Shown in pieces: positions 1 through 64,000 of a stretch of 64,000 nucleotides of DNA (positions are counted from its first letter, which is position 1; every line of letters begins with the position of its first letter). The stretch lies in NCBI RefSeq assembly GCF_001701025.1, contig NZ_CP016793.1:2542001-2606000 (forward strand), read 5' to 3'. The notes below the pieces were generated by a model. It was not told the origin of the DNA. It ran no database searches and saw only the letters and a program-made list of their open reading frames with translations. Both the position numbers and the translations under genes were made by a program. Origin of the DNA: Lentzea guizhouensis (lineage in GTDB: Bacteria; Actinomycetota; Actinomycetes; Mycobacteriales; Pseudonocardiaceae).

Positions 1-617
1 CCGACGTCGGCGGCCTTGGTGAAGATACCGCCACCGACACGCATGAACATCGCGAGCAGCGCGGCACCGAAACCGAAGCCCTCCAGGACCTTCGGGGCCT
101 GACCGGCGTACACGAGCACGACGAGCGCGGCACCGAAGAGGCCGAGACCGACCGTGGTCATGCCGACCACGCCGCCGGTGCGGAACGCGATGCGCGTCGC
201 CTTTTCGCGACCGCCTTCTTCGTTCGCGGCGGCGGCGACACGCACGTTGGCGCGCGTGGACAACCACATGCCCAGGTAGCCGATGATCGCCGAGAACGCG
301 GCACCGACGATGAAGAACAAAGATCGGCCGATTCGTTCAGCCAAATCATCTGCCGGTAGCGCGAACAGCAGCACGAACACGATCACGACAAAGATGCCGA
401 GCGTGCGGAACTGCCGGTTGAGGTAGGCCGCTGCGCCCTCCTGAACCGCCTTGGCGATGTCCTGCATCTTGTCGGTGCCCTGGCCGGCGGCCAGCACCTC
501 CTTGAGCAGCACGTACCCGACGGCGAGAGCAGCCAGGGCGACCACGGCGACCACGGCTACGACGCCGCGATCACCTCCGGAGAGCTCGAGGCCCTCCGCG
601 AGGAATTGCCGGGACAT
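1..617 (-). CDS. hppA: K+-insensitive-type pyrophosphate-energized proton pump, N-terminal part
   Basis: Membrane-bound pyrophosphatase that couples PPi hydrolysis to proton export. Only about the first 205 residues lie in the window; the gene runs off the left edge. Visible features are several hydrophobic spans, the conserved EGAAAYLNRQF segment near residue 60, and RVGGGIFTKAADVG at the window edge, a signature of this family. The catalytic aspartate cluster lies outside. The ATG at 615-617 is chosen because AGGAGG sits seven bases upstream. The neighbouring helicase is divergent. Assignment to the K+-independent subclass cannot be checked, since the diagnostic residues are not in view. 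Confidence 0.9.
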   Translation of the reverse strand, partial: MSRQFLAEGLELSGGDRGVVAVVAVVALAALAVGYVLLKEVLAAGQGTDKMQDIAKAVQEGAAAYLNRQFRTLGIFVVIVFVLLFALPADDLAERIGRSLFFIVGAAFSAIIGYLGMWLSTRANVRVAAAANEEGGREKATRIAFRTGGVVGMTTVGLGLFGAALVVLVYAGQAPKVLEGFGFGAALLAMFMRVGGGIFTKAADV

Positions 618-680
618 CCGTCCTCCTGGTGAGTTGCCATGTGCAGCGCCAAGGCAGACCAGCCGCCCAGCGCGACGTGA

Positions 681-700
681 CGCATCCCTCATTGGATGCG
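681..700. repeat. Short perfect inverted repeat in the hppA/helicase divergent region
   Basis: Seven-base arms CGCATCC and GGATGCG flank a six-base spacer, 65-84 bases upstream of the hppA start codon. It could be a hairpin in the hppA leader or a regulator site. Seen in the sequence only. Confidence 0.35.
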
Positions 701-832
701 ATGAGCGGGGAGTCTAGGGGCTGGTTGCAACAAGGCAACGAACCGTCCCGAAGCGTGCACACACCGTTATCCGCGCTGGAAGTCGACCGCGGCCCGGTCA
801 GGACTGTCGGTGGTGTATGCGAAGCTCGGGTC

Positions 833-3130
833 GTGGTGGATCAGGGACGCCGGTTGCTGGACCGGGTGCTGGCGGGCACTCCCGCCGGGGAGTCGCCCCT
901 CACGCACGCGCGCGATCTCCCGTTGCGGCAGGCTGATCACGTGCAATGGCCGTCGTGGGCGGCCTCCGCGGTGGTCGCCGCGTTCGCGGAGACGGGTGTG
1001 CGCGAGCCGTGGCGGCACCAGGCCGAGGCGGCCGAGCTCGCGTGGTCGGGCCGGCACGTGGTGCTCGCCACGGGCACCGCGTCGGGCAAGTCGCTCGCCT
1101 ACCAACTGCCGGTGCTTTCCACTCTTTTGGCGGACACGAAAGCCACCGCGCTGTACCTGTCGCCGACCAAAGCCCTTGGCGCGGACCAGCTCCGCTCGCT
1201 CGACGAATTGGGGATCAAGGGGGTGCGCGCGTCGGCCTACGACGGTGACACCCCGATGGCCGAACGCGACTGGGTCAAGGCGCACGCGAACTGGGTCTTC
1301 ACCAACCCGGACATGCTGCACCGCGGAATCCTGCCGCAGCACCCGAAATGGTTGCGGTTCTTCCGGCGGCTGAAGTACGTGGTGATCGACGAGTGCCATT
1401 CCTACCGAGGTGTTTTCGGTTCTCACGTGGCGTTGTTGATGCGGCGGCTGCGGCGGGTCGCCCGCAAATACGGCGCGGACCCGATCTTCGTTTTGGCATC
1501 GGCCACTGTGGCTGATCCTTCCGCTTCGGCGGAAAGGCTGCTCGGGGTGCCGGTTTCCGCTGTCGTGGACGACTTCTCGCCGCGCGCCTCGCGGACGGTC
1601 GCGCTGTGGGAACCGCCACTGACCTCTTTGGAGGGCGAGAACGGCGCGCCGGTGCGGCGGTCGGCCGGCGCGGAGACCTCACGGATCCTCGCCGACCTGG
1701 TGGTCGAGGGCGCACGCTCGCTCGCGTTCGTGCGCTCGCGGCGCGGAGCGGAGCTGACGGCGCTGGGCACCCAGCGGATCCTGTCCGAAGTGGACGGTGA
1801 GCTGCCCGCACGGGTGGCCGCCTACCGGGGCGGGTTCCTGCCGGAGGAGCGGCGGGCGCTGGAGAAGTCGCTGTCCACGGGTGACCTGCTCGGAGTGGCG
1901 ACGACGAACGCGCTGGAGCTCGGCGTCGACATCGCGGGCCTGGACGCCGTGGTGGTGGCCGGTTTCCCCGGCACGCTGGCGTCGTTCTGGCAGCAGGCCG
2001 GCCGGGCGGGGCGGTCCGGTGACAGCGCGCTGGTCGTGTTCGTGGCGCGGGACGACCCGTTGGACACGTACCTGGTGCACCACCCGTCGGCGGTGCTGGA
2101 CCGGCCGGTCGAGGCGACCGTGCTCGACCCGATGAACCCGTACGTGCTCGGACCGCAGCTGGCCTGCGCGGCGGCGGAGATGCCGCTGACGCGCGACTGC
2201 CTGCCGGACTTCGGCGGGGAGCTGGCGGAGTCCGTGCTGGCGGAGCTGGTGGCGGAGAAACTGCTGCGCAAGCGCCCGGCCGGCTGGTACTGGGCCTCGC
2301 ACGACCGGCCGCACGCCGGGGTCGACATCCGCGGCTCCGGCGGCGACCAGGTGGCGGTGGTGGAGGCCGACTCCGGCCGGATGCTCGGCACGGTCGACCC
2401 GGGATCGGCCTGCTGGCAGGTGCACCCCGGTGCCGTCTACCTGCACCAGGGCCGCTCGTACGTGGTCGACGAGCTCGACCTGGACAGCGGCCTCGCGATG
2501 GTGCACCGCGAGGACCCGGAGTGGACGACCCAGCCACGCGACTGCGTGGACATCACGGTGGTGCGCGAGGTCGAACGGCGCGACTTCGGCGGTGTCTCGG
2601 TGTCGCTGGGCGAGGTGGAGGTGACCACGCAGGTCGTCGGCTACCTGCGCCGGCTGCCGTCGGGCGTGGTGCTCGACCAGATCCCGCTCGACCTGCCGGA
2701 GCAGACCCTGCAGACCCGTGCCGTCTGGTACACCGCCGACGAGTCGCTGCTGGTCGCCGCCGGTGTCGAGGCGAAACGGATCCCCGGCGCCCTGCACGCG
2801 GCCGAACACGCGGCGATCGGCCTCTTACCGCTGTTCGCGACCTGCGACCGGTGGGACATCGGCGGCGTCTCGACGGCGGCGCACCCGGACACCGGCGTGC
2901 CGACGGTGTTCGTCCACGACGGCCACCCCGGCGGCGCGGGCTTCGCGGACCGCGGCCACTCGGCGTTGCGGGCCTGGCTGTCGGCGACCCGCGAGGCGAT
3001 CAGGGCCTGCACCTGCCCGATGGGCTGCCCGTCCTGCGTGCAGTCGCCGAAGTGCGGCAACGGCAACGAACCGCTGGACAAGGCCGGTGCCGTGCTGGTG
3101 CTGGACGTGGTGCTCGGCAAAATCACCTGA
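833..3130 (+). CDS. DEAD/DEAH-box helicase with C-terminal DUF1998 (Rv3649 / MrfA-like)
   Basis: Superfamily 2 helicase of about 765 residues, expected to act in DNA repair or processing. Walker A is ATGTASGKS (about residue 82), the motif II box is DECH in VVIDECHSYRG, and a helicase-C domain follows. Near the end a cysteine cluster, CTCPMGCPSCVQSPKC, matches the metal-binding signature of DUF1998/MrfA proteins. The open frame extends upstream to 629, but similarity to actinobacterial homologues as I know them begins around DQGRRLLDRVLAGTP, so GTG 833 (or 836) is preferred. No clear ribosome site precedes it, so the start is uncertain. Corresponds in position to M. tuberculosis Rv3649. Confidence 0.88.
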   Translation: MVDQGRRLLDRVLAGTPAGESPLTHARDLPLRQADHVQWPSWAASAVVAAFAETGVREPWRHQAEAAELAWSGRHVVLATGTASGKSLAYQLPVLSTLLADTKATALYLSPTKALGADQLRSLDELGIKGVRASAYDGDTPMAERDWVKAHANWVFTNPDMLHRGILPQHPKWLRFFRRLKYVVIDECHSYRGVFGSHVALLMRRLRRVARKYGADPIFVLASATVADPSASAERLLGVPVSAVVDDFSPRASRTVALWEPPLTSLEGENGAPVRRSAGAETSRILADLVVEGARSLAFVRSRRGAELTALGTQRILSEVDGELPARVAAYRGGFLPEERRALEKSLSTGDLLGVATTNALELGVDIAGLDAVVVAGFPGTLASFWQQAGRAGRSGDSALVVFVARDDPLDTYLVHHPSAVLDRPVEATVLDPMNPYVLGPQLACAAAEMPLTRDCLPDFGGELAESVLAELVAEKLLRKRPAGWYWASHDRPHAGVDIRGSGGDQVAVVEADSGRMLGTVDPGSACWQVHPGAVYLHQGRSYVVDELDLDSGLAMVHREDPEWTTQPRDCVDITVVREVERRDFGGVSVSLGEVEVTTQVVGYLRRLPSGVVLDQIPLDLPEQTLQTRAVWYTADESLLVAAGVEAKRIPGALHAAEHAAIGLLPLFATCDRWDIGGVSTAAHPDTGVPTVFVHDGHPGGAGFADRGHSALRAWLSATREAIRACTCPMGCPSCVQSPKCGNGNEPLDKAGAVLVLDVVLGKIT

Positions 3131-3156
3131 CCGGTGCCGCCGCTCCTGGCTACGGT
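3127..3156 (+). promoter_or_regulatory. Promoter of the leader ORF and nucleotidyltransferase
   Basis: CTGACC (3127-3132) and TACGGT (3151-3156) are separated by 18 bases and match housekeeping -35/-10 elements. The predicted start of transcription falls on the G of GTG 3163, six bases after the -10, so the transcript would be leaderless. Confidence 0.6.
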
Positions 3157-3162
3157 GTGGGT

Positions 3163-3210
3163 GTGAACGCCTGCAGCTGCAACGCCACCGACCGGACCCG
3201 TCGCCCCTAG
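3163..3210 (+). CDS. Candidate 15-residue Cys-containing leader peptide
   Basis: GTG-initiated mini-ORF reading VNACSCNATDRTRRP and ending at TAG 3208-3210. It starts exactly where the -10 at 3151-3156 predicts transcription to begin. Immediately at its stop codon lies a perfect 8-bp stem (3210-3217 with 3233-3240), followed 35 bases later by the start of a nucleotidyltransferase gene. Promoter, mini-ORF, hairpin and gene in this order resemble translation-sensing attenuators in front of resistance genes. No homologue is recognised; coding status is an inference. Confidence 0.45.
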   Translation: MNACSCNATDRTRRP

Positions 3211-3240
3211 GCGCGGCTGAGTCCGATGCTCCGCCGCGCC
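3210..3240 (+). promoter_or_regulatory. Hairpin between leader ORF and nucleotidyltransferase
   Basis: Perfect inverted repeat GGCGCGGC (3210-3217) and GCCGCGCC (3233-3240) with a 15-base loop. Its 5' arm overlaps the last base of the leader stop codon, so a ribosome ending or stalling there would affect folding. There is no U-tract, so it is more likely an anti-terminator or translational element than a plain terminator. Confidence 0.5.
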
Positions 3241-3275
3241 CGCTCGGCCTTCGCCACGGGTTCCTGGAGTCTGCC

Positions 3276-4049
3276 TTGTTCACGCCTTTCGCTGATCTCG
3301 ACGCACTGCTCGACGACTTCGTCTCGTCGGTGCGCACCATCCTCGGCCCCATCTACGTGGGCTCCTACGTCCAGGGCTCGTTCGCCCTCGGCGCCGGGGA
3401 CATCCACTCCGACTGCGACTTCATCGTCGCCTGCACAGAGCTGCCGTCCGGTGCCGCGCTGGAGGGCCTGCGTGCTCTGCACGACGAGATTCCCACCCGC
3501 CCCGGTCGCTGGTCGACCGAGATCGAGGGTTCCTACGCCGACGTGAAATCGCTGCGGTCGGTGGCGGGTCTCGGTGTTCCGTGGCTGTTCAACGACCACG
3601 GCACCCGAACGCTGGAGTGGGATCTGCACTGCAACTCACCGCACGCCCGCTGGACCCTGCGCAACCACGGCATCGTGCTGGACGGCCCACCGATCACGTC
3701 GCTGGTCGACGAGGTCCCGGCCGAGGTGCTGCGGTCGTCGATGCGGGCCGAGCTGCCGCACGTCCTGACCGGCATCCAGGAGTGGGCCCCGATGGGCAAT
3801 GCCTGGACACAGCGCTACATCGTCGCCGCGTACTGCCGGACGCTCTACACCATCCACACCGGAGAGGTGGAGTCGAAGCGCGGCGCGCTGCGGTGGGGGT
3901 TGAATGTGCTCGATCAGCGGTGGCACCCGCTGATCGAGCAAGTTCTGGCGGACAGGGACCTCGGCTGGGACGCCGACGCGGTCCCCCGTCCGGGGAGCAT
4001 GGAGCAGACCGTCGCCTTTGCGACCTACTGCGAGCAGCTCCAGTTGTAG
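3276..4049 (+). CDS. Nucleotidyltransferase / aminoglycoside adenylyltransferase-like protein (DUF4111)
   Basis: A protein of 257 residues with an N-terminal nucleotidyltransferase fold: GSYVQG is the GS helix and HSDCDF supplies the metal-binding D-x-D, as in AadA/ANT(3'') enzymes. The C-terminal half resembles the DUF4111 domain that follows in that family. It may adenylylate an aminoglycoside or another substrate; resistance is not shown by sequence. TTG 3276 is chosen because GGAG lies six to seven bases upstream and the fold begins right after it. A perfect hairpin terminator follows the stop, so leader ORF plus this gene form a closed unit. Confidence 0.75.
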   Translation: MFTPFADLDALLDDFVSSVRTILGPIYVGSYVQGSFALGAGDIHSDCDFIVACTELPSGAALEGLRALHDEIPTRPGRWSTEIEGSYADVKSLRSVAGLGVPWLFNDHGTRTLEWDLHCNSPHARWTLRNHGIVLDGPPITSLVDEVPAEVLRSSMRAELPHVLTGIQEWAPMGNAWTQRYIVAAYCRTLYTIHTGEVESKRGALRWGLNVLDQRWHPLIEQVLADRDLGWDADAVPRPGSMEQTVAFATYCEQLQL

Positions 4050-4061
4050 CGCGTTTCGTGG

Positions 4062-4099
4062 GCGCGCGCCGCGGGCTCACGGGTACCCGCGGCGCGCGC
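4062..4099 (+). terminator. Strong hairpin terminator after the nucleotidyltransferase
   Basis: Arms GCGCGCGCCGCGGG (4062-4075) and its exact complement at 4086-4099 form a 14-bp stem with a 10-base loop, 12 bases after the stop codon. No U-tract is present, which is usual in high-GC actinomycetes. Confidence 0.75.
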
Positions 4100-4500
4100 T
4101 CTCCACGTGCCGAACACTGTTTTCCCGCCTGCTACCGCATCTCGACCGGATCCCGTGGAACATCGGCGGAATCAGGTTGTCCGTCTCGACAGGACACGCG
4201 GGAGGCGACGGTGTCCACTGTCGTGTGACGAACTCCGGGGAGGAGCCGGCTTCGCCGATCGCGGCAGCGCAGGTGCTCTGCCACTAACGTTCCTCGGTCC
4301 GGTCGTGGTGCGGGAGGCTGTCCTTCGGGGTGCGTGTTCGGCTTTCGTGCCCTCTCCTGCGACCTCCCCCGAAGTGCGGGGTACGGGAGCAGGTCATCGG
4401 ATCGGGCTTGGTGGAACGGCCGTGCAGGGCATCGCCTTCGGGGTTGTCGGGGAGAGTCCACGACGACACCCAGCACGGCCGGGCTCTAGATGTAGTTGTG
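4100..4500. other. Gene-free stretch between convergent genes
   Basis: No ORF here has a ribosome site, protein-like composition or recognisable motif. One imperfectly placed inverted repeat (GGCCGTGC near 4421, GCACGGCC near 4484) is the only structure I see. Confidence 0.4.
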
Positions 4501-5121
4501 TCAGACGGTTTCGAGCTGGAAGCGGGCCGGGGTGTGCAGCGCCTCGGCGAGCGCGTCCTGCACGACGTGCGCGTCCGGCAGGTTCCAGCCGCAGATCGAC
4601 GGCTTGACCCGCCAGTGCACGACACCGTGCGCCATCGGGGTGGGCGGCAGCGGGATGTACTCGCCCTGGCCGTACAGGTGGACGTCCGAGTTGTTGGCCA
4701 GCTCGCCGACGAGCTTCGAGCCGGACTTCACCATGAACATCCACCGGCCGGACGGGGTCGCGGCGATCGGCACGGGAACGCTGATCGCCCGCAGTGCCAC
4801 GGCGGCGCGACGGCCGAGGTCGGTGCCGACCTCGATCGCGTCCACCGCGTGGCCGGTGGCGAGAAGCAGGCTGTAGGAGCGACCCGCCCACCACGTGGCG
4901 ACCTGGTCGGACCGCGTACCGACGCGGTCGACCCAGTCCCGGTGCACGGGGATGGGCCCGTGGAGCTCGAGCCCGCTGCGGCCCGCCCACTGGGTGACTC
5001 CCTGCTCCGAACCGGCCGGATAAGTGCCGGGCAGCACGGGCCAACCGCGGTACGCGAGGCTCACGGCCTCCGCACGCAGTTCGATGCGGAAGGCCCCGCG
5101 CCAGCTATCCGACCAATCCAT
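4501..5121 (-). CDS. Bifunctional DNA primase/polymerase-like protein (AEP fold)
   Basis: A protein of 206 residues of the archaeo-eukaryotic primase-type family widespread in actinomycetes, where it is usually a stand-alone protein. Typical blocks are visible: WRGAFRIELRAEAV at the start, WPVLPGTYPAG, DQVATWWAGRSYSLLLATG, DAIEV and PVPIAATPSGRW. Function in the cell is unproven; polymerase activity is inferred from the fold. ATG 5121 has a purine-rich GGAGG/GAAGGAAG stretch just upstream, and conservation begins there although the frame opens further back. It stands alone, divergent from nothing obvious and downstream of the Tad locus. Confidence 0.7.
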   Translation of the reverse strand: MDWSDSWRGAFRIELRAEAVSLAYRGWPVLPGTYPAGSEQGVTQWAGRSGLELHGPIPVHRDWVDRVGTRSDQVATWWAGRSYSLLLATGHAVDAIEVGTDLGRRAAVALRAISVPVPIAATPSGRWMFMVKSGSKLVGELANNSDVHLYGQGEYIPLPPTPMAHGVVHWRVKPSICGWNLPDAHVVQDALAEALHTPARFQLETV

Positions 5122-5314
5122 CTTCCTTCGCCTCCAAGGCTTTGACTCGACATCGACGTGGTGTCGGTTTCGGTAGGACACCGCGTCGGTGCCGCCACTA
5201 CAACTAACGACACCGGGGCCGGGCTTGGTAACCCCCGCCTCGACAACTGGTCGGTACAGCACGGCGAACGCGCTCGGGGTGAACGGGGAGCCGAACTGCT
5301 CGCAATTGGTTCGA

Positions 5315-5764
5315 TCACCGTTCAGCATGTCCAGGCGCCGGTGTGAGTCCGCTCACCGCCGATGAACGACCGCTCGTCGTGCTCCAAACGCTGCGATCTT
5401 CGGCCGGACCTGCCCTCGACCGCGCGCTCACCGGGCCGAACGGCGTAGTCATCGAGACCTCCACAACCACCTCCCACCCGTTCACCGCACACGATCCGAG
5501 CACGCCACCGTTCTCTCCGGCCACCCGTTTCGCCTGCTCACAGGCGTGCTGATCCCCCTCGGCAAGACGAGCGGCAGCCGCGAGGGCCGCCAGATCGGCC
5601 GCGCCGTTCACCCGGTGTCGAGCGATCACCGCGGCGCCGATCTGTGCACCCGCAGTGGCGACGACGATCAACAGCAGCATCGCCACCACGCCGTTCACCG
5701 CAGCCGATCCGCGCTCGCTGCCAGGCGGTTCACCGTTCGTCCCACCGCTCGTCCCACCGTTCAC
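5315..5764 (-). CDS. TadE/TadG-like pilus-associated protein (Rv3654c-like)
   Basis: A protein of 149 residues with a single membrane span near residues 22-45 (NGVVAMLLLIVVATAG) and a small periplasmic/secreted part, matching the secretion/helicase-neighbourhood TadE-like family. Its GTG start overlaps the TGA of the preceding TadE gene by four bases (GTGA, 5761-5764), which fixes the start and indicates translational coupling. It is the last gene of the Tad operon. The C-terminal third is rich in Ser and Arg and looks poorly constrained. Confidence 0.65.
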   Translation of the reverse strand: MNGGTSGGTNGEPPGSERGSAAVNGVVAMLLLIVVATAGAQIGAAVIARHRVNGAADLAALAAAARLAEGDQHACEQAKRVAGENGGVLGSCAVNGWEVVVEVSMTTPFGPVSARSRAGPAEDRSVWSTTSGRSSAVSGLTPAPGHAER

Positions 5765-6096
5765 CGCGGCTCCAGAACGGCGAACGCAGTAGCTCTGAGT
5801 GGCACGCCGAGCGGTCCGCGCAGCCGCACGACGACCCGCACCGCATCACCTTCGTCTTGGAACTCCGCCGTTGCACCAGGCGCAATCTGCGCGACCGCTT
5901 GAACTCCACGCTCCCGCTCACCTCGCGCCGACAACCGCGCCGCCTCCCTCGCGGCATCCGTGCACCGCAACTGCTCGATCACCGCCGTGAGCCCCGCAGC
6001 CGCGAGTCCCATGACGATCAGCAGCGCACACACCGCGATCGCCGCCTCCACCGTGACCATGCCGCGGTCATCAGTCTCAGACCGACGACAACGCAC
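5761..6096 (-). CDS. TadE-like minor pilin (Rv3655c-like)
   Basis: A protein of 111 residues with DRGMVTVEAAIAV, the Glu-containing TadE signature in which a prepilin-type cleavage site is followed by a hydrophobic helix (about residues 12-38). It likely acts as a pseudopilin or pilus-assembly factor. GTG 6096 overlaps the preceding DUF4244 gene by 20 bases; ATG 6060 inside the signature is a less likely start. Neighbours on both sides belong to the same operon. Confidence 0.7.
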   Translation of the reverse strand: MRCRRSETDDRGMVTVEAAIAVCALLIVMGLAAAGLTAVIEQLRCTDAAREAARLSARGERERGVQAVAQIAPGATAEFQDEGDAVRVVVRLRGPLGVPLRATAFAVLEPR

Positions 6097-6238
6097 GCTG
6101 TATCAGCCCTTGCAACAGGTTCTGCACGAAGTCGCTCGTCACGATCACGTAGACGACGCCCGCGAGCGCCGCCGCGGCCAGCGTGCCGATCGCGTACTCG
6201 ACCGTGCTCATGCCGCTGTCGTCCTTCAGGAGGTCCAC
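6077..6238 (-). CDS. DUF4244 Flp-pilin-like protein
   Basis: A protein of 53 residues: short basic/acidic leader, then GMSTVEYAIGTLAAAALAGVVY, the typical Flp/DUF4244 type IVb pilin signature with Glu at +5 after the Gly cleavage site. This is probably the major pilin subunit. GTG 6238 is chosen because AAAGG lies eight bases upstream and the leader then has the family's usual length. If the TadC platform is broken (see 6258-6783), this pilin may no longer be assembled. Confidence 0.75.
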   Translation of the reverse strand: MDLLKDDSGMSTVEYAIGTLAAAALAGVVYVIVTSDFVQNLLQGLIQRALSSV

Positions 6239-6257
6239 CAGGTTCGCCTTTCTCGTC

Positions 6258-6783
6258 TCAGTCGAGGAATTGACCGGCCAGTCCCAGCACCACCGGCAGC
6301 ACGCCGAGGCACAGGAACGCCGGCAGGAAACACAGTGCGAGCGGCGCCGCCACCGCCACCGCGGCCCGTTGCGCCTTGGCTTCCGCCTGGTCGACGGCAT
6401 CGGCCCTGGTCCGCCCGGCCAGCTCGGCGGCCTGCTGCGCCAACGCCGCCCCCGACCGCGGTCCTGCGCGCCGCCCTGGCCAGCTGGCTGGTCGCCGGGT
6501 CGTCGAGCGCCGTCGCCCACGCCGTGACCGGGTCCGCACCGAGCCGGAGCAGCTCGGCGACGTGACTCAGCTCCTTGATCCCGGTCGCCGCGATGGCGGT
6601 CGGCACCGGCAGCCCGGCTCTGAGCGCCGCGGCCAACAGGTCCCACGCCGCGGCCCGCTCGAACGGCCCGTCAGGATCGACCTTGCCGGGCGGTGGGTCG
6701 TTGACCCTCGGTCTGAGGCGGTCGAGTGGGTCTCGCGGTGTAGGCGCGACCAGGACTGCGAGGGCGAGGAGCAGGTACGTCAT
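6258..6783 (-). pseudogene. TadC-like type II secretion F-domain protein, frameshifted
   Basis: Inner-membrane platform protein of the Tad pilus (Rv3657c-like), expected length about 175-190 residues. It starts at ATG 6783, whose ATGA overlaps the tadB stop, and reads MTYLLLALAVLV through SQLARAARRTA in one frame. The rest of the family's sequence (SGAALAQQAAELAG ... VLPVVLGLAGQFLD) continues in another frame from about 6458 to 6258. The change falls in a G-rich run at 6450-6462 and equals +1 or -2 bases. The downstream frame keeps good coding character, so the lesion is recent, a sequencing error, or a programmed shift. Confidence 0.75.
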
Positions 6784-7544
6784 GGTTCGGTGATCCGTTT
6801 CGTCCACCACAGCCCGGCTGCCAGCAACATCGCGCCGGTGACCAGCAGGGCCTGCCCTGCCGCGGTGCCGATGAGGACGTGCAGTGGCCCTGCTCCGCTG
6901 AGCTCGCCGAGCAGCACGCCGAACACCGGGAGCCCGGCGAGGACCAGCGCACTGGCTCGCGGGCCGGCCATGCGCGCCTGCACCTGTCTGGCGAAGGCGG
7001 CGCGCTGGTCGAGGTCTCTCTTGGTCGCCTCCAGGACGTCGGCCAGCGCCACTCCGTGGTTGGTGGACACGTGCCAGGCTCTGGCGAGTCGGTCGACGGC
7101 CGGTCTCAGGAGTGGCTGGTGCAGCTCTTTCAGCGCTCGTTCGACGTCACCGCCGTTTCTCGACGTTGCCGCGGCTGTCGTGAGCACCTCCTTCGCCGGG
7201 GACGGGGTGTCGTGGGCGGCACCTTCCGCGGCGGTGGCCGGGTGGGCGCCGGTTCTGAGCTCGTCGATCACGCCGCCGAGGCCGTTGCTGAGTGCTTCGG
7301 CCGCGTTGCGCTGGTCGCGTTCTTGGCTGGTGCGCTTCAGGATTCGTTCGATCGTGATTGCGATGACCGCTGCTGCTACGAGGCCTCCGATGCCGGCTGC
7401 TGCGCAGATCGCTGCGGCTGCGGCGAGGGTCCAGAACCACTTCGGTACCTGGATGGTGCGGTTCTTCTTCGGTCTCAGGCGGGTGATCGGTTTGATGTGC
7501 GGCCACGTGAGGAGGGCGGCGGCGAGGAGCAGCAGGCCTAGCAC
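6780..7544 (-). CDS. TadB-like type II secretion F-domain protein
   Basis: A protein of 254 residues with an N-terminal span, a second pair of spans (FWTLAAAAAICAAAGIGGLVAAAV), a cytoplasmic helical T2SSF domain and two C-terminal spans. It forms the inner-membrane platform with TadC. GTG 7544 is preferred over upstream GTG 7577 because GGAGG lies eight bases before it; it overlaps the tadA stop by seven bases. Its own stop overlaps the tadC start as ATGA. Confidence 0.8.
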   Translation of the reverse strand: MLGLLLLAAALLTWPHIKPITRLRPKKNRTIQVPKWFWTLAAAAAICAAAGIGGLVAAAVIAITIERILKRTSQERDQRNAAEALSNGLGGVIDELRTGAHPATAAEGAAHDTPSPAKEVLTTAAATSRNGGDVERALKELHQPLLRPAVDRLARAWHVSTNHGVALADVLEATKRDLDQRAAFARQVQARMAGPRASALVLAGLPVFGVLLGELSGAGPLHVLIGTAAGQALLVTGAMLLAAGLWWTKRITEP

Positions 7545-8647
7545 AGTGGTTGCCTCCAACCGTCCTCTTTGGTCCACAGTGGACGGACTTGCAGGTCGGC
7601 TTCGGATCGGCTGAAGGCGCCGATCTCGGCGAGTTCACGTTCGCCGGTTGGTTTGCGGCGCATGTGCAGGACGAGTCGGACCGCTGCGGCCACCTGGCTG
7701 TGGAGTGCCTGGCGGTCGAGGCCCGCGAGCGCGCCGAGTGCTTCGAGCCTTGCCGGCACCTCGGCGGGTGAGTTGGCGTGCAGGGTGCCGGCGCCGCCTT
7801 CGTGACCGGTGTTGAGCGAGGTGAGCAGCTCGCGCACCTCCGCTCCCCTGACCTCGCCCACGACGATCCGGTCCGGACGCATCCGCAGTGCTTCCCGGAC
7901 GAGCTCGCGCACGGTGATCTCGCCGGCCCCTTCGACGTTCGGCGGGCGGGCCACGAGCCGCACGAACTGTTGGTGGTCGGGGTGGAGCTCGCCGGCGTCC
8001 TCCACGCAGACGATGCGTTCTTCGGGTGGCACGCACCCGAGCAGCGCCGACAGCAGGGACGTCTTGCCGGAGCCGGTGCCGCCGACGACCAGGAACGCCA
8101 TGCGCCCGCGGACGATGGTCCTGAGCGTGTCGGCGATGCCGGCGTCGAACGTGCCGAGCCGTTGCAGCGCTTCGAGGTCGTGGGTGGCGGGGCGGAGGAC
8201 GCGCAGGGACAGGCAGGTTCTTTCGGCGATCGGCGGGAGGACCGCGTGCATGCGCACCCCGCTGCCGGGGAGCCACCCGTCGACGCACGGCGAGGCGTCG
8301 TCGAGCCTGCGGCCCGCCGCCACGGCGAGGCGCTGGGCGAGCCGGCGGACGGATGCCTCGTCGGCGAACGTGACACCGGTGCGTCTCAGGCCGTGCGGGC
8401 CGTCGACCCAGACCTGGTCGGGTGCGGTGACGAGGACGTCGGTGGTGCCGGGGTCGGCGAGCAGCGGGTCGAGCGGGCCGGTGCCGCGGAACTCCTGGCG
8501 GAGCACCTGGAGCGCTTCGAGGACGTCCGCGTCGGCGAGCACACCGCCTGCTTCGGAGCGAACGGCGTGGGCGACCACGGCGGCGGTCATCTCGGCGTCG
8601 GTGCCGGCGAGGCGGTGGCGGACGCGGTCGATGAGGGCGGCGGTCAT
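7538..8647 (-). CDS. TadA/CpaF-family pilus assembly ATPase
   Basis: Secretion ATPase of 369 residues that powers pilin polymerisation. Walker A is GGTGSGKTS (about residue 185), followed by the Asp box (CVEDAGELHP) and the His-box region ending in GTLHANSPAEV; the N-terminal domain is present. The start ATG 8647 overlaps the TGA of a 34-residue upstream ORF as ATGA, which supports both. Encoded second in the operon after the small ORFs. Confidence 0.9.
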   Translation of the reverse strand: MTAALIDRVRHRLAGTDAEMTAAVVAHAVRSEAGGVLADADVLEALQVLRQEFRGTGPLDPLLADPGTTDVLVTAPDQVWVDGPHGLRRTGVTFADEASVRRLAQRLAVAAGRRLDDASPCVDGWLPGSGVRMHAVLPPIAERTCLSLRVLRPATHDLEALQRLGTFDAGIADTLRTIVRGRMAFLVVGGTGSGKTSLLSALLGCVPPEERIVCVEDAGELHPDHQQFVRLVARPPNVEGAGEITVRELVREALRMRPDRIVVGEVRGAEVRELLTSLNTGHEGGAGTLHANSPAEVPARLEALGALAGLDRQALHSQVAAAVRLVLHMRRKPTGERELAEIGAFSRSEADLQVRPLWTKEDGWRQPLC

Positions 8648-8748
8648 GCGGTGGTCCGGGGGCGGGCGTGGCGGCCGTGGGGGATCTGGTGGGAGCGGCG
8701 GGTGAGGCGGAGCCAGGTTTCGGCGCACCAGGCGAGGAAGCGGGTCAT
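8644..8748 (-). CDS. Small basic ORF translationally coupled to tadA (34 aa)
   Basis: Reads MTRFLAWCAETWLRLTRRSH and ends in an Arg/His-rich tail. ATG 8748 has AAGGAG at ideal spacing, and its stop overlaps the tadA start (ATGA). The first 17 residues could form an amphipathic helix. No family recognised. It may be a genuine small pilus-locus protein or a coupling leader for tadA translation. Confidence 0.55.
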   Translation of the reverse strand: MTRFLAWCAETWLRLTRRSHQIPHGRHARPRTTA

Positions 8749-9100
8749 GGGGGCTCCTTCGGGGTTTGGGGTGGGCGCGGATGTGGGTGGGTTGGGGCGG
8801 TGAGGCGCGGGCGGTCGCGGGGCGAGCGACAGGAGGGGTGGGCAACAGGAGGGGTGAGATGCGGTGCCGGGTCGTGCGGTGGGCACGGAACTGCGGTGCG
8901 GGCGGGTGGTGCGACGGGCCAAGTGCGACGGGGCTGAGCGTGGGAGGGCGGCAGCTGAGGCGAGGCAGCCAAACGCGCACACCTCCGCGCACAACGCGGC
9001 TGGCGGTTCGGCGGGTGCGGCGCGACTGCGGTTGCGGTCGCGGTGCGCAAAGCGTTGCGGCGCAGGAGATTACGGGTGGGTGCGGGTGTGCGGGCGTGGG
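8749..9100. other. G-rich low-complexity stretch inside the Tad locus
   Basis: The + strand is strongly purine/G-rich and the - strand correspondingly C-rich, so long Pro/Arg-rich frames stay open without resembling proteins. No gene, ribosome site or clear repeat unit is supported. Confidence 0.4.
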
Positions 9101-9217
9101 TCAGGGTGGGGGTTTGCGGAATTTGTAAGGGGGTTTGGTGGTGCGGCCGTAGAGGACGAGGTTCAGGAGCATGCGGGAGTAGATGCGGATGCGGAGGGCG
9201 AGCTGCAGGCGCGGCAT
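9101..9217 (-). CDS. Possible small basic ORF between ssd and tadA (38 aa)
   Basis: Reads MPRLQLALRIRIYSRMLLNL, then a Lys/Pro-rich end, with stop TGA at 9101-9103. Nearly all third codon positions are C or G, and the composition (basic amphipathic helix plus polar tail) resembles the 34-residue ORF before tadA. The ribosome site (GAAAGG, 11 bases away) is weak. Not recognised; low certainty. Confidence 0.3.
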   Translation of the reverse strand: MPRLQLALRIRIYSRMLLNLVLYGRTTKPPYKFRKPPP

Positions 9218-9285
9218 GGAGGTGGTGCCTTTCGAGCAGGTGCGGTGGCGGACGTGGGCGGAGCGGGACGGGAGATGGCGCGGGG

Positions 9286-10368
9286 TCAGGGGTGGAGGGC
9301 GGCCAGGATTTGGCGGGCGGCAGTGGCGAGCGGGCCCTTGGGGTTGCGGGGGAAGGTGCTGCGGTCCAGGGCGTCGGGGAGGCCTGGTTACGGGCGCATG
9401 TGGGTGAGGAGGGGGAGGCCGATGGCGGAGGCGATGGCGGTTGGGGTCAGGCCTGACGGGGAAGGGCCGCGGACCACCAGGTGGGCCGGGGTGCCGGTGG
9501 TGCGGAGGTGGGTGGCGACGCGGGTGGCGGCGGCGGTGGCGCGCAGTTCGGCTGGGACGAGCAGGACGGTGAGGTCGGTGCGGGAAAGGGCTGCCGTGGC
9601 GGCTGGGGTGGGGTGGCGGGGGAGGTCGCAGACGACGGTGCAGCCCGAGCGGCGGGCGGCGTCGAGGACCGCGGTGACCGCTTGAGGTTCCGGGGGTGAG
9701 GCGGTGCGGTCGCAGGAGAGGACGCTCAGGGGTGCGGCTTTGCGAGGCCTCGCGGCGGCCTTGCCGCCGCCGCTGCCGTCGGAGGGGGTGGGGAGGGCGG
9801 TGCGGAGGGAGGACATGGGGACGCGGCCTGCTGTGCAGTGGATGGAGGGCCAGCGGGCGCCTGCTGTCGACTCGGCGCCCAGGGTGAGGTCGAGGCCGCC
9901 GCCGAGGGGGTCGCAGTCGACGAGCAGGGTTTCGGTGCCGGCGGCGGCTGACTCGCGGGCGATGGCGGTGGCGAGGACGGAGGCGCCGGCGCCGCCGCGG
10001 CCGCCGATGACGGAGATGACGCGGCCCTGCGTGGAGGGTGGGCCGTCGCGGACGTCTGTGAGGAGGGCGACCAGGGTGTCGGACTCGGCAGGGAGTTCGA
10101 GCAGGGCGCAGGCGCCGACTGCGACGACCAGGGGCCAGGGCGGGTCGCCGCCGTGGACGACGACCACGCCGGGGCGGCGGGGGAGGTCGGCGGCGGTGCA
10201 GGACGGCAGGGCGGCGGCGTCGAGGACGACCAGCGGGGCCGCGTGCCAGGCCAGGCGCAGGGCCGGGACGTCGGGGACGCAGGAGAGCGGGCAGTCGGCG
10301 GCCGCTGCCAGGCGGAGGACCTCGTCGAGCAGGTGCGGGTCCGTGACCAGGGCGAGGGGGTGGGTCAT
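9286..10368 (-). pseudogene. ssd: Septum-site determining / CpaE-like MinD-family protein with internal stop (Rv3660c-like)
   Basis: MinD/CpaE-type protein of the Tad locus. A receiver-like N-terminal part is followed by a deviant Walker A (GGRGGAGAS, about residue 125) and VDCDPLGGGLD. The frame stops at TAA 9388-9390 after LLTHMRP, giving 326 residues. The next 33 codons stay in the same frame with family-like sequence (PGLPDALDR ... ATAARQILAALHP) and end at TGA 9286-9288. A GAA-to-TAA change would explain it, since MRPEPGL is common in homologues as I know them. Start ATG 10368 has no strong ribosome site. The truncated protein may still function. Confidence 0.7.
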
Positions 10369-10408
10369 GGGATCAACGGTCGTCGGTCGTGATGAACGAC
10401 ACAACAGG

Positions 10409-10460
10409 CGAAGATCGACATGTGGACAGATCGCGGGGTGTGGACAAGTCGCGATCTTCG
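10409..10460. promoter_or_regulatory. Two DnaA-box-like sites framed by a 9-bp inverted repeat
   Basis: TGTGGACAG (10421-10429) and TGTGGACAA (10439-10447) are direct repeats 18 bases apart. The second is the exact complement of the TTGTCCACA box typical of high-GC actinobacteria. CGAAGATCG (10409-10417) and its complement at 10452-10460 enclose them. Location upstream of ssd suggests control of that gene. Confidence 0.5.
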
Positions 10461-10570
10461 GAACGCCGGGAGCCCGGAAGTGTCGGGCCTGTGTGCGAGT
10501 CTGGAGGGTTGGGGGCTGAAAGCCCGCAGAGGTCCAGTCGAGGTCGCCGGGAAACGTGCCCGGGATATGG

Positions 10571-10606
10571 GACGACCCCCGCCAGGGGGGAGGGACGGGG
10601 GTCGTC
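10571..10606. terminator. 11-bp hairpin in a divergent intergenic region
   Basis: GACGACCCCCG (10571-10581) pairs perfectly with 10596-10606 around a 14-base G-rich loop. There is no coding gene for it to terminate on either side, so it may end a small RNA or protect a transcript. Confidence 0.45.
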
Positions 10607-10792
10607 AATGGTTCAGTCCCGGGGGGTCGGACTGAACCCGTCCGTCGAACCGGACTCTCCTACTGTATCCCCATGCGCCAGTGCCGCGCGCAACTTCCGC
10701 AACAGCCGTGGGGCAAGTTTCGGTAACCGTGCAGCACAACAGTTTTGTCCAAGGGCGAAATGCCGCCCGAACGGCCTACTGACCAGTACACC

Positions 10793-10798
10793 TAAGCT
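10793..10798 (+). promoter_or_regulatory. -10 element of the HAD hydrolase gene (leaderless)
   Basis: TAAGCT ends six bases before ATG 10805, and no ribosome site precedes the ATG, so transcription probably starts at the initiation codon. Confidence 0.5.
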
Positions 10799-10804
10799 GA
10801 CCCC

Positions 10805-11599
10805 ATGAGCCGGACCGCCGCCTTCTTCGACCTCGACAAGACCGTGATCGCGAAGTCGAGCACGCTGGCGTTCAGCCGTCCCTTCTTCCAGGAGGGGCTG
10901 ATCAACCGCCGAGCGGTGCTGAAGAGCGCATATGCCCAGTTCGTGTTCATGCTGGCGGGAGCGGACGCCGACCAGATGGACCGCATGCGCGCGCACATCA
11001 CGGCGTTGGCGGCGGGCTGGGACGTCGAGCAGATCCGCAGCATCGTCAGCGAGACCCTGCACGACATCGTCGACCCGTTGGTCTACAAGGAGGCGACGCA
11101 GCTCATCGCCGACCACAAGGCCGAAGGCCACGACGTCGTGATCGTCAGCGCTTCGGGCGAAGAACTGGTCGCCCCAATTGCACAGCTGATCGGTGCGGAC
11201 CACTCGGTCGGCACCAGGATGGTCGTGAACGAGGGCCGCTACACCGGCGACGTCGACTTCTACTGCGCCGCCGAGAACAAGGCGGTGGCGATCAAACAGC
11301 TCGCCGCGGAACGCGGGTACGACCTCGCCACCTGCTACGCCTACTCCGACTCGGTCAGCGACATCCCGATGCTCGAGGTCGTCGGTCACCCGAACGTGGT
11401 GAACCCGGACCGCGGGCTGCGCCGGATCGCCACCCAGAAGGGGTGGCCGGTGCAGCAGTTCACCGATCCGGTGAGCCTGCGGAGCCGCATCCCCACCCCG
11501 TCGGGCAAGACGGTCGCGGTCACGGCGATCAGCCTCGGCGCGGTCGCGGCCGCCGGCGCCGCCTGGTACGGCCTGCGCCGCAGGCGCAAGGGCGACTGA
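10805..11599 (+). CDS. HAD-IB family hydrolase (Rv3661-like)
   Basis: SerB-related haloacid-dehalogenase phosphatase of 264 residues. Motif I is FFDLDKTVI (DxD nucleophile pair), motif II is VIVSASG, and motif IV is YSDSVSDIPML. A C-terminal hydrophobic helix (VAVTAISLGAVAAAGAAWYG) followed by an Arg/Lys tail suggests membrane anchoring. Substrate unknown; phosphoserine or a lipid phosphate are possibilities. It occupies the conserved place of Rv3661 beside ssd, and the downstream RNA candidate fits that synteny. Confidence 0.88.
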   Translation: MSRTAAFFDLDKTVIAKSSTLAFSRPFFQEGLINRRAVLKSAYAQFVFMLAGADADQMDRMRAHITALAAGWDVEQIRSIVSETLHDIVDPLVYKEATQLIADHKAEGHDVVIVSASGEELVAPIAQLIGADHSVGTRMVVNEGRYTGDVDFYCAAENKAVAIKQLAAERGYDLATCYAYSDSVSDIPMLEVVGHPNVVNPDRGLRRIATQKGWPVQQFTDPVSLRSRIPTPSGKTVAVTAISLGAVAAAGAAWYGLRRRRKGD

Positions 11600-11798
11600 G
11601 TCAAGCCCGAGAACCCGATCGAACGCCTTCGGGACACGTACCGAGCAGTAGCGGCAACGGGGCGCACACGTGGTGCCCGCGTGGGTGCACGCCGCCGCCC
11701 TGTCAGCGGTACCCGGAGGCGGGCGGAACCTCACAAACGCTGAAACGCCAGGACTTTCACTACTGAACGTGGCTTGAACGGTGCACCCTTCCGAGCCC

Positions 11799-11828
11799 TT
11801 GCTGTGACCGGGCCCACGCACTTAAATA
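11799..11828 (+). promoter_or_regulatory. Promoter of the candidate Ms1-like RNA
   Basis: TTGCTG (11799-11804) and TAAATA (11823-11828) are 18 bases apart, an unusually AT-rich -10 for this DNA. It points to transcription starting near 11835 with no ORF behind it. Confidence 0.5.
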
Positions 11829-11834
11829 GGTGGT

Positions 11835-12075
11835 GCGGACCTCCGGTCGGCCAGGGACCTGGCGAAGAGAAGCCAGACTCCACCCCGGCAGAGCTCCGTG
11901 CGCGGACTTCGAGTACCCACGCGCAGCACGCCGCGGGAGGCTTGTCGTCTAGGGCCTGCGTATCGGGACGCCGGACGCCGAGGCCAGGGTTGTACGACAC
12001 GAGTTGCACGCTTGGTAACTCGCAAGCCCGCGCTGAAGACGGGGCGCCCCATTCGTGGGGTGCCCCGTCTGCTTT
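11835..12075 (+). ncRNA. Candidate Ms1/MTS2823-type RNA
   Basis: A non-coding interval of roughly 240 bases runs from a good promoter to a textbook terminator (12038-12069) with no protein-like frame. It lies on the same strand immediately downstream of the Rv3661-type hydrolase, the position where M. tuberculosis encodes the abundant RNA MTS2823 (Ms1 in M. smegmatis), which binds core RNA polymerase in place of 6S RNA. Internal helices such as GCCAGG/CCTGGC near 11855 are visible. The call rests on synteny, promoter and terminator; I did not fold the RNA. Confidence 0.5.
12038..12069 (+). terminator. Strong intrinsic terminator with UUCG loop
   Basis: GACGGGGCGCCCCA pairs with TGGGGTGCCCCGTC (14 bp, one G-U) around the tetraloop TTCG, followed by TGCTTTTGTG. 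It closes the candidate RNA. Confidence 0.88.
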
Positions 12076-12136
12076 TGTGTGAAAGACCCGCGCGCTTCCT
12101 GTGAAGAACTCGGCGCGTCGGCAGAATGCGCCCCCG

Positions 12137-12165
12137 TTGACCCATAGGCTTGCTGTCACTAACTT
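12137..12165 (+). promoter_or_regulatory. Promoter of the nagZ-namZ operon
   Basis: TTGACC (12137-12142), 17-base spacer, TAACTT (12160-12165). The 5' leader would be about 45 bases long and contains GGGAGG before GTG 12216. Confidence 0.65.
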
Positions 12166-12215
12166 GCATAACAAGCCTGTTACCTTGTGGGAAGATCACC
12201 GGGAGGCACGACACC

Positions 12216-13904
12216 GTGCGGAAAATCGCCGCGCTCACCCTGGTCACCGCGTTGCTCACGCTCGTGCCGGTACCGCGAGCGGACGCCTCGGTGATCACGC
12301 TGGGCGGAATGTCGCTGGAGGAGAAGGTCGGCCAGCTCTTCGTCACCTTCGTCAACGGCCAGGCCGCCGACGTCGCTCACCCCCGCAACCGCACCGACTT
12401 CGGTGTCGACACGCCCGCGGAGATGGTGCGCAAGTACCACCCCGGCGGCGTCATCTACTTCAACAACTCCTCGCGCGACAACATCGACACCCCGAAGCAG
12501 ATCGCGCGGTTCTCCAACGGCCTGCAGAAGGCGAGCAGCATCCCGCTGCTCATCTCGACCGACCAGGAGATGGGTCTCGTCACCCGCATCGGCCCGCCGT
12601 TCAGCCAGCTGCCGGGCAACATGGCCCTCGGCGCCGGCCGGTCGGTGAAGGACGCCGAGGAGGCCGCCCGCATCGCAGCGGCCGAGCTGCGCGCGATGGG
12701 CATCAACCAGAACTTCGCGCCGGACGCCGACGTCAACTCCAACCCGGCGAACCCGATCATCGGCGTGCGCAGCTTCTCCAGTGACCCCAAGCTCGCGGCC
12801 GACATGACGAAGGCCCAGGTCGAGGGCTACGAGCAGCGCTGGTTCAGCCCGACCTCGGTCACCGCGACGGCCAAGCACTTCCCCGGCCACGGCGACACGT
12901 CCGAGGACAGCCACACCAGCCTGCCGGTGTCGAACCGCACCCTGGACCAGTGGCGGGAGATCGACGCGCCGCCGTTCAAGGCCGCCATCGCCGCCAAGGT
13001 CGACTCGATCATGACCGCGCACATCCAGGTGCCGCAGATCGACCCGTCCGGCAACCCGGCCACGCTGTCGCCGCGGGTCATCACCGGTCTGCTGCGCGAG
13101 GAGCTCGGCTACGACGGCGTGATCGTCACCGACTCGCTGGAGATGGCGGGCGTCCGCAAGCTGCACTCCGACGCCGAGATCCCGGTGCTCGCCATCAAGG
13201 CGGGTGTCGACCAGCTGCTGATGCCGCCGAACCTCGGCCTCGCCGTCAACAGCGTCATCGCCGCCGTGCGCAGCGGTGAGATCTCCGAGCAGCGCATCAA
13301 CGAGAGCGTGCTGCGCATCCTCAAGATGAAGCTCCTGCGCGGCGTCATGCTCAACACCCAGGCCGACGAGAACAAGGTCGACCAGGTCGTCGGCTCGAAC
13401 GCCGCCAAGGCCCAGCTCATCGCCGACCGCACCATCACCGCCGTGCGCAACGACGGCCAGGCGATCCCGCTGAAAGCCACCGCTCCCCTGGTCGTCGGCA
13501 CGAGCGACGCACCCACCACGGCGCTGGCGACCAGGCTCAAGGCCACCAAGGTCGTCACCGCGACCAGCCCCACGCCCGCCCAGACCCAGCAGGCGCTGAC
13601 CGCGGCCGCGAGCGCCGACAAGATCGTCGTGCTGACCAACAACCTCAGCACCCGCCCGGCCCAGCTCGACCTGCTCGCCAAGCTCGTCGCCACCGGCAAG
13701 CCGGTCATCGCCGTGGCCACCGGCAACCCCTACGACGTCGCCCACAGCGACGCGAAGACCTGGCTCGCCACCTACTCGACCACGACCGTGTCGATGGAGG
13801 CGGTCGCCAAGGTCCTGCTCGGCGAGACGACACCGCGGGGCAAGCTGCCCGTCGCGGTGCCCGGTCCCACCCCCTACCCGTTCGGACACGGAGTGACCTG
13901 GTGA
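12216..13904 (+). CDS. nagZ: Glycoside hydrolase family 3 exo-beta-N-acetylglucosaminidase (NagZ-like, secreted)
   Basis: A protein of 562 residues with a Sec signal peptide (VRKIAALTLVTALLTLVPV, cleavage near ADA-S). It removes terminal GlcNAc from peptidoglycan fragments. The KHFPGHGDTSEDSH loop carries the His-Asp acid/base dyad of NagZ-type GH3 enzymes, and TDSLEMAG contains the nucleophile Asp. Length with a C-terminal GH3_C-like domain fits the Bacillus YbbD type. GTG 12216 is preferred because of GGAGG upstream and the signal peptide. First gene of a three-gene operon with NamZ and a serine hydrolase. Confidence 0.88.
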   Translation: MRKIAALTLVTALLTLVPVPRADASVITLGGMSLEEKVGQLFVTFVNGQAADVAHPRNRTDFGVDTPAEMVRKYHPGGVIYFNNSSRDNIDTPKQIARFSNGLQKASSIPLLISTDQEMGLVTRIGPPFSQLPGNMALGAGRSVKDAEEAARIAAAELRAMGINQNFAPDADVNSNPANPIIGVRSFSSDPKLAADMTKAQVEGYEQRWFSPTSVTATAKHFPGHGDTSEDSHTSLPVSNRTLDQWREIDAPPFKAAIAAKVDSIMTAHIQVPQIDPSGNPATLSPRVITGLLREELGYDGVIVTDSLEMAGVRKLHSDAEIPVLAIKAGVDQLLMPPNLGLAVNSVIAAVRSGEISEQRINESVLRILKMKLLRGVMLNTQADENKVDQVVGSNAAKAQLIADRTITAVRNDGQAIPLKATAPLVVGTSDAPTTALATRLKATKVVTATSPTPAQTQQALTAAASADKIVVLTNNLSTRPAQLDLLAKLVATGKPVIAVATGNPYDVAHSDAKTWLATYSTTTVSMEAVAKVLLGETTPRGKLPVAVPGPTPYPFGHGVTW

Positions 13905-15109
13905 GAAGGCGGCACTTCCTCGCAGCAAGCGCAGCTCTGTCCGTCCCCCTCCTCACGACCGAGACCGCCAACGCCGAACGCAGGCTCACGACCGGAGCGC
14001 AGCAGCTGGCCAACGACGGCTGGCGCAAGCTCAAGGGCCGCAAGTTCGGCGTGCTCACGAACCCGACAGGCATCCTCGACGACCAGACGCACATCGTCGA
14101 CTCGATGGTCGCGCACGACGCCAAGCCCACCGCGGTGTTCGGCCCGGAGCACGGCTTCCGCGGCACCGCACAGGCCGGCGGCTCCGAGGGCGACTATCAG
14201 GACCCACGCACCGGCATCCCCGTGTACGACGCGTACGGCGCCAACGCCACCAAGCTCGCGGCGATGTTCACCAAGGCCGGCATCGACACGGTCGTGTTCG
14301 ACATCGCGGACGTCGGCGCGCGGTTCTACACCTACATCTGGTCGCTGTACACGGCGATGCAGGCCGCGCCGAACCTGAAGTTCATCGTGCTCGACCGCCC
14401 GAACCCCATCGGCGGCAAGGCGAACGGCCCGCAGCTCGACCCCGCGTACGCCACGGGTGTCGGCCTCAAGCCGATCGTCCAGCAGCACGGCATGACCGTC
14501 GGCGAGCTGGCCCGCTTCTACGTGGGCGAGTTCGGCGTCAAGACCGGCCTCGAGGTGGTCAACGTCCGCGGCTGGCGACGCGACCAGCTCGACACCGGCC
14601 TGCCGTGGGTCCCGCCGAGCCCGAACGTGCCCACCCGGGACACCGCCCTGGTCTACCCCGGCACCTGCCTGTTCGAGGGCACCGTGCTGTCCGAGGGCCG
14701 CGGCACGACCCGCCCGTTCGAGACGGTCGGCGCGCCGGACATCGACTGGCGCTGGGCCGAGGCGCTGAACGCCATGAACCTCAGGGGCGTCCGGTTCCGC
14801 GAGACCTACTTCTCCCCCACGTTCCACAAGTTCCAGGGCAAGACCTGCGGCGGCGTGACCGTGTCCGTCACCGACCCGCGCGAGTTCGACGCGATCAGGG
14901 CCGCCGTCGCGATGATCAGCACCGCGAGGTCGCTGTACCCGAGCGTGTTCGCGTGGCGCCCCGACAACTGGATCGACAAGCTCAGCGGCTCCGACCGGCT
15001 GCGCAAGATGATCGACGCGAACGCGACCGTCGACGACGTCGTCGGTGCCTGGCAACCCGAACTGCAGCAGTTCCGCCGCACCCGCCTGCCCTACCTGCGC
15101 TACCGGTGA
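13901..15109 (+). CDS. namZ: DUF1343 exo-beta-N-acetylmuramidase (NamZ)
   Basis: A protein of 402 residues with a Tat/Sec-like signal (MRRRHFLAASAALS). It has the DUF1343 core: GVLTNPTGI, FGPEHGFRG with the conserved Glu-His, DIADVGARFYTYIW and DRPNPIGG. The family releases MurNAc from the non-reducing end after NagZ has trimmed GlcNAc (known for Bacillus NamZ/YbbC). The GTG start overlaps the nagZ stop as GTGA, so the two enzymes are translationally coupled, as expected for sequential action outside the cell. Confidence 0.9.
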   Translation: MRRRHFLAASAALSVPLLTTETANAERRLTTGAQQLANDGWRKLKGRKFGVLTNPTGILDDQTHIVDSMVAHDAKPTAVFGPEHGFRGTAQAGGSEGDYQDPRTGIPVYDAYGANATKLAAMFTKAGIDTVVFDIADVGARFYTYIWSLYTAMQAAPNLKFIVLDRPNPIGGKANGPQLDPAYATGVGLKPIVQQHGMTVGELARFYVGEFGVKTGLEVVNVRGWRRDQLDTGLPWVPPSPNVPTRDTALVYPGTCLFEGTVLSEGRGTTRPFETVGAPDIDWRWAEALNAMNLRGVRFRETYFSPTFHKFQGKTCGGVTVSVTDPREFDAIRAAVAMISTARSLYPSVFAWRPDNWIDKLSGSDRLRKMIDANATVDDVVGAWQPELQQFRRTRLPYLRYR

Positions 15110-15116
15110 GGACGCC

Positions 15117-16640
15117 ATGCTCATCCCTGCCCTGGCCGTCGCACTCGTGACGGTCGCGATCCCCGGCCACTTCGACCAGCCGCAGGACGGTTTCGCGCAC
15201 GAGCGGACGACGCTGCGGCCGTCCAACCCGTACTGGGCGCACCTCGACCCGGCGCCGATCAACGCCGCCCTGCGCCAGGTCCGCGACTTCACCAAACCCC
15301 AGGCCAACGGCAAGCCGCTGTTCCCCGGTGCCGTCACGATGTACGTGCACGACGGCAAGATCGTCACGCACGACCGCACCGGGTACGCCGTGCTCTACCA
15401 GGACCAGCAGACGCAGCTGCCGGACGACGACCGGGTCGCGATGCGCAAGGACACGATCTTCGACCTGGCCTCGATCTCCAAGCTCTTCACCTCGATCGCG
15501 GTGATCCAGCAGGTCGAGCAGGGCCGCGTCGACATCGACCAGAAGGTCGCGCACTACCTGCCCGAGTTCGGCGTGAACGGCAAAGAGAACATCACCGTCA
15601 AGCAGCTGCTCACACACACGAGCGGCCTTGAGCCGTTCATCCCCTTGTGGTCGCGCTTCCCGGACATCCCCAGCCGCATCAAGGGCGTGATGGACGTGAA
15701 GCCCAAGTCCACGCCCGGCACCACTTATGTCTACTCCGACCTGAATCTGATCACGCTCGGGGAGATCGTCCACCGGGTCAGCGGCAAGAAGCTCGACGAG
15801 GCGGTGGAAGACGGCATCACCCGCCCGCTCGGCATGAAGGACACCGGTTACAACCCGCAGGACAAGGACCGCACGGCCGCCACGGAGTTCCAGGCCACCC
15901 CGCCACGGGGCATCGTCCGCGGTGAGGTGCACGACGAGAACGCGTGGTCCCTCGGAGGAGTGGCCGGCCATGCGGGCGTGTTCGGCACCGCCAAGGACCT
16001 CGCGATCCTCGGCCAGACGATCCTCAACGGCGGCACCTACAACGGCCGCCGCGTCCTCAGCGAGCACTCCGTCGAGCTGATGCTGACGAACTTCAACCAG
16101 CAGTTCCCCGACAACGCCCACGGCCTCGGCTTCGAGCTCGACCAACGCTGGTACATGGGCGCGTTGAGCGGTCCCGGCACCGCGGGCCACACGGGCTACA
16201 CGGGCACGTCGTTCGTGATCGACAAGGCCTCGCGCAGCATCGCGATCCTGCTGACCAACCGGGTGCACCCGTCCCGCGACTGGGGCAGCATCAATCCCGC
16301 GCGCCGGGCCGTGGCGGACGGTCTGGCCAATGCGCTGGCCGTCCGCGCGAACGGAAAGCAGTGGCGGGCAACGACTTCCGGCGGCACGCTCACCGCGGAC
16401 CGCCCGGTCGAGGTGTTCGTGGACGTCGACAAGGGCGACAAGCTGACCGTCCAGCACTGGGACGGCACCGTGTGGCAGGACGTCCGCACGATCACCACCA
16501 CCGAGCGCCGATGGGTCGCCACGGAACAGAAGAAGACGCGGTTCGTCTACACCAAGGCCGGTCAGTACAACGGCCGTGGTGTCTACGTCCACGCACGCGG
16601 TGATGTCACCGCCGAGGGCTGGTCAGCAGCACGCCGCTAG
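15117..16640 (+). CDS. Serine beta-lactamase-fold hydrolase (AmlB/YbbE-like)
   Basis: A protein of 507 residues with a short hydrophobic leader (MLIPALAVALVTVAIPG). The beta-lactamase/DD-peptidase class C motifs are readable: SISK for SxxK, YSD for YxN, and HTG for KTG. In Bacillus the same trio ybbE-ybbD-ybbC sits in the MurNAc recycling operon, so this enzyme probably handles muropeptides or esters there rather than antibiotics. ATG 15117 follows GTGAGGA and begins seven bases after namZ. A C-terminal part of about 90 residues beyond the catalytic fold looks like a beta-sandwich add-on. It overlaps the convergent MocR gene by 18 bases. Confidence 0.75.
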   Translation: MLIPALAVALVTVAIPGHFDQPQDGFAHERTTLRPSNPYWAHLDPAPINAALRQVRDFTKPQANGKPLFPGAVTMYVHDGKIVTHDRTGYAVLYQDQQTQLPDDDRVAMRKDTIFDLASISKLFTSIAVIQQVEQGRVDIDQKVAHYLPEFGVNGKENITVKQLLTHTSGLEPFIPLWSRFPDIPSRIKGVMDVKPKSTPGTTYVYSDLNLITLGEIVHRVSGKKLDEAVEDGITRPLGMKDTGYNPQDKDRTAATEFQATPPRGIVRGEVHDENAWSLGGVAGHAGVFGTAKDLAILGQTILNGGTYNGRRVLSEHSVELMLTNFNQQFPDNAHGLGFELDQRWYMGALSGPGTAGHTGYTGTSFVIDKASRSIAILLTNRVHPSRDWGSINPARRAVADGLANALAVRANGKQWRATTSGGTLTADRPVEVFVDVDKGDKLTVQHWDGTVWQDVRTITTTERRWVATEQKKTRFVYTKAGQYNGRGVYVHARGDVTAEGWSAARR

Positions 16641-17960
16641 CACCGACGCGAACGTGTCGAGCGCCCGTGGGAACGCGGGCGCTCCGAAACTCACCACCAC
16701 CCCGGTCCGGTCGTCCGTGCTCAACGGATGCCGGAACCACGACAGCGGACTGACCTCAACGCCCTGTTCGCGCGCCTTCTGCACGATGGCCGTCTCGTGT
16801 GGGGTGTCGAGCACCGCGTGCATTCCCGCCGCGATGCCCGAAATCTCGACGTACGGCGAGACGGCCTCCACGAGCCGGTCACGCCGCCGTTGGTACTTCA
16901 ACCGCATCCGCCGCACATGGCTGTCGTACGCACCGGATTCCAGGAAGTCGGCCAACGTCAGCTGGTCCAGCATGCTGATGTGCTGCTCACGACTGGTCTT
17001 CAACGCCAGGATCGGGTCCACGAACCGGTCCGGCAGCACCGCCCACGCGATCCGCAACGCCGGCGTCAACGCCTTGCTCGACGTGCCCAGGTACACCACG
17101 TGATCCGGATCGAGCCCCTGCACCGCGCCGACCGGCTGCCGGTCATAGCGGAACTCGCCGTCGTAGTCGTCCTCCAGCACAAGCCCGTCCACGCGCCGTG
17201 CCCACTCCACCGCCGACGCGCGCCGCCGTGGGTGCAGAGGGCCGCCCAACGGGAACTGGTGCGCCGGCGTCAAAACGCACGCACGCAGCTCATCGGGCAG
17301 CTGCTCGGTGTTCGCCCCGTGGTCGTCGACCGCCAGCGGCACCGTCGACGTCCACAGCGACCGGTGGAACCCCAGCCCGTACTCCTCCACCACCACCGGC
17401 GGCGTCAGCAACCGGTCGAACATCTGCACCGCGCCACCGAACCCCGAGCACACCACGATCCGCTCAGGATCGGCCCGCACGCCCCGTGCCCGCGCCAGGT
17501 ACTCCGCGAGCGCCACCCGCAGCTCGATCCGCCCCTGCGGATCACCCGGCCCGAACGCCTCCGACGGCGCCGCCGTCAACGCCCGCCGGGTCGAGCGGAT
17601 CCACTCCGCCCGCGGGAACTCGGTCACGTCCGGCGTGCTGACGGTCAGGTCGAACCGCACGTCGTCCGGAGCGACCCGGCGCTGCACCGGCGGCGGTGGC
17701 TCGACCCGTTGCGCGACAACGGTTCCCGAACCCTGCCGAGCCGTCAACCACCCCTCGGCCACCAGCTCGGCGTACGCCTCGGCGACGGTGTTGCGCGCGA
17801 TCCCCAGGTCGGCGGCGAGCGAACGGGAGGCCGGCAGCCGCGTTCCCGGTGGCAGCCGGGCCGACCGGACCGCGTCGCGCAGTGACGCCGTCAACCGGTG
17901 CCGCAATCCACCCGGACCGGACAGGTCGAGGTGGAAGTCAAGATTGGCCCACGATTCCAC
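16623..17960 (-). CDS. MocR/PdxR-type regulator (GntR HTH plus aminotransferase fold)
   Basis: A protein of 445 residues with an N-terminal GntR winged helix (residues 15-80; ADLGIARNTVAEAYAELVAEGWL) and a class I aminotransferase-like domain with LEDDYDGEFRYD and the PLP lysine region LGTSSKALTPALR. Such proteins bind PLP and often control vitamin B6 or GABA genes. Here the divergent partner is an AhpD-fold protein, not a PLP synthase. GTG 17960 lies in a short divergent region that carries a long inverted repeat. Confidence 0.85.
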   Translation of the reverse strand: MESWANLDFHLDLSGPGGLRHRLTASLRDAVRSARLPPGTRLPASRSLAADLGIARNTVAEAYAELVAEGWLTARQGSGTVVAQRVEPPPPVQRRVAPDDVRFDLTVSTPDVTEFPRAEWIRSTRRALTAAPSEAFGPGDPQGRIELRVALAEYLARARGVRADPERIVVCSGFGGAVQMFDRLLTPPVVVEEYGLGFHRSLWTSTVPLAVDDHGANTEQLPDELRACVLTPAHQFPLGGPLHPRRRASAVEWARRVDGLVLEDDYDGEFRYDRQPVGAVQGLDPDHVVYLGTSSKALTPALRIAWAVLPDRFVDPILALKTSREQHISMLDQLTLADFLESGAYDSHVRRMRLKYQRRRDRLVEAVSPYVEISGIAAGMHAVLDTPHETAIVQKAREQGVEVSPLSWFRHPLSTDDRTGVVVSFGAPAFPRALDTFASVLAACC

Positions 17961-17990
17961 GATCAGATTGCACCATGCCCAGGGCCAATC
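17942..17990. promoter_or_regulatory. Putative MocR operator: 9-bp inverted repeat, 40-bp centre spacing
   Basis: GATTGGCCC (17942-17950) and its exact complement at 17982-17990. The left arm lies in the first codons of the MocR gene and the right arm just before the -10 of the divergent AhpD-like gene, so one protein could cover both promoters. MocR proteins often bind widely spaced repeats. Confidence 0.5.
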
Positions 17991-17997
17991 AGCGGCC

Positions 17998-18003
17998 TAA
18001 CTT
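17998..18003 (+). promoter_or_regulatory. -10 element of the AhpD-like gene (leaderless)
   Basis: TAACTT is followed by seven bases and ATG 18011; no ribosome site is present. Confidence 0.5.
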
Positions 18004-18010
18004 TGCAGAC

Positions 18011-18457
18011 ATGACGAACCGAATCGACCTCGCCAAGAAGGCCCCGAAGGTCTACCGCGCCATGATCGCCCTCGACGCCGCCGCCCGCGAGGGCCTCGAC
18101 GAGCAGCTCGCCGAGCTGGTCCGCATCCGCGCCTCGCAGCTCAACCACTGCGCGTACTGCCTCAACATGCACACCGTCGACGCGCGGAAGGGCGGTGAGA
18201 CCGAGGCCCGCATCTACCTGCTCAACGCGTGGGAGGAAGCGGGCGACCTCTACACCGAGAAGGAGCAGGCCGCGTTGAGGCTCACCGAGGCCATCACGGT
18301 CCTGAGCAGCCACGAGTACGTCAGCGACGAGGTCTACGAGCGGGCCGCGGAGCACTTCGGCGAGGAGGAGCTGGCGCAGCTCATCGCGCTGATCTTCACC
18401 ATCAACTCGTGGAACCGGATCGCGGTGTCGACGCGGAAGAAGCCGGACATCCGCTGA
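18011..18457 (+). CDS. Carboxymuconolactone decarboxylase / AhpD-fold protein
   Basis: A protein of 148 residues with the CMD signature CAYCLNMHTVDARKGG, which holds the redox CxxC and proton-relay His of AhpD-type peroxidase partners. It probably reduces peroxides or acts as a general alkylhydroperoxidase-like enzyme. ATG 18011 sits seven bases after a -10. The divergent MocR gene is the obvious regulator. Confidence 0.85.
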   Translation: MTNRIDLAKKAPKVYRAMIALDAAAREGLDEQLAELVRIRASQLNHCAYCLNMHTVDARKGGETEARIYLLNAWEEAGDLYTEKEQAALRLTEAITVLSSHEYVSDEVYERAAEHFGEEELAQLIALIFTINSWNRIAVSTRKKPDIR

Positions 18458-18477
18458 CTGGCCGAGAGGGTGACTTT

Positions 18478-18490
18478 CGGACACAGTCCG
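18478..18490. promoter_or_regulatory. Palindrome upstream of the RpiR/MurR gene
   Basis: CGGAC-ACA-GTCCG lies directly against the -35 TTGACC at 18491. It is a likely site for autoregulation by the RpiR protein or another factor. Confidence 0.45.
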
Positions 18491-18519
18491 TTGACCCTGG
18501 GAGTGGCGGTTAGTAAGTT
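18491..18519 (+). promoter_or_regulatory. Consensus leaderless promoter of murR-murQ
   Basis: TTGACC (18491-18496), 17-base spacer, TAAGTT (18514-18519), then six bases to GTG 18526. This is one of the best housekeeping promoters in the window. Confidence 0.75.
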
Positions 18520-18525
18520 TCCCAC

Positions 18526-19446
18526 GTGTCCACTGAAAACAGTGCCGAGTCCAGTCCGCTGGTGAAGATCCGGTCGTTGCTGCCGGGTCTCGCGCGCGCC
18601 GAGCAGCGCGTCGCGAAGGTGGTGCTGGAAAACCCCGGGACTGTCGCCCACCGCAGCATCACCGAGGTGGCCGAGCAGGCCGGCACCAGTGAGACCACGG
18701 TGACCCGGTTCTGCAAGGCCATCGGCGTCGGCGGCTACCCGGAGCTGCGCATCGCGCTCGCCGCGGACACCGCGCGCAGCCAGGCCAGGGCCAACCACGA
18801 CATGGGCGGCGACATCGGCCCCGGCGACGACCTGCGCCAGGTCGTCGGCAAGGTGGCGTTCGCCGACGCGCGGGCGGTCGAGGAGACCGCGGAACAACTG
18901 GACGTGGAGTCGCTCGCGAAGGTCGTCGAGGCCGTCGCGGGCGCCCGCCGCGTCGACGTCTACGGCTTCGGTGCCAGCGCCTTCGTGGCGTTCGACCTGC
19001 AGCAGAAGCTGCACCGCATCGGGCTGACCTGCTTCGCGTGGAACGACACGCACATCGCGCTGACCTCGGCCGCGGTGCTGACCGAGGCGGACGTGGCGGT
19101 GGGCATCTCGCACACCGGCTCGACCTCCGAGACCGTCGAGGCGCTGCGGGTGGCCCGTGAGACCGGCGCCACGACCGTCGCGCTGACGAACTTCCCGCGT
19201 TCGCCGATCACCGAGGTCTCCGACCACGTGCTCACCACGGCGGCACGCGAGACCACGTTCCGCTCCGGTGCGATGGCGAGCCGCATCGCCCAGCTGACCG
19301 TGATCGACTGCCTGTTCATCGGCGTGGCCCAGCACCACGTCGACACGGCGAAGACGGCGCTGGAGGCGACCTACGAGGCGGTGTCCGGCCACCGGCTCGG
19401 CGCCAGACCAGACGGGCGCCGGCGGCCGCGGGAGACGACTAAATGA
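18526..19446 (+). CDS. murR: MurR/RpiR family transcriptional regulator
   Basis: A protein of 306 residues: N-terminal RpiR HTH_6 (residues 10-85; ITEVAEQAGTSETTVTRFCKAIG) and a C-terminal SIS sugar-phosphate domain (GFGASAFVAFDLQQKL, SHTGSTSETVEALRVA). Coupled to murQ by a four-base overlap, it most likely senses MurNAc-6-phosphate and controls recycling genes, as MurR does in Escherichia coli and Bacillus. GTG 18526 coincides with the predicted transcription start. Confidence 0.85.
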   Translation: MSTENSAESSPLVKIRSLLPGLARAEQRVAKVVLENPGTVAHRSITEVAEQAGTSETTVTRFCKAIGVGGYPELRIALAADTARSQARANHDMGGDIGPGDDLRQVVGKVAFADARAVEETAEQLDVESLAKVVEAVAGARRVDVYGFGASAFVAFDLQQKLHRIGLTCFAWNDTHIALTSAAVLTEADVAVGISHTGSTSETVEALRVARETGATTVALTNFPRSPITEVSDHVLTTAARETTFRSGAMASRIAQLTVIDCLFIGVAQHHVDTAKTALEATYEAVSGHRLGARPDGRRRPRETTK

Positions 19447-20354
19447 CCTCGCCCCACAACGGTGTGGGGGTGCGCGTGGAATCTCCGACGGAGCAGCGGA
19501 ACCCGCGCACGGCCGACATCGACCGGGTGCCCACGGTCGACGTGCTGCGGATGATCAACGACGAGGACCGCACGGTCCCCGACGCCGTCGCCGCCGTGCT
19601 GCCGGAGCTCGCGCGGGCGGTCGACCTCGGCGTCGCCGCGATCTCGTCCGGCGGCCGGGTGCACTACGTCGGCGCGGGCACCTCCGGCCGGCTGGCCACG
19701 CTGGACGCCGCCGAGCTGGTGCCCACGTTCAACGCGCCGGCGGACTGGTTCGTCGCCCACCACGCCGGCGGCCCGGAGGCACTGGTCCGCGCGGTCGAGG
19801 AGGTCGAGGACCACTCCGGCGCCACCCAGATCCGCCGCCACGCGACCGCGAAAGACCTGGTCGTGGGCATCACGGCGTCCGGGCGCACGCCGTTCGTGAT
19901 CGGGGCGCTGCAGGAGGCGCAAACGCTTGGCGCCGCCACCGTCCTGATCTCGAACAACGCCTCCGTGCCGATCACGCCGGACGTCCTCGTGGCGCTGGAC
20001 ACCGGCCCGGAGGCCATCGCCGGCTCGACCAGGATGAAGGCGGGCTCGGCGCAGAAGCTGGTGCTGACCTCGTTCTCGACGGCGGTGATGGTCAAGCTCG
20101 GCCGCACCTACTCGAACCTGATGGTCAGCATGCGCGCCACCAACGCCAAGCTGCGCGGCCGCACGATCCGGATCCTGCACGAGGCCACCGGGCTGCCCGA
20201 GCACGACTGCGAGCAGGCGCTGGCGGACTCGTCCGGTGACCTCAAGGTGGCGCTGGTGCACCTGCTCTCCGGGGTGCCCGCGGAACGGGCCGCGGCCGCG
20301 TTGGAGGACACGAACGGGCACGTCCGCAACGCGCTGGACCGGCTAGCCGGCTGA
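19443..20354 (+). CDS. murQ: N-acetylmuramic acid 6-phosphate etherase
   Basis: A protein of 303 residues. MurQ cleaves the lactyl ether of MurNAc-6-P to GlcNAc-6-P and D-lactate in the cytoplasm. The SIS fold with GAGTSGRL, AGGPEALVRAVE and IAGSTRMKAGSAQK matches the family over its full length. ATG overlaps the murR stop (ATGA). The gene overlaps the convergent hmp by 12 bases. A MurNAc kinase and a transporter are not in the window, so import and phosphorylation must be encoded elsewhere. Confidence 0.95.
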   Translation: MTSPHNGVGVRVESPTEQRNPRTADIDRVPTVDVLRMINDEDRTVPDAVAAVLPELARAVDLGVAAISSGGRVHYVGAGTSGRLATLDAAELVPTFNAPADWFVAHHAGGPEALVRAVEEVEDHSGATQIRRHATAKDLVVGITASGRTPFVIGALQEAQTLGAATVLISNNASVPITPDVLVALDTGPEAIAGSTRMKAGSAQKLVLTSFSTAVMVKLGRTYSNLMVSMRATNAKLRGRTIRILHEATGLPEHDCEQALADSSGDLKVALVHLLSGVPAERAAAALEDTNGHVRNALDRLAG

Positions 20355-21467
20355 CACGACGTCCGGCCCGAACACCTCGTAGTGGATGTCGGTGACACCT
20401 GCCGCGAGCAGCTGCGACCGCACCGCGCGCAGGAACGGCACCGGCCCGCACAGGTACGCGGTGGTGTCCGCGGGAACGTCGATGCCGCGCAGGTCGACGA
20501 ACCCGGTCCGCTCGGCCGGCCACTCCCCGATCGGCCATTCGTAGAAGACGTGCGCCTGCGCGTTCTCCAGCTTGGCGACGAGCTGGGCGAGGCCCGCGCG
20601 GAACGGGTGGCTGAGCTGGTCGTGGTCGCCGTGCACCGCGATGGTCCGGCGTGGCGAGCCGGTGGCGGCGAGCTCGGCCAGCATCGCGATCATCGGCGTG
20701 CAGCCGATGCCCGCGGAGGCGAGCAGCACCGGGCCGTCGCCGGGCTGGAGCGTCACGTCGCCGAGCGGCTGGCTGAGCCGCAGGGTGCTGCCCACCGGCG
20801 CGTGGTCGTGCAGGTGGTTCGACACCTCGCCGTCGCGCTTCACGGAGAACTGCAGCGCGTCGTCGGTGCGGCCGGAGAGGCTGTACTGGCGGATCTGCCT
20901 GGCGCCGTCGGGCAGCGGGACCTGCACCGACACGTACTGGCCAGGACGGCTCGCCGGGACGGGACCGTCGACCGGTCTGACCACGAACGTCACCACGTCG
21001 TCGGTCTCCTGGAAGCGGGCGATCACCCGGTGGTCCTGCTGGCCCCTGGGCAGGAACCGCTCCAGGCCGATCAGCGTGTCGGCCATCAGCCAGTAGACCT
21101 CGCTCCAGGCCGCCGCGACCTCGTCCGACACGTCCAGGACCTCGGCGACGGCACCGAGCAGGTGCTTGTGCACCACCGCGTACTGGCCGGACGTGACGCC
21201 GACCGAGACGTGCTTGTGGGCGATCCGGCGCAGCATCGCGTCGGGCCGCTGCCCGGCGAGCAGACCGGACGCGAACGCCGCGACCGAACCGGCGAGCGCC
21301 TGGGCCTGGGTGCCGTTGGCCTGGTTGCCGCGGTTGAACATGATCCGCAGCAGGATCGGGTGCTCGGCGAACATGCGCTGGTAGAACAGCTCGCTGATCT
21401 CGCCGATGGCGGCGCCGACCGCGGGCAGGGTGGCTTCGACCAGCTCGGCTGACTTCTCCGACAGCAT
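20343..21467 (-). CDS. hmp: Flavohemoprotein, nitric oxide dioxygenase
   Basis: A protein of 374 residues: globin domain (1-140; IAHKHVSVGV near the proximal His), FAD-binding domain (RQYSLSG) and NAD domain (ASAGIGCTPMIAML). It converts NO to nitrate using O2 and NAD(P)H. ATG 21467 follows GAGGAG. It lies 11 bases downstream of an Rrf2/NsrR regulator, forming an NO-responsive operon. Confidence 0.95.
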   Translation of the reverse strand: MLSEKSAELVEATLPAVGAAIGEISELFYQRMFAEHPILLRIMFNRGNQANGTQAQALAGSVAAFASGLLAGQRPDAMLRRIAHKHVSVGVTSGQYAVVHKHLLGAVAEVLDVSDEVAAAWSEVYWLMADTLIGLERFLPRGQQDHRVIARFQETDDVVTFVVRPVDGPVPASRPGQYVSVQVPLPDGARQIRQYSLSGRTDDALQFSVKRDGEVSNHLHDHAPVGSTLRLSQPLGDVTLQPGDGPVLLASAGIGCTPMIAMLAELAATGSPRRTIAVHGDHDQLSHPFRAGLAQLVAKLENAQAHVFYEWPIGEWPAERTGFVDLRGIDVPADTTAYLCGPVPFLRAVRSQLLAAGVTDIHYEVFGPDVVSAG

Positions 21468-21478
21468 CGACGAGCTCC

Positions 21479-21913
21479 TCACTTCATCCCCAGGCCGAGC
21501 AGGACCGGACCGGTGGGTTGGGCAACGAGGTCCCCGACGGACAACGGGTCGAGCGAGGCGTAGAAGGCTTCCTGTGCTTGGCGCAACGCGTGGCGCAACC
21601 GGCAGGCCGAACTGAGCGGGCACCGCAGCTCGCCCTCGCAGTCCACGACGTCCCCGACGCCTTCCAGCTCACGCATCAACCGGCCGATCGAACCGGCCCG
21701 GCCCGCGGCGGTGAGCGTCAGACCACCGCCCCGGCCACGCCGCGCCTCCACGACACCGAGGTGCTGCAGCTGCGCCACGACCTTCGCCGCATGGGTGTAC
21801 TGCACGCCCATGACCGCGGCGACGTCACGCGTGGTCGGGTGCTCCGAGCCGTCCACGACCGCAAGTCTCATCACGATCCGCAGCGCGATGTCAGTGCTTT
21901 TCGTCAGCCTCAC
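21479..21913 (-). CDS. nsrR: Rrf2-family NO-sensing repressor
   Basis: A protein of 144 residues with an N-terminal winged helix (TTRDVAAVMGVQYTHAAKVVAQL) and three cysteines in CEGELRCPLSSAC, the Fe-S ligand pattern of NsrR. It probably represses itself and hmp and is relieved when NO nitrosylates the cluster. GTG 21913. A near-perfect palindrome (21934-21950) overlies its promoter. Confidence 0.9.
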   Translation of the reverse strand: MRLTKSTDIALRIVMRLAVVDGSEHPTTRDVAAVMGVQYTHAAKVVAQLQHLGVVEARRGRGGGLTLTAAGRAGSIGRLMRELEGVGDVVDCEGELRCPLSSACRLRHALRQAQEAFYASLDPLSVGDLVAQPTGPVLLGLGMK

Positions 21914-21933
21914 CCGATCGAGGCTAGCTTAAT

Positions 21934-21950
21934 TGGAATCTAGGATTCCA
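21934..21950. promoter_or_regulatory. Putative NsrR operator
   Basis: TGGAATC-TAG-GATTCCA is a perfect 7+3+7 palindrome 21 bases upstream of nsrR, between it and the Lrp gene. Rrf2 repressors bind sites of this size, so self-repression of nsrR-hmp is likely. Confidence 0.6.
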
Positions 21951-21951
21951 C

Positions 21952-22392
21952 TTATCCCGGCAGCACCGGACGCCACGGGATCGGCGTCGACAGCACCATT
22001 GCGCTGGACGTCTCACCGTGTGAGGCCAACCGGACCAGCAACCGTTCCAGCTCGAGGATGGACGTGGTGACCACCTTCACCACCGAGCAGATGTCCCCCG
22101 TCAACCGGACCACCTCGATCACCTCGGGCAGGTCGTCCAGCAGTTCGGGATGCACGGTGATGCACCGCGGGCCGTAGCACTTCATGCGCACCAACGCGAC
22201 GACAGGACGCCCGACGACGATGGGGTCGACCACGGCGCGATAGCCGGTGATCGCACCCATGTTTTCCAACCGCCGCACGCGCTGGGCGACCGTCGGCGGC
22301 GAGACGTGCACCCGGCGCGCGAGCTCGTTGTACGACAGGCGCGCATCTTCTTGGAGTGCCTCCAACAGGGCCTTGTCCACCTCGTCCAACAT
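21952..22392 (-). CDS. Lrp/AsnC family regulator
   Basis: A protein of 146 residues: AsnC HTH (LDEVDKALLEALQEDARLSY ... PPTVAQRVRRLENMG) followed by the RAM ligand-binding domain. It is divergent from kynA-kynU and probably responds to tryptophan, kynurenine or another amino acid. ATG 22392 is seven bases after TAGCTT (22400-22405), which fits a leaderless start. Confidence 0.88.
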   Translation of the reverse strand: MLDEVDKALLEALQEDARLSYNELARRVHVSPPTVAQRVRRLENMGAITGYRAVVDPIVVGRPVVALVRMKCYGPRCITVHPELLDDLPEVIEVVRLTGDICSVVKVVTTSILELERLLVRLASHGETSSAMVLSTPIPWRPVLPG

Positions 22393-22497
22393 GAACGCAA
22401 AGCTACTCGGCCACTTGTTTTGCGTTCGGAAGAGATTCGAGCCGAACGCCTTTCGTCGCCCATTCAGGTGGCGCGACCCGCGCGCGAGGATTGAGGC

Positions 22498-23313
22498 ATG
22501 AGCTGCCCCGTGTCCCCCAAGCTGGATTTCGGCGGCACCACGCCGTACGAGGACTACGTGCACGCGTCGGTGCTGCACACCCTTCAACAGCAGTGGTCCA
22601 AAGATCCCCGCGAGATGTCGTTCCTGGTCATCACGCAGGTCATGGAGCTGTACTTCGGCCTGCTCTGCTTCGAGTGGCGCCAGGCCCAGACCGAGCTGCG
22701 CGCCGACGACCTGCGCGCGGCCGTGCGCACGTTGCGACGCTCCGACCTGCACCTGCAGGCGCTGTCCGCGGCGTGGCGGCCGATCGCCAGGATGACGCCG
22801 ACCGAGTTCAACTCGTTCCGCGACGCGCTCGGCGAGGGCTCCGGCTTCCAGTCGGGCATGTACCGCGAGATGGAGTTCCTGCTCGGCGAGAAGTCCGCGT
22901 CGATGCTCGTGCCGCACCGCGCGGTGCCGGCGATGCACGCGCAGCTGGAGGAGTCGCTCTCGAAGCCGTCGCTGTACGACGACGTGCTGGCCGCGTTGAA
23001 GCGCCGCGGGTTCGACATCCCGGACGCCGTGCTGGACCGCGACCTCACCAAGGCCTACGAGCCGTCCGCCGAGGTCGAGCAGGTGTGGGCGGCGATCTAC
23101 CGCGGTGACGACCGCGACCTGCTGGAGCTGGGCGAGGCGCTGACCGACATCGCCGAGGAGTTCGCGCGGTGGCGGTACGACCACCTGCTCGCGACCCGGC
23201 GGTCGATGGGCGCGAAGGTGGGCACGGGTGGGTCGGCTGGTGTTGCCTGGCTGGAGAAGCGCACCCAACGGTCGGTGTTCCCCGAACTCTGGACGGCGAG
23301 GAGCTACGTGTGA
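22498..23313 (+). CDS. kynA: Tryptophan 2,3-dioxygenase
   Basis: Haem enzyme of 271 residues that opens the indole ring of L-tryptophan to N-formylkynurenine. Conserved blocks include YEDYVHASVL, EFNSFRDALGEGSGFQS and FARWRYDHLLATRR, where His is the axial haem ligand, then GTGGSAG. Full family length. It is coupled to kynU by a GTGA overlap. No kynurenine formamidase is seen nearby, so that step must come from elsewhere. Confidence 0.95.
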   Translation: MSCPVSPKLDFGGTTPYEDYVHASVLHTLQQQWSKDPREMSFLVITQVMELYFGLLCFEWRQAQTELRADDLRAAVRTLRRSDLHLQALSAAWRPIARMTPTEFNSFRDALGEGSGFQSGMYREMEFLLGEKSASMLVPHRAVPAMHAQLEESLSKPSLYDDVLAALKRRGFDIPDAVLDRDLTKAYEPSAEVEQVWAAIYRGDDRDLLELGEALTDIAEEFARWRYDHLLATRRSMGAKVGTGGSAGVAWLEKRTQRSVFPELWTARSYV

Positions 23314-24410
23314 GGCGCGAGCTGTTCGACATCCCCGAAGGTGTCATCTACCTCGACGGCAACTCGCTCGGCGCACCACCGAAGCACGTCGCCGAGCGTG
23401 TCCAGGAGGTCGTGAAGCACCAGTGGGGCACCCGGTTGATCCGGTCGTGGTCCGAAGGCTGGTGGGAGGCACCGCAACGGATCGGTGACCGGATCGGCAG
23501 GCTCGTCGGCGCCGCACCCGGACAGGTCGTCGTCGGCGATTCCACGTCGGTCAACGTGTTCAAGGCGTTGATGGGCGCGGTGAAGGGCACCGGCCGCACC
23601 GAGATCGTGGTCGACGAGTCGACGTTCCCGACCGACGGGTACATCGCGCAGTCCGTGGCGTCGTTGACCGGGCTGAAGATCCGTCCAGCGCGTCCGTCCT
23701 CTTTGGACCTCACTGAGGACACCGCGGTGGTGCTGCTCAACCACGTCGACTACCGCACCGGCGAGCTGCTCGACATGGCGGAACACACCGAGCGAGCGCA
23801 TGCCGTTGGCGCGCAGGTGGTCTGGGACCTCTGCCACAGCGCGGGCGTGCTGCCGATCGAGCTGGACGCGCTGAACGTCGACTACGCGATCGGCTGCACC
23901 TACAAGTTCTTGAACGGCGGGCCCGGCTCGCCGGCGTTCATCTACGTGCCGCACGCGAAGCAGGCCACGTTCGAGAACCCGCTGTCGGGCTGGAACGGGC
24001 ACCGCGAGCCGTTCGGCATGCAGCCGTCCTACGAGCCGGATCCCGGCATCGTCCGGGCGCGGGTCGGTACGCCGGACATCCTGTCGATGCTGGCGCTCGA
24101 CGCGGCGCTGGACGTCTGGGACGACGTGGACCTCGCCGAGCTGAGGCAGCGCGGGTTGCAGCTCACGGCGTTGTTCCGCGAGCACGTCCAGAAGCTCACG
24201 GACCTCGAGGTGGTCACGCCGGAGCAGCGCGGCAACCAGATCTCGGTGCGCTGCCCGGACGCGAAGAACGTCATGGACGAGCTGGTCAACCGCGGCGTCA
24301 TCGGCGACCACCGGCCGCCCGACGTCCTGCGGTTCGGGTTCGCGCCGCTCTACGTGACCGACGAGGACGCGGTGAAGGCCGCCGAGGTCCTGGCCGACGT
24401 CATCCGGTGA
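23310..24410 (+). CDS. kynU: Kynureninase
   Basis: PLP enzyme of 366 residues that cleaves kynurenine to anthranilate and alanine. It has YLDGNSLGAPP at the N-terminus, WDLCHSAGVLP with the cofactor-binding Asp, and CTYKFLNGGPG with the PLP lysine. GTG 23310 overlaps the kynA stop and follows GGAG, though an open frame extends upstream. The 3' end overlaps the convergent Fic-like gene by 11 bases. Confidence 0.95.
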   Translation: MRRELFDIPEGVIYLDGNSLGAPPKHVAERVQEVVKHQWGTRLIRSWSEGWWEAPQRIGDRIGRLVGAAPGQVVVGDSTSVNVFKALMGAVKGTGRTEIVVDESTFPTDGYIAQSVASLTGLKIRPARPSSLDLTEDTAVVLLNHVDYRTGELLDMAEHTERAHAVGAQVVWDLCHSAGVLPIELDALNVDYAIGCTYKFLNGGPGSPAFIYVPHAKQATFENPLSGWNGHREPFGMQPSYEPDPGIVRARVGTPDILSMLALDAALDVWDDVDLAELRQRGLQLTALFREHVQKLTDLEVVTPEQRGNQISVRCPDAKNVMDELVNRGVIGDHRPPDVLRFGFAPLYVTDEDAVKAAEVLADVIR

Positions 24411-25128
24411 GCGCGGCGTCCGCGATGCTCTTCGCCTCGCGGGCGCCCGACTCCAAAGCCGCGCAGACGAACAGGATCCACTGCGCCAGGCCGTCGAGCT
24501 CACCCGATGCGAACGCCACGGAGGCGGCCTCGTACTCGGAGGACTTGCGCAGGCAGTGCACCTCGGGCACGCCGAGGCCCTTCGGGTCGAGGCCGGTGGA
24601 GATCGACGTCAGCCTCGCCGCGGCGCGGGCCACGACGCCGTTCGCGACGTCGAACGGGGCGAGGCCGAGCAGTTCGCCGTGCACGACCGCGACGAGCACC
24701 GGTGCCGGCACCGACGTGCCACCGGTGACGAGCGAGCCGAGCAGGTCGAGCCGCTGCGACACGTCCTGCGAGACCCGCGGCCGGCCGACCTCTGAGGTCA
24801 GGTCCGCGGCGGCGAGGACGTGCAACCGCGCCAACGCCTGCAGCGGCGCGCGCTGCCACACCGCGACCAGCCCGCCCAACGCTTCCGCGATCCGCAACGA
24901 GCCGGCCAGCACCGGGTCGGAGACCTCGCCGGACGCCGGGATCTCGGTCGGACCGCCCTCCAGCGCCGCCGACGCACGGGCCGCGCGGACCGACGCCTCG
25001 GCCGCGGTCGTGGCCCAGCCGCGCAGGTTCACCCGATGGCGGTGCACCTGGAAGACGGCGTCCTTTGCGGCGTTCGCAGCATCTGCCACACCGGGCAAGG
25101 AAAGCAGCGGAGCGAGTGGGTCGGTCAC
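24400..25128 (-). CDS. Degenerate Fic-fold protein next to acs
   Basis: All-helical protein of 242 residues conserved beside acs in actinomycetes and sometimes called oxidoreductase. Two segments point to a Fic relic. SAALEGG near residue 56 matches the inhibitory-helix pattern [ST]xxxE[GN], and LAPFDVANGVVAR near residue 158 resembles the Fic loop HPFx(D/E)GN(G/K)R but lacks the catalytic His and the phosphate-binding Gly. It is therefore probably not an AMPylator and may be a binding protein. GTG 25128 with TACTCT eight bases before it. Confidence 0.6.
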   Translation of the reverse strand: MTDPLAPLLSLPGVADAANAAKDAVFQVHRHRVNLRGWATTAAEASVRAARASAALEGGPTEIPASGEVSDPVLAGSLRIAEALGGLVAVWQRAPLQALARLHVLAAADLTSEVGRPRVSQDVSQRLDLLGSLVTGGTSVPAPVLVAVVHGELLGLAPFDVANGVVARAAARLTSISTGLDPKGLGVPEVHCLRKSSEYEAASVAFASGELDGLAQWILFVCAALESGAREAKSIADAALTG

Positions 25129-25241
25129 GGTTGCGCAGAGTACCTGACCAGGTGAAACGCGTGACCCAGCTCACTGGGCGACCGTTGAGCGCGCAACCGC
25201 GCCCGTTCAACGCGCCACACGTGCCTGGACCAGACAAAACG

Positions 25242-25267
25242 GGTTACACAGTGTCAGCCGTGTAACC
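25242..25267. promoter_or_regulatory. 8-bp inverted repeat upstream of acs
   Basis: GGTTACAC (25242-25249) and GTGTAACC (25260-25267), centres 18 bases apart, in the region shared by acs and the Fic-like gene. Spacing does not fit the six-base gap of GlnR boxes. Probable operator of unknown owner. Confidence 0.45.
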
Positions 25268-25385
25268 AACCTCCCAAGATTGGTCTGAACCTTTCGGGGG
25301 AGGAGCCTGTTGGAGTGAACTGGCTCGCACTACGGTCAGTACCCGCATCCCCAACCGGTCTGGACTTTCCAGGAGGTCTCGCACC

Positions 25386-27368
<1,983 letters not shown>

Positions 27369-27382
27369 TCAGCTCAAACGTG

Positions 27383-27410
27383 ACGGGCGTCCTCGGTCGA
27401 GGGCGCCCGT
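27383..27410 (+). terminator. Terminator after acs
   Basis: ACGGGCGTCCTC and GAGGGCGCCCGT form a 12-bp stem with one G-U pair and a GGTC loop, 14 bases after the acs stop. Confidence 0.75.
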
Positions 27411-27495
27411 TCGCGTTAAGATCGCGTCAGGGTGAGCCGGGAAGTCTGGTCGGCACGAGGATTTGTCGTATCCGCTGACCACCGCTGGGAGCCCC

Positions 27496-28662
27496 GTGTC
27501 GCGCAAGAAGGCCGTCGTCGCCGAGTTCGCCCGTTACCTCCGCACCGAGACCGTCGGCGGCACCGTGCTGCTCGCCGCCACCGCCGTCGCGTTGCTGTGG
27601 GCCAACTCGCCGTGGTCACCGGCCTACTTCGGGCTGCGCGACCTGCACCTCGGGCCGTTGTCGGTGGGCGACTGGGCCAAGGACGGCCTGCTGGCCATCT
27701 TCTTCTTCGTGGCCGGCCTCGAGCTCAAGCGCGAGCTCGTCGTCGGTGAGCTGTCGAACTTCAAGGCAGCCGTCCTGCCGATCGTCGCGGCGATCGGCGG
27801 CATGATCGTGCCCGCGCTGGTCGCGCTGGGGATCGGGTGGGGGCAGCCGGGCATCGAGAAGGCGTGGGCGATCCCGGTGGCGACGGACATCGCGTTCGCG
27901 CTCGGGGTGCTGGCGCTGACGGCGTCGGGGCTGCCGTCGAGCCTGCGGGTGTTCCTGCTGTCGCTGGCGGTGGTGGACGACCTGGGCGCGATCGTGGTGA
28001 TCGCGATCCTGTTCACGGCGAAGTTCAACCTGCTCGCGGCCGGTGCCGTGGTGGTGTTGCTGGCGCTCTACTGGTTCCTGCAGCACAAGAGGATCACCAG
28101 CGCCTGGGTGTACGTGCCGATCGCGCTGGCGACGTGGTGGTTCATGCACGAGTCGGGCATCCACGCCACGATCGCGGGCGTCGCGCTCGCGTTGCTGACG
28201 CGGGTGCGGCGCGACCCGTACGAGCAGGAGGCGCCGGCCGTGCGGCTGGAGCACCGGCTGCAGCCGTGGTCGGCCGGGGTGGCGGTGCCGGTGTTCGCGC
28301 TGTTCGCGGCGGGTGTGCCGGTGGGCGCGGAGGCGCTCGGCAAGCTCGTCGACGACAAGATCGCGATCGGGGTGATGGTCGGGCTGGTCGTGGGCAAGGT
28401 GATCGGGATCGTGGGGGCGTCGGCGCTCGCGGTGTGGTTCAAGGCGGCGGTGTGGCCGTCGGGTGCCGGACCGCGCGACATCGTGGCGGTGGCGACGCTG
28501 GGCGGGGTCGGGTTCACCGTCAGCCTGCTGATCGCGGACCTCTCGCTGGCCGAGCCGGAGACCGCGAAGGCCGCCGTCCTGATCGCCTCGATGATCGCGT
28601 CGCTGCTCGCGGCGGTGTTGCTCATTCGTCGCAGCCGGGCGCATGGCACCATGTCCGGGTGA
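27496..28662 (+). CDS. nhaA: Na+/H+ antiporter
   Basis: Membrane protein of 388 residues with about 11-12 spans. FFFVAGLELKREL and the paired aspartates in AVVDDLGAIVVIA are NhaA hallmarks; ATLGGVGFTVSLLI near the end is also conserved. It exports Na+ in exchange for protons. GTG 27496 with GGGAG five bases upstream gives the usual N-terminus (SRKKAVVAEFARYLRTETVGG); TTG 27463 is the alternative. First of three coupled genes. Confidence 0.93.
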   Translation: MSRKKAVVAEFARYLRTETVGGTVLLAATAVALLWANSPWSPAYFGLRDLHLGPLSVGDWAKDGLLAIFFFVAGLELKRELVVGELSNFKAAVLPIVAAIGGMIVPALVALGIGWGQPGIEKAWAIPVATDIAFALGVLALTASGLPSSLRVFLLSLAVVDDLGAIVVIAILFTAKFNLLAAGAVVVLLALYWFLQHKRITSAWVYVPIALATWWFMHESGIHATIAGVALALLTRVRRDPYEQEAPAVRLEHRLQPWSAGVAVPVFALFAAGVPVGAEALGKLVDDKIAIGVMVGLVVGKVIGIVGASALAVWFKAAVWPSGAGPRDIVAVATLGGVGFTVSLLIADLSLAEPETAKAAVLIASMIASLLAAVLLIRRSRAHGTMSG

Positions 28663-29108
28663 CCACCAGGGAGCACATCGCGTCGATTCCGCTGACCGCT
28701 GACGACCCCGCGGCCGAGGCCTCGATCGGCGGCCTGGTCCGCGACGCGACCGCGCACGTGTCGACTTTGGTCAGAGCGGAGGTCGAGCTCGCGAAGGGCG
28801 AGATCGCCGCCGAGATCAAGAAGGCGCTCAAGGGCAGCGTCTTCTTCATCGTCGCGCTGACGGTGTTGCTGTTCAGCCTGTTCTTCCTGTTCATGGCGCT
28901 GGGCTTCGGCTTCACCGAGTGGTTCGGCTGGTACGCCTGGGCGGGCTTCGGGCTCACGTTCGTGCTGATGCTCGTGACCGCGGGCCTGTTCGCGTTCCTC
29001 GGCTACCGCAAGGTGCGCAAGATCAGGGCACCGGAGAAGTCGATCGCGGCGGCGCGGGACACCGTGGCGGCGCTGCGCCACCGCGACTCCAGGGGCGACG
29101 ACAACTGA
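28659..29108 (+). CDS. Phage-holin-like membrane protein (Rv3669-like)
   Basis: A protein of 149 residues: N-terminal soluble helix (IGGLVRDATAHVSTLVRAEVELAKGEI), two adjacent membrane spans (about residues 65-90 and 95-120) and a basic tail, the layout of actinobacterial holin superfamily III (Phage_holin_3_6). These proteins are chromosomal and not tied to phage. GTG overlaps the nhaA stop (GTGA). Same position as Rv3669, next to EphE. Confidence 0.8.
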   Translation: MTTREHIASIPLTADDPAAEASIGGLVRDATAHVSTLVRAEVELAKGEIAAEIKKALKGSVFFIVALTVLLFSLFFLFMALGFGFTEWFGWYAWAGFGLTFVLMLVTAGLFAFLGYRKVRKIRAPEKSIAAARDTVAALRHRDSRGDDN

Positions 29109-29128
29109 GCCGCAAACCCGACCCGTCG

Positions 29129-30022
29129 GTGGTGCGGGTCGCGGGGCCGTGGACGCACCGCGACGTCTCGGCCAACGGCATCCGCCTGCACGTCGCCGAG
29201 CTCGGCGAGGGACCGCTCGTGCTGCTGCTGCACGGGTTCCCCGAGTTCTGGTGGTCGTGGCGGCACCAGCTGACCGCGCTCGCCGAGGCCGGCTACCGCG
29301 CCGTGGCCGTCGACCTGCGCGGCTACGGCGACTCGGACAAGCCACCGCGCGGCTACGACGGTTTCACCCTCGCGGGTGACATCGCGGGCCTGGTGAAGGC
29401 GCTCGGCGCCCCGCGCGCCCACCTGGTGGGGCACGCCTGGGGTGGCCTGCTGGCGTGGACGGCCGGCGCGATGCACCCCCGGCTGGTCTCGTCGGTCTCC
29501 GCGCTGTCGGCCCCGCACCCGCTGGCGTTGCGGCGTGCGTTCCGCCGTCCGTCGCGGTTGAACAAGCACGTGCTGAGGTTCCAGCTCCCGCTGTACCCGG
29601 AGCGGTGGCTGACGCGGGAGAACGGCCTGCAGGTCGCCAAGCTGCTGTCGGCGTGGTCCGGGCCGAAGTACCGCAGCGCACCCGAGTTCGACGAGGTCAT
29701 CCGCCGCTGCCGGCAGGCGGTGCTGGTGCAGGGCGTGGCCCACAGCGCGATGGAGTACTACCGCTGGGCCGTGCGCTCCCAGTTGCGCGGCGACGGCCGC
29801 CGGTTCGCCGAGGCCGTCGACAAGCCGCTGCTGATGCCGGTGCTGCAGGTCCACGGCGAGCTGGACACGGTGATGCTGGAGTCGACCGCGCGGGCGTCGC
29901 GGCCGTGGCTCGGCCCCGGCTCGGAGTTCCGCTCGCTGCCCGAGGTGGGGCACTTCCCGAACCAGGAAGCGCCGCACACCACGAGCAGGCTGCTCACCGA
30001 GTTCCTGCGGAAGACGTCCTGA
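29129..30022 (+). CDS. ephE: Alpha/beta hydrolase, EphE-type epoxide hydrolase
   Basis: A protein of about 297 residues with LLLHGFPEFWWSWRHQ (oxyanion HGxP), GHAWGG as the nucleophile elbow in which Asp is replaced by Ala-Trp, VHGELDTV and a C-terminal GHFPNQE His. The elbow reading GHAWG means the usual epoxide-hydrolase nucleophile Asp is absent here, so activity is uncertain. Start options are GTG 29129 or 29132. CTG 29105 would give the four-base overlap seen elsewhere and the residues PDPSVVRVAGPWTHRD conserved in homologues. Convergent overlap of 29 bases with the next gene. Confidence 0.75.
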   Translation: MVRVAGPWTHRDVSANGIRLHVAELGEGPLVLLLHGFPEFWWSWRHQLTALAEAGYRAVAVDLRGYGDSDKPPRGYDGFTLAGDIAGLVKALGAPRAHLVGHAWGGLLAWTAGAMHPRLVSSVSALSAPHPLALRRAFRRPSRLNKHVLRFQLPLYPERWLTRENGLQVAKLLSAWSGPKYRSAPEFDEVIRRCRQAVLVQGVAHSAMEYYRWAVRSQLRGDGRRFAEAVDKPLLMPVLQVHGELDTVMLESTARASRPWLGPGSEFRSLPEVGHFPNQEAPHTTSRLLTEFLRKTS

Positions 30023-31478
30023 ACGCCTCCGCCAGCTCCCGTTCCGGGTCGTCGGGCAGGTCGGTCGCCCGCCAGGCGACGTAGCCGTCCGGGCGGATGA
30101 GCGAAGCGCCCTTTTCGGACAGTCCGAACGCGTCGAGTCGCGCAACCGGTTCGTACCGCACGTTCAGGGGCTTGGCCGCGTCCGCCCAGAGCTCGTCGTT
30201 CGCGACCAGCACCCAGCCGCGTTGGAACAGGTCCAAGGTGGACTTTCCGGGCTCGACCCACACGTGCGGAGCGCGGGTGCCGGGCTGGCCGTTCCACTGC
30301 TCGGGGAGCTGGGCGGGAGGCAGGTCCGGTCCGGCGCCGAGCACCGCGGCCGAGCGGTAGAGCACGCCGAAGTGCATGGCGTTGTTGTCGTGGAGAGGTC
30401 CGTCGTCCGGCTGGCCGTCGCGGTTGTGGCCGTCGTTGCGGGCGAAGATCTGCTGGTGGCACAGGGTTGCGACCGGTCGTCGTTCCGCGTCGTAGGTGTC
30501 CAGCAGGGACGGTCGTGACTCGCCGGTCAGCACCGCGGCGAGCTTCCAGGCGAGGTTGTGCGCGTCCTCGATGCCGACGTTCGCCCCGAACCCGCCGCGG
30601 CTGGGCGGCAACGTGTGCGCGGCGTCGCCGGCGAGGAAGACCCGGCCCTGGCCGAACCGGTCGGCGACGCTCGCGCTGATGGTCCAGCGGCCGGTCGTGA
30701 TGATCTCGACGTCGAGGTCGTCGCGGCCGATGGCCTGGAAGATCTTCTGCCGCAGCTCCGGCTCGGTGTACTCGCGGTCGTCGAGCATCAGCACCCAGCG
30801 GCCGTCGCCGTAGGTGGTCAGGAAGCCGACGTCGTCGATCACGAACTGGCCGATGCCGTCCTTCAGGTACTCGTCGAGCGGCGCGCGGAACAGCACGCTG
30901 CGCGAGGTGTGCATGAACCCGCGGCCGGTCCGGGTGATGCCGAGCTGTTCACGGACCGGGCTGCGGTGGCCGTCGGCCGCGACGAGGTAGTCGGCGCGGA
31001 TCTCGTACGGCTCGCCATCACCCTGCACGACCGCCGTGACACCCTCGTCGTCCTGCGCGAACTCCAGCATCCGGGTGCTCATCCGGATGTCGGCACCGAG
31101 CTCGCGGGCCTTGTCCCGCAGGATCGGCTCCATCCGGTCCTGCGCCACCCCGACACCCCTGACCGGCGAGTACTCGACGTCCGAGAGCTCGGCGGGCGGC
31201 GTCCAGAACGTCTCCTCGTACCTCTTCCCGACCAGGCTCTCCGCCCGCACCCGCCGGACGCCGAAGCCCTTGCTCATCCGGCTCGCCGGCAGCTCCTGCT
31301 CGAGTCCGACCGCCCGCAGCAGCTCGCCGACCCGCGCGTTGAACCCGACCGCGCGCGGGTGCGGTGAGCTGCCCGGATGCTTCTCGACCAGCGTCACGTC
31401 CACCCCGCGCCAGGCCAGGAACAACGCGGCCGACGTGCCCGCCAGGCCTCCCCCGACCACCAACACCTGCGTCTTCAT
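29994..31478 (-). CDS. FAD-dependent aromatic monooxygenase
   Basis: Flavin hydroxylase of 494 residues of the PheA/TfdB class. It has VLVVGGGLAGTSAALFLAWRG (dinucleotide fold), DYLVAADGHRSPVR (DG motif) and VFLAGDAAHTLPPSRGGFGANVGIEDAHNLAWKL (GD motif). A C-terminal thioredoxin-like domain typical of the class follows. Substrate unknown; related enzymes act on rifamycin, tetracyclines or phenols. ATG 31478 follows GGGAGAAGG. Divergent from a TetR regulator across a palindromic operator, so probably substrate-induced. Confidence 0.87.
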   Translation of the reverse strand: MKTQVLVVGGGLAGTSAALFLAWRGVDVTLVEKHPGSSPHPRAVGFNARVGELLRAVGLEQELPASRMSKGFGVRRVRAESLVGKRYEETFWTPPAELSDVEYSPVRGVGVAQDRMEPILRDKARELGADIRMSTRMLEFAQDDEGVTAVVQGDGEPYEIRADYLVAADGHRSPVREQLGITRTGRGFMHTSRSVLFRAPLDEYLKDGIGQFVIDDVGFLTTYGDGRWVLMLDDREYTEPELRQKIFQAIGRDDLDVEIITTGRWTISASVADRFGQGRVFLAGDAAHTLPPSRGGFGANVGIEDAHNLAWKLAAVLTGESRPSLLDTYDAERRPVATLCHQQIFARNDGHNRDGQPDDGPLHDNNAMHFGVLYRSAAVLGAGPDLPPAQLPEQWNGQPGTRAPHVWVEPGKSTLDLFQRGWVLVANDELWADAAKPLNVRYEPVARLDAFGLSEKGASLIRPDGYVAWRATDLPDDPERELAEAFRTSSAGTR

Positions 31479-31492
31479 CGCCTTCTCCCTTC

Positions 31493-31522
31493 GATACGCT
31501 GTATTCATCAATACACTGTATC
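31493..31522. promoter_or_regulatory. TetR operator between monooxygenase and regulator
   Basis: GATACGCTGTATT (31493-31505) and AATACACTGTATC (31510-31522) are 13-base arms with two mismatches around CATC. A further half-site TGTATT lies at 31535. The AT content contrasts with the surroundings. Confidence 0.65.
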
Positions 31523-31550
31523 GTCATGAGACGGTGTATTGTCCAGCGCG

Positions 31551-32249
31551 ATGTCGAAGGAAGCCGTGTGGGACCGCCCAGAGCCGCCCAGCAAGCCGTC
31601 GCCGGTCCCGTTGAGCAGGGAGCTGATCGTGGGTGCCGCGATCAGGCTCGCCGACGCGGGCGGACTCGACGAGGTGTCGTTCCGCAAGGTCGCGGCGGCC
31701 CTGAACGCCGGCCCGATGCGCCTGTACGGCTACGTGGAGACCAAGGACGAGCTGCTCGACCTGATGGTCGACGAGGTCTACGGCGAGATCACGCCGCCGT
31801 CGCCGTCAGCGGACTGGCGCTCCGGGCTGAAGCACGTCGCCCACGGCCTGCGGGATGCGGCGAGGCGGCACGAGTGGTTCATCGACCTGCTCAGCGGCCG
31901 CCCGCACCAGGGCCCGAACGCGCTGGTGCACATGGAGACCACGCTCGCCACGGTCCGGTTCGCCGACATCGACCAGGTGCTCGGCGCGGTCGGCGCGGTG
32001 ATGGCGTACGTGTTCGGCGCCGTCCGCGGCGAGATCACCGAGCTGCGCGCGGAACGGTCGAGCGGCATGACCGAGGAGCAGTGGCAGCGCGCGTCCGGGC
32101 CGTACATGGAACGGATGCTCGCCACCGGCCGGTTCCCGCTGCTGGGCCGGGTCATGCACGAGTCGAGCGACCGCGACCCGGTGCAGGTGTTCGAGACGGG
32201 GCTGGACTACGTGCTGGACGGGATCGCTACGAGGCACAACCTTGCGTAG
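31551..32249 (+). CDS. TetR-family regulator (TetR_C type)
   Basis: A protein of 232 residues. The HTH covers LIVGAAIRLADAGGLDEVSFRKVAAALNAGPMRLYGYVETKDELLDLMVDEVY at residues 25-77, followed by a C-terminal ligand domain of the tetracycline-repressor type. It probably represses the divergent monooxygenase. ATG 31551 chosen; TTG 31539 is an alternative. The end overlaps the convergent marP by 23 bases. Confidence 0.85.
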   Translation: MSKEAVWDRPEPPSKPSPVPLSRELIVGAAIRLADAGGLDEVSFRKVAAALNAGPMRLYGYVETKDELLDLMVDEVYGEITPPSPSADWRSGLKHVAHGLRDAARRHEWFIDLLSGRPHQGPNALVHMETTLATVRFADIDQVLGAVGAVMAYVFGAVRGEITELRAERSSGMTEEQWQRASGPYMERMLATGRFPLLGRVMHESSDRDPVQVFETGLDYVLDGIATRHNLA

Positions 32250-33414
32250 AGGCCCGGCGGGTGAGCGACGGCGCCTTCTGCACCATCTCCTTCACCTGCT
32301 GCGCGGTCAGCACGAACCCGGTCTCCGGGTCGTCCACCGCGGCACCGAACACCACGCCCATCACCCGGCCGTTCGGGTCGACCAGCGGGCCGCCGGAGTT
32401 GCCTGAGCGGACCTCGGCGCGAACCGTGTAGACGTCGCGGGTCACGGTCTGCGCGTCGTAGATGTCCGGGCCGCGCAGCAGCGGGATCCGTTCGCGGACG
32501 CGGGCGGGCTTGGCGAGGTACGGGCCGTCGAGCGGGTAGCCGAGCACGATGCCGCCCTCGCCCGCCGGCACCTCGTCCGCGCGGAACTGCAGCGGCGTGG
32601 CCTCCAGGTCGGGCACCGCGAGGATGGCGACGTCGACCTTGGGGTCGTAGAGCACGACGGTGGCGTCGAACTGGCCGCGGCCGACCTCGACGGTGACCTC
32701 GTTGGTGCCGGCGACGACGTGGGCGTTGGTCATGACGCGTTCGGGGGCGATCACGAAGCCGGTGCCCTCCAGCGCGCGCGAGCACGAGGGGGCGCGGCCG
32801 CGGACCTTCAGCACCGAGGACTTCAGCCGGTTCACGACCGGGGAGTTCGCCAGCGCGCCGTCGGGCGGGCCGACGTCCTTGAGCGGCGTGCGGTTGAACG
32901 GGTCCATCGCCTGCGGGAAGCCCGAGACGTCGAAGAGCTTCTGCAGGTCGTCGGACAGCACGCGGGCGGCCTGCGGCATCGTCTCGTTGACCTTGCCGAG
33001 GATCACCGAGTTGCGCAGCGAGGACGTGAGGTCGGGCAGGCCCACGACCGAGGTGAGCGGCAGGGCGATCATCCAGGCCACGACGAAGACGACGATGCCC
33101 TGCACGATGGCGCCCAGCGCGTTGTCCGCGCCGCGCAACGGGGACGCGTTCACCCGCGCCTTGATCGTGCGCCCGATGTAGACGCCGATCGTCTCGCCGA
33201 GCGCCACCAGCAGCACGACGATGCCCACGGCGAAGACGACCTTGGTCACCACGTTCTCGAACTGGGACACGAGCAGCGGTGCGATCTGGGTGCCGAGGAT
33301 CAGGCCGACGAGCACACCGACGAACGCGGGCAGCGCGACGACCATGCCCTGCCTGGCCCCCGACACCGCGGCGATCGCGGCAAGGCCCAGCACGAGCAGG
33401 TCAACCCAGTTCAA
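32227..33414 (-). CDS. marP: Membrane-anchored periplasmic serine protease (MarP, Rv3671c-like)
   Basis: A protein of 395 residues: four N-terminal membrane spans of the CvpA type (residues 1-125), then a trypsin-like protease with His in MTNAHVVAG, Asp in DVAIL and Ser in RSGNSGGPL. Cys residues in APSCSRA and the C-terminal TQGCAS match the activating disulfide of MarP. In M. tuberculosis it gives acid and oxidative resistance. TTG 33414 has GGAGG seven bases upstream. Last gene of the nth-trx-nudix-marP operon. Confidence 0.92.
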   Translation of the reverse strand: MNWVDLLVLGLAAIAAVSGARQGMVVALPAFVGVLVGLILGTQIAPLLVSQFENVVTKVVFAVGIVVLLVALGETIGVYIGRTIKARVNASPLRGADNALGAIVQGIVVFVVAWMIALPLTSVVGLPDLTSSLRNSVILGKVNETMPQAARVLSDDLQKLFDVSGFPQAMDPFNRTPLKDVGPPDGALANSPVVNRLKSSVLKVRGRAPSCSRALEGTGFVIAPERVMTNAHVVAGTNEVTVEVGRGQFDATVVLYDPKVDVAILAVPDLEATPLQFRADEVPAGEGGIVLGYPLDGPYLAKPARVRERIPLLRGPDIYDAQTVTRDVYTVRAEVRSGNSGGPLVDPNGRVMGVVFGAAVDDPETGFVLTAQQVKEMVQKAPSLTRRASTQGCAS

Positions 33415-33429
33415 CCGACTACCTCCGCC

Positions 33430-34098
33430 TCACTGTGTAGCGCGCAACGCTAGTTCAAGGTCACGCACGTCGGTCGCGTCCCACGGCTGTTCCCAGCCGC
33501 CGAGTGCGATCAGGCCGTTCAGCAGTCCCGCGGTGAAGCCCCACACCAGCATGCCCGGTGCGGAGAAGGCCGCTCCGACGTAGCCCGCGGGGTGGCGCAC
33601 CCGGAACCTGTTGGCAGGATCGGCGAGGTGCGCGACCGGCACCCGAGCGACGGCGGCGGTCTCTGCCGGGTCGACGGGGGCGACGGGGCTCGGCTGTTCC
33701 CAGTAGGCGAGCACGGGGGTGACCACGAAACCCGACACCGGCACGTACAGCTCCGGCATCACGGTCAGTGGTCTCACTCCTGACTCAAGTACACCGGTCT
33801 CCTCGTAAGCCTCGCGTAATGCCGTGGCCACGGGTCCGTCGTCGGTCGGGTCGGCGGCCCCACCGGGGAACGCGACCTGGCCGGGGTGCGAGCCGAGCGT
33901 GTCCGCGCGGCGCAGCAGCAGGACGTCGGGACCGTGGTCGGCGTTGTCGCCGAAGAGCATCAGCACCGACGCCGGCCTGCCGCCGGACGCCGGTGCCTTG
34001 ATCTTGCTGAACGTCGTGGCGTCGATCTCCTCGGTCGCCTTCACGAGGCGCTGCATCCAGTCCGGCAGATCGGTCACCGGCTCGGTTGCCCCGTTCAT
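33430..34098 (-). CDS. Nudix hydrolase, CoA pyrophosphatase-like (Rv3672c)
   Basis: A protein of 222 residues with LLLRRADTLGSHPGQVAFPGG and REAYEETGV, the NudL/CoAse variant of the Nudix box. It may hydrolyse CoA or related dinucleotides. ATG 34098 follows GGAGAAGG and overlaps the thioredoxin stop (ATGA). Confidence 0.85.
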   Translation of the reverse strand: MNGATEPVTDLPDWMQRLVKATEEIDATTFSKIKAPASGGRPASVLMLFGDNADHGPDVLLLRRADTLGSHPGQVAFPGGAADPTDDGPVATALREAYEETGVLESGVRPLTVMPELYVPVSGFVVTPVLAYWEQPSPVAPVDPAETAAVARVPVAHLADPANRFRVRHPAGYVGAAFSAPGMLVWGFTAGLLNGLIALGGWEQPWDATDVRDLELALRATQ

Positions 34099-34658
34099 CG
34101 CACCGCCTTCTCCACCTGCTCGGGCGTCGTGAAAAGCGGCGGGTCCGTGACCTGCCTGACGGTCCCGTCCGCTGATATGTAATACGTGGCGGGCAGCGTC
34201 ACCGGCGCCTTCACACGTTTGCGCAGCTCGTCCGCCCCGTCGTGGACCGACGGCAGCCGCACGCCCAGCTTGGCGAGCAGCTCGAGGCCGTCCGCCTCGG
34301 TGCTCTCCACGAGAACTGGGACGACCGGGACGGCGTCCGGTTGCTTCGCGTAGGCGTCCAGCACCGGCAGCTCCTTCTGGCACGGCTGGCACCAGGTCGC
34401 CCAGAAGTTGATCAGGAGCGGCCCCTTGAGCGCGAGGTCCGTCCGGGTGCCGTCACCGAGGCACGTCACGCCGACGCCGCCCTCGCCGCCGGGCACGCAC
34501 GGCCGCAGCTGGGCTTGCGCGCGCAACTCCACCACGTCCTGCGACGGCCGGCTCGACCTGACGGGCTGCTGCGGTGCCTGGTCGCGCGGCCACAGCGCGA
34601 CGACCCCGGCGACGCCGAGGACGAGCACCAGGACCAGCCAACGGGTGCGGTTGTTCAC
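34095..34658 (-). CDS. TlpA-like membrane-anchored thioredoxin (Rv3673c)
   Basis: A protein of 187 residues with an N-terminal anchor ([17 protein letters not shown]), an extracytoplasmic thioredoxin fold and the active site WATWCQPC. Probably a disulfide reductase for exported proteins; MarP in the same operon has a disulfide that could be a client. Two more cysteines (RPCVPGG, VTCLGD) lie before the fold. GTG overlaps the nth stop (GTGA). Confidence 0.88.
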
Positions 34659-35419
34659 CCCACCAGCTTCTCACCGGCCCGCACCCGTTCGGCGAGCTCG
34701 ATCAGGCGAGGCTTCTCGTCACCCTTCACGAGCTTCTCCGCCTTGACCGGGTCCTCCGGGCCGAGGCCGTAGGACGGGCAGTCCTTCATCAGCAGACAGG
34801 CACCGCACGCAGGCGTTTTGGCGTGGCAGACCCGGCGGCCGTGGAAGATGATCCAGTGCGAGGCCATCGTCCAGTCGCGCTTCTCGACGAGCTCGCCGAT
34901 CGCGTGCTCGACCTTGACCGCGTCCTCCAGGTCGGTCCACCCGAACCGGCGCACCAGCCGACCGAAGTGGGTGTCGACTGTGATGCCGGGCACATCGAAC
35001 GCGTTGCCGAGAACCACGTTGGCCGTCTTGCGTCCTACACCGGGGAGCTTGACCAGCTCGTCCAGCTTGCCGGGAACCACACCGTCATGCTGCTCCACAA
35101 GAGCGGCACCGAGACCCATCAGAGACGTCGCCTTGTTCCGGTAGAAACCGGTCGGGCGGATCATCTCTTCGAGCTCCACCCGGTCGGCTCCGGCGTAGTC
35201 GGCGGCCGTCGGGTACTTCGCGAAGAGCGCGGGAGTGACCTCGTTGACCTTCTTGTCGGTGCACTGCGCGGACAGGACGACCGCCACGACCAGCTCGAGC
35301 GGCGTGGTGAAGTCCAGCTCGCAGTGGGCGTCGGGGTATCCCTCGGCAAGCGTGCGCACCATCCGGCGAGCCCTGCGGGTCAGGCCGAGCTTGGTTTCCG
35401 GCTTCTTGGCTGTGGGCAC
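34655..35419 (-). CDS. nth: Endonuclease III
   Basis: A protein of 254 residues. DNA glycosylase/AP lyase for oxidised pyrimidines. Helix-hairpin-helix [13 protein letters not shown] contains the catalytic Lys, VDTHFGRL the Asp, and C-x6-C-x2-C-x5-C near the end ([17 protein letters not shown]) holds the 4Fe-4S cluster. GTG 35419 is six bases after TACGCT (35426-35431), so the operon is probably leaderless. Confidence 0.96.
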
Positions 35420-35498
35420 AGATTCAGCGTAGTCAACACGCCGGAAGCACCCCCTAGACGCGTACTCGAATCCCTCATGCGCCAGACTGCGGAGCATC

Positions 35499-35738
35499 AT
35501 GACTGCCTGGTTTGTGATCGTCGTCCCGATCGTGATCATGTTCTTCGCGCTCTTCATGGAGCGCGTCGAAGCGAGGCTCCGGCACGTGGCCGTGCAGGAG
35601 AACGAGGTCGAGGAGTTCCTGGAGTCCGCCAGGCCCGAAGAGGTCAAGGCGCTCTACGGACACGGCATCGGTCGCGCGCTGGAGCTGTTCCGCCTGCGCC
35701 GCCGCGGTCGTGGGAGCGTGCGCAAGCGCGTCCGCTGA
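35499..35738 (+). CDS. Small membrane protein between nth and crp (Rv3675-like)
   Basis: A protein of 79 residues: one N-terminal span ([17 protein letters not shown]) with EVEEFLESA in a charged helix and a strongly basic C-terminus. ATG follows GGAG. Conserved position between nth and crp; function unknown. Confidence 0.65.
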
Positions 35739-35945
35739 TGTCCCGGTTCGGCGTCTGCACCCGAATGGCGTACACTGGCTCGTTGGGCTCTGGATCGAGT
35801 CAGTGCGGTTGTTCCTACCAAGACGGCGAGCCGAGCGGCGATCCACAACGCAGCCCTTAGACTGCAACGCAGTGATCGGCGGCACGGCGCTGACTCCACC
35901 AAAGATGGTGGTAGGCGTGCCGTCGCGTCGATTAGGAGGGACGAG
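35739..35945 (+). promoter_or_regulatory. Long leader region of crp
   Basis: TACACT (35773-35778) is a plausible -10 and would give a leader of about 160 bases. It contains the hairpin CCACC/GGTGG (around 35897-35912) shortly before the AGGAGG of crp. Post-transcriptional control is possible. Confidence 0.35.
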
Positions 35946-36620
35946 GTGGACGAGACCCTGGCGCGAGCGGGCATCTTCCAGGGAGTTGACCCGGCAGCCG
36001 CAGAGGCGCTGGCTCAGACCCTGGAGACGGTGGAGTTCCCGCGTGGCCATGTGATCTTCGCGGAAGGTGAGCCGGGCGACCGCCTGTACATCATCCAGTC
36101 CGGCAAGGTGAAGATCGGCCGCAAGTCGCCGGACGGCCGCGAGAACCTGTTGGGGATCTTCGGACCTTCCGACATGTTCGGTGAACTGTCCATTTTCGAC
36201 CCCGGCCCCCGCACGTCGACGGCGACGACGGTGACCGAGGTGCGCGCGGTGTCCATGGACCGCCCCGCGCTCCGTCAGTGGATCACCAACCGGCCGGAGA
36301 TCGCCGAGCAGCTGCTGAGGGCTCTGGCCCGCAGGCTGCGCCGGACGAACTCGATGCTGGCCGACCTGATCTTCACGGACGTGCCCGGCCGCGTGGCCAA
36401 GGCGTTGCTGCAGCTCGCACAGCGCTTCGGCTCGCAGGAGGCCGGCCTGCTCCGCGTCACGCACGACCTGACGCAGGAGGAGATCGCCCAGTTCGTGGGT
36501 GCGTCGCGCGAGACCGTGAACAAGGCCCTGGCCGACTTCGCGCACCGCGGCTGGCTGCGGCTGGAGGGCAAGAGCGTGCTGATCCTGGACCCGGAGCGCC
36601 TGGCGCGCCGCGCACGCTAG
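35946..36620 (+). CDS. crp: cAMP receptor protein (Rv3676-like)
   Basis: A protein of 224 residues: cyclic-nucleotide domain with [18 protein letters not shown] as the phosphate-binding cassette, and HTH with [28 protein letters not shown]. Global regulator that binds cAMP in actinobacteria. GTG 35946 has AGGAGG six bases upstream. Monocistronic, closed by two large hairpins. Confidence 0.96.
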
Positions 36621-36629
36621 CAAGTTTCA

Positions 36630-36672
36630 GTTCTGTCGAGTCCGCCCCCGAGCGAGGCGGACTCGACAGAAC
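36630..36672 (+). terminator. First large hairpin after crp
   Basis: GTTCTGTCGAGTCCGCC and its exact complement (36656-36672) form a 17-bp stem with a nine-base loop. Confidence 0.8.
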
Positions 36673-36678
36673 GCTGAC

Positions 36679-36732
36679 CAACACAAAGGACCGGGCGCCA
36701 CCCCCGACGTGGCGCACCGGTCCTTTGTGTTG
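36679..36732. terminator. Second large hairpin after crp
   Basis: CAACACAAAGGACCGG (36679-36694) pairs with 36717-36732; an inner GCGCCAC/GTGGCGC stem extends it to 23 bp with one bulge. TTTGTGTTG on the 3' arm could act as U-rich tail. Confidence 0.75.
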
Positions 36733-36862
36733 CACGGCCCATCCCCCGACGAACCGTGCCTTCCATCCCTCTGGCGCGCAGGCCCCGACCCTCAAGCCAG
36801 AGGTTGGTCTCGATCGGTGAGTCAACTTTCGCACGTCCCCCACCGTGACGCTCAAGCTTTTT

Positions 36863-36887
36863 CACCCCGAAAGAGCCCGTTCGGGTG
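36863..36887 (+). terminator. Third hairpin with T-tract before the MFS gene
   Basis: CACCCCGAA and TTCGGGTG pair with one bulged C, followed by GTTTTAG. No gene precedes it on this strand after the crp terminators, so it may end a small transcript from 36735 onward. Confidence 0.4.
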
Positions 36888-36963
36888 GTTTTAGTTGCAT
36901 CTTTCACCCGGTCATCCCACTCCCGTGACCCGATTGCAACCGGGGTGACACCGCGCACCCAAA

Positions 36964-36998
36964 CTGGTACTTCCGTACCAGGTTTGGCACACTGGTAC
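36964..36998. promoter_or_regulatory. Operator-like repeat upstream of the MFS gene
   Basis: CTGGTAC-TTCC-GTACCAG (36964-36981) is a perfect palindrome, and a third CTGGTAC lies at 36992-36998 just before the start codon. Confidence 0.55.
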
Positions 36999-37000
36999 AC

Positions 37001-38254
37001 ATGTCCCACTCTGCCCGTCTCTCCGACTACCGTGCTGCCCTGACGACCCCCGGCATGCGCGGCCCCGTGGTCGCGTCCCTGCTCGCCCGCCTCCCCATCG
37101 CGATGGTCGGGCTCTCGCTGCTGCTCTACGTCGAGCGCGCCACGGGTTCGTTCGCGGTCGCCGGTCTGGTCTCGGCGGCAGCACTGGTGGGCGTTGCGCT
37201 CGGCTCTGTCGTCCAGGGCCGGCTGATCGACCGCTTCGGCCCCACCCGCCCACTGCTGGTCGTCACCGGCTTCTTCGGTCTTTTCGTCACCGTCTCGGTG
37301 ATCTCCGTCGAGGCGGGCCTGCCGGTGTTCCTGCTGGTCCCGCTCGCCCTCGGCGTCGGTGCGACCGAGCCGATGGTGGGTTCGGCGTCACGGGCGCTGT
37401 GGGAGCGGATGGTCCCGGCCGGCCCGACCCGGATGGCGGGCTACGCCTACGAGGCGATCTCGATGGAGGTCTTCTTCATCCTCGGTCCCGGCCTCGCGGG
37501 CGTGCTGCTGGCGGCCCCGTGGGCAGGCACCGGCGTGGTCGTCGGCGCGGTGCTGATGGTCGTCGGCGCACTGTGGTTCGCCCTGAACCCGGTCGTCCGC
37601 GAATGGGGCGCGACCGCCGCTGTCTCCCGCCCGCTGCTCGGCGCCTTCGCCTACCCCGGCATGCGCACGGTGGCGCTGGCCGCACTGGGCTTCGGCGTGA
37701 CGATCGGCTTCGTCGAGGTAGCGGTCCCGGCGTTCGCCAAGGCCGAGGGCCACGCCTCGATGGGCGGCCTGATGCTGTCGCTGTGGTCGATCAGCTCGGT
37801 GATCTTCGGCGTCCTCTACGGCATGCGCCCCTGGCCGCGCCCGATGCACCTGCGCCTGCCGGTGCTGCTCGGCGGCTTCGGCCTGCTGTCCCTGCTGCTG
37901 GCCATCCCGGCCTCACTGGTCGGCCTGGGCGTGGCACTGTTCGTGGTCGGCACCCTGATCACCCCGCAGTCGACCGCCCACTCCGCCGCGATCGAGCAGG
38001 TCACGCCCAACGGCATGGCCGCGGAGGCGTTCGGCTGGGTGATCACCTCGGTGACCGTCGGCCTGGCGATCGGGCAGGGCCTGTCCGGACAGCTGATCGA
38101 GCACTTCGGCACGCGGCCGGCGTTTTTGGCGGCTGGCATTGCCGGGTTGGTGATCGCCGGGGCGGTGTGGGCGCTGCGCGGGACTGTGCGGCGTGGGGTG
38201 CCGAGCGGAGAGGGCTTGCCGGTGCGGTCGGAGATGGAGCTGGTGGCTCGGTGA
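37001..38254 (+). CDS. Major facilitator superfamily transporter
   Basis: A protein of 417 residues with 12 predicted spans in two halves. The loop after span 2 reads GRLIDRFGPTRPL, the usual MFS motif A variant. No partner suggests a substrate; efflux is likely. The palindrome upstream suggests control by a repressor encoded elsewhere. Followed by a compact hairpin terminator. Confidence 0.85.
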   Translation: MSHSARLSDYRAALTTPGMRGPVVASLLARLPIAMVGLSLLLYVERATGSFAVAGLVSAAALVGVALGSVVQGRLIDRFGPTRPLLVVTGFFGLFVTVSVISVEAGLPVFLLVPLALGVGATEPMVGSASRALWERMVPAGPTRMAGYAYEAISMEVFFILGPGLAGVLLAAPWAGTGVVVGAVLMVVGALWFALNPVVREWGATAAVSRPLLGAFAYPGMRTVALAALGFGVTIGFVEVAVPAFAKAEGHASMGGLMLSLWSISSVIFGVLYGMRPWPRPMHLRLPVLLGGFGLLSLLLAIPASLVGLGVALFVVGTLITPQSTAHSAAIEQVTPNGMAAEAFGWVITSVTVGLAIGQGLSGQLIEHFGTRPAFLAAGIAGLVIAGAVWALRGTVRRGVPSGEGLPVRSEMELVAR

Positions 38255-38299
38255 GTTTTTCTGGGTCCTGAGCAGGGCCGATGGGGTTCGTGGTTGGGA

Positions 38300-38321
38300 G
38301 GCACGCCGGGGACGGCGTGCC
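38300..38321 (+). terminator. Terminator after the MFS gene
   Basis: GGCACGCCG-GGGA-CGGCGTGCC: nine-bp perfect stem, GNRA-like loop, then TTTCGG. Confidence 0.8.
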
Positions 38322-39211
38322 TTTCGGCGTTGCATGGGGTCACCCGGTGGGGTGAAAGGTGTCCTGATGGGGCTCGGGCTGCGTCCCGTGATTAGGAGGA
38401 ACGCGGGGAGGGAGCGCAGGGGATGGGTGGGCCGGGCTAGAGCGAGGCAGGCCGCGTTGGGCATGGGGTGCAACCAGGGCAGGGCAGCGCGCCGGGCAAG
38501 CCAGGCGCGGCACGGCAGGCAAGGCGGGTAGGGCAGGCGGGCAAGCAGGCACCCAGGTGGACGCGGGTGGACGGGCATGGGTGGACGGGCTTGCAGTCGC
38601 GCGGATAGGCGGCCAGGCACGCGAACGGGCGGATGACAGGGCGGGCACGCGGGTGGGCGGATGGGCGGGCTCGCGAGGGACTAGCGCGGTGCCAACACCG
38701 GGCAGCCGGGCAGCCGGGCCGGGCAGCCGGGCAGCCGGGCAGCCGGGCAGGACCAGCGTGGCACCGGCAGGGCGACGGACCGCAGCCCGGTGGCGGCGGT
38801 GGGAAGTCCGGCGCCGCCGCCCGCGCCGCGTCGGCCAAAGGCTCGGTACGACTGCTGGCGGGCGAGGCTGGCACCGTCGCAGAGCCCGTCAGGCCCGACA
38901 GCACAGGGGCAGCAGCGCAGGGTCGACAGCGCGGAGTTGGTAACGGCGCCCACGACCGGCAGCGCGCACGAACCGCAATGCACGGAGCTGGCAATGCACG
39001 GAGCTGGCAGCGCACAACGAGCAGCGCGCCTGGGTTCGTCGTGCCCCGCAGCGAGCCGAGCTCGCCGTGACAAGCCGGCCGGGCTCGCCATGCAAGCCGG
39101 CCGGGCTCGCCATGCAAGCTGGCCGGGCTCGCCATGCAAGCTCGCGGGGTTCGTCGTGCCCAGCAGGCCGGGCTCGTCGTACCCAGCAGCGGGCCGGGCT
39201 CACGTCCCAGC
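38322..39211. repeat. G-rich minisatellite region without genes
   Basis: About 890 bases of low-complexity sequence between convergent transcription units. Distinct arrays are readable: GGGCAGCC-type octamers around 38700-38748, a 16-base unit (AATGCACGGAGCTGGC) twice near 38979-39010, and a 22-base unit CAAGCCGGCCGGGCTCGCCA-TG three times at 39071-39136. Open frames here are by-products of composition. Confidence 0.7.
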
Positions 39212-39247
39212 GCGGTCGGTGGCCTGAGCGTTCAAGCCACCGACCGC
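39212..39247 (-). terminator. Terminator after the DnaN-like gene
   Basis: GCGGTCGGTGGC and its exact complement at 39236-39247 form a 12-bp stem 11 bases beyond the stop codon at 39258. Confidence 0.75.
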
Positions 39248-39257
39248 AGCGGAGCAG

Positions 39258-40352
39258 TCAGGCGACCGAGCGCATCGGCACGACCAGGTAGGTGAGTTCC
39301 ACGCCGTCCTCGCCCGGCGGGGAGGTGAGGACGGTGGAGCGGAGGCCGTCCTGGATGCGGAGCTCGATGCGGCGGCCGGCGAAGGCCTTCAGGGCGTCGG
39401 CGAGGTAGCGGGCTTGGAAGGTTTTGGTGAGGCGGTTGCCTTCGACGGTGGCCTTGACGAACTCCTCGGCCTCGCCGGTGGTGGGGTCGCTGCTCTTGAT
39501 GCGCAGCTCGCTGTCTTCCACCTGGATGGTGACGGCTTGGTGGGGGCCGCCGTAGGGGGTGGCGCGGCGGACGGCGCGGGAGAGGGCATCCGCGTCTACC
39601 AGGACTGTGCTGTCGATGGTGGTCTCCAGTAGTCGGCGCGCTCGGTCGTCCGGGAACGGGGCGGCCAGGAGTGCGGTGGAGAGGGAGTTGTGGTGCCAGG
39701 CGAGGCCGATGCGGTCGGCGTCGGCGTGGAGGGCGACGGTGCCCTCGGACTGGCGGGCGGCTTCGGCCAGAGCCTTGGCGGGGACCAGGACGTCGACGGA
39801 GCCGGTGGACTGCCACGGGAGTTTGGCGTAGGCCATGCGGTAGCGGTCGGTGGCCATGAGGTGCAGGTGGGCCTCGTCGGACTGGATGCGGATGCCGGTG
39901 AAGATCGGCAGGGCGTCGTCCTTCGAGGCGGCGCCGGCGACTGCGGCGAGCACGCGCAGGTGTGCGGCGGCGACGGTGCCTCGCAGCGGGGGCAGGGCGG
40001 GGATGCCGGGGTGGTCGTGCAGGTCGAGCAACGGCAGGGCGAACCTCGCCTGGTCGGTGCGCACGGCGAGGCGGGAGCCCTCGACCCGCAGGCGGACCTG
40101 GGGCTCGTCGAGGGCCTGCAGGGTGGCGGCGAGTGCCTTGGCGGGCACCAGCACCTCCCCTTCGGTGTGCGCGGACGCGGGCTTGGTGAGGCTCACGGCG
40201 TGTTCGTGGTCGCTGCCGGCGACCTCAACGCCGGTGGCGGTGGCGCGCAGGCGGACGCCGGCGAGCACGGGGTCGAGCACGCGGGCGGGCAGCAGCCGCG
40301 CCACCTCGGCGACGGCGCCGGCGAGCTCGGAAGTGGTGGCGGTGAGGTCCAT
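39258..40352 (-). CDS. DNA polymerase III beta-clamp paralogue
   Basis: A protein of 364 residues with three clamp subdomains: ELAGAVAEVARLLPAR at the start, ATDRYRMAYAKLPW in the middle domain and a C-terminal LTYLVVPMR matching the DnaN end. It is not in an oriC/dnaA-recF context, so it is likely an accessory clamp, perhaps for repair or a translesion polymerase. ATG 40352 is seven bases after TAGCGT; no ribosome site. Confidence 0.85.
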   Translation of the reverse strand: MDLTATTSELAGAVAEVARLLPARVLDPVLAGVRLRATATGVEVAGSDHEHAVSLTKPASAHTEGEVLVPAKALAATLQALDEPQVRLRVEGSRLAVRTDQARFALPLLDLHDHPGIPALPPLRGTVAAAHLRVLAAVAGAASKDDALPIFTGIRIQSDEAHLHLMATDRYRMAYAKLPWQSTGSVDVLVPAKALAEAARQSEGTVALHADADRIGLAWHHNSLSTALLAAPFPDDRARRLLETTIDSTVLVDADALSRAVRRATPYGGPHQAVTIQVEDSELRIKSSDPTTGEAEEFVKATVEGNRLTKTFQARYLADALKAFAGRRIELRIQDGLRSTVLTSPPGEDGVELTYLVVPMRSVA

Positions 40353-40439
40353 GAGGGCGACGCTAGCGGGCACCCCTGACAATTTTCGGCGTGCTCGACC
40401 GCGGCGAGGTAGCAGATCCCGGCGGGCGGCCGGAAACGG

Positions 40440-41249
40440 TCAGCCCTCGGCGCGCAAGTACTCCAGCTGTGCCCGCACCGACCACTCCGCGGCCGGCCAC
40501 AGCACCCGGTCGACGTCGGCGTAGACGACCTCCACCACCTGGCGCGGAGTCGCGGAACCGCCCAGCGAAGCCACCGCGCGGCGCACCTGGTCCAGGCGCT
40601 GCACGCGGTGTGCGAGGTACGCCCGTGCGGCCTCCCCCGCGTCGGCGAGCTCGGGGCCGTGGCCCGGCAGCACCGCGGTGTCGGGAGGCAGGTCGGCGAG
40701 GACCTTCAGCGACTCGAAGTAGTCGCCGAGCTTGCCGTCCGGGTGGGCGACGATCGTGGTGCCACGGCCCAGAACCGTGTCACCGGTCAGCACGGCCTCG
40801 CCGTCGAGCACGAAGCACAGCGAGTCGCTGGTGTGGCCGGGCGTACCCAAAACGCGAAGTTCCAGACCGGAGCTTGTGACCACGTCACCGTCGACCAGAC
40901 CCTCGGAACCGAAGACGAACGTCGGGTCGAGCGCGCGCACCGGAGCCCCGACGAGCTCCGCGAACGAGCGGGCCCCCTCGGAGTGGTCGGGATGTCCGTG
41001 CGTCAGCAGGATCTCCGACACCGGCCCGACCGACGCGATGCGCTGAAGGTGCACCGGATCAAGCGGCCCCGGATCGACCACCACGTACGACGCCGCGTCC
41101 GGGGCCTTCAGCAGCCACGTGTTGGTGCCGTCCAGAGTCATCGGCGACGGGTTGTCGGCAAGCAGCACGGCCGCGTGCCGAGTCACCTGGCGCAGCTGCC
41201 CGTACAACGGGTGCGCCGCGCGGGCACCGATCAACGGGGACCCGCTCAT
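40440..41249 (-). CDS. Metallo-beta-lactamase-fold hydrolase (Rv3677c-like)
   Basis: A protein of 269 residues. THGHPDHSEGA is the HxHxDH metal site, GTPGHTSDSL and TGDTVLG add ligands, and a C-terminal winged-helix part (ASLGGSATPRQVVEVVYADV) marks the LACTB2/RNase-like subgroup. It may be a nuclease or thioester hydrolase. ATG 41249 starts immediately after the Nudix stop, zero bases apart. Same place as Rv3677c near crp. Confidence 0.85.
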   Translation of the reverse strand: MSGSPLIGARAAHPLYGQLRQVTRHAAVLLADNPSPMTLDGTNTWLLKAPDAASYVVVDPGPLDPVHLQRIASVGPVSEILLTHGHPDHSEGARSFAELVGAPVRALDPTFVFGSEGLVDGDVVTSSGLELRVLGTPGHTSDSLCFVLDGEAVLTGDTVLGRGTTIVAHPDGKLGDYFESLKVLADLPPDTAVLPGHGPELADAGEAARAYLAHRVQRLDQVRRAVASLGGSATPRQVVEVVYADVDRVLWPAAEWSVRAQLEYLRAEG

Positions 41250-42041
41250 TCAGAGCACCACCCTGATCACGTCACCGTCGCGGACCAGCTTCGGGATGAT
41301 CTTCTCGACGCTGCGCTCGGCCTCCATGACCGCCGCCACCGACCCCAGCGCGCCCACCTCGTCCAACGTCCGCCACGTCGGCGGCATCAGCATCCGGCGC
41401 CCCTCCTCGGCGTCGCGCAGGGCCTCGGCGGGCGTCTGCCAGGCCGCGTCGGACGCCTCGGTCGTGGCGCCGTCGGCGTGCTGGCCGGTGGGCAGCGCCG
41501 CGACGAAGAACCGCGTGTCGTAGCGGCGCGGTTCCTCGGCCGGGGTCACCCAGTTCGCCCACGGCCGCAGCAGGTCCGCCCGCAGCACCAGGCCTGCCGC
41601 GGCGAGGAACTCCGCCAGCGACAGCCCCCGGTCGACCAGCGCCTGCCGGGCCTCCGCGTACACCGACGCGTCCGCGACCACGGAAGTCGGCGAGGGCCCC
41701 GCCAGCAGCACGCCGGACTCCTCGAACGTCTCCCGCACCGCCGCGCACACGAAGGCGCGGGCGAGCGACTCGTCCACCCCGAACACCGACCCCCACCACG
41801 ACGGCGGCGGACCGGCCCACGCGACCGACGTGTCCGCGTCGCGCGGGTCCACGCCTCCGCCGGGGAACACGGTCATGCCGCCCGCGAACGCCATCCCCTT
41901 CACCCGCCGCAGCAGGAACGCCTCCACCCCGGCCGCACCGTCGCGCAGCAGCACCACGGTGACCGCGTCACGGGGTTGCGCGGGTTGGGCGACCGGCGCC
42001 GCGGGTACCAGGTTTCCCGGCAAGGTCATGTCCTCGGGCAT
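41250..42041 (-). CDS. Nudix hydrolase (NUDT19-like)
   Basis: A protein of 263 residues with FPGGGVDPRDAD and, after an insertion, CAAVRETFEESGVLL, the split Nudix box of the acyl-CoA-type subfamily. Directly coupled to the MBL hydrolase. Start is ATG 42041 or ATG 42029; neither has a well-placed ribosome site. Confidence 0.8.
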   Translation of the reverse strand: MPEDMTLPGNLVPAAPVAQPAQPRDAVTVVLLRDGAAGVEAFLLRRVKGMAFAGGMTVFPGGGVDPRDADTSVAWAGPPPSWWGSVFGVDESLARAFVCAAVRETFEESGVLLAGPSPTSVVADASVYAEARQALVDRGLSLAEFLAAAGLVLRADLLRPWANWVTPAEEPRRYDTRFFVAALPTGQHADGATTEASDAAWQTPAEALRDAEEGRRMLMPPTWRTLDEVGALGSVAAVMEAERSVEKIIPKLVRDGDVIRVVL

Positions 42042-42080
42042 CCTCCGAGCGTACGACCGTGCTTACCCGAGGATGGTGTG

Positions 42081-42437
42081 ATGGCGACGAAGGTCTCCGG
42101 CTGCCTGGTGAAGATGCTGCTGGTCCTGTTCGGAGTGGTGGTGGGAACGGGACTGACGGCGGTGACCGGTGTCCTGCTGTTCCTGCCCGACCGCACGACC
42201 GTGATCAGCGTGAACCCGACCGCCGAGTCCCCCGGCGTGTACGTGAAGAAGGTCGAGCGGATGGTCGGCGGCACCGGCTACGAGATCTGGCTCGGGCCGA
42301 CGGCCGACCGCGGCCACGTGGTGACCGTTCCCGCTGGGTGGGAACACGACCCCGAACGCGAGAGCACGCCCGACGGCATGCGGCTCAAGTTCGACAACGG
42401 GGGCGAGATCTTCGTCCCCAAGGCCAGTTACTCCTGA
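42081..42437 (+). CDS. Small single-span membrane/secreted protein
   Basis: A protein of 118 residues: basic N-terminus, span LLVLFGVVVGTGLTAVTGVLLFL (about 13-35), then a small extracytoplasmic beta-rich part. ATG 42081 with AGGA seven bases upstream. Not recognised. First of three closely spaced genes with an oxidoreductase and a TPR protein. Confidence 0.6.
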   Translation: MATKVSGCLVKMLLVLFGVVVGTGLTAVTGVLLFLPDRTTVISVNPTAESPGVYVKKVERMVGGTGYEIWLGPTADRGHVVTVPAGWEHDPERESTPDGMRLKFDNGGEIFVPKASYS

Positions 42438-42451
42438 GGCAGGATGGGCGA

Positions 42452-43342
42452 GTGGACGAACAGCTGCGCGTAGGACTCGTCGGTGCCGGCCCGTGGGCGG
42501 AGATGGTCCACGCCCCCGGTCTCGCGAACCACCCCGGTACCCGGCTCACCGGTGTCTGGGCCCGTCGGCCGGAGGCCGCCCAGGAGCTGGCGAACGCACA
42601 CGGCGCCGAAGCCTGCACGTCCTACCAGGACTTGTTGTCCACTGTGGACGCCGTGGCGTTCTGCGTGCCGCCGGGCGTGCAGGGCCCGATGGCGATCGAG
42701 GCGGCGAACGCGGGCAAGCACGTGATCCTGGAGAAGCCGATCGCGGAGTCGCGGGAGGTCGCGGAGGACCTCGCCGGGGCCGTGGCGGACGCGAACGTGG
42801 CCTCGCTCGTCGTGCTGACCCGCCGCTACGCGCCGGAGACCAAGGAACTGCTCAAGCAGCTGCACCGCACCGGCGGCTGGACCGGTGCGGACGGCCGCTG
42901 GCTGACCGGCGCGCTGCTGGACGGGCCGTTCTCGAACTCGCCGTGGCGGCACGAGAAGGGCGCGCTCGACGACATCGGCCCGCACGCGTTCGACCTGCTG
43001 GACGCGGCGCTCGGTGAGATCACCGACGTGATCGCGGCGAACGTGTCGGAGACCGGGCTGTGGCAGCTGATCCTGCAGCACGCGGGTGGCGCGACGAGCA
43101 CGGTGACGCTCACCCTGTCGTTGCCGCTGCAGCCGCCGTTCGCGGACTTCACCGTGTTCGGGCCGAACGGGCACCGGACGCTCAACAGCCGCGACACGTC
43201 GGCGGCGGAGTGCTTCACGAACCTGCTCGACGACTTCGTGGCGATGGTGCACAGCGGCACCACCACGCACGAGTGCGACGTGCGGCGCGGGCTGCACCTG
43301 CAGAAGGTCATCGACCTGGCGCGGCGCAAGGCGCAGGGGTGA
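42452..43342 (+). CDS. Gfo/Idh/MocA family oxidoreductase
   Basis: A protein of 296 residues with an N-terminal Rossmann fold (VGLVGAGPWAEMVHAPGL) and the EKPIAES motif whose Lys is catalytic; GPHAFDLLDAALG carries the C-terminal catalytic His. Acts on a sugar or inositol-like substrate. GTG 42452 with AGGA eight bases upstream. Coupled to the downstream TPR gene by GTGA. Confidence 0.88.
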   Translation: MDEQLRVGLVGAGPWAEMVHAPGLANHPGTRLTGVWARRPEAAQELANAHGAEACTSYQDLLSTVDAVAFCVPPGVQGPMAIEAANAGKHVILEKPIAESREVAEDLAGAVADANVASLVVLTRRYAPETKELLKQLHRTGGWTGADGRWLTGALLDGPFSNSPWRHEKGALDDIGPHAFDLLDAALGEITDVIAANVSETGLWQLILQHAGGATSTVTLTLSLPLQPPFADFTVFGPNGHRTLNSRDTSAAECFTNLLDDFVAMVHSGTTTHECDVRRGLHLQKVIDLARRKAQG

Positions 43343-43746
43343 GGTTCGACCCGGCGACGCTGCGGGAGGTACCGGACGAGTACGAGGCCTGGACGCAGAT
43401 CGGCGTCGCGGCACGGGTGCTCGGCGAGCTGGAGCTGGCCGAGCGGGCGTTGACGAAGGCGTTCGAGCTCAGGCCGTCGACGGCGGCCCGGCTGCGGCTG
43501 GCGCACGTGTACCAGTGGCAGGGGCGCTTCGCCGAGGCGCACGCCGAGTTCCGGCGCGCCCACGAGTCCGGGGAGATGCGCGACTTCGTGCACCAGCACT
43601 GGGGGAAGTGCTACTTCGACGAGCAGCGCTACGCCGAGGCGCGTGAGCACTTCCGCCAGGCGCTGGAGCTGCGGGAGGGCGGTGACCCCGCGTTGATCGA
43701 GTCAACGCGGGTCGCCCTCACTGCTGCTGATGCCCGTTGTTCGTAG
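43339..43746 (+). CDS. Tetratricopeptide-repeat protein
   Basis: A protein of 135 residues with about three TPR units (YEAWTQIGVAARVLGELELAERALTKAFEL; AARLRLAHVYQWQGRFAEAHAEFRRA; WGKCYFDEQRYAEAREHFRQALEL). Cytosolic scaffold; partner unknown, the oxidoreductase being the obvious candidate. It overlaps the convergent gene by 29 bases. Confidence 0.75.
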   Translation: MRFDPATLREVPDEYEAWTQIGVAARVLGELELAERALTKAFELRPSTAARLRLAHVYQWQGRFAEAHAEFRRAHESGEMRDFVHQHWGKCYFDEQRYAEAREHFRQALELREGGDPALIESTRVALTAADARCS

Positions 43747-44854
43747 CCCCGAACGCCGACTGGCGCGCCGAGGACCGGTCGATCTGCCAGCGGCCGGTGT
43801 CGGACATCTTCGCGCCGGACTGCTCGCGCTGCGCCAGCTCCTCGTGCAGCTGCTGCAGCAACGCGCGCTCGCGCTCGCTGAGGTTCGCGTCCACCGTGGA
43901 CGGCTCCGCGGGCGGTTCGGCCAACGCTGCCTGCAGGGCCGCGAGCTCGTCCGGGTTCAGCTCCGTGGTCACCTCGGCCCGGTTGATGGGCGTGGGTTCC
44001 GGCAACGGCTCCGGCTCCGGTTCGGCCGAGGCGACGGCGATCCGCTTCACGGGCTTGGGCGGGAAGGGCTGCGAGCCTTCCAGGGACGGGGTTCGGGCAT
44101 AACGTGAGCCGGTCTCTTCCACCACTGGCTCCGGCGCCGGTGTCGGCTCGGCCATCGGCGCCGGAGCGGGAAGTTCCTCTGACTGGTCGAACCAGGCGGC
44201 CTCGTGGCCGACGTTCGCCGGTGCCGGTGGTGGCATCGCGGCCACCGGGGACCCGGAGACCGGTACCGGGCGCGACGACGTCACCGCGGAGGCGTGGTAG
44301 TCGCCGAGCTGGCTGCCCACCGTCAGCACCTCGACGGAGGCGCGGATGCCGGCCTTGCGCAGCACCGTGTCGACCCGGTAGGCGGTCGCGGGCGCGAAGC
44401 CCTGCGGACCGACGTCCACCAGCACGACGCGCTGCGGCAGCGGGCCCGGTGTGGCCCCGGCCGGCGACGAGCGCCAGACGCACCGCACCGCGCGCACGTC
44501 CGGCAGCACCGACACCGCGCGCGACAGCAGCGGCGCGAGGTCGGCCGCCGGGTCGGAGTCGGAGGTGAAGCGGTGCCGGATGAACGGCAGCACCTCGACC
44601 ACCGGCAGCCGGTCGGTCAGCGACGCGTCGGAACGCACCTCGTGCAACGCCCAGGTGATGGCCGCTCTCTCGTCCGGGAGCACCGGGATGCCACCGGCCA
44701 CGAGCGTGCCGACGAGAAGTTCGACCGCGCGGTCCAGCTCTCCGACGGCGAGGAACTCGCGCGCCAGCGACAGGGCGTCGTCATCGACGCGCCCGGCCAT
44801 CGACAGCAGGAGATCGTGCAGACGGACCGGCAGGCCGACACCGTCGTTCGTCAC
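43718..44854 (-). CDS. Unknown protein, paralogue of the adjacent gene, Pro/Glu-rich C-terminus
   Basis: A protein of 378 residues. Residues 1-190 form a folded domain shared with the upstream gene (LHDLLLSMAGRVDDD; GIPVLPDE; VRCVWRSSPAG). From about 200 it turns into a Pro/Glu/Ala-rich linker and a short charged C-terminal helix (SERERALLQQLHEELAQREQ). No known family is recognised. GTG 44854 has AGGAG at good spacing. Last gene of the DUF4177-ridA operon. Confidence 0.65.
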   Translation of the reverse strand: MTNDGVGLPVRLHDLLLSMAGRVDDDALSLAREFLAVGELDRAVELLVGTLVAGGIPVLPDERAAITWALHEVRSDASLTDRLPVVEVLPFIRHRFTSDSDPAADLAPLLSRAVSVLPDVRAVRCVWRSSPAGATPGPLPQRVVLVDVGPQGFAPATAYRVDTVLRKAGIRASVEVLTVGSQLGDYHASAVTSSRPVPVSGSPVAAMPPPAPANVGHEAAWFDQSEELPAPAPMAEPTPAPEPVVEETGSRYARTPSLEGSQPFPPKPVKRIAVASAEPEPEPLPEPTPINRAEVTTELNPDELAALQAALAEPPAEPSTVDANLSERERALLQQLHEELAQREQSGAKMSDTGRWQIDRSSARQSAFGATNNGHQQQ

Positions 44855-44865
44855 GTCAACTCTCC

Positions 44866-45468
44866 TTAGCTGAGCACCAGGTGCTCCTCGGACTCGGCGC
44901 CGGCACACACCAGCTCCGATGCCGCCAGCGCCGCCCGGTGGTAGGGCGGCAGGTCCATGCCGGACGGCACGACCTCGACGCACGGGTCGGGCTCGCCCAG
45001 CGCCCGCAGCACGCGCTGCAGCTCGCCGGTCAGCCGGGCGTGGCCGGTGGTGGCCGCCACCAGCAGGACGCGGTTGACCCCGGAAGGGCCGATGCGCCAG
45101 CAGGAGCGAACCTCACCGACCCCGTGCCGGCCTCGCAGCGTGGCACCGAGCACGACGGTCGCGGAATCCCCCATCGGCACCCGATCGGGTGATTCCGGGG
45201 AAAAGGTGTAGTCGGTGGGCGGCAGTTCGTCCAGCCCTTTGACCGAACTGACAGCTCCCGGTTCGGCCCCGTAGGGCACGAGGGCGTCCTGCAAAAGGCG
45301 CATCTCATGATCGGTCAGAGGGATGCGCCCGTGCAGCAGCGTGCGCGGCAACGACCGCGCGAGCACCGCGTACGCGTCCGAGGCGGCCCAGTCCCGGTAC
45401 CGCCACAGCAGGTCGTCCGGAAGGCGTCCGGCGAGCCGCAGCAGCAGTTCGTGGCACGTGTCCGACAT
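44866..45468 (-). CDS. Unknown protein, short paralogue of the next gene
   Basis: A protein of 200 residues. Its layout parallels the N-terminal half of its neighbour: CHELLLRLAGRLPDD, then GRIPLTDHE, then VRSCWRIGPSG and CVEVVPSGMDLPPYHRAAL. Probably a tandem duplication in which one copy gained a disordered tail. AAGGG lies about six bases before ATG 45468. Not recognised as a named family. Confidence 0.6.
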   Translation of the reverse strand: MSDTCHELLLRLAGRLPDDLLWRYRDWAASDAYAVLARSLPRTLLHGRIPLTDHEMRLLQDALVPYGAEPGAVSSVKGLDELPPTDYTFSPESPDRVPMGDSATVVLGATLRGRHGVGEVRSCWRIGPSGVNRVLLVAATTGHARLTGELQRVLRALGEPDPCVEVVPSGMDLPPYHRAALAASELVCAGAESEEHLVLS

Positions 45469-45510
45469 GTCACACCCTTCAGCGGAAACCCGGGACGAGC
45501 ACCGGGAACC

Positions 45511-45963
45511 TCAGACCTCGACGATCAGTTCGACCTCGACCGGCGCGCCGATCGGCAGCTCGGCGACACCCACGGCGGACCGGGCGTGCTTGCCCGCGTC
45601 ACCGAAGATCTCCCCCAGCAGCTCGGACGCCCCGTTCACGACACCGGGCTGGCCGGTGAAGCCTTCTGCGGAGGCGACGAAGCCCACAACCTTCACGATC
45701 CGCTTGATCGAGTCAACGCCCACGAGGTCGTGGACCGCCGCGAGCGCGTTCAGGATGCAGGTCCGCGCGTACGCCTTGGCCTCCTCCGGGGAGACGTCGG
45801 CACCGACCTTGCCGGTCGCGGGCAGCTGGCCGTCGACGAACGGCAGCTGACCCGACGTGTACACCCACGACCCGCTCCGCACGGCCGGCACGTAGGCGGC
45901 GAGCGGGGCGGCGACACCGGGGAGCTCGATGCCGAGCTCCTCCAGACGGGCCGACCAGGTCAT
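45511..45963 (-). CDS. ridA: RidA/YjgF family protein (Rv3678c-like)
   Basis: A protein of 150 residues with YVPAVRSGSWVYTSGQLPFVDG, CILNALAAVHDLVG and AVGVAELPIGAPVEVELIVEV, typical of the enamine/imine deaminase fold. The catalytic Arg normally found in the last third (R-x-A-V) is present as ARSAVGV. ATG overlaps the DUF4177 stop. Confidence 0.88.
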   Translation of the reverse strand: MTWSARLEELGIELPGVAAPLAAYVPAVRSGSWVYTSGQLPFVDGQLPATGKVGADVSPEEAKAYARTCILNALAAVHDLVGVDSIKRIVKVVGFVASAEGFTGQPGVVNGASELLGEIFGDAGKHARSAVGVAELPIGAPVEVELIVEV

Positions 45964-46115
45964 GCCTTCACCCGCTTCAGGTACGCGACGTGCTGCTCAC
46001 CGGTGGGGTTGGTCAGCACGGTGACCAGCTCCCAGCCGTCCTCGCCCCACTGGTCGAGGATCTGCTTGGTGGCGTGGATCAACAGCGGCACGGTCGCGTA
46101 CTCCCACTTCGTCAT
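45960..46115 (-). CDS. DUF4177 small protein (Rv3678A-like)
   Basis: A protein of 51 residues: KWEYATVPLLIHATKQILDQWGEDGWELV is the DUF4177 pattern. First gene of the ridA operon, with TAGGCT seven bases before ATG 46115. Function unknown. Confidence 0.8.
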   Translation of the reverse strand: MTKWEYATVPLLIHATKQILDQWGEDGWELVTVLTNPTGEQHVAYLKRVKA

Positions 46116-46184
46116 GCGCGGAAGCCTAACCCGCCACCCGAACGCCCTCTGCGCGGTTCCGGCGGATCGGGCTACCTTGATCAC

Positions 46185-46436
46185 ATGGAGACCTGGCGCA
46201 TCATCGCCACCGGCGCGTTCCTGGTGGGCGGGCTGGTGATGGTGCTCGTCGCGATGGCCCTGGTGCGCGACCGCAAGCACAGCCAGCGCTTCCAGGTCTG
46301 GCAGGCGGGACTGATCGGACTGGCGGTCGTGGCCGTCATCACGCTCGGCATCGCGTTCTTCCTGCCATCGGTCGTGGCGTGGGCGTTGGTCGCGGCGACC
46401 GTGGCGGCCGTTCTCTTCCTCACCCTGGTCGATTGA
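46185..46436 (+). CDS. Small membrane protein
   Basis: A protein of 83 residues with three hydrophobic segments. TACCTT ends six bases before ATG 46185, so it is probably leaderless. Not recognised. Confidence 0.6.
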   Translation: METWRIIATGAFLVGGLVMVLVAMALVRDRKHSQRFQVWQAGLIGLAVVAVITLGIAFFLPSVVAWALVAATVAAVLFLTLVD

Positions 46437-46480
46437 CCGGCCGATCCACGTCCAGCCGGATTCACACATAGTCTGGACAG

Positions 46481-47473
46481 GTGACGTCGTGGACCGAGGA
46501 GCTGACCCGAGCCCGCCTGCACGTGGTCTCCGGCAAGGGCGGCACCGGGAAGACCACGGTCGCCGCCGCGCTCGCACTCGCGCTCGCCACCGGAGGCCGC
46601 CGGGTGCTCCTGGTCGAGGTCGAGGGCAGGCAGGGCATCGCCCAGCTGTTCGACCGCGCCCCGCTGCCCTACTCCGAGGAGCGGATCGCCTCCGCGCCCG
46701 GCGGGGGTGAGGTGCACGCGCTGGCGGTCGACGCGGAGGCGGCGCTGCTGGAGTACCTGGCGATGTTCTACAACCTCGGCTTCGCCGGCCGGACGCTGCG
46801 CAAGATGGGCGCGATCGAGTTCGCGACCACGCTCGCCCCCGGTCTGCGCGACGTGCTGCTGACCGGCAAGGTCAAGGAGACGGTCAACCGGACCGGCGAC
46901 GGCGGCAGGCACTGCTACGACGCGGTGGTGCTGGACGCGCCGCCGACCGGGCGGGTGGTGAAGTTCCTGGACGTCACGAAGGCCATGGCCGACCTGGCGA
47001 AGGTCGGGCCGATCAAGGGGCAGAGCGAGGGCGTGGTGCGGCTGCTGCACTCCGGTGACACGGCGGTGCACCTGGTCGCGCTGCTGGAGGAGATGCCGGT
47101 GCGCGAGACGCTCGACGCGGTCGCCGAGCTGGACGCCGCGGACCTGCGGCCCGGTGCGGTGCTGGTGAACCGGGTGCACCCGACCCGGCTGCCCGCCCGG
47201 TCCCTGCCCGCCGCGGCGGGCGGCGAGGTGGACGCCTCACGGGTGCGGGCCGGGCTCGTGGCCGCCGGGCTGGACCTCGCCGAGGAGACGCTGGACGACC
47301 TGGTCGAGGAGACCGTCGAGCACGCCATCCGGGTGCGGTCGCAGCAGGAGGCGATGGAGCTGCTGCGCGAGTCGGACCTGCCGACGCTCGACCTGCCGGA
47401 GCTGACCGACGGGGTGGACGTGGCCGCGCTCTACGAGCTGGCCGAGGTGCTGGTCGCGGCGGGTGTGCGGTGA
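46481..47473 (+). CDS. ArsA/GET3-family ATPase, first copy (Rv3679-like)
   Basis: A protein of 330 residues: P-loop [12 protein letters not shown] with the deviant intradimer Lys (GKGG), switch region LDAPPTG. In mycobacteria the pair Rv3679/Rv3680 forms a GET3-like complex linked to membrane stress and nitric oxide tolerance. GTG 46481 is six bases after TAGTCT. Coupled to the second ATPase by GTGA. Confidence 0.9.
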
Positions 47474-48594
47474 ACCGGCTCGACTTCGACCCGTTGCTCG
47501 ACGACCCGGCGACGCGCGTGCTGGTGTGCTGCGGGTCGGGTGGCGTCGGCAAGACCACGACGGCGGCGGCGCTGGCGTTGCGGGCGGCCGAACGCGGCAG
47601 GCGCGTGGTGGTGCTGACGATCGACCCGGCGCGCCGGCTGGCGCAGTCGCTGGGGCTGCGGGAGCTCGACAACCACCCGCGCGAGGTCGTCGTCGAGGGC
47701 TTCGAGCCCAAGGGCGAGCTCTTCGCGATGATGCTGGACATGCGCCGGACGTTCGACGACATGGTGCTGACCCACGCCGGGCGCGACCGGGCCGACCAGA
47801 TCCTGTCGAACCCCTTCTACCAGACCATCTCGTCGTCGTTCTCCGGCACGCAGGAGTACATGGCGATGGAGAAGCTGGGCCAGCTGGTGGCGCAGGACGA
47901 GTGGGACCTGATCGTCGTCGACACCCCGCCGTCGCGGTCGGCGCTCGACTTCCTGGACGCGCCGCAGCGGCTGTCCACGGTGCTCGACGGCAAGTTCATC
48001 CGGATGCTGTCGGCGCCGGCGCGAGCGGGCGGCCGCGGTCTGATGAAGATCGTCGGCACCGGGTTCAGCCTGTTCACGCGCGCGGTCTCGACGATCGTCG
48101 GCGGCCAGCTGCTGCAGGACGCGTCGACGTTCGTGCAGGCCTTCGACAGCATGTTCGGCGGGTTCCGCGAACGGGCCCAGCGCACCTACGAGCTGCTCCG
48201 CTCACCGGGCACCGGGTTCGTCGTGGTGGCGGCCGCGGAGCCGGACGCGCTGCGCGAGGCCAGCTACTTCGTGGAACGGCTCAGCGCGGAGAACATGCCG
48301 CTGTGCGGGCTCGTCGCGAACAGGACCCACCCCGTGCTGGCGGTGGACCTGCCCGCGGCGAAGGCCCACGCCGCGGCGGACGACCTCGACCGTTCCGGTG
48401 AGGCGCCGCTCGCGGCGGCGGTGCTCCGGCTGCACGCGGACCGGGTCGCGGTCGCCGATCGGGAGAAGCGGCTGCTCGCCCGGTTCACGCGTGCCCACCC
48501 CGGTGTCGCGCTGGTCGGCGTGCCCGCGTTGCCCGCGGACGTGCACGACCTCGACGGCCTGCGCGAAATCGGGCGCAGGCTCGCCGGGGAGTAG
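47470..48594 (+). CDS. ArsA/GET3-family ATPase, second copy (Rv3680-like)
   Basis: A protein of 374 residues: P-loop [18 protein letters not shown], then [10 protein letters not shown] and [15 protein letters not shown]. The deviant Lys of copy one is replaced by Ser-Gly here (CGSGGVGKT), suggesting an asymmetric heterodimer with one signature lysine. The stop lies 36 bases before the convergent whiB4 end. Confidence 0.9.
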
Positions 48595-48630
48595 TGCCGT
48601 GTTGATCTTTTGTGCCGGGACGGGCCGGGA

Positions 48631-48921
48631 CTAACCGACCCGCGTGTCCTCGGTGTGCTCCTGGCGCGCATTGTCGAGCAATTCGTACCAAGACAAAACG
48701 TCAGGACGACGACGCAGCAGAGCGCGTCGTTCACGCTCCGTCATGCCACCCCAGACACCGAACTCGATCCTGTTGTCGAGCGCTTCGGCCAGGCATTCCA
48801 TGCGCACCGGGCAACCCAGGCACACGAGCTTCGCCTTGCGCTGCTCCGCACCCCTGACGAAGAGCTGATCCGGCTCCTCGTCCCGGCACGAAGCGTTGAT
48901 ACGCCAATCCCCCTGGTTCAT
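48631..48921 (-). CDS. whiB4: WhiB-family iron-sulfur regulator (WhiB4-like)
   Basis: A protein of 96 residues with cysteines C12, C34, C37 and C43 (SCRDE; LVCLGCPVRMECL), the GVWGGMT turn and a basic tail (RERRALLRRR). Redox/NO-responsive DNA-binding protein. ATG 48921 with GGAG upstream is preferred over GTG 48930. Divergent from ponA2, the same arrangement as Rv3681c-Rv3682. Confidence 0.94.
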   Translation of the reverse strand: MNQGDWRINASCRDEEPDQLFVRGAEQRKAKLVCLGCPVRMECLAEALDNRIEFGVWGGMTERERRALLRRRPDVLSWYELLDNARQEHTEDTRVG

Positions 48922-49158
48922 ATCCCCCACTCCTCAGTGCTGTCCAAATGTGGAAATCCGCCACACCCCTGCCACGGATGCCGTAGCGTTCGAGCCACGG
49001 CTGCATTCCTTGGACGTTGACGGACTGTAGTGCCGTTCGGTTCCCTGTCCAAGCCTGGGTCACCCGACTGTTACCTGTCGTGCGTATCTCTACTCATGCT
49101 GAGTAACGGCAGTTACTGATCACCTTCACCCGTTCGTGTACGGCGTACGCTGAGCTGC

Positions 49159-51615
49159 GTGCGAGTCAGGAATGGCGTGCTCAAGATGCTCGGCCTGTGC
49201 CTGCTGGCTGGGGTTCTCCTCGCCGGCATGCTGTTCCCCGTCGTGGGCGCGACAGGCCTGGTGTCCAACCGGGCCAGCGACACCGTGGACAGCATCTCCG
49301 CCGACCTCGTGACCACGGACCCACCGCTGATCACAACGGTCACCGACAAGGACGGCGCCCCCATCGCCTACCTGTACGACCAGTACCGGGTCCTGACACC
49401 ACCGGAGAAGATCTCGCCGACCATGAAGGCGGCGCTGATCTCGGTGGAGGACCGCCGGTTCTACGAGCACCAGGGCGTGGACTGGAAGGGCACGATCCGG
49501 GCGGGCCTGACGAACCAGGTCAGCGGCGCCGTGACCCAGGGCGCGTCCACGCTGACCCAGCAGTACGTCAAGAACTACCTGGTCCACGTCGTGGCCAGGA
49601 ACAACAAGCTGGAGCAGGCCAAGGCCCAGGAGCAGACCATCGCGCGCAAGATGCGCGAGGCGCGGATCTCCCTGCAGCTGGAGCGGAAGCTGGGCAAGGA
49701 GGAGATCCTGGCCCGCTACCTCAACGTGGTCCCATTTGGTTCAACCATTTACGGGATCGCGGCCGCCGCCCAGGCTTACTTCAACACCACGCCGGACAAG
49801 TTGACGGTTCCGCAGGCGGCGGTGCTCGCCGGAATGGTCAACAGCCCGTCAGCGCTCGACCCCGAAGCGTATCCGGACAAAGCGCTGGAGCGGCGCAACA
49901 AAGTGATCGACCGGATGGTCGAGAACGACAAGCTGTCGCGTGACGCGGGTGAGGCGGCGAAGAAGGAAGGCCTCGGTCTGGCGACCCCGGTCCGCACCCC
50001 GCCGAACGGGTGCGTGGGCGCCGGTCCGGAAAACGGCTTCTTCTGTTCCTACGTCGTGAACTACTTGCAACGGGCGGGTTTCAGCGAGGAACAGCTGCGC
50101 ACCGGCGGCTACACCATCCAGACCACATTGGACAGAGCGGTCACCTCGCAGGCGAAGGCGGCCGCGGAGGCCGGTGTCGCCAAGGGCACGCCGGGCATCG
50201 CGAACACGATGGCCGTGGTGAAGCCGGGCAAGGAGCGCCACGACGTGCTGGCGCTGGTGGCCAACCGCGACTACGGCCTGAAGGCCGACCTGAACCAGAC
50301 GACGTTCGACCTGCCCAGCGGCGTGGAGAACAAGTTCGGCGCCGGCTCGGTCTACAAGGTCTTCACCGCCGCCGCGGCGCTGGAGAAGGGCCTCGGCATC
50401 GAGAACGTCATCCCGACGCCGTCCTCGTACACCTCGCGGGTCTTCAAGGGTGGCGCCCAGCGCTGCCCGAGCACCGGTGAGCCGGGCACCCGCTGGTACT
50501 GCCTGTCGAACTTCGACAACAGCTACCCGTCGTCGATGTCGCTGCAGCAGGCCCTGCAGACCTCGCCGAACACCGGCTTCGTGATCCTCGAGGAGCAGGC
50601 CGGCATGGACACGGTGGTCGACATGGCCTCGCGGCTGGGCATGCGCGACACGATGGCCACGAACCTGCAGGGCATGCGGCCGGACCCGAAGGCCAAGGAC
50701 AAGCAGAACCGCATCTCGCAGACCGAGTTCTACAAGCAGAACGGCGGCAACGCCTCGTTCACCCTGTCCCCCGCGCCGGTGTCCACCCTGGAGCTCGCGA
50801 ACGTCGCCGCGACCATCGTGTCCGGCGGCAAGTGGTGCCCGCCGACGCCGCTCGCGAAGGTCCTCGACCGCAACGGCAAGGCCGTGCCCCTCAACGAGGC
50901 CCCGTGCGAGCAGGTCGTCAACGAGGGCCTCGCGAACGGTCTCGCGGTCGGCATGAGCAAGGACGACGTCGGCAACGGCACCGCCGCGGCCGCCGCCAGG
51001 GACTTCCGGTGGACCCGCCCGATGATCGGCAAGACGGGCACCACCGAGGAGTACAAGTCGGCGGCGTTCATCGGCGCGACCCCGGACTTCGCGGGCGCCG
51101 TGCAGACGTTCAACGACGGCACCACCCCGCGCCCGATCTGCGTCGGCGGCGCGCCCAGGCTGTGCGGCAACGGCAACATCTTCGGCGGCACGATCCCGGC
51201 CCGCACCTGGTTCAACACCATGACGAAGGTGCACGGCGACATCCCGGTGTCGCAGCTCGCGCCGGTCGAGCCGCGCTACCTCAAGGGCGGCAAGGAGGTC
51301 CAGATCCCGGACGTCGTCGGCCGCCAGGTCAACGACGCGGTGCGGATCCTCGACCAGGCCGGCTACAGGTCGAGCCAGCAGACCATCAACTCCGACCAGC
51401 CCAAGGGCACCGTCGTCAGCCAGTCGCCGCGCGGCAACGCGTTGCGCGGCACCGTGATCACGCTGTCGGTGAGCTCCGGGTACGTGCCGCCGCCGGTGCC
51501 GACCGAGCCGACGAGCGGTCAGCCGCCAGGTCCCGGAGACCCGACTCCGGGCAACCCGAACCCCGGCCCGCCGATCACGCTGCCCACCGAACCGGGCGGG
51601 CCGCCCAGGAGGTAG
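49159..51615 (+). CDS. ponA2: Bifunctional class A penicillin-binding protein (PonA2-like) with PASTA domain
   Basis: Membrane protein of 818 residues. N-terminal span (about 8-30), glycosyltransferase 51 domain with the catalytic Glu97 in EDRRFYEH, transpeptidase with Ser397 (SVYK), SPN at 469-471 and KTGT at 625, one PASTA domain (about 715-775) and a Pro-rich tail. It polymerises and cross-links peptidoglycan. GTG 49159 is seven bases after TACGCT (49146-49151). Confidence 0.97.
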   Translation: MRVRNGVLKMLGLCLLAGVLLAGMLFPVVGATGLVSNRASDTVDSISADLVTTDPPLITTVTDKDGAPIAYLYDQYRVLTPPEKISPTMKAALISVEDRRFYEHQGVDWKGTIRAGLTNQVSGAVTQGASTLTQQYVKNYLVHVVARNNKLEQAKAQEQTIARKMREARISLQLERKLGKEEILARYLNVVPFGSTIYGIAAAAQAYFNTTPDKLTVPQAAVLAGMVNSPSALDPEAYPDKALERRNKVIDRMVENDKLSRDAGEAAKKEGLGLATPVRTPPNGCVGAGPENGFFCSYVVNYLQRAGFSEEQLRTGGYTIQTTLDRAVTSQAKAAAEAGVAKGTPGIANTMAVVKPGKERHDVLALVANRDYGLKADLNQTTFDLPSGVENKFGAGSVYKVFTAAAALEKGLGIENVIPTPSSYTSRVFKGGAQRCPSTGEPGTRWYCLSNFDNSYPSSMSLQQALQTSPNTGFVILEEQAGMDTVVDMASRLGMRDTMATNLQGMRPDPKAKDKQNRISQTEFYKQNGGNASFTLSPAPVSTLELANVAATIVSGGKWCPPTPLAKVLDRNGKAVPLNEAPCEQVVNEGLANGLAVGMSKDDVGNGTAAAAARDFRWTRPMIGKTGTTEEYKSAAFIGATPDFAGAVQTFNDGTTPRPICVGGAPRLCGNGNIFGGTIPARTWFNTMTKVHGDIPVSQLAPVEPRYLKGGKEVQIPDVVGRQVNDAVRILDQAGYRSSQQTINSDQPKGTVVSQSPRGNALRGTVITLSVSSGYVPPPVPTEPTSGQPPGPGDPTPGNPNPGPPITLPTEPGGPPRR

Positions 51616-51677
51616 CCGAGACAGGGCCCTTCCGCCGTTGAGCGGGAGCAGGGCGCGGGGAACGGCTTCGGCGTGAG

Positions 51678-52038
51678 TTGCTCGACGACGATCGTCGCGC
51701 GGCACACCACCCGGCGCCGTTCATCCCGACCGCGCTGCGGCAGGCCCGCATCGCCCACGACGTCACGTCCACGACGGCCGCGCGCAAGGCGGAAGCGCGG
51801 CTGCGTGCCGCCGACGGACCGGTGCTGGGCAACAACTTCGACGTGAACTTCGGCTTCTCCGGCATGCGCAAGCTGGCCGAGCAGCTGCGTGACCAGGGCA
51901 AGAAGGGTCGGACGCGACGGTGGGCCGGCGACCCCGGCTTCGTGGCGCGGCGGCGACTACGACGAGCTGGCCCGGAAAGTCGACGAGGCCCGCTCCATCG
52001 AGGAGCGGGCCGTCCGTCGGCTCGTGAACGCGGTGTGA
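51678..52038 (+). pseudogene. Decayed unknown gene after ponA2
   Basis: A frame with protein-like content runs from about TTG 51678 (LDDDRRAAHHPAPFIPTALR ... GFSGMRKLAEQLRDQGKK) and, after a probable one-base insertion in the G-run near 51905, continues in another frame as VGRDGGPATPASWRGGDYDE through ARSIEERAVRRLVNAV to TGA 52036-52038. Joined, it gives about 120 residues. No convincing start codon. Family not recognised. Confidence 0.4.
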
Positions 52039-52085
52039 CTCGGGCGGTGTGATTCGGGCGGTGTGACTCAGGCGGTGCGGCTCAG
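52030..52085. repeat. Four 14-bp tandem repeats at the dps 3' end
   Basis: Unit GCGGTGTGACTCGG repeated four times with few changes. The last unit contains the dps stop codon and the first contains the end of the decayed gene. Confidence 0.75.
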
Positions 52086-52558
52086 GCCGACTGGGCCTGC
52101 CACATCCAGTGCGCCTGCTCCAGCTCCTGCGTGATGCCGATCAGCAGGTCCTGGGTGACCAGGTCCGGCTTGTCGGTCTCGTCGATGCGGGCGCGCATGC
52201 GGGTGATGAGCTTGCCCAGGACGTTGGTGATCGCCGAGACGACCTGGTCCTCCTTCAGCCAGCCGGTCTCGATCTCGGGCAGGCCGGACGACGAGGCGAT
52301 GGTCTTCGCCGTGCCGTTCGGCGTGACCCCGAGCGCGGCCGCGCGTTCGGCGACCTGGTCGGCGGCGTTGCGCGCCGCGACGACCAGCTCGTCGAGCTGC
52401 AGGTGGACGCTGCGGAAGTTCTTGCCGATCACGTTCCAGTGCGCCTGCTTCCCGATCAGGGACAGGTCGACGAGGTCGACGAGCGTTGCCTGCAGCACCG
52501 CCCCGACGGCGTCACGATCCGCGTCGGCGAGAGGGCTGGTGATCGGGTTCTTGGCCAT
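52082..52558 (-). CDS. dps: Dps-family ferritin-like DNA protection protein
   Basis: A protein of 158 residues. HWNVIGKNFRSVHLQLDELV supplies the intersubunit ferroxidase ligands; ETGWLKEDQVVSAITNV is typical of actinobacterial Dps. Oxidises and stores iron and shields DNA. ATG 52558 follows GGAGG. Next to ohr, a peroxide-defence pair. Confidence 0.94.
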   Translation of the reverse strand: MAKNPITSPLADADRDAVGAVLQATLVDLVDLSLIGKQAHWNVIGKNFRSVHLQLDELVVAARNAADQVAERAAALGVTPNGTAKTIASSSGLPEIETGWLKEDQVVSAITNVLGKLITRMRARIDETDKPDLVTQDLLIGITQELEQAHWMWQAQSA

Positions 52559-52574
52559 GGTGTTACGCGCCTCC

Positions 52575-52997
52575 TCAGACGGTGACGGTGAGCGCCACCT
52601 CGATGTTGCCGCGCGTCGCGTTGGAGTACGGGCAGACCTGGTGGGCCTGCTCGACGAGCTTCTCCGCGACCGCCTGGTCGAGTCCGGGGATCTTGACCGC
52701 GAGCTCGACGGCGAGCTGGAAGCCGCCGGCCCCGTTGGACCCGATCCCCACCTTGGCGGTTACCTCGGAGGACGCGACTTGAATCTTCCCGGCGCGCGCG
52801 ACGGCTGCGATGGCGGAGTTGAAGCACGCCGAGTACCCGGCCGCGAAGAGCTGCTCGGGGTTGGTCGCGTCACCGCCGGGACCGCCCATCTCCTTGGGGA
52901 CCGACAGCACCTCGTCGATCACACCGTCGGAGGAACGCACCTCGCCGTTGCGGCCTTCGCCATAAGCAGTCGCCTCAGCCGTGTACAGCGCTTCCAT
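52575..52997 (-). CDS. ohr: Organic hydroperoxide resistance protein (Ohr/OsmC)
   Basis: A protein of 140 residues with redox Cys in SACFNSAI and in VCPYSNATRGNIEV. Reduces organic peroxides using lipoylated partners. ATG 52997 follows AGGGAGA. No MarR-type OhrR is adjacent. Confidence 0.94.
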   Translation of the reverse strand: MEALYTAEATAYGEGRNGEVRSSDGVIDEVLSVPKEMGGPGGDATNPEQLFAAGYSACFNSAIAAVARAGKIQVASSEVTAKVGIGSNGAGGFQLAVELAVKIPGLDQAVAEKLVEQAHQVCPYSNATRGNIEVALTVTV

Positions 52998-53076
52998 TCC
53001 GCTCTCCCTCGAGTCAGTGGTGTTGCCTTCCACCGAGGAGAACGCATCGTGCGCGACTTATCTGCCCGGTCGTGAC

Positions 53077-53652
53077 TCAGCTCACGTCCAGATGAGACGC
53101 CTGGCGCAGGGCGAACTCGACCACCTGACGGCCGATGACCCGCAGGTTCCTGTCGACGTCGGCGTCCGAGCAGGAGCCGTCACCGTCGAACTTGACCTGC
53201 GCGGAGTTGATCGCGGCACCCAGCGGCGTCGGCCAGCCGCGCAGTGCGTGCACGATCGAGCGGACCGCGGCGAGCGTGTTGACGGCGGCCTGCCACCCGT
53301 AGGCGGCGGTGATCGTGCCGACCGCGCGGCCGTCGAGGTAGGGGCGCTCGTCGTCGCGGAGGTCCTCGATGTAGTCGAGGGCGTTCTTGACCAGACCGGA
53401 GACCGTGCCGTGGTAGCCGGGCGAGACGAGGATCACGCCGTCGGCCCTGCGGAGGTCCTCGACCATCTTCAGCGCGACCTCCGTGCGTTCCGGCACGGAC
53501 GGGTCGTAGAACGGCAACACCAGCTCGGGGCCGCTGTACTGGATGGTCTGCGCGCCGAGCTCGCGAGCACCCTCGAGCGCGACCCGCAGCGCCCGCTCGG
53601 ACTGCGAGTCGGACCTGATCGAGCCGCCGATGCCCACCACCGTCACCGTCAT
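53077..53652 (-). CDS. NADPH-dependent FMN reductase
   Basis: A protein of 191 residues with GGSIRSDSQSERAL (FMN phosphate loop) and SPGYHGTVSGLVKNALDY. Supplies reduced flavin or acts as a quinone reductase. ATG 53652 with GGAAGGA upstream. Confidence 0.88.
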   Translation of the reverse strand: MTVTVVGIGGSIRSDSQSERALRVALEGARELGAQTIQYSGPELVLPFYDPSVPERTEVALKMVEDLRRADGVILVSPGYHGTVSGLVKNALDYIEDLRDDERPYLDGRAVGTITAAYGWQAAVNTLAAVRSIVHALRGWPTPLGAAINSAQVKFDGDGSCSDADVDRNLRVIGRQVVEFALRQASHLDVS

Positions 53653-53717
53653 GACGTCGATCCTTCCACCTCCAGATACCTGGAGATCCAGCACTACTCG
53701 CTAGTAACGTGCACCAC

Positions 53718-54770
53718 ATGTCGAACTTCCAGGCCGGCCTGCTCGCCGGCGCTCTGCGCTTCGCGTTCGGTCTGCCCGGTCCCGTGCGCCGCCTGATCGC
53801 CGGCACCCCGATCCGCCTGGACGGTCAGGACCTGCACCCGGAGGCCCAGCTGCTGCTGCGACTCCAGCAGCTGTCGGGAACCGGGTGGCGCACTCGGACA
53901 GCATCGGAGAGCCGACTAGACCTGGAGTTGAGTTCGAAGCTCGTGTCCGGCCCGGCGATCACCGGGGTGGGTGCGCGCGAGCTCACGATCGGGGAGTTCG
54001 CGGGCCGGCTGTACACGCCCGCCGGCCTGGCTCCCGGCTCGGCGTTGTTGATCTTCTACCACGGTGGCGGCTGGGTGACCGGCAGCCTGGAGAGCCACGA
54101 CAACCTGTGCCGGTTCCTCGCCCGTGAAGCCGGCGTGCGGGTGCTGGCGGCGGACTACCGGCTCGCGCCCGAGTACCCGTTCCCCGCGGCGGCCGACGAC
54201 GCGGCCGAGGTGCTGCGCTACGCCGTGGCCAAGGCGGAGGACCTGGGCGTCGACCCGCGCCGGATCGCGCTGGGCGGCGACAGCGCGGGCGGCAACCTGG
54301 CCGCGGTGACCGCGCACGCCGCCGAGGTCGACGTGGCGTTCCTGCTGCTCTTCTACCCCGGTGTGGACGCGTCCGTGCGGCGGCGGTCGCGGGAGATCTT
54401 CGGCAACGGGTTCTTCCTGACCGACGAGAAGATGGACTGGTTCCTCGACCAGTACGCCGCCGGCGGCGAGGCCCGCAACGACCCACGCCTGTCGATCATG
54501 CTGGCCGAGGACCTGTCCGGCCTGCCGCCGACCTACATCGCGACGGCGGGCTACGACCCGTTGCGCGACGAGGGCGAGGCCTTCGCCGAACGCCTGGCCG
54601 CCGAGGGCGTGCCGGTGGTGCTGCGGCGGCACGAGGGGTTGTTCCACGGCTTCGCGAACGTGCTCGGCGTGGGCGGCATCTTCCGCGAGGCCGTGTCCGA
54701 AGCCGTCGGTGCGCTGCGGACGGGGCTGGCGCTGGCGAACTCCGCTCAGGACGTGACCGAGACGGCCTGA
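53718..54770 (+). CDS. HSL-type alpha/beta hydrolase (esterase)
   Basis: A protein of 350 residues with YHGGGWVTG (oxyanion), GGDSAGGNLA (nucleophile Ser), Asp in GYDPLRDEG and His in GLFHGF. Carboxylesterase of the hormone-sensitive lipase group. ATG 53718 lies seven bases after TAACGT; GTG 53709 is the alternative. Overlaps the convergent MFS gene by 25 bases. Confidence 0.87.
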   Translation: MSNFQAGLLAGALRFAFGLPGPVRRLIAGTPIRLDGQDLHPEAQLLLRLQQLSGTGWRTRTASESRLDLELSSKLVSGPAITGVGARELTIGEFAGRLYTPAGLAPGSALLIFYHGGGWVTGSLESHDNLCRFLAREAGVRVLAADYRLAPEYPFPAAADDAAEVLRYAVAKAEDLGVDPRRIALGGDSAGGNLAAVTAHAAEVDVAFLLLFYPGVDASVRRRSREIFGNGFFLTDEKMDWFLDQYAAGGEARNDPRLSIMLAEDLSGLPPTYIATAGYDPLRDEGEAFAERLAAEGVPVVLRRHEGLFHGFANVLGVGGIFREAVSEAVGALRTGLALANSAQDVTETA

Positions 54771-55936
54771 GGCTCGGGCTGGCGTTGCCTGCTCAGCAGG
54801 TAGCCGACGCCCGCGACCGCGAGCCCCGCCACCCCCGCGACGACGAAGCCGAGCGCGGGCCCGCCGCTGTCCACGGCGAGGCCCGCGAGCGGTTGCCCCG
54901 CCGCGACCCCGAACGTGAACGCCGAGCCCTGCAACCCGAGCGCCATCCCCCGTGCCGACGCGGGCGCGAGCCTGCTGACCTGCTCGCTCGAGGCGGCGAT
55001 CGTGGGCGCGCACAACAGGTTCATCGGGATCAACGCCAGCGCCAGCAACGCCACGTTGCCGTCCCCCAACCCGACCGGAATCTCCAGCAACGCCATGCCG
55101 GCCAGCAACACGACCCCGCCCGGCACCCGCTTCAGCCCGCCGTAGACGAGCCCGCCGAACGCCGACGCCGCGCACATCACCACGAAGATCACGCCGAGCC
55201 AGCTCTGCCTGCCCGCGTGCTCCAGGCTCGCGATCGCCGCGAGCTCCATGCCCGACAACACCATCGTGGCCCCGAACGGGATGATCAACGCCGCGATCAT
55301 CGGCCCCCGCAACCACTCCTGCCAGCGCGGTGCGGGTTCCTCCGTGACCTCGTCCTCGTTCACCAACGGCGGGTTCACCACGTACAGCAGCACGCACGCG
55401 AGCACGATCGCCACCCCGATGGACACGAGCGCCGCGCCGGTGGAGATCTTCGTCGCCAGCAGCACACCCGCCGCCGGCCCGACCATGAACGACAGCTCGA
55501 CCGAGATCGAGTCCAGCGAGAACGCGGGCCTGCGCTGCGCCACCGGCACCAGCGCCGTGAGCGCCTGCCTGCCGATCGACATCACCGGCACCGAGAACAA
55601 CCCGTTGGCGAACGCCAGCGGCAGCAACAGGTAGTAGCTCATCAACGGCGCCGTCACCCAGAACGCGCCCTCGACCACCGCGCTCACGACGAGCGTGATC
55701 CGCAGGCCTTTCAGGTCGATCAAGCGCCCCATCAGCGGCGAACCGAGCCCGATGCCGACCATCGTCGCGAACCCGACCGTGCCCGCCGCCGCGTACCCCT
55801 TGTCGAGCGAGGTGACGACGTGCAGCGTCACCGTCACCCCCGCCGCCGTCGGGGCGATCCGCGCGAGCAGCACCAGCAGCATCAGGGAGCGGACGCCGGG
55901 CAGGGCGAGGACGGTGCGGAAGGGGGCGAGGTTCAC
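54746..55936 (-). CDS. Major facilitator superfamily transporter
   Basis: A protein of 396 residues with 12 spans; MGRLIDLKGLRI after span 2 is the motif A region. Substrate unknown. GTG 55936. Confidence 0.83.
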   Translation of the reverse strand: MNLAPFRTVLALPGVRSLMLLVLLARIAPTAAGVTVTLHVVTSLDKGYAAAGTVGFATMVGIGLGSPLMGRLIDLKGLRITLVVSAVVEGAFWVTAPLMSYYLLLPLAFANGLFSVPVMSIGRQALTALVPVAQRRPAFSLDSISVELSFMVGPAAGVLLATKISTGAALVSIGVAIVLACVLLYVVNPPLVNEDEVTEEPAPRWQEWLRGPMIAALIIPFGATMVLSGMELAAIASLEHAGRQSWLGVIFVVMCAASAFGGLVYGGLKRVPGGVVLLAGMALLEIPVGLGDGNVALLALALIPMNLLCAPTIAASSEQVSRLAPASARGMALGLQGSAFTFGVAAGQPLAGLAVDSGGPALGFVVAGVAGLAVAGVGYLLSRQRQPEPQAVSVTS

Positions 55937-56020
55937 CCCCTCATCGTCGCCCTGCTGGCAAGGCGGTTTTCCGCTCAGGCGGGGGCCTTCCCATCGTCGT
56001 GCGAAGGCCCCCGCACCGGG

Positions 56021-57832
56021 CTAGCGCGCCAGGTGGCGGCGAGCGAAGTCCACCTCCGCCGCCGTCTGCCGCATCGTCTCCGCGACCACCAGAGACCCGT
56101 GTCCCGCGTCGTACCGGTACATCTCGTAGGTGTGGCCGCGCTCCGCCAGCGCGTCCAGGTAGTTGTCGATCTGCCGGATCGGGCAGCGGGGGTCGTTCTC
56201 GCCCGCGAGGATCAGGACCGGGGCGGTGACCTGGTCGACGTAGGTGAGCGGCGAGCACTCGCGGTAGAGGTCGGGCAGTTCGTCCGGGGAGCCGCCGAAG
56301 AGTGCGCGGTCGAAGGCGCGCAGCGGTTCCATCTCGTCCTCGTAGGCGGCGAGGTAGTCGGCGACCGGGACGGCCGCGATGCCGACGGCCCAGCGGTCGG
56401 GCTGGGTGCCGATGCCGAGCAGGGTCAGGTAGCCGCCCCAGGAGCCGCCGTTCAGGACGACGCGCGCGGGGTCGGTGAGGCCGGAGTCGACGGCCCAGTC
56501 GTGGACGGCGGCGATGTCTTCCAGTTCGGTGAGGCCGGGGCGGCCCTCGATGGCGTCGCGCCACCGGGAGCCGTAGCCCGAGGAGCCGCGGTAGTTGACG
56601 TGGACGGTGGCGAAGCCCGCGTCGAGCCAGACGGCGCGGTAGGCGGAGAAGCGGTCCTCGTCGGAGGAGTGCGGGCCGCCGTGGATCATGAAGACGGTCG
56701 GGAACGGCCCCTCGCCCGCCGGGCGGGAGACCAGGGCGTGCACGTCGCCGACGAAGACGTCCTCCAGCGGCAGCGACGTCGCCGGGCGGGCGCCGGCGGG
56801 TTCGACGAGGACGCGTTCGGTGCCGTCGGTGGCCAGGGCGCGGATCACGGTCGAGTTCGAGGCGGAGGACCAGGAGTACTCGACGGTGCCGTCGGGGCGG
56901 ACGCCGGCCGAGCCGATCACGCCGGGTGCGGTGTCCAGAGTGGACAGCTCGCCGGTGGTGAGGTCGTAGCGGTGCACGGTGTTGCGGGCGTGGTGGGTGT
57001 GGACGATCAGCAACGCGGAGGCGTCCGGGTACCAGTCGGCGGCGACCTCGCCGGGCAGGTCGAGGACGATCTCGCGTTCGGTGTCGGCGGCGACGTCCCA
57101 GATCAGGAGCTCCTCGCGGCCGCGGCGCTCGTGCAGCACGAGGAGCCGCTGGTCGCCGCGGACCGGGCTGAACGAGATGGCGTCGAGGCCCTTGCCCTTG
57201 CCGTCCCACTTCTCGGCGACGACCGAGCCGTCGGCGGTGGCCAGCACGCGCAGGGCCATGTGGCGGTTGTCGCCGTGTTCGGAGTGCGCGATGGCGACGA
57301 GCGACTCGTCCTTGGCGAGCGCGGTGACGCCGGCGTCGTTCTCGTTCTGGTAGATCACCTCGGTGCGGTCGCCGCGGGCGAGCCAGACCGTGGTGCCGTC
57401 GTCGGTCGAGGCGGCGACGGCCGTGACCTCGTGGCCGATCTCCAGACCGGCCGGGTAGCCGGCGGTGACGTCCCGGACCGCGGGCTCCGCCTTGCTGCCG
57501 TCGGCGTGGAACGGTTCGCGCACCCAGACGCCGAACTCGTCGCCGTCGTGGTCGTCGAACCACCAGATCTCGGTGCCGTCCGGGTTCAGCGTGCCGTGTG
57601 ACGTGCCGTTCGGGCGGTCGGTGACCTTGCGGTGCTCGTCGGTGGCCCGGTCCCACGCGTAGATCTCCCACACCCCACCGGCGTTGGAGATGTAGAGCGT
57701 GCGGTCGGGTGCGTCGTCGGCCCAGCCGGGCAGGCTCATCCGGGGTGCGGTGAACCGTTCACGCCACGTGGTCTCCGCGGCGGGGTCGTCGAAGAGCTGG
57801 TCCGGAACCTCTGGAGCAGGGTGCGTCGTCAC
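56021..57832 (-). CDS. S9-family prolyl oligopeptidase-like serine peptidase
   Basis: A protein of 603 residues: N-terminal beta-propeller (about 40-340) and C-terminal hydrolase with GGSWGGYL (Ser), ENDPRCP (Asp) and DAGHGS (His). IHGGPHSS is the oxyanion segment. No signal peptide, so cytosolic. Acts on short peptides. GTG 57832; divergent from a proline-rich membrane protein. Confidence 0.88.
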   Translation of the reverse strand: MTTHPAPEVPDQLFDDPAAETTWRERFTAPRMSLPGWADDAPDRTLYISNAGGVWEIYAWDRATDEHRKVTDRPNGTSHGTLNPDGTEIWWFDDHDGDEFGVWVREPFHADGSKAEPAVRDVTAGYPAGLEIGHEVTAVAASTDDGTTVWLARGDRTEVIYQNENDAGVTALAKDESLVAIAHSEHGDNRHMALRVLATADGSVVAEKWDGKGKGLDAISFSPVRGDQRLLVLHERRGREELLIWDVAADTEREIVLDLPGEVAADWYPDASALLIVHTHHARNTVHRYDLTTGELSTLDTAPGVIGSAGVRPDGTVEYSWSSASNSTVIRALATDGTERVLVEPAGARPATSLPLEDVFVGDVHALVSRPAGEGPFPTVFMIHGGPHSSDEDRFSAYRAVWLDAGFATVHVNYRGSSGYGSRWRDAIEGRPGLTELEDIAAVHDWAVDSGLTDPARVVLNGGSWGGYLTLLGIGTQPDRWAVGIAAVPVADYLAAYEDEMEPLRAFDRALFGGSPDELPDLYRECSPLTYVDQVTAPVLILAGENDPRCPIRQIDNYLDALAERGHTYEMYRYDAGHGSLVVAETMRQTAAEVDFARRHLAR

Positions 57833-57874
57833 AACGCAACACTAGAGTCACAGGCGGTTCTAGGGGGATCCGAG

Positions 57875-58504
57875 ATGACACAACCACCACAGTGGGGAGG
57901 GCCGCCACCACCGCGGCCGCCGTACCAACAGCAGTACCCGCAGCACTCGCAACCGCAACACCGGCAACCGGGGTATCCGCCGCCGGGCCACCCGCAGCAG
58001 CCGGGCCACCACCAGCAGCACGTCCGCCAGCAGCACGTCCACCAGCAGGGCCCGTGGCTCCCGCCGAAGCCCGCCCAGCTGACCCTGCTGGCCGTGCTGA
58101 ACTGGGTGTTCGCCGTCGCGATGTTCGTGCTCGCGGCGTTCGTCGTCGTGAGCTTCCTGATGTCCGGCAGCACGCTGGTCATCGGCATCGTGCTCGCGGT
58201 GATCATCGGCGGGTTCGGCGCGTTGAACGCGCTGGCGGCGCTGTCGGTCAACCACCCGCACTTCCCGAACACCGCGGCCGCGCAGATGGCAGGCACCTTC
58301 ACCGCGTTGGTGCTGCTCGTGGCGCTGGTCCGCTCGGTGCGGCGCGGGCTGGCGGAGCTGCTGCCGTCGCTGGGTTCGTTCGCGCTGCTGGTCGTGTGCG
58401 TGACCAGCCTGGTGCTCGCGACGCGGCCGGCGGTGAAGCAGTGGATCGCGGCGAAGCACCAGCAGTCGATCGCGCAGGGGCACGTGCCGAGGAACCGCCG
58501 GTGA
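57875..58504 (+). CDS. Membrane protein with Pro/Gln/His-rich N-terminus
   Basis: A protein of 209 residues: about 70 residues rich in Pro, Gln and His, then four membrane spans. Such N-termini are common in actinobacterial cell-envelope proteins. ATG follows GGGGGA. Coupled to the DUF3291 gene by GTGA. Confidence 0.7.
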   Translation: MTQPPQWGGPPPPRPPYQQQYPQHSQPQHRQPGYPPPGHPQQPGHHQQHVRQQHVHQQGPWLPPKPAQLTLLAVLNWVFAVAMFVLAAFVVVSFLMSGSTLVIGIVLAVIIGGFGALNALAALSVNHPHFPNTAAAQMAGTFTALVLLVALVRSVRRGLAELLPSLGSFALLVVCVTSLVLATRPAVKQWIAAKHQQSIAQGHVPRNRR

Positions 58505-58950
58505 ACCTCGAACTGGCCCAGGTCAACATCTCGCGGCTGCTCGCACCGCTGGACAGCCCGCAGCTGGCGGAGTTCGTGGCGGCGCTCGACCCGGTGAACG
58601 CGGTCGCGGACACCGCACCGGGCTTCCGCTGGCGGCTGCAGAACGAGGACGGCAACGCCACGGCGTTGCGGGTCTTCGACGACGACTGGCTGATCGTGAA
58701 CATGTCGGTGTGGGAGTCGCCGCAGGCGTTGCTCGACTACGTCTACGGCGAGGCCCATCGCGCGGTGCTGCGCGGGCGGCGGCAGTGGTTCCACGCCCCG
58801 GCCGAGGCGATGACGGCGTTGTGGTGGGTGCCTGCCGGACACCGGCCGTCCATCACGGAGGCCGAAGAACGGTTGGTGCACCTGCGCGCGCACGGGCCGA
58901 CATCGGAGGCGTTCACGTTGAAGCAGATCTACGACCCGACATCGGCGTAG
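58501..58950 (+). CDS. DUF3291 protein
   Basis: A protein of 149 residues starting LELAQVNISRLLAPLDSPQL and containing WVPAGHRPSITEAEERL, typical of DUF3291, a dimeric ferredoxin-like fold related to antibiotic monooxygenases. Function unknown. Second gene of a two-gene operon. Confidence 0.8.
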   Translation: MNLELAQVNISRLLAPLDSPQLAEFVAALDPVNAVADTAPGFRWRLQNEDGNATALRVFDDDWLIVNMSVWESPQALLDYVYGEAHRAVLRGRRQWFHAPAEAMTALWWVPAGHRPSITEAEERLVHLRAHGPTSEAFTLKQIYDPTSA

Positions 58951-58957
58951 CTGATCA

Positions 58958-58986
58958 GGGGTGCGCGGAAGGGTTTCGCGCACCCC
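58958..58986 (+). terminator. Hairpin terminator after the DUF3291 gene
   Basis: GGGGTGCGCG and its exact complement CGCGCACCCC (58977-58986), nine-base loop, eight bases past the stop codon. Confidence 0.75.
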
Positions 58987-59030
58987 TGGAATCCCTAGGT
59001 GTGCGGCTCTTCGCGAGTTAACGTTTGTGG

Positions 59031-59510
59031 ATGCCCGATACAGCGGAGCGGCTCGACGCGGCAGACACGCTGGAGGAAGTGCAACGGATCGTGCGCACCA
59101 CGGCCCGTTCGCTGCTGAGTGCCCACGGCGCGACGCTCGTGCTGCTGGACGGCGACCTCTGCTACTACGCGGACGAGGACTCGATGAGCCCGTTGTGGAA
59201 GGGCCAGCGCTTCCCCGCGGTGAACTGCATCAGCGGCTGGGCGATGTTCAACCGCAAGACCGTCGCCATCAAGGACATCCGGTTCGACGAACGGATCCCG
59301 CAGGAGGCGTACCGGCCGACGTTCGTGCGGAGCCTGGTGATGGCCCCGATCCTGAGGCCGCTGGCCATCGGGGCGATCGGGTGCTACTGGGCGGTGCCGC
59401 ACACGGCGTCCGAGTCGGAGACCTCTGCTCTGGAGGCCCTGGCCGCTGCAGCGGGTGATGCGCTGGAGCGGTTCCCGGAGGGTCTGCCCGCGCGGGGCTT
59501 CCTCAGCTAG
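59031..59510 (+). CDS. GAF-domain protein
   Basis: A stand-alone GAF domain of 159 residues: VQRIVRTTARSLLSAHGATLVLL, NCISGWAMFNRKTVAIKDI and a C-terminal LEALAAAAGDALERF. Similar domains precede histidine kinases; here no output domain is attached. ATG 59031 is six bases after TAACGT (59019-59024). Confidence 0.78.
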   Translation: MPDTAERLDAADTLEEVQRIVRTTARSLLSAHGATLVLLDGDLCYYADEDSMSPLWKGQRFPAVNCISGWAMFNRKTVAIKDIRFDERIPQEAYRPTFVRSLVMAPILRPLAIGAIGCYWAVPHTASESETSALEALAAAAGDALERFPEGLPARGFLS

Positions 59511-59534
59511 CGGTGGCGCAGCCGGGCGCCGGTC

Positions 59535-59759
59535 CTACTGACCCAGCTCCTCCTCGAAGATCCGGTCGACCTGCTTCGAGGCCCGGCTGAGCGCCTTGAC
59601 CGCGGTGATCACGACGAGGAACGCGGCGGCGACCGCGAGCGTCACCCAGACCGACGTGAGCGTGTAGACGATCGCGAGCGACTGCAGGACGACGATCGTC
59701 TTCGCGGCTATGACGAGCCACGAACGGTGAACCTGCTTGGCGGCGGTTGCGGAGTTCAT
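59535..59759 (-). CDS. Small two-span membrane protein
   Basis: A protein of 74 residues with one long or two short hydrophobic helices (WLVIAAKTIVVLQSLAIVY and VTLAVAAAFLVVITAV) and an acidic C-terminus. GGAG precedes ATG 59759. Not recognised. Confidence 0.6.
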   Translation of the reverse strand: MNSATAAKQVHRSWLVIAAKTIVVLQSLAIVYTLTSVWVTLAVAAAFLVVITAVKALSRASKQVDRIFEEELGQ

Positions 59760-59842
59760 GAACGTCTCCCGATCAATTCATCTGGTGCCGAACGCACGCC
59801 CGTCTTGTCGAGATGATCTCGGTGCCTGTTACGTACCGTGAC

Positions 59843-59854
59843 TTGAAGCTTCAA
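59843..59854. promoter_or_regulatory. 12-bp palindrome in the AT-richer region upstream of the small membrane protein
   Basis: TTGAAGCTTCAA is a perfect palindrome about 84 bases upstream of ATG 59759, in a stretch with lower GC than the rest. Probable regulator site. Confidence 0.4.
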
Positions 59855-60042
59855 CCTTCACTCGTAAGGGTTAACACTACGTCACTGTTCTGTATTATTT
59901 GACCCTGAATGATGGCGCTGCGTGCCTACAGCCACCGTCGCGCGTGCCGCCGCTCGTGTCGATAGGGGTCCCCCGATCGTGTGATTCTCAGGCGTGGATC
60001 GATGCCCTTTTCCGGCCCGCTCGGGACCTTCGACCCTTCGGT

Positions 60043-60945
60043 TCACACAGACGTTCCGGTCAGGCGCTCGGCCTCGGCCCACAACCGCGCGGCGACCGCC
60101 TTGTCGCGCGCGCGCCGCGGCACCCGCACAGGCCTGGTCGGCCCGACGAGCGCCCAGCGGGGCCCGTAGTAGCCGCCCTGGACCGCACCGGGGTCGGCCG
60201 CCGCGTACAGGAGCGGCTCGGTGCCCTGGACGGCGTCCTGCGAGGGGACGACCCGGTACCCGATGGACTCGAGCAGCCCCGGCCGGCCGCCGTTGAGGTG
60301 CGGACCGGAGACCATCAGGTTCGTGCGGGTGTAGCCGGGGTGCGCACCGACCGACAGCAACGGCCAGCCGCGCTCGACCGCGAGGTCGGCCAGGTGCAGC
60401 GTCATCAGCAGGTCGGCGAGCTTGGTCTGCGCGTAGGCGCGCATCGGGCTGTACCGCCGGCTCGACTGCAGGTCGGCGAAGTCGATCCGGCCACCGGTCG
60501 CGGCGCCGCTGCTCATGGTGACGACCCTGGCCGCGGGAGCTTTCAGCAGCAACGGCAGCAGCCGGGCCGTGAGGGCGAACGGGCCGAGGAAGTTGCTGGC
60601 CAGTTGGAGCTCGAAGCCGTCCACCGTCTCCGTGCGCGCGGGCACGTTCATCACACCGGCGTTGTTGACGAGGACGTCCAGCGCGGTGCCGTCGGAGATC
60701 AGCCCGTCGGCGAACTCGCGCACCGAGGCCTGGTCGGCGAGGTCGAGCCGGCGGACCTCCAGCACAGCCTCAGGATGCGCGGCCAGGATCTCCGCCTTCG
60801 CCTGCTCACCCTTGGCCCCGGTGCGCACCGCGAGCACCACCTCGGCCCCGGCCGCGGCGAGCCGCTTGGCCGCCTCCTTGCCGGTGCCGCTGTTCGCCCC
60901 GGTGACGACGACGCGCTTGCCGTGCTGGTCAGGAACCTCGTACAT
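60043..60945 (-). CDS. Short-chain dehydrogenase/reductase
   Basis: A protein of 300 residues of the retinol-dehydrogenase-like group: [12 protein letters not shown] (cofactor), LVNNAGVM, Ser in VVTMSSGAA and YAQTK for YxxxK. ATG 60945 follows AGGGG. Divergent from a TetR regulator with a repeated operator between them. Confidence 0.88.
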
Positions 60946-60960
60946 GGCCAACCCCTTTAC

Positions 60961-61026
60961 GTACCGACGGTCCGTTATGGCTCCACGCTAACGTACCGTC
61001 GGTCTCTTAGTAAAGTACCGCCGGTC
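60961..61026. promoter_or_regulatory. Three-copy TetR operator
   Basis: GTACCGNCGGTC occurs at 60961-60972, 60993-61004 and 61015-61026. Spacings of 32 and 22 bases are about three and two helical turns. Each copy has a palindromic ACCG-N-CGGT core. Confidence 0.7.
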
Positions 61027-61032
61027 TGTAAC

Positions 61033-61701
61033 ATGGGACACGTGACCTTCCAGCGAGCGCGCACCGACGAGCAGCGCACCGAACGGCGGCGGCAGATCCT
61101 CGACGCCGCGGCCGCGATGCTCACCGAGATGCCGGTGGCCGAGCTGAGCCTCACCGCGCTGAGCCGGCGGGTGCGCCTGGCCAAGGCGAACGTGCTGCGC
61201 TACTTCGACTCGCGCGAGGCGGTGCTGCTGGAGCTGCTGGAGGCACAGATGGCGGAGTGCATCACGGAACTGGAGTCCGCTCCCACACCGGACGGCTCCG
61301 CACGGGAGCGCGGCGACCGGCTGGCCGCACTCTTCGCCGACTCACTGGCCGCGCGACCCATGCTGTGCGACCTGGTCGCCTCGCAGGCGACCGTGCTGGA
61401 GCGCAACATCTCGGTGGAGACGGCGATCCGGCACAAGCGGACGATCCGGGAGTCGCTGAGTGCCTTGGTCCAGCTGGTCCGCCGGCACCTGCCCGAACTC
61501 GGCGCCGAGGACGCGGGCGCCCTGGTGCAGACCGTCATGCTGACGGCGGTGGCGGCGTGGCCGGCGAGCCGGCCCCCGCAGGCGTTGCTCTCCGCGTATG
61601 CGGCGGACCCGAGCCTGGCGGCCATGTGCATCGACTTCGCCGACGCGGTGCGGCGCAGCGGTGAGGTGACCGCGGCCGGGCTGCTCGCACGTCGGCAATA
61701 G
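61033..61701 (+). CDS. TetR-family regulator
   Basis: A protein of 222 residues with HTH RRRQILDAAAAMLTEMPVAELSLTALSRRVRLAKANVLRYFDSREAVLLEL at residues 17-68. Likely represses itself and the divergent SDR gene. ATG 61033 or GTG 61042. Followed by the terminator of the tRNA-Pro fragment on the other strand. Confidence 0.87.
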   Translation: MGHVTFQRARTDEQRTERRRQILDAAAAMLTEMPVAELSLTALSRRVRLAKANVLRYFDSREAVLLELLEAQMAECITELESAPTPDGSARERGDRLAALFADSLAARPMLCDLVASQATVLERNISVETAIRHKRTIRESLSALVQLVRRHLPELGAEDAGALVQTVMLTAVAAWPASRPPQALLSAYAADPSLAAMCIDFADAVRRSGEVTAAGLLARRQ

Positions 61702-61730
61702 CGGCGGAATCATCTTGTGGACAAACAAAA

Positions 61731-61770
61731 ATCGGGCCTGGCACCATCGCATGATGGAACCAGGCCCGAT
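61731..61770 (-). terminator. Original tRNA-Pro terminator
   Basis: On the - strand ATCGGGCCTGG (61760-61770) pairs with its complement at 61731-61741, with an inner CCATC/GATGG stem, followed by TTTTTGTTT. It lies seven bases after the tRNA 3' end. Confidence 0.88.
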
Positions 61771-61776
61771 TCTCAA

Positions 61777-61818
61777 TCGGGGTGACAGGATTTGAACCTG
61801 TGACCTCTTCGTCCCGAA
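61777..61818 (-). tRNA. 3' fragment of tRNA-Pro(CGG), probable attachment site
   Basis: On the - strand the sequence runs from the anticodon loop TTCGGGA through CGAAG, the variable loop, the T arm (ACAGG TTCAAAT CCTGT) to CACCCCGA. The 5' half, including the D arm and the 5' anticodon stem (CTTCG), is replaced by unrelated sequence. A 3' half with its own terminator is what integration into a tRNA gene leaves at the distal junction; the intact tRNA should lie to the right of the window. Confidence 0.75.
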
Positions 61819-61963
61819 CTAAGTCCGGCGGCACCGCTGGCCTGCTGCGGCGTGCATACCTGCTGGTAGAGCCGTTGGTTGCCGTTGGACTGCATGGGTG
61901 CTGGAAGCCCTCTATCGGAGGTTGTTCTCCCAGGTTTCTCCCAGTCGGCACGCATCGTGTGGC
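61819..61963. other. Junction sequence inside the presumed element
   Basis: No gene is supported. A 60-codon frame on the - strand (start 61955) ends within the att fragment but has no ribosome site and crosses the tRNA piece; it could be a remnant left by integration. Confidence 0.3.
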
Positions 61964-63310
61964 TTAGTCGGCAGACAGCACTACTGGAACTGGAACAAGC
62001 CTGATCTCTTCGCCGCCTCCGCCGACAGAAACCTCATGTGTGGTCCATCCACTAGGCCAGTCCATGTGGAAAGGGCGCTCTTGATCGCGCATCGATGCTC
62101 CCGACATGACAGGCGGATCGGCGAACCGCGCGTCGCGGAACGAGGCGTTTCTGGTGAAGGTTGCGCCGCTGAACCTGGCGGCCCCGGTGAAGGTCGCGCC
62201 GCTGAACCAGACGTCGCCGGTGAAGGTCGCGTCGCCGAACCAGACGTCGCCGGTGAAGGTCGCGTCGCCGAACCAGACGTCGCCGGTGAAGGTCGCGTCG
62301 CCGAACCAGACGTCGCCGATGAAGGTCGCGCCGTTAAACCAGGCGTAATCGATGAAGGTCGCGCCGTTTAACCAGGCGCTCTTGATGAAGGTCGCGTCGC
62401 TGAACGAGGTGGTCCCGGTAAAGGTCGCGTCGCTGAACGAGGTGGTCCAAAAGGTCGCGCCGCGGAAGTAGGTGTTCCCGTTGAAGGTTGCGCCATCGAA
62501 CCGGGTCGTGCGTGCCTTGCAGCCGCCGAGGTCGAAGTCGATGAGTAGTGCGCTTTTGAGGTCGAGGTCGATGTCGTCCCAAAAAGACCGGGCGGGACGT
62601 CGAAGGGGGTCACCCGGACGTAGGTGGCGAGTCAGGATGCGTTGGGCGGTAAGACGGACCTCGCGTTCCTGGCGTCGGTCCTCGTCCCGGACGGCGGCGA
62701 TGGGCGGCGGCGTAGTTGCCGCGCGACGGGCAGCCGCCGCAGTAGCGGCGACACGGCGAGCCGGTGTGGCCCGCAACGACCCGCTAAGCCCTCGTGGTTT
62801 GCGGACCCCCGTTTTATCGGGTGGTGGCGTGAAAGGCGCGCGCAGATAAGCGCAGATCACGTTGACCACGGTCTGTCGGTGATCGGGGTTGTCTTGGGCA
62901 ACTCTTTCCAGCGCGTACATTGCGCCATGTCGTACTGCAGGCTTGTCGGACCCCAGCTGTTCCACTGCTTTCATGTACAACTCGGTGAGGCGACGTTCAG
63001 CGGCGTCGTGCTCAGTGGCCCACTGCCGCCGCCACGCAAGCACGAGGGTCATCACCGCACCGGTTCCCGCTCCGACCGCCAACGCCGTGCGGATCAGATC
63101 GAGCCGCTCTGTCGACGAGGCGGTGTTCAACACCAGCACGAACACCAACACCGCCAGTGTGGTCATGACGATCACCGGCGTGACGATCAATAGCAGTGCC
63201 CGCCAAGACGTTCCTGGCAACTCTCGTCGGTTCCTCCGTGTTGAGACCGGACGACGTAGTCGCTCGCGGGAACGGCGCAGACGGGACTGAGCAGGTTCGG
63301 AGACGGTCAC
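61964..63310 (-). CDS. Membrane-anchored pentapeptide-like repeat protein with 11-residue units
   Basis: A protein of 448 residues: basic N-terminus, two spans (about 40-60 and 75-95; LLLIVTPVIVMTTLAVLVF), a linker with TELYMKAVEQLGSDKPAVRHGAMYALERVA, typical of actinobacterial pentapeptide-repeat membrane proteins, and about 12 repeats of ATF-x5-F-x2 (ATFTGDVWFGD and similar). The uniform period is 11, not 5, except one 10-residue unit. GTG 63310 is tentative; TATAAA stands just before it. Confidence 0.7.
   Translation of the reverse strand: MTVSEPAQSRLRRSRERLRRPVSTRRNRRELPGTSWRALLLIVTPVIVMTTLAVLVFVLVLNTASSTERLDLIRTALAVGAGTGAVMTLVLAWRRQWATEHDAAERRLTELYMKAVEQLGSDKPAVRHGAMYALERVAQDNPDHRQTVVNVICAYLRAPFTPPPDKTGVRKPRGLSGSLRATPARRVAATAAAARRAATTPPPIAAVRDEDRRQEREVRLTAQRILTRHLRPGDPLRRPARSFWDDIDLDLKSALLIDFDLGGCKARTTRFDGATFNGNTYFRGATFWTTSFSDATFTGTTSFSDATFIKSAWLNGATFIDYAWFNGATFIGDVWFGDATFTGDVWFGDATFTGDVWFGDATFTGDVWFSGATFTGAARFSGATFTRNASFRDARFADPPVMSGASMRDQERPFHMDWPSGWTTHEVSVGGGGEEIRLVPVPVVLSAD
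62207..62305. repeat. Three perfect 33-bp tandem repeats
   Basis: Units begin at 62207, 62240 and 62273 and are identical over 33 bases; flanking units diverge. They encode ATFTGDVWFGD of the repeat protein, so copy number may vary by slippage or recombination. Confidence 0.85.
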
Positions 63311-63655
63311 CTTTATACGGTCGCTCAAGGTTGTCGCTCTGCTACAACCACAAGGTCCGCCACGGTTGCCGGCGCGTGTACATGTGTACGCGGACCTCAA
63401 GGTCGTTTAGGTGGGTCCCACGCCGACCGCTGAAACGCGACGTCCGGCGATGAGGCGAACCTAAGCGCCGGGACGTGACCTAGCCCGCGAAGCTCCTGCT
63501 TTCAAGGTGTTGGCATGGCTGTTCGAGTGCGTCTGCGTGCGTACTCGTTCCTGGTCAACGAGGTTGAACGGTCCAGCGCTGAACGCTGCCGAATGCGCGC
63601 GAATGAGACTGGCTGTGAGACTGATAGGTCCACTCGGGATGATCGTGCCCGTCGG
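63311..63655. other. Gene-free stretch in the element
   Basis: Only the presumed promoter of the repeat protein (TATAAA near 63311-63317 on the - strand) is visible. A 68-codon frame on the + strand (63507-63713) runs through the large hairpin and has no ribosome site or protein-like pattern. Confidence 0.4.
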
Positions 63656-63707
63656 CGCACAGCAGACGGTCCCCGAACCGGCTGGTTCGGGGCCCGTCTG
63701 CTGTGCG
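63656..63707 (-). terminator. Large hairpin after the Fic-family gene
   Basis: CGCACAGCAGACGG and CCGTCTGCTGTGCG (14 bp), one mismatch, then CCCCGAACC/GGTTCGGGG (9 bp) around GGCT. It sits three bases from the stop codon at 63710. Confidence 0.75.
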
Positions 63708-63709
63708 AC

Positions 63710-64000
63710 CTAGTCGTTCGGCTGGAGACGGAGCGGAAGGAACGCGCGGATCAACTCAATATTCGCCCGCACGCCGCGCCGGCCGCCCTTAACCAGCAGC
63801 TCCAGCTCTTCCAGCGCGTTGATGTCGCGGGTGATCGTCTTGTCGGTTTTGGTGGCATACATGCGTGCCAGTTCGACCGACAGCGTCGGAATGTCGGCTC
63901 GCGGCGTCCACTCTCCGGAGGGCAGCGTGAGGATGAGCTCGCGACGCCGCACGTCCGTCTCGGTGGTGCCGGGCAGTTCTTCGTGAACATAGTTCTGCCA
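63710..64000 (-). CDS. Fic-family protein, C-terminal part
   Basis: The last 96 residues of a gene that enters from the right edge. WQNYVHEELPGTTETDVRRREL is followed by a winged helix (PTLSVELARMYATKTDKTITRDINALEELELLVKGG), the C-terminal domain I associate with actinobacterial Fic proteins. The Fic core HPFxxGNGR is outside the window, so catalytic status cannot be judged. It lies inside the presumed integrative element. Confidence 0.6.
   Translation of the reverse strand, partial: WQNYVHEELPGTTETDVRRRELILTLPSGEWTPRADIPTLSVELARMYATKTDKTITRDINALEELELLVKGGRRGVRANIELIRAFLPLRLQPND

Follow-up and report, generated by a model that had tools for sequence, protein, structure and literature searches.

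A candidate translation attenuator with a leaderless leader peptide upstream of an AadA_C nucleotidyltransferase gene in Lentzea

In the closest described systems, ErmDL and ErmCL, a short leader peptide precedes a gene for an rRNA methylase (the macrolide-resistance methyltransferases) and refolding of the mRNA exposes the Shine-Dalgarno sequence of that gene; for ErmDL, the drug is reported to stall the ribosome at Arg-x-Arg while x occupies the P site, the macrolide/ketolide '+X+' motif (PMC8298421, PMC10219788). Leaders of actinomycete whiB7/wblC genes contain an upstream ORF answering ribosome drugs and are reported to operate by a terminator/antiterminator switch. Mycobacterial polycysteine ORFs are leaderless short ORFs serving as translation attenuators (PMC9031893, PMC4633059). 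Finally, the integron aad leader, an RNA preceding a gene of the aminoglycoside adenylyltransferase type, has been claimed as an aminoglycoside riboswitch, the effect being argued for the RNA itself and not for a leader peptide (PMC7588185).

Here we analyze a leader located in a 64,000-nucleotide stretch of Lentzea guizhouensis DNA (the window). As in ErmDL and ErmCL, a short peptide is encoded ahead of an mRNA that is predicted to refold around the next ribosome site, and its R-x-R matches the Arg-x-Arg of ErmDL. In contrast to these systems, the ORF opens directly on the predicted 5' end and has R-x-R-R next to its stop; the Lentzea promoter is of the WblC/WhiB7-type, and the gene encodes an AadA_C nucleotidyltransferase. 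The actinomycete host, the WhiB7-type promoter and an upstream ORF that would respond to ribosome drugs are shared with whiB7/wblC, whereas no terminator was found here. The leaderless short ORF resembles those of the mycobacterial polycysteine leaders, from which the locus differs by lacking a conserved Cys run and a sulphur gene, having a conserved Arg motif instead. The literature searched gave no description of such a leader. The integron aad leader differs in overlapping the integron attI region. We consider it probable, with moderate confidence, that the locus (Table 1) is an erm-type translation attenuator whose leader peptide is read from a leaderless ORF, with a WblC/WhiB7-type promoter and arrest at R-x-R. 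What the sequence itself shows of this proposal is the promoter, the mini-ORF with R-x-R close to its stop, and the four arms, together with the conservation of these elements across several families.

Table 1 Features of the putative leader and its flanking genes (window positions).
Feature	Position	Strand	Details
Upstream gene, DEAH-box helicase	629-3130	+	TIGR03817; MrfA Zn-binding and Hrq1 winged-helix domains; promoter box in 3' end
WblC/WhiB7-type box CAAAAT	3118-3123	+	5/6 vs consensus GAAAWY; 3 bp 5' of -35
-35 CTGACC	3127-3132	+	read in sequence; CTGAC[CT] at 23/23 Lentzea loci
-10 TACGGT (TANNNT)	3151-3156	+	18-bp spacer; TANNNT at 23/23 Lentzea loci
Leaderless mini-ORF VNACSCNATDRTRRP-stop	3163-3210	+	15 codons; start GTG 3163, TAG 3208-3210; transcript start predicted on GTG
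Arm 1, codons R-T-R-R-P	3193-3207	+	holds R-x-R: R11 3193-3195, T12 3196-3198, R13 3199-3201
Arm 2 GGCGCGGC	3210-3217	+	begins on last base of stop codon; partner arm 1 or arm 3
Arm 3 CTCCGCCGCGCCCG	3229-3242	+	its GCCGCGCC (3233-3240) pairs with arm 2
Arm 4 ACGGG	3256-3260	+	adjoins Shine-Dalgarno; alternative partner ACCCGT of arm 1
Shine-Dalgarno GGAG of enzyme	3266-3269	+	GGAG before enzyme start in 31/31 leaders of masking test
AadA_C (PF13427, former DUF4111) nucleotidyltransferase	3276-4049	+	257 aa, TTG start

The described WblC/WhiB7 consensus consists of GAAAWY, 3 bp, TKGMNN, 16-19 bp and TANNNT, with the start 7-8 bp further on (PMC7157823), and is matched in the window at five of six positions in the -35 and completely in the -10. 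The original prediction, that a -35/-10 pair with 18-base spacing puts the transcript start on GTG 3163, holds in that all elements are present, six bases separate the -10 from this GTG and the geometry predicts 3163; the WblC/WhiB7-type box, which lies inside the final helicase codons, had gone unmentioned. The promoter pattern recurs at all 23 Lentzea loci, with [CGA]AAAAT at the box position and a GTG at the predicted start, although in L014 the first GTG follows the -10 by 5 bases and the mini-ORF start by 7. The last Lys codon of the helicase is AAA at all of these loci and AAG in a Lentzea genome without the enzyme. Outside the genus, the consensus is fully matched in S. wuyuanensis (L083) and in L163 and partially in L082, L089, L091 and L162, while the box reaches at most 4/6 in six of the 12 leaders (L088, L090, L092, L093, L137 and L027). 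Judged by sequence, the candidate WblC/WhiB7-type promoter agrees with the consensus in Lentzea and in two Streptomyces. The genome from which the window comes also encodes a whiB7-like protein (RGRPRK). A sigma-70 scan of the region returned 0 promoters (0.1 expected by shuffling).

The anticipated 15-codon ORF, with its stop touching an 8-bp hairpin, was found as described. R-x-R is present in 31 of 33 leader peptides (21 from Lentzea and 12 from elsewhere), both arginines being maintained through synonymous codons (CGG/CGC/CGA for the first, R1, and CGT/CGC/CGG for the second, R2). The two exceptions are Streptomyces leaders (WTDRA and WIGRA), which keep arm 1 despite the absent motif. The usual stop is missing from two Lentzea leaders. 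Cysteine had also been put forward as a feature of the mini-ORF, and such a peptide could attenuate in response to cysteine, like the mycobacterial polycysteine leaders. The leaderless start is compatible with this, as is the occurrence of Cys in 32/33 peptides, with a run of three in four of them, and a single Cys, located five codons ahead of R1, is retained in 30/33, nearly as well as R-x-R itself. However, the number of cysteines varies from 0 to 3 (none in 1 peptide, one in 11, two in 16 and three in 5), so that no conserved run of Cys codons is shared among the 33 leaders, and the downstream gene is not a sulphur gene. Poly-Cys sensing was consequently rejected, although one Cys position is retained, and we regard cysteine-responsive attenuation as quite unlikely.

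Downstream of the mini-ORF, the 8-bp stem formed by GGCGCGGC (3210-3217) and GCCGCGCC (3233-3240) is indeed present; rather than standing alone, it is one of several competing pairings. Folding predicts two mutually exclusive hairpins, and CTCC and CCCG of arm 3 are able to pair with the Shine-Dalgarno sequence and arm 4. From the alignment of 13 leaders alone, RNAalifold recovers pairs 1:2 (7 bp) and 3:4 (6 bp), with R1 outside helix 1:2. The arms are nearly invariant, which explains why the compensatory changes hoped for in the stem were not found (0 double-sided changes among the 13 aligned leaders). Cognate arms gave no stronger pairing than arms exchanged across species, a comparison in which the search pattern cut arm 3 of L092 wrongly. 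Exclusive hairpins of this kind would also suit transcription attenuation, the mode reported for whiB7/wblC leaders, in which hairpin 2:3 would be a terminator and a stalled ribosome would favor a 1:2 antiterminator. We deem this unlikely, since scanning of 2800-4300 yielded no terminator-like site (0 found, 0.2 expected by shuffling), the window stem is not followed by a T-run, and arms 3 and 4 are conserved right up to the Shine-Dalgarno sequence, which a terminator alone does not need; terminator attenuation was rejected on the window scan. A known RNA family was likewise rejected, with four Rfam rows for window 3000-4300, all under the gathering score, and 0 matches in five relatives.

In folding computations, the predicted behavior of the Shine-Dalgarno sequence agrees with the translation attenuator reading on average, though not in every leader. 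When the ORF was masked to its stop, this sequence became more accessible in 24 of 31 leaders (mean from 0.20 to 0.38), the seven without gain being L006, L009, L010, L011, L012, L022 and L088. Extending the mask by 12 bases over arm 2 lowered the mean to 0.09, and with a mask ending 21 bases before the stop it was already 0.29. Relative to 60 sets in which the stop-to-Shine-Dalgarno stretch was shuffled, the gain was +0.33 versus -0.01 for 13 compact leaders and +0.17 versus 0.00 for the 26 leaders of up to 200 nt, none of the 60 sets being as high in either case. In the window leader, the full mask raised accessibility from 0.32 to 0.53, and 12% of its shuffles were as high. With a local 29-nt footprint on 13 leaders, mean exposure was 0.30-0.33 when the P site stood 7 to 4 codons upstream of the stop, as compared to 0.18 for free RNA and 0.35 with the P site at 9 codons; as these exposures are similar, the R-x-R position is allowed and not singled out. 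Placed at the R-x-R site, the footprint caused no rise in the window leader (0.26 vs 0.32 free), L088, L089 and L091, and hardly any in L082.

These values bear on a scheme that overlaps the preferred one in all but the arrest, namely that the same RNA switch operates without peptide-specific stalling, the Arg codons being kept for pairing and any slowing of the ribosome, by Arg limitation or any elongation inhibitor, opening it. Near-invariant arm 1 pairing, retention of the arm in the W-x-[DG]-R-A leaders and an exposure that other positions share with R-x-R are all in line with this scheme, yet R1, which lies outside helix 1:2, is preserved as Arg in 31/33 by three synonymous codons. We view it as a realistic but clearly less probable alternative.

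The original prediction proposed inspecting orthologues for mini-ORF and stem, and 33 leaders carry them. The mini-ORF is kept at 21/23 Lentzea orthologue loci; at the other two there is no leader and this GTG serves as the enzyme's own start codon, perhaps through one event. The 12 remaining leaders also stand before this enzyme, their hosts being Streptomyces, Kitasatospora, Actinospica, Saccharothrix and one further genus. L029 and L030 likewise have no leader; the split gene L031/L032 was left out of the leader reading. Searching 10 source genomes (L137 left out) with the leader model named R1 gave one best hit each, before the enzyme (E 6e-22 to 2e-4), and six second hits (E 0.008-0.08), which are read as chance. 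Among 392 Streptomyces-genus genomes, eight had a match at E <= 0.001 under strict filters that can miss weak leaders; four are real, all before the enzyme, and four are chance. A close enzyme occurs in 5 of 394 genomes of the class sample, own genome included; inspection by eye of 200 bases at each of the four others revealed no leader. In a midpoint-rooted tree of 49 enzymes, the leader needs five changes, two of them forced, and all 33 leader-bearing enzymes fall inside one 99/99 clade of 41; a single gain plus losses would be possible on this sequence-based tree.

That the stretch is merely remnant sequence between two genes, devoid of regulatory function, would agree with the ordinary fold energy of the window leader, no better than its shuffles (z -0.21), and with the missing leader in two enzyme-bearing Lentzea genomes and the four close class-sample enzymes. 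Against this, the leader is conserved across several families and, within the sequences searched, precedes a single gene family, rendering a remnant highly improbable. The leader is above chance by cross-species comparison, while its parts are weak in the window sequence alone.

We propose that the translation attenuator would operate as follows. Under translation stress, WhiB7 would switch on transcription from GTG 3163, and the leaderless transcript would be entered by a ribosome at its 5'-terminal GTG. When it runs freely, arms 1:2 and 3:4/Shine-Dalgarno (or 2:3 and 1:4) would pair, thereby closing the ribosome site of the enzyme. A tunnel-binding drug would instead arrest the ribosome while x of R-x-R occupies the P site; with arm 1 under the ribosome's footprint as far as the stop, arm 2 would pair with arm 3 and the Shine-Dalgarno sequence would be freed. 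As this release would require drug arrest, nucleotidyltransferase would be produced only once a drug actually jams ribosomes. The suspected likeness to ribosome-stalling attenuators is supported by the conserved mini-ORF and stem and by the start predicted from promoter geometry. The leader, if an attenuator, would be a second gate, specific to this gene and acting below WhiB7.

The nucleotidyltransferase begins 35 bases past the hairpin (stem end 3240) with its own ribosome site, as predicted. It shares the AadA_C domain with the spectinomycin enzymes AadA / ANT(3'')(9) and ANT(9), and the ATP/Mg residues D46, D48, R188 and K201 are kept, the N-terminal match being weak, whereas the AadA substrate residues Asp-182 and His-185 correspond to Thr-178 and Tyr-181 in a profile alignment from sequence only (residue roles from PMC6065190). 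No ANT model reached its NCBI curated cut-off; seven families were matched, all below it (best 34.1 bits vs 193). A mobile origin of the enzyme was rejected, as the plasmid search found no close copy, only two Deinococcus records at 32-36%. More speculatively, and with rather low confidence, WhiB7 and the R-x-R-R peptide might constitute a two-input drug gate, in which WhiB7 would sense general translation stress and start the RNA, and the leaderless peptide would then check for a macrolide/ketolide-type drug before enzyme synthesis; the AadA relative, in which two known residues of the aminoglycoside site are replaced, would then inactivate a tunnel-binding drug and not an aminoglycoside. Leader peptides of resistance genes often respond to the relevant drug, so the peptide would provide a direct lead in the search for the enzyme's substrate. 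If true, the proposed attenuator would extend the known actinomycete attenuators by a leader-peptide switch that is leaderless and driven by WhiB7, in this case for the AadA_C (former DUF4111) family. Much lengthened leaders occur in some orthologues and represent, along with the two Lentzea species that lack the leader, ready-made comparisons.

We propose that the AadA_C nucleotidyltransferase gene is governed by an erm-type translation attenuator under a WblC/WhiB7-type promoter, in which the ribosome would arrest at an R-x-R motif of the leader peptide. The promoter, GTG-initiated mini-ORF and hairpin of the original prediction are all present in the window sequence at the positions claimed, between a helicase gene and the nucleotidyltransferase gene, the source genome being a single contig of 9,997,872 bases. 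According to PMC7157823, WblC/WhiB7 promoters consist of GAAAWY, 3 bp, TKGMNN, 16-19 bp and TANNNT, with the start 7 or 8 bp past the -10 element in most cases. The window promoter departs from this consensus at one position in the box and one in the -35, and the G of the mini-ORF's GTG is the seventh base past the -10.

Positions of the features discussed (window positions unless a locus or genome is named)
Feature	Position	Remark
DEAH helicase gene	ends 3130	
Additional element CAAAAT	3118-3123	3 bases 5' of -35
Mini-ORF start, GTG	3163	
AadA_C nucleotidyltransferase gene	3276-4049	
Gene with bifunctional primase/polymerase N-terminal domain (Prim-Pol, PF09250)	4501-5328	minus strand
whiB7-like gene of the source genome (L041)	G000:C1:1681778-1681924	minus strand
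Repeat-expanded leader of genome G010	L021:799-1414	

Within the genus, the enzyme was found in 23 of 24 Lentzea genomes, and the order of box, -35, 17/18 bp, TANNNT and GTG is intact at all 23 loci. In 21 of these the GTG, 6 or 7 bases past the -10, opens a mini-ORF, which, together with 12 leaders beyond Lentzea, bears out the conservation expected among orthologues. At the other two loci (L025 and L026, from G015 and G022) the leader is absent, possibly through a single event, and the enzyme itself starts at a GTG six bases past the -10, which backs the inferred transcript start; here the enzyme should be free of the attenuator. Since the WblC box sits inside the helicase gene, the helicase codons at this site were examined. 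The last Lys codon is AAA at 23/23 loci, as compared to 15/23, 1/23 and 0/23 at three other conserved Lys columns in the part compared; the Lentzea genome devoid of the enzyme has AAG, and no AAAAT was seen by eye at the helicase end in 17 genomes of other genera. Upstream of the whiB7-like gene, a pattern scan detected no WblC box, and by eye a weaker TTAAAT-3-TTGCAC-18-TAACCT is present (box 4/6), with an ATG four bases past the -10.

Of 128 relatives scanned, 80 were retained, and 190 upstream bases (fewer in L118 and L126) were read by eye for 58 of them, leaving out the Lentzea-group loci L061-L081 and L121. Nine carry a leader: Kitasatospora, five Streptomyces, Actinospica, Saccharothrix and one MAG (L088, the same locus as L028). 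The remaining 49 show none within 190 bases, a distance beyond which a leader would escape; among the genera read by eye, Kutzneria lacks a mini-ORF and the Amycolatopsis enzyme itself looks leaderless. L027, of the same genus as L028, and two further Streptomyces (L162, L163) bring the non-Lentzea leaders to 12. TANNNT lies 6-7 bases 5' of the mini-ORF start in all of these except S. lincolnensis L091, while a full WblC box is found in L083 and L163, a partial one in four leaders and a poor one in six. In a tree built from 49 of the enzymes, all 33 leader-bearing rows fall within one well-supported clade of 41, and the leader model found no leader ahead of genes other than the enzyme's in the genomes searched.

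The 33 distinct mini-ORFs span 12-18 codons. R-x-R is present in 31 peptides, with Thr, Ile, Ser or Val as x, and the extended form R-x-R-R in 29. A single residue follows R-x-R-R at the end of 26 peptides, making exactly R-x-R-R-A in 19. Cys residues number 0 to 3 per peptide, and the one five codons ahead of the first Arg, conserved in 30/33, may be part of the signal. In ErmDL, as described in PMC8298421, ribosomes are arrested by macrolides and ketolides at Arg-Leu-Arg, where Leu occupies the P site and Arg is the incoming residue; telithromycin strictly requires this motif, erythromycin does not. The first Arg of the leaders is encoded by CGG (24), CGC (6) or CGA (1), with Trp TGG in two, and the second by CGT (19), CGC (11), CGG (1) or others (2); hence bases 1-2 of the Arg codons are constant and base 3 varies, also at the first Arg, outside helix 1:2. 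As the ribosome footprint on mRNA extends to about +15, a ribosome arrested as in ErmDL would cover the leader to approximately the end of the stop codon, where arm 2 starts. Two leaders of one Streptomyces lineage (L089, L162) have W-x-[DG] in place of R-x-R and retain the arms, which suggests a different sensed signal or decay. In L006 and L009 the normal stop is lost and the mini-ORF continues into arm 2 for three codons (QRG-stop), a change that should alter the switch.

Unsupervised folding of 13 leaders yielded helix 1:2, between the Arg codons and the stretch after the stop, and helix 3:4, between a downstream arm and the one beside the Shine-Dalgarno GGAG. Among six leaders folded singly, L137, L083 and L082 adopt this state, and the window, L092 and L088 form 2:3, in which case arm 4 pairs with arm 1 or bases near it. 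Masking the ORF to the stop codon raised the chance of GGAG being unpaired in 24/31 leaders (mean 0.20 to 0.38), the seven without gain being six longer Lentzea leaders and L088; the mean was 0.09 with a mask 12 bases longer, hiding arm 2, and 0.29 with one ending 21 bases short of the stop. For the 26 leaders of at most 200 nt (five longer ones excluded) the gain was +0.17 versus 0.00 with the stop-to-SD stretch shuffled, and for 13 compact leaders +0.33 versus -0.01, neither being matched by any of 60 shuffled sets. With a sliding 29-nt footprint (13 leaders), the mean was 0.35 at P site 9 and 0.23 at 8 codons before the stop, 0.30-0.33 at 7 to 4 and 0.10-0.14 at the last positions, against 0.18 free, a profile in line with arrest at R-x-R without marking out this position. 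The window's own leader showed no rise with the footprint at R-x-R (0.26 versus 0.32 free). By duplex energy, each of the three helices can form in 33/33 leaders, and cognate arms pair no better than arms exchanged between species. The compensatory changes hoped for in the stem did not appear, no pair being altered on both sides; the arms are near-identical among leaders, and covariation is therefore unable to test the pairing.

In the literature searched on WhiB7, uORFs, attenuators and adenylyltransferases, with subscription papers mostly outside reach, none of the listed titles and abstract openings described this leader. The principle is already known; what appears new is that a leaderless start, an R-x-R-R next to the stop, a WhiB7-type promoter and an AadA_C enzyme come together. 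The enzyme is only distantly related to AadA (7uy4, E 4e-15, profile search) and retains the ATP/magnesium residues D46, D48, R188 and K201; E84 is invariant and, judged by its position, probably the base, and profile alignment assigned no position to Trp-112. The authors of PMC6065190 consider that enzymes of this architecture may have another activity if the ATP-site residues are all they retain, and 'aminoglycoside' in database names is therefore no evidence of substrate. The leader peptide, in turn, hints at tunnel-binding drugs as the substrate class.

Lentzea leaders exceed 140 nt in 16/21 cases (for example L005, L013 and L024) and measure 110-116 nt in five. A search with the ~33-nt repeat unit of L021, insensitive in that it missed similar pieces of other long leaders, gave matches confined to the leader, in 2/24 genomes. 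In L021 the surplus length consists of ~18 copies of this unit, each combining an arm-3-like and an arm-2-like piece.
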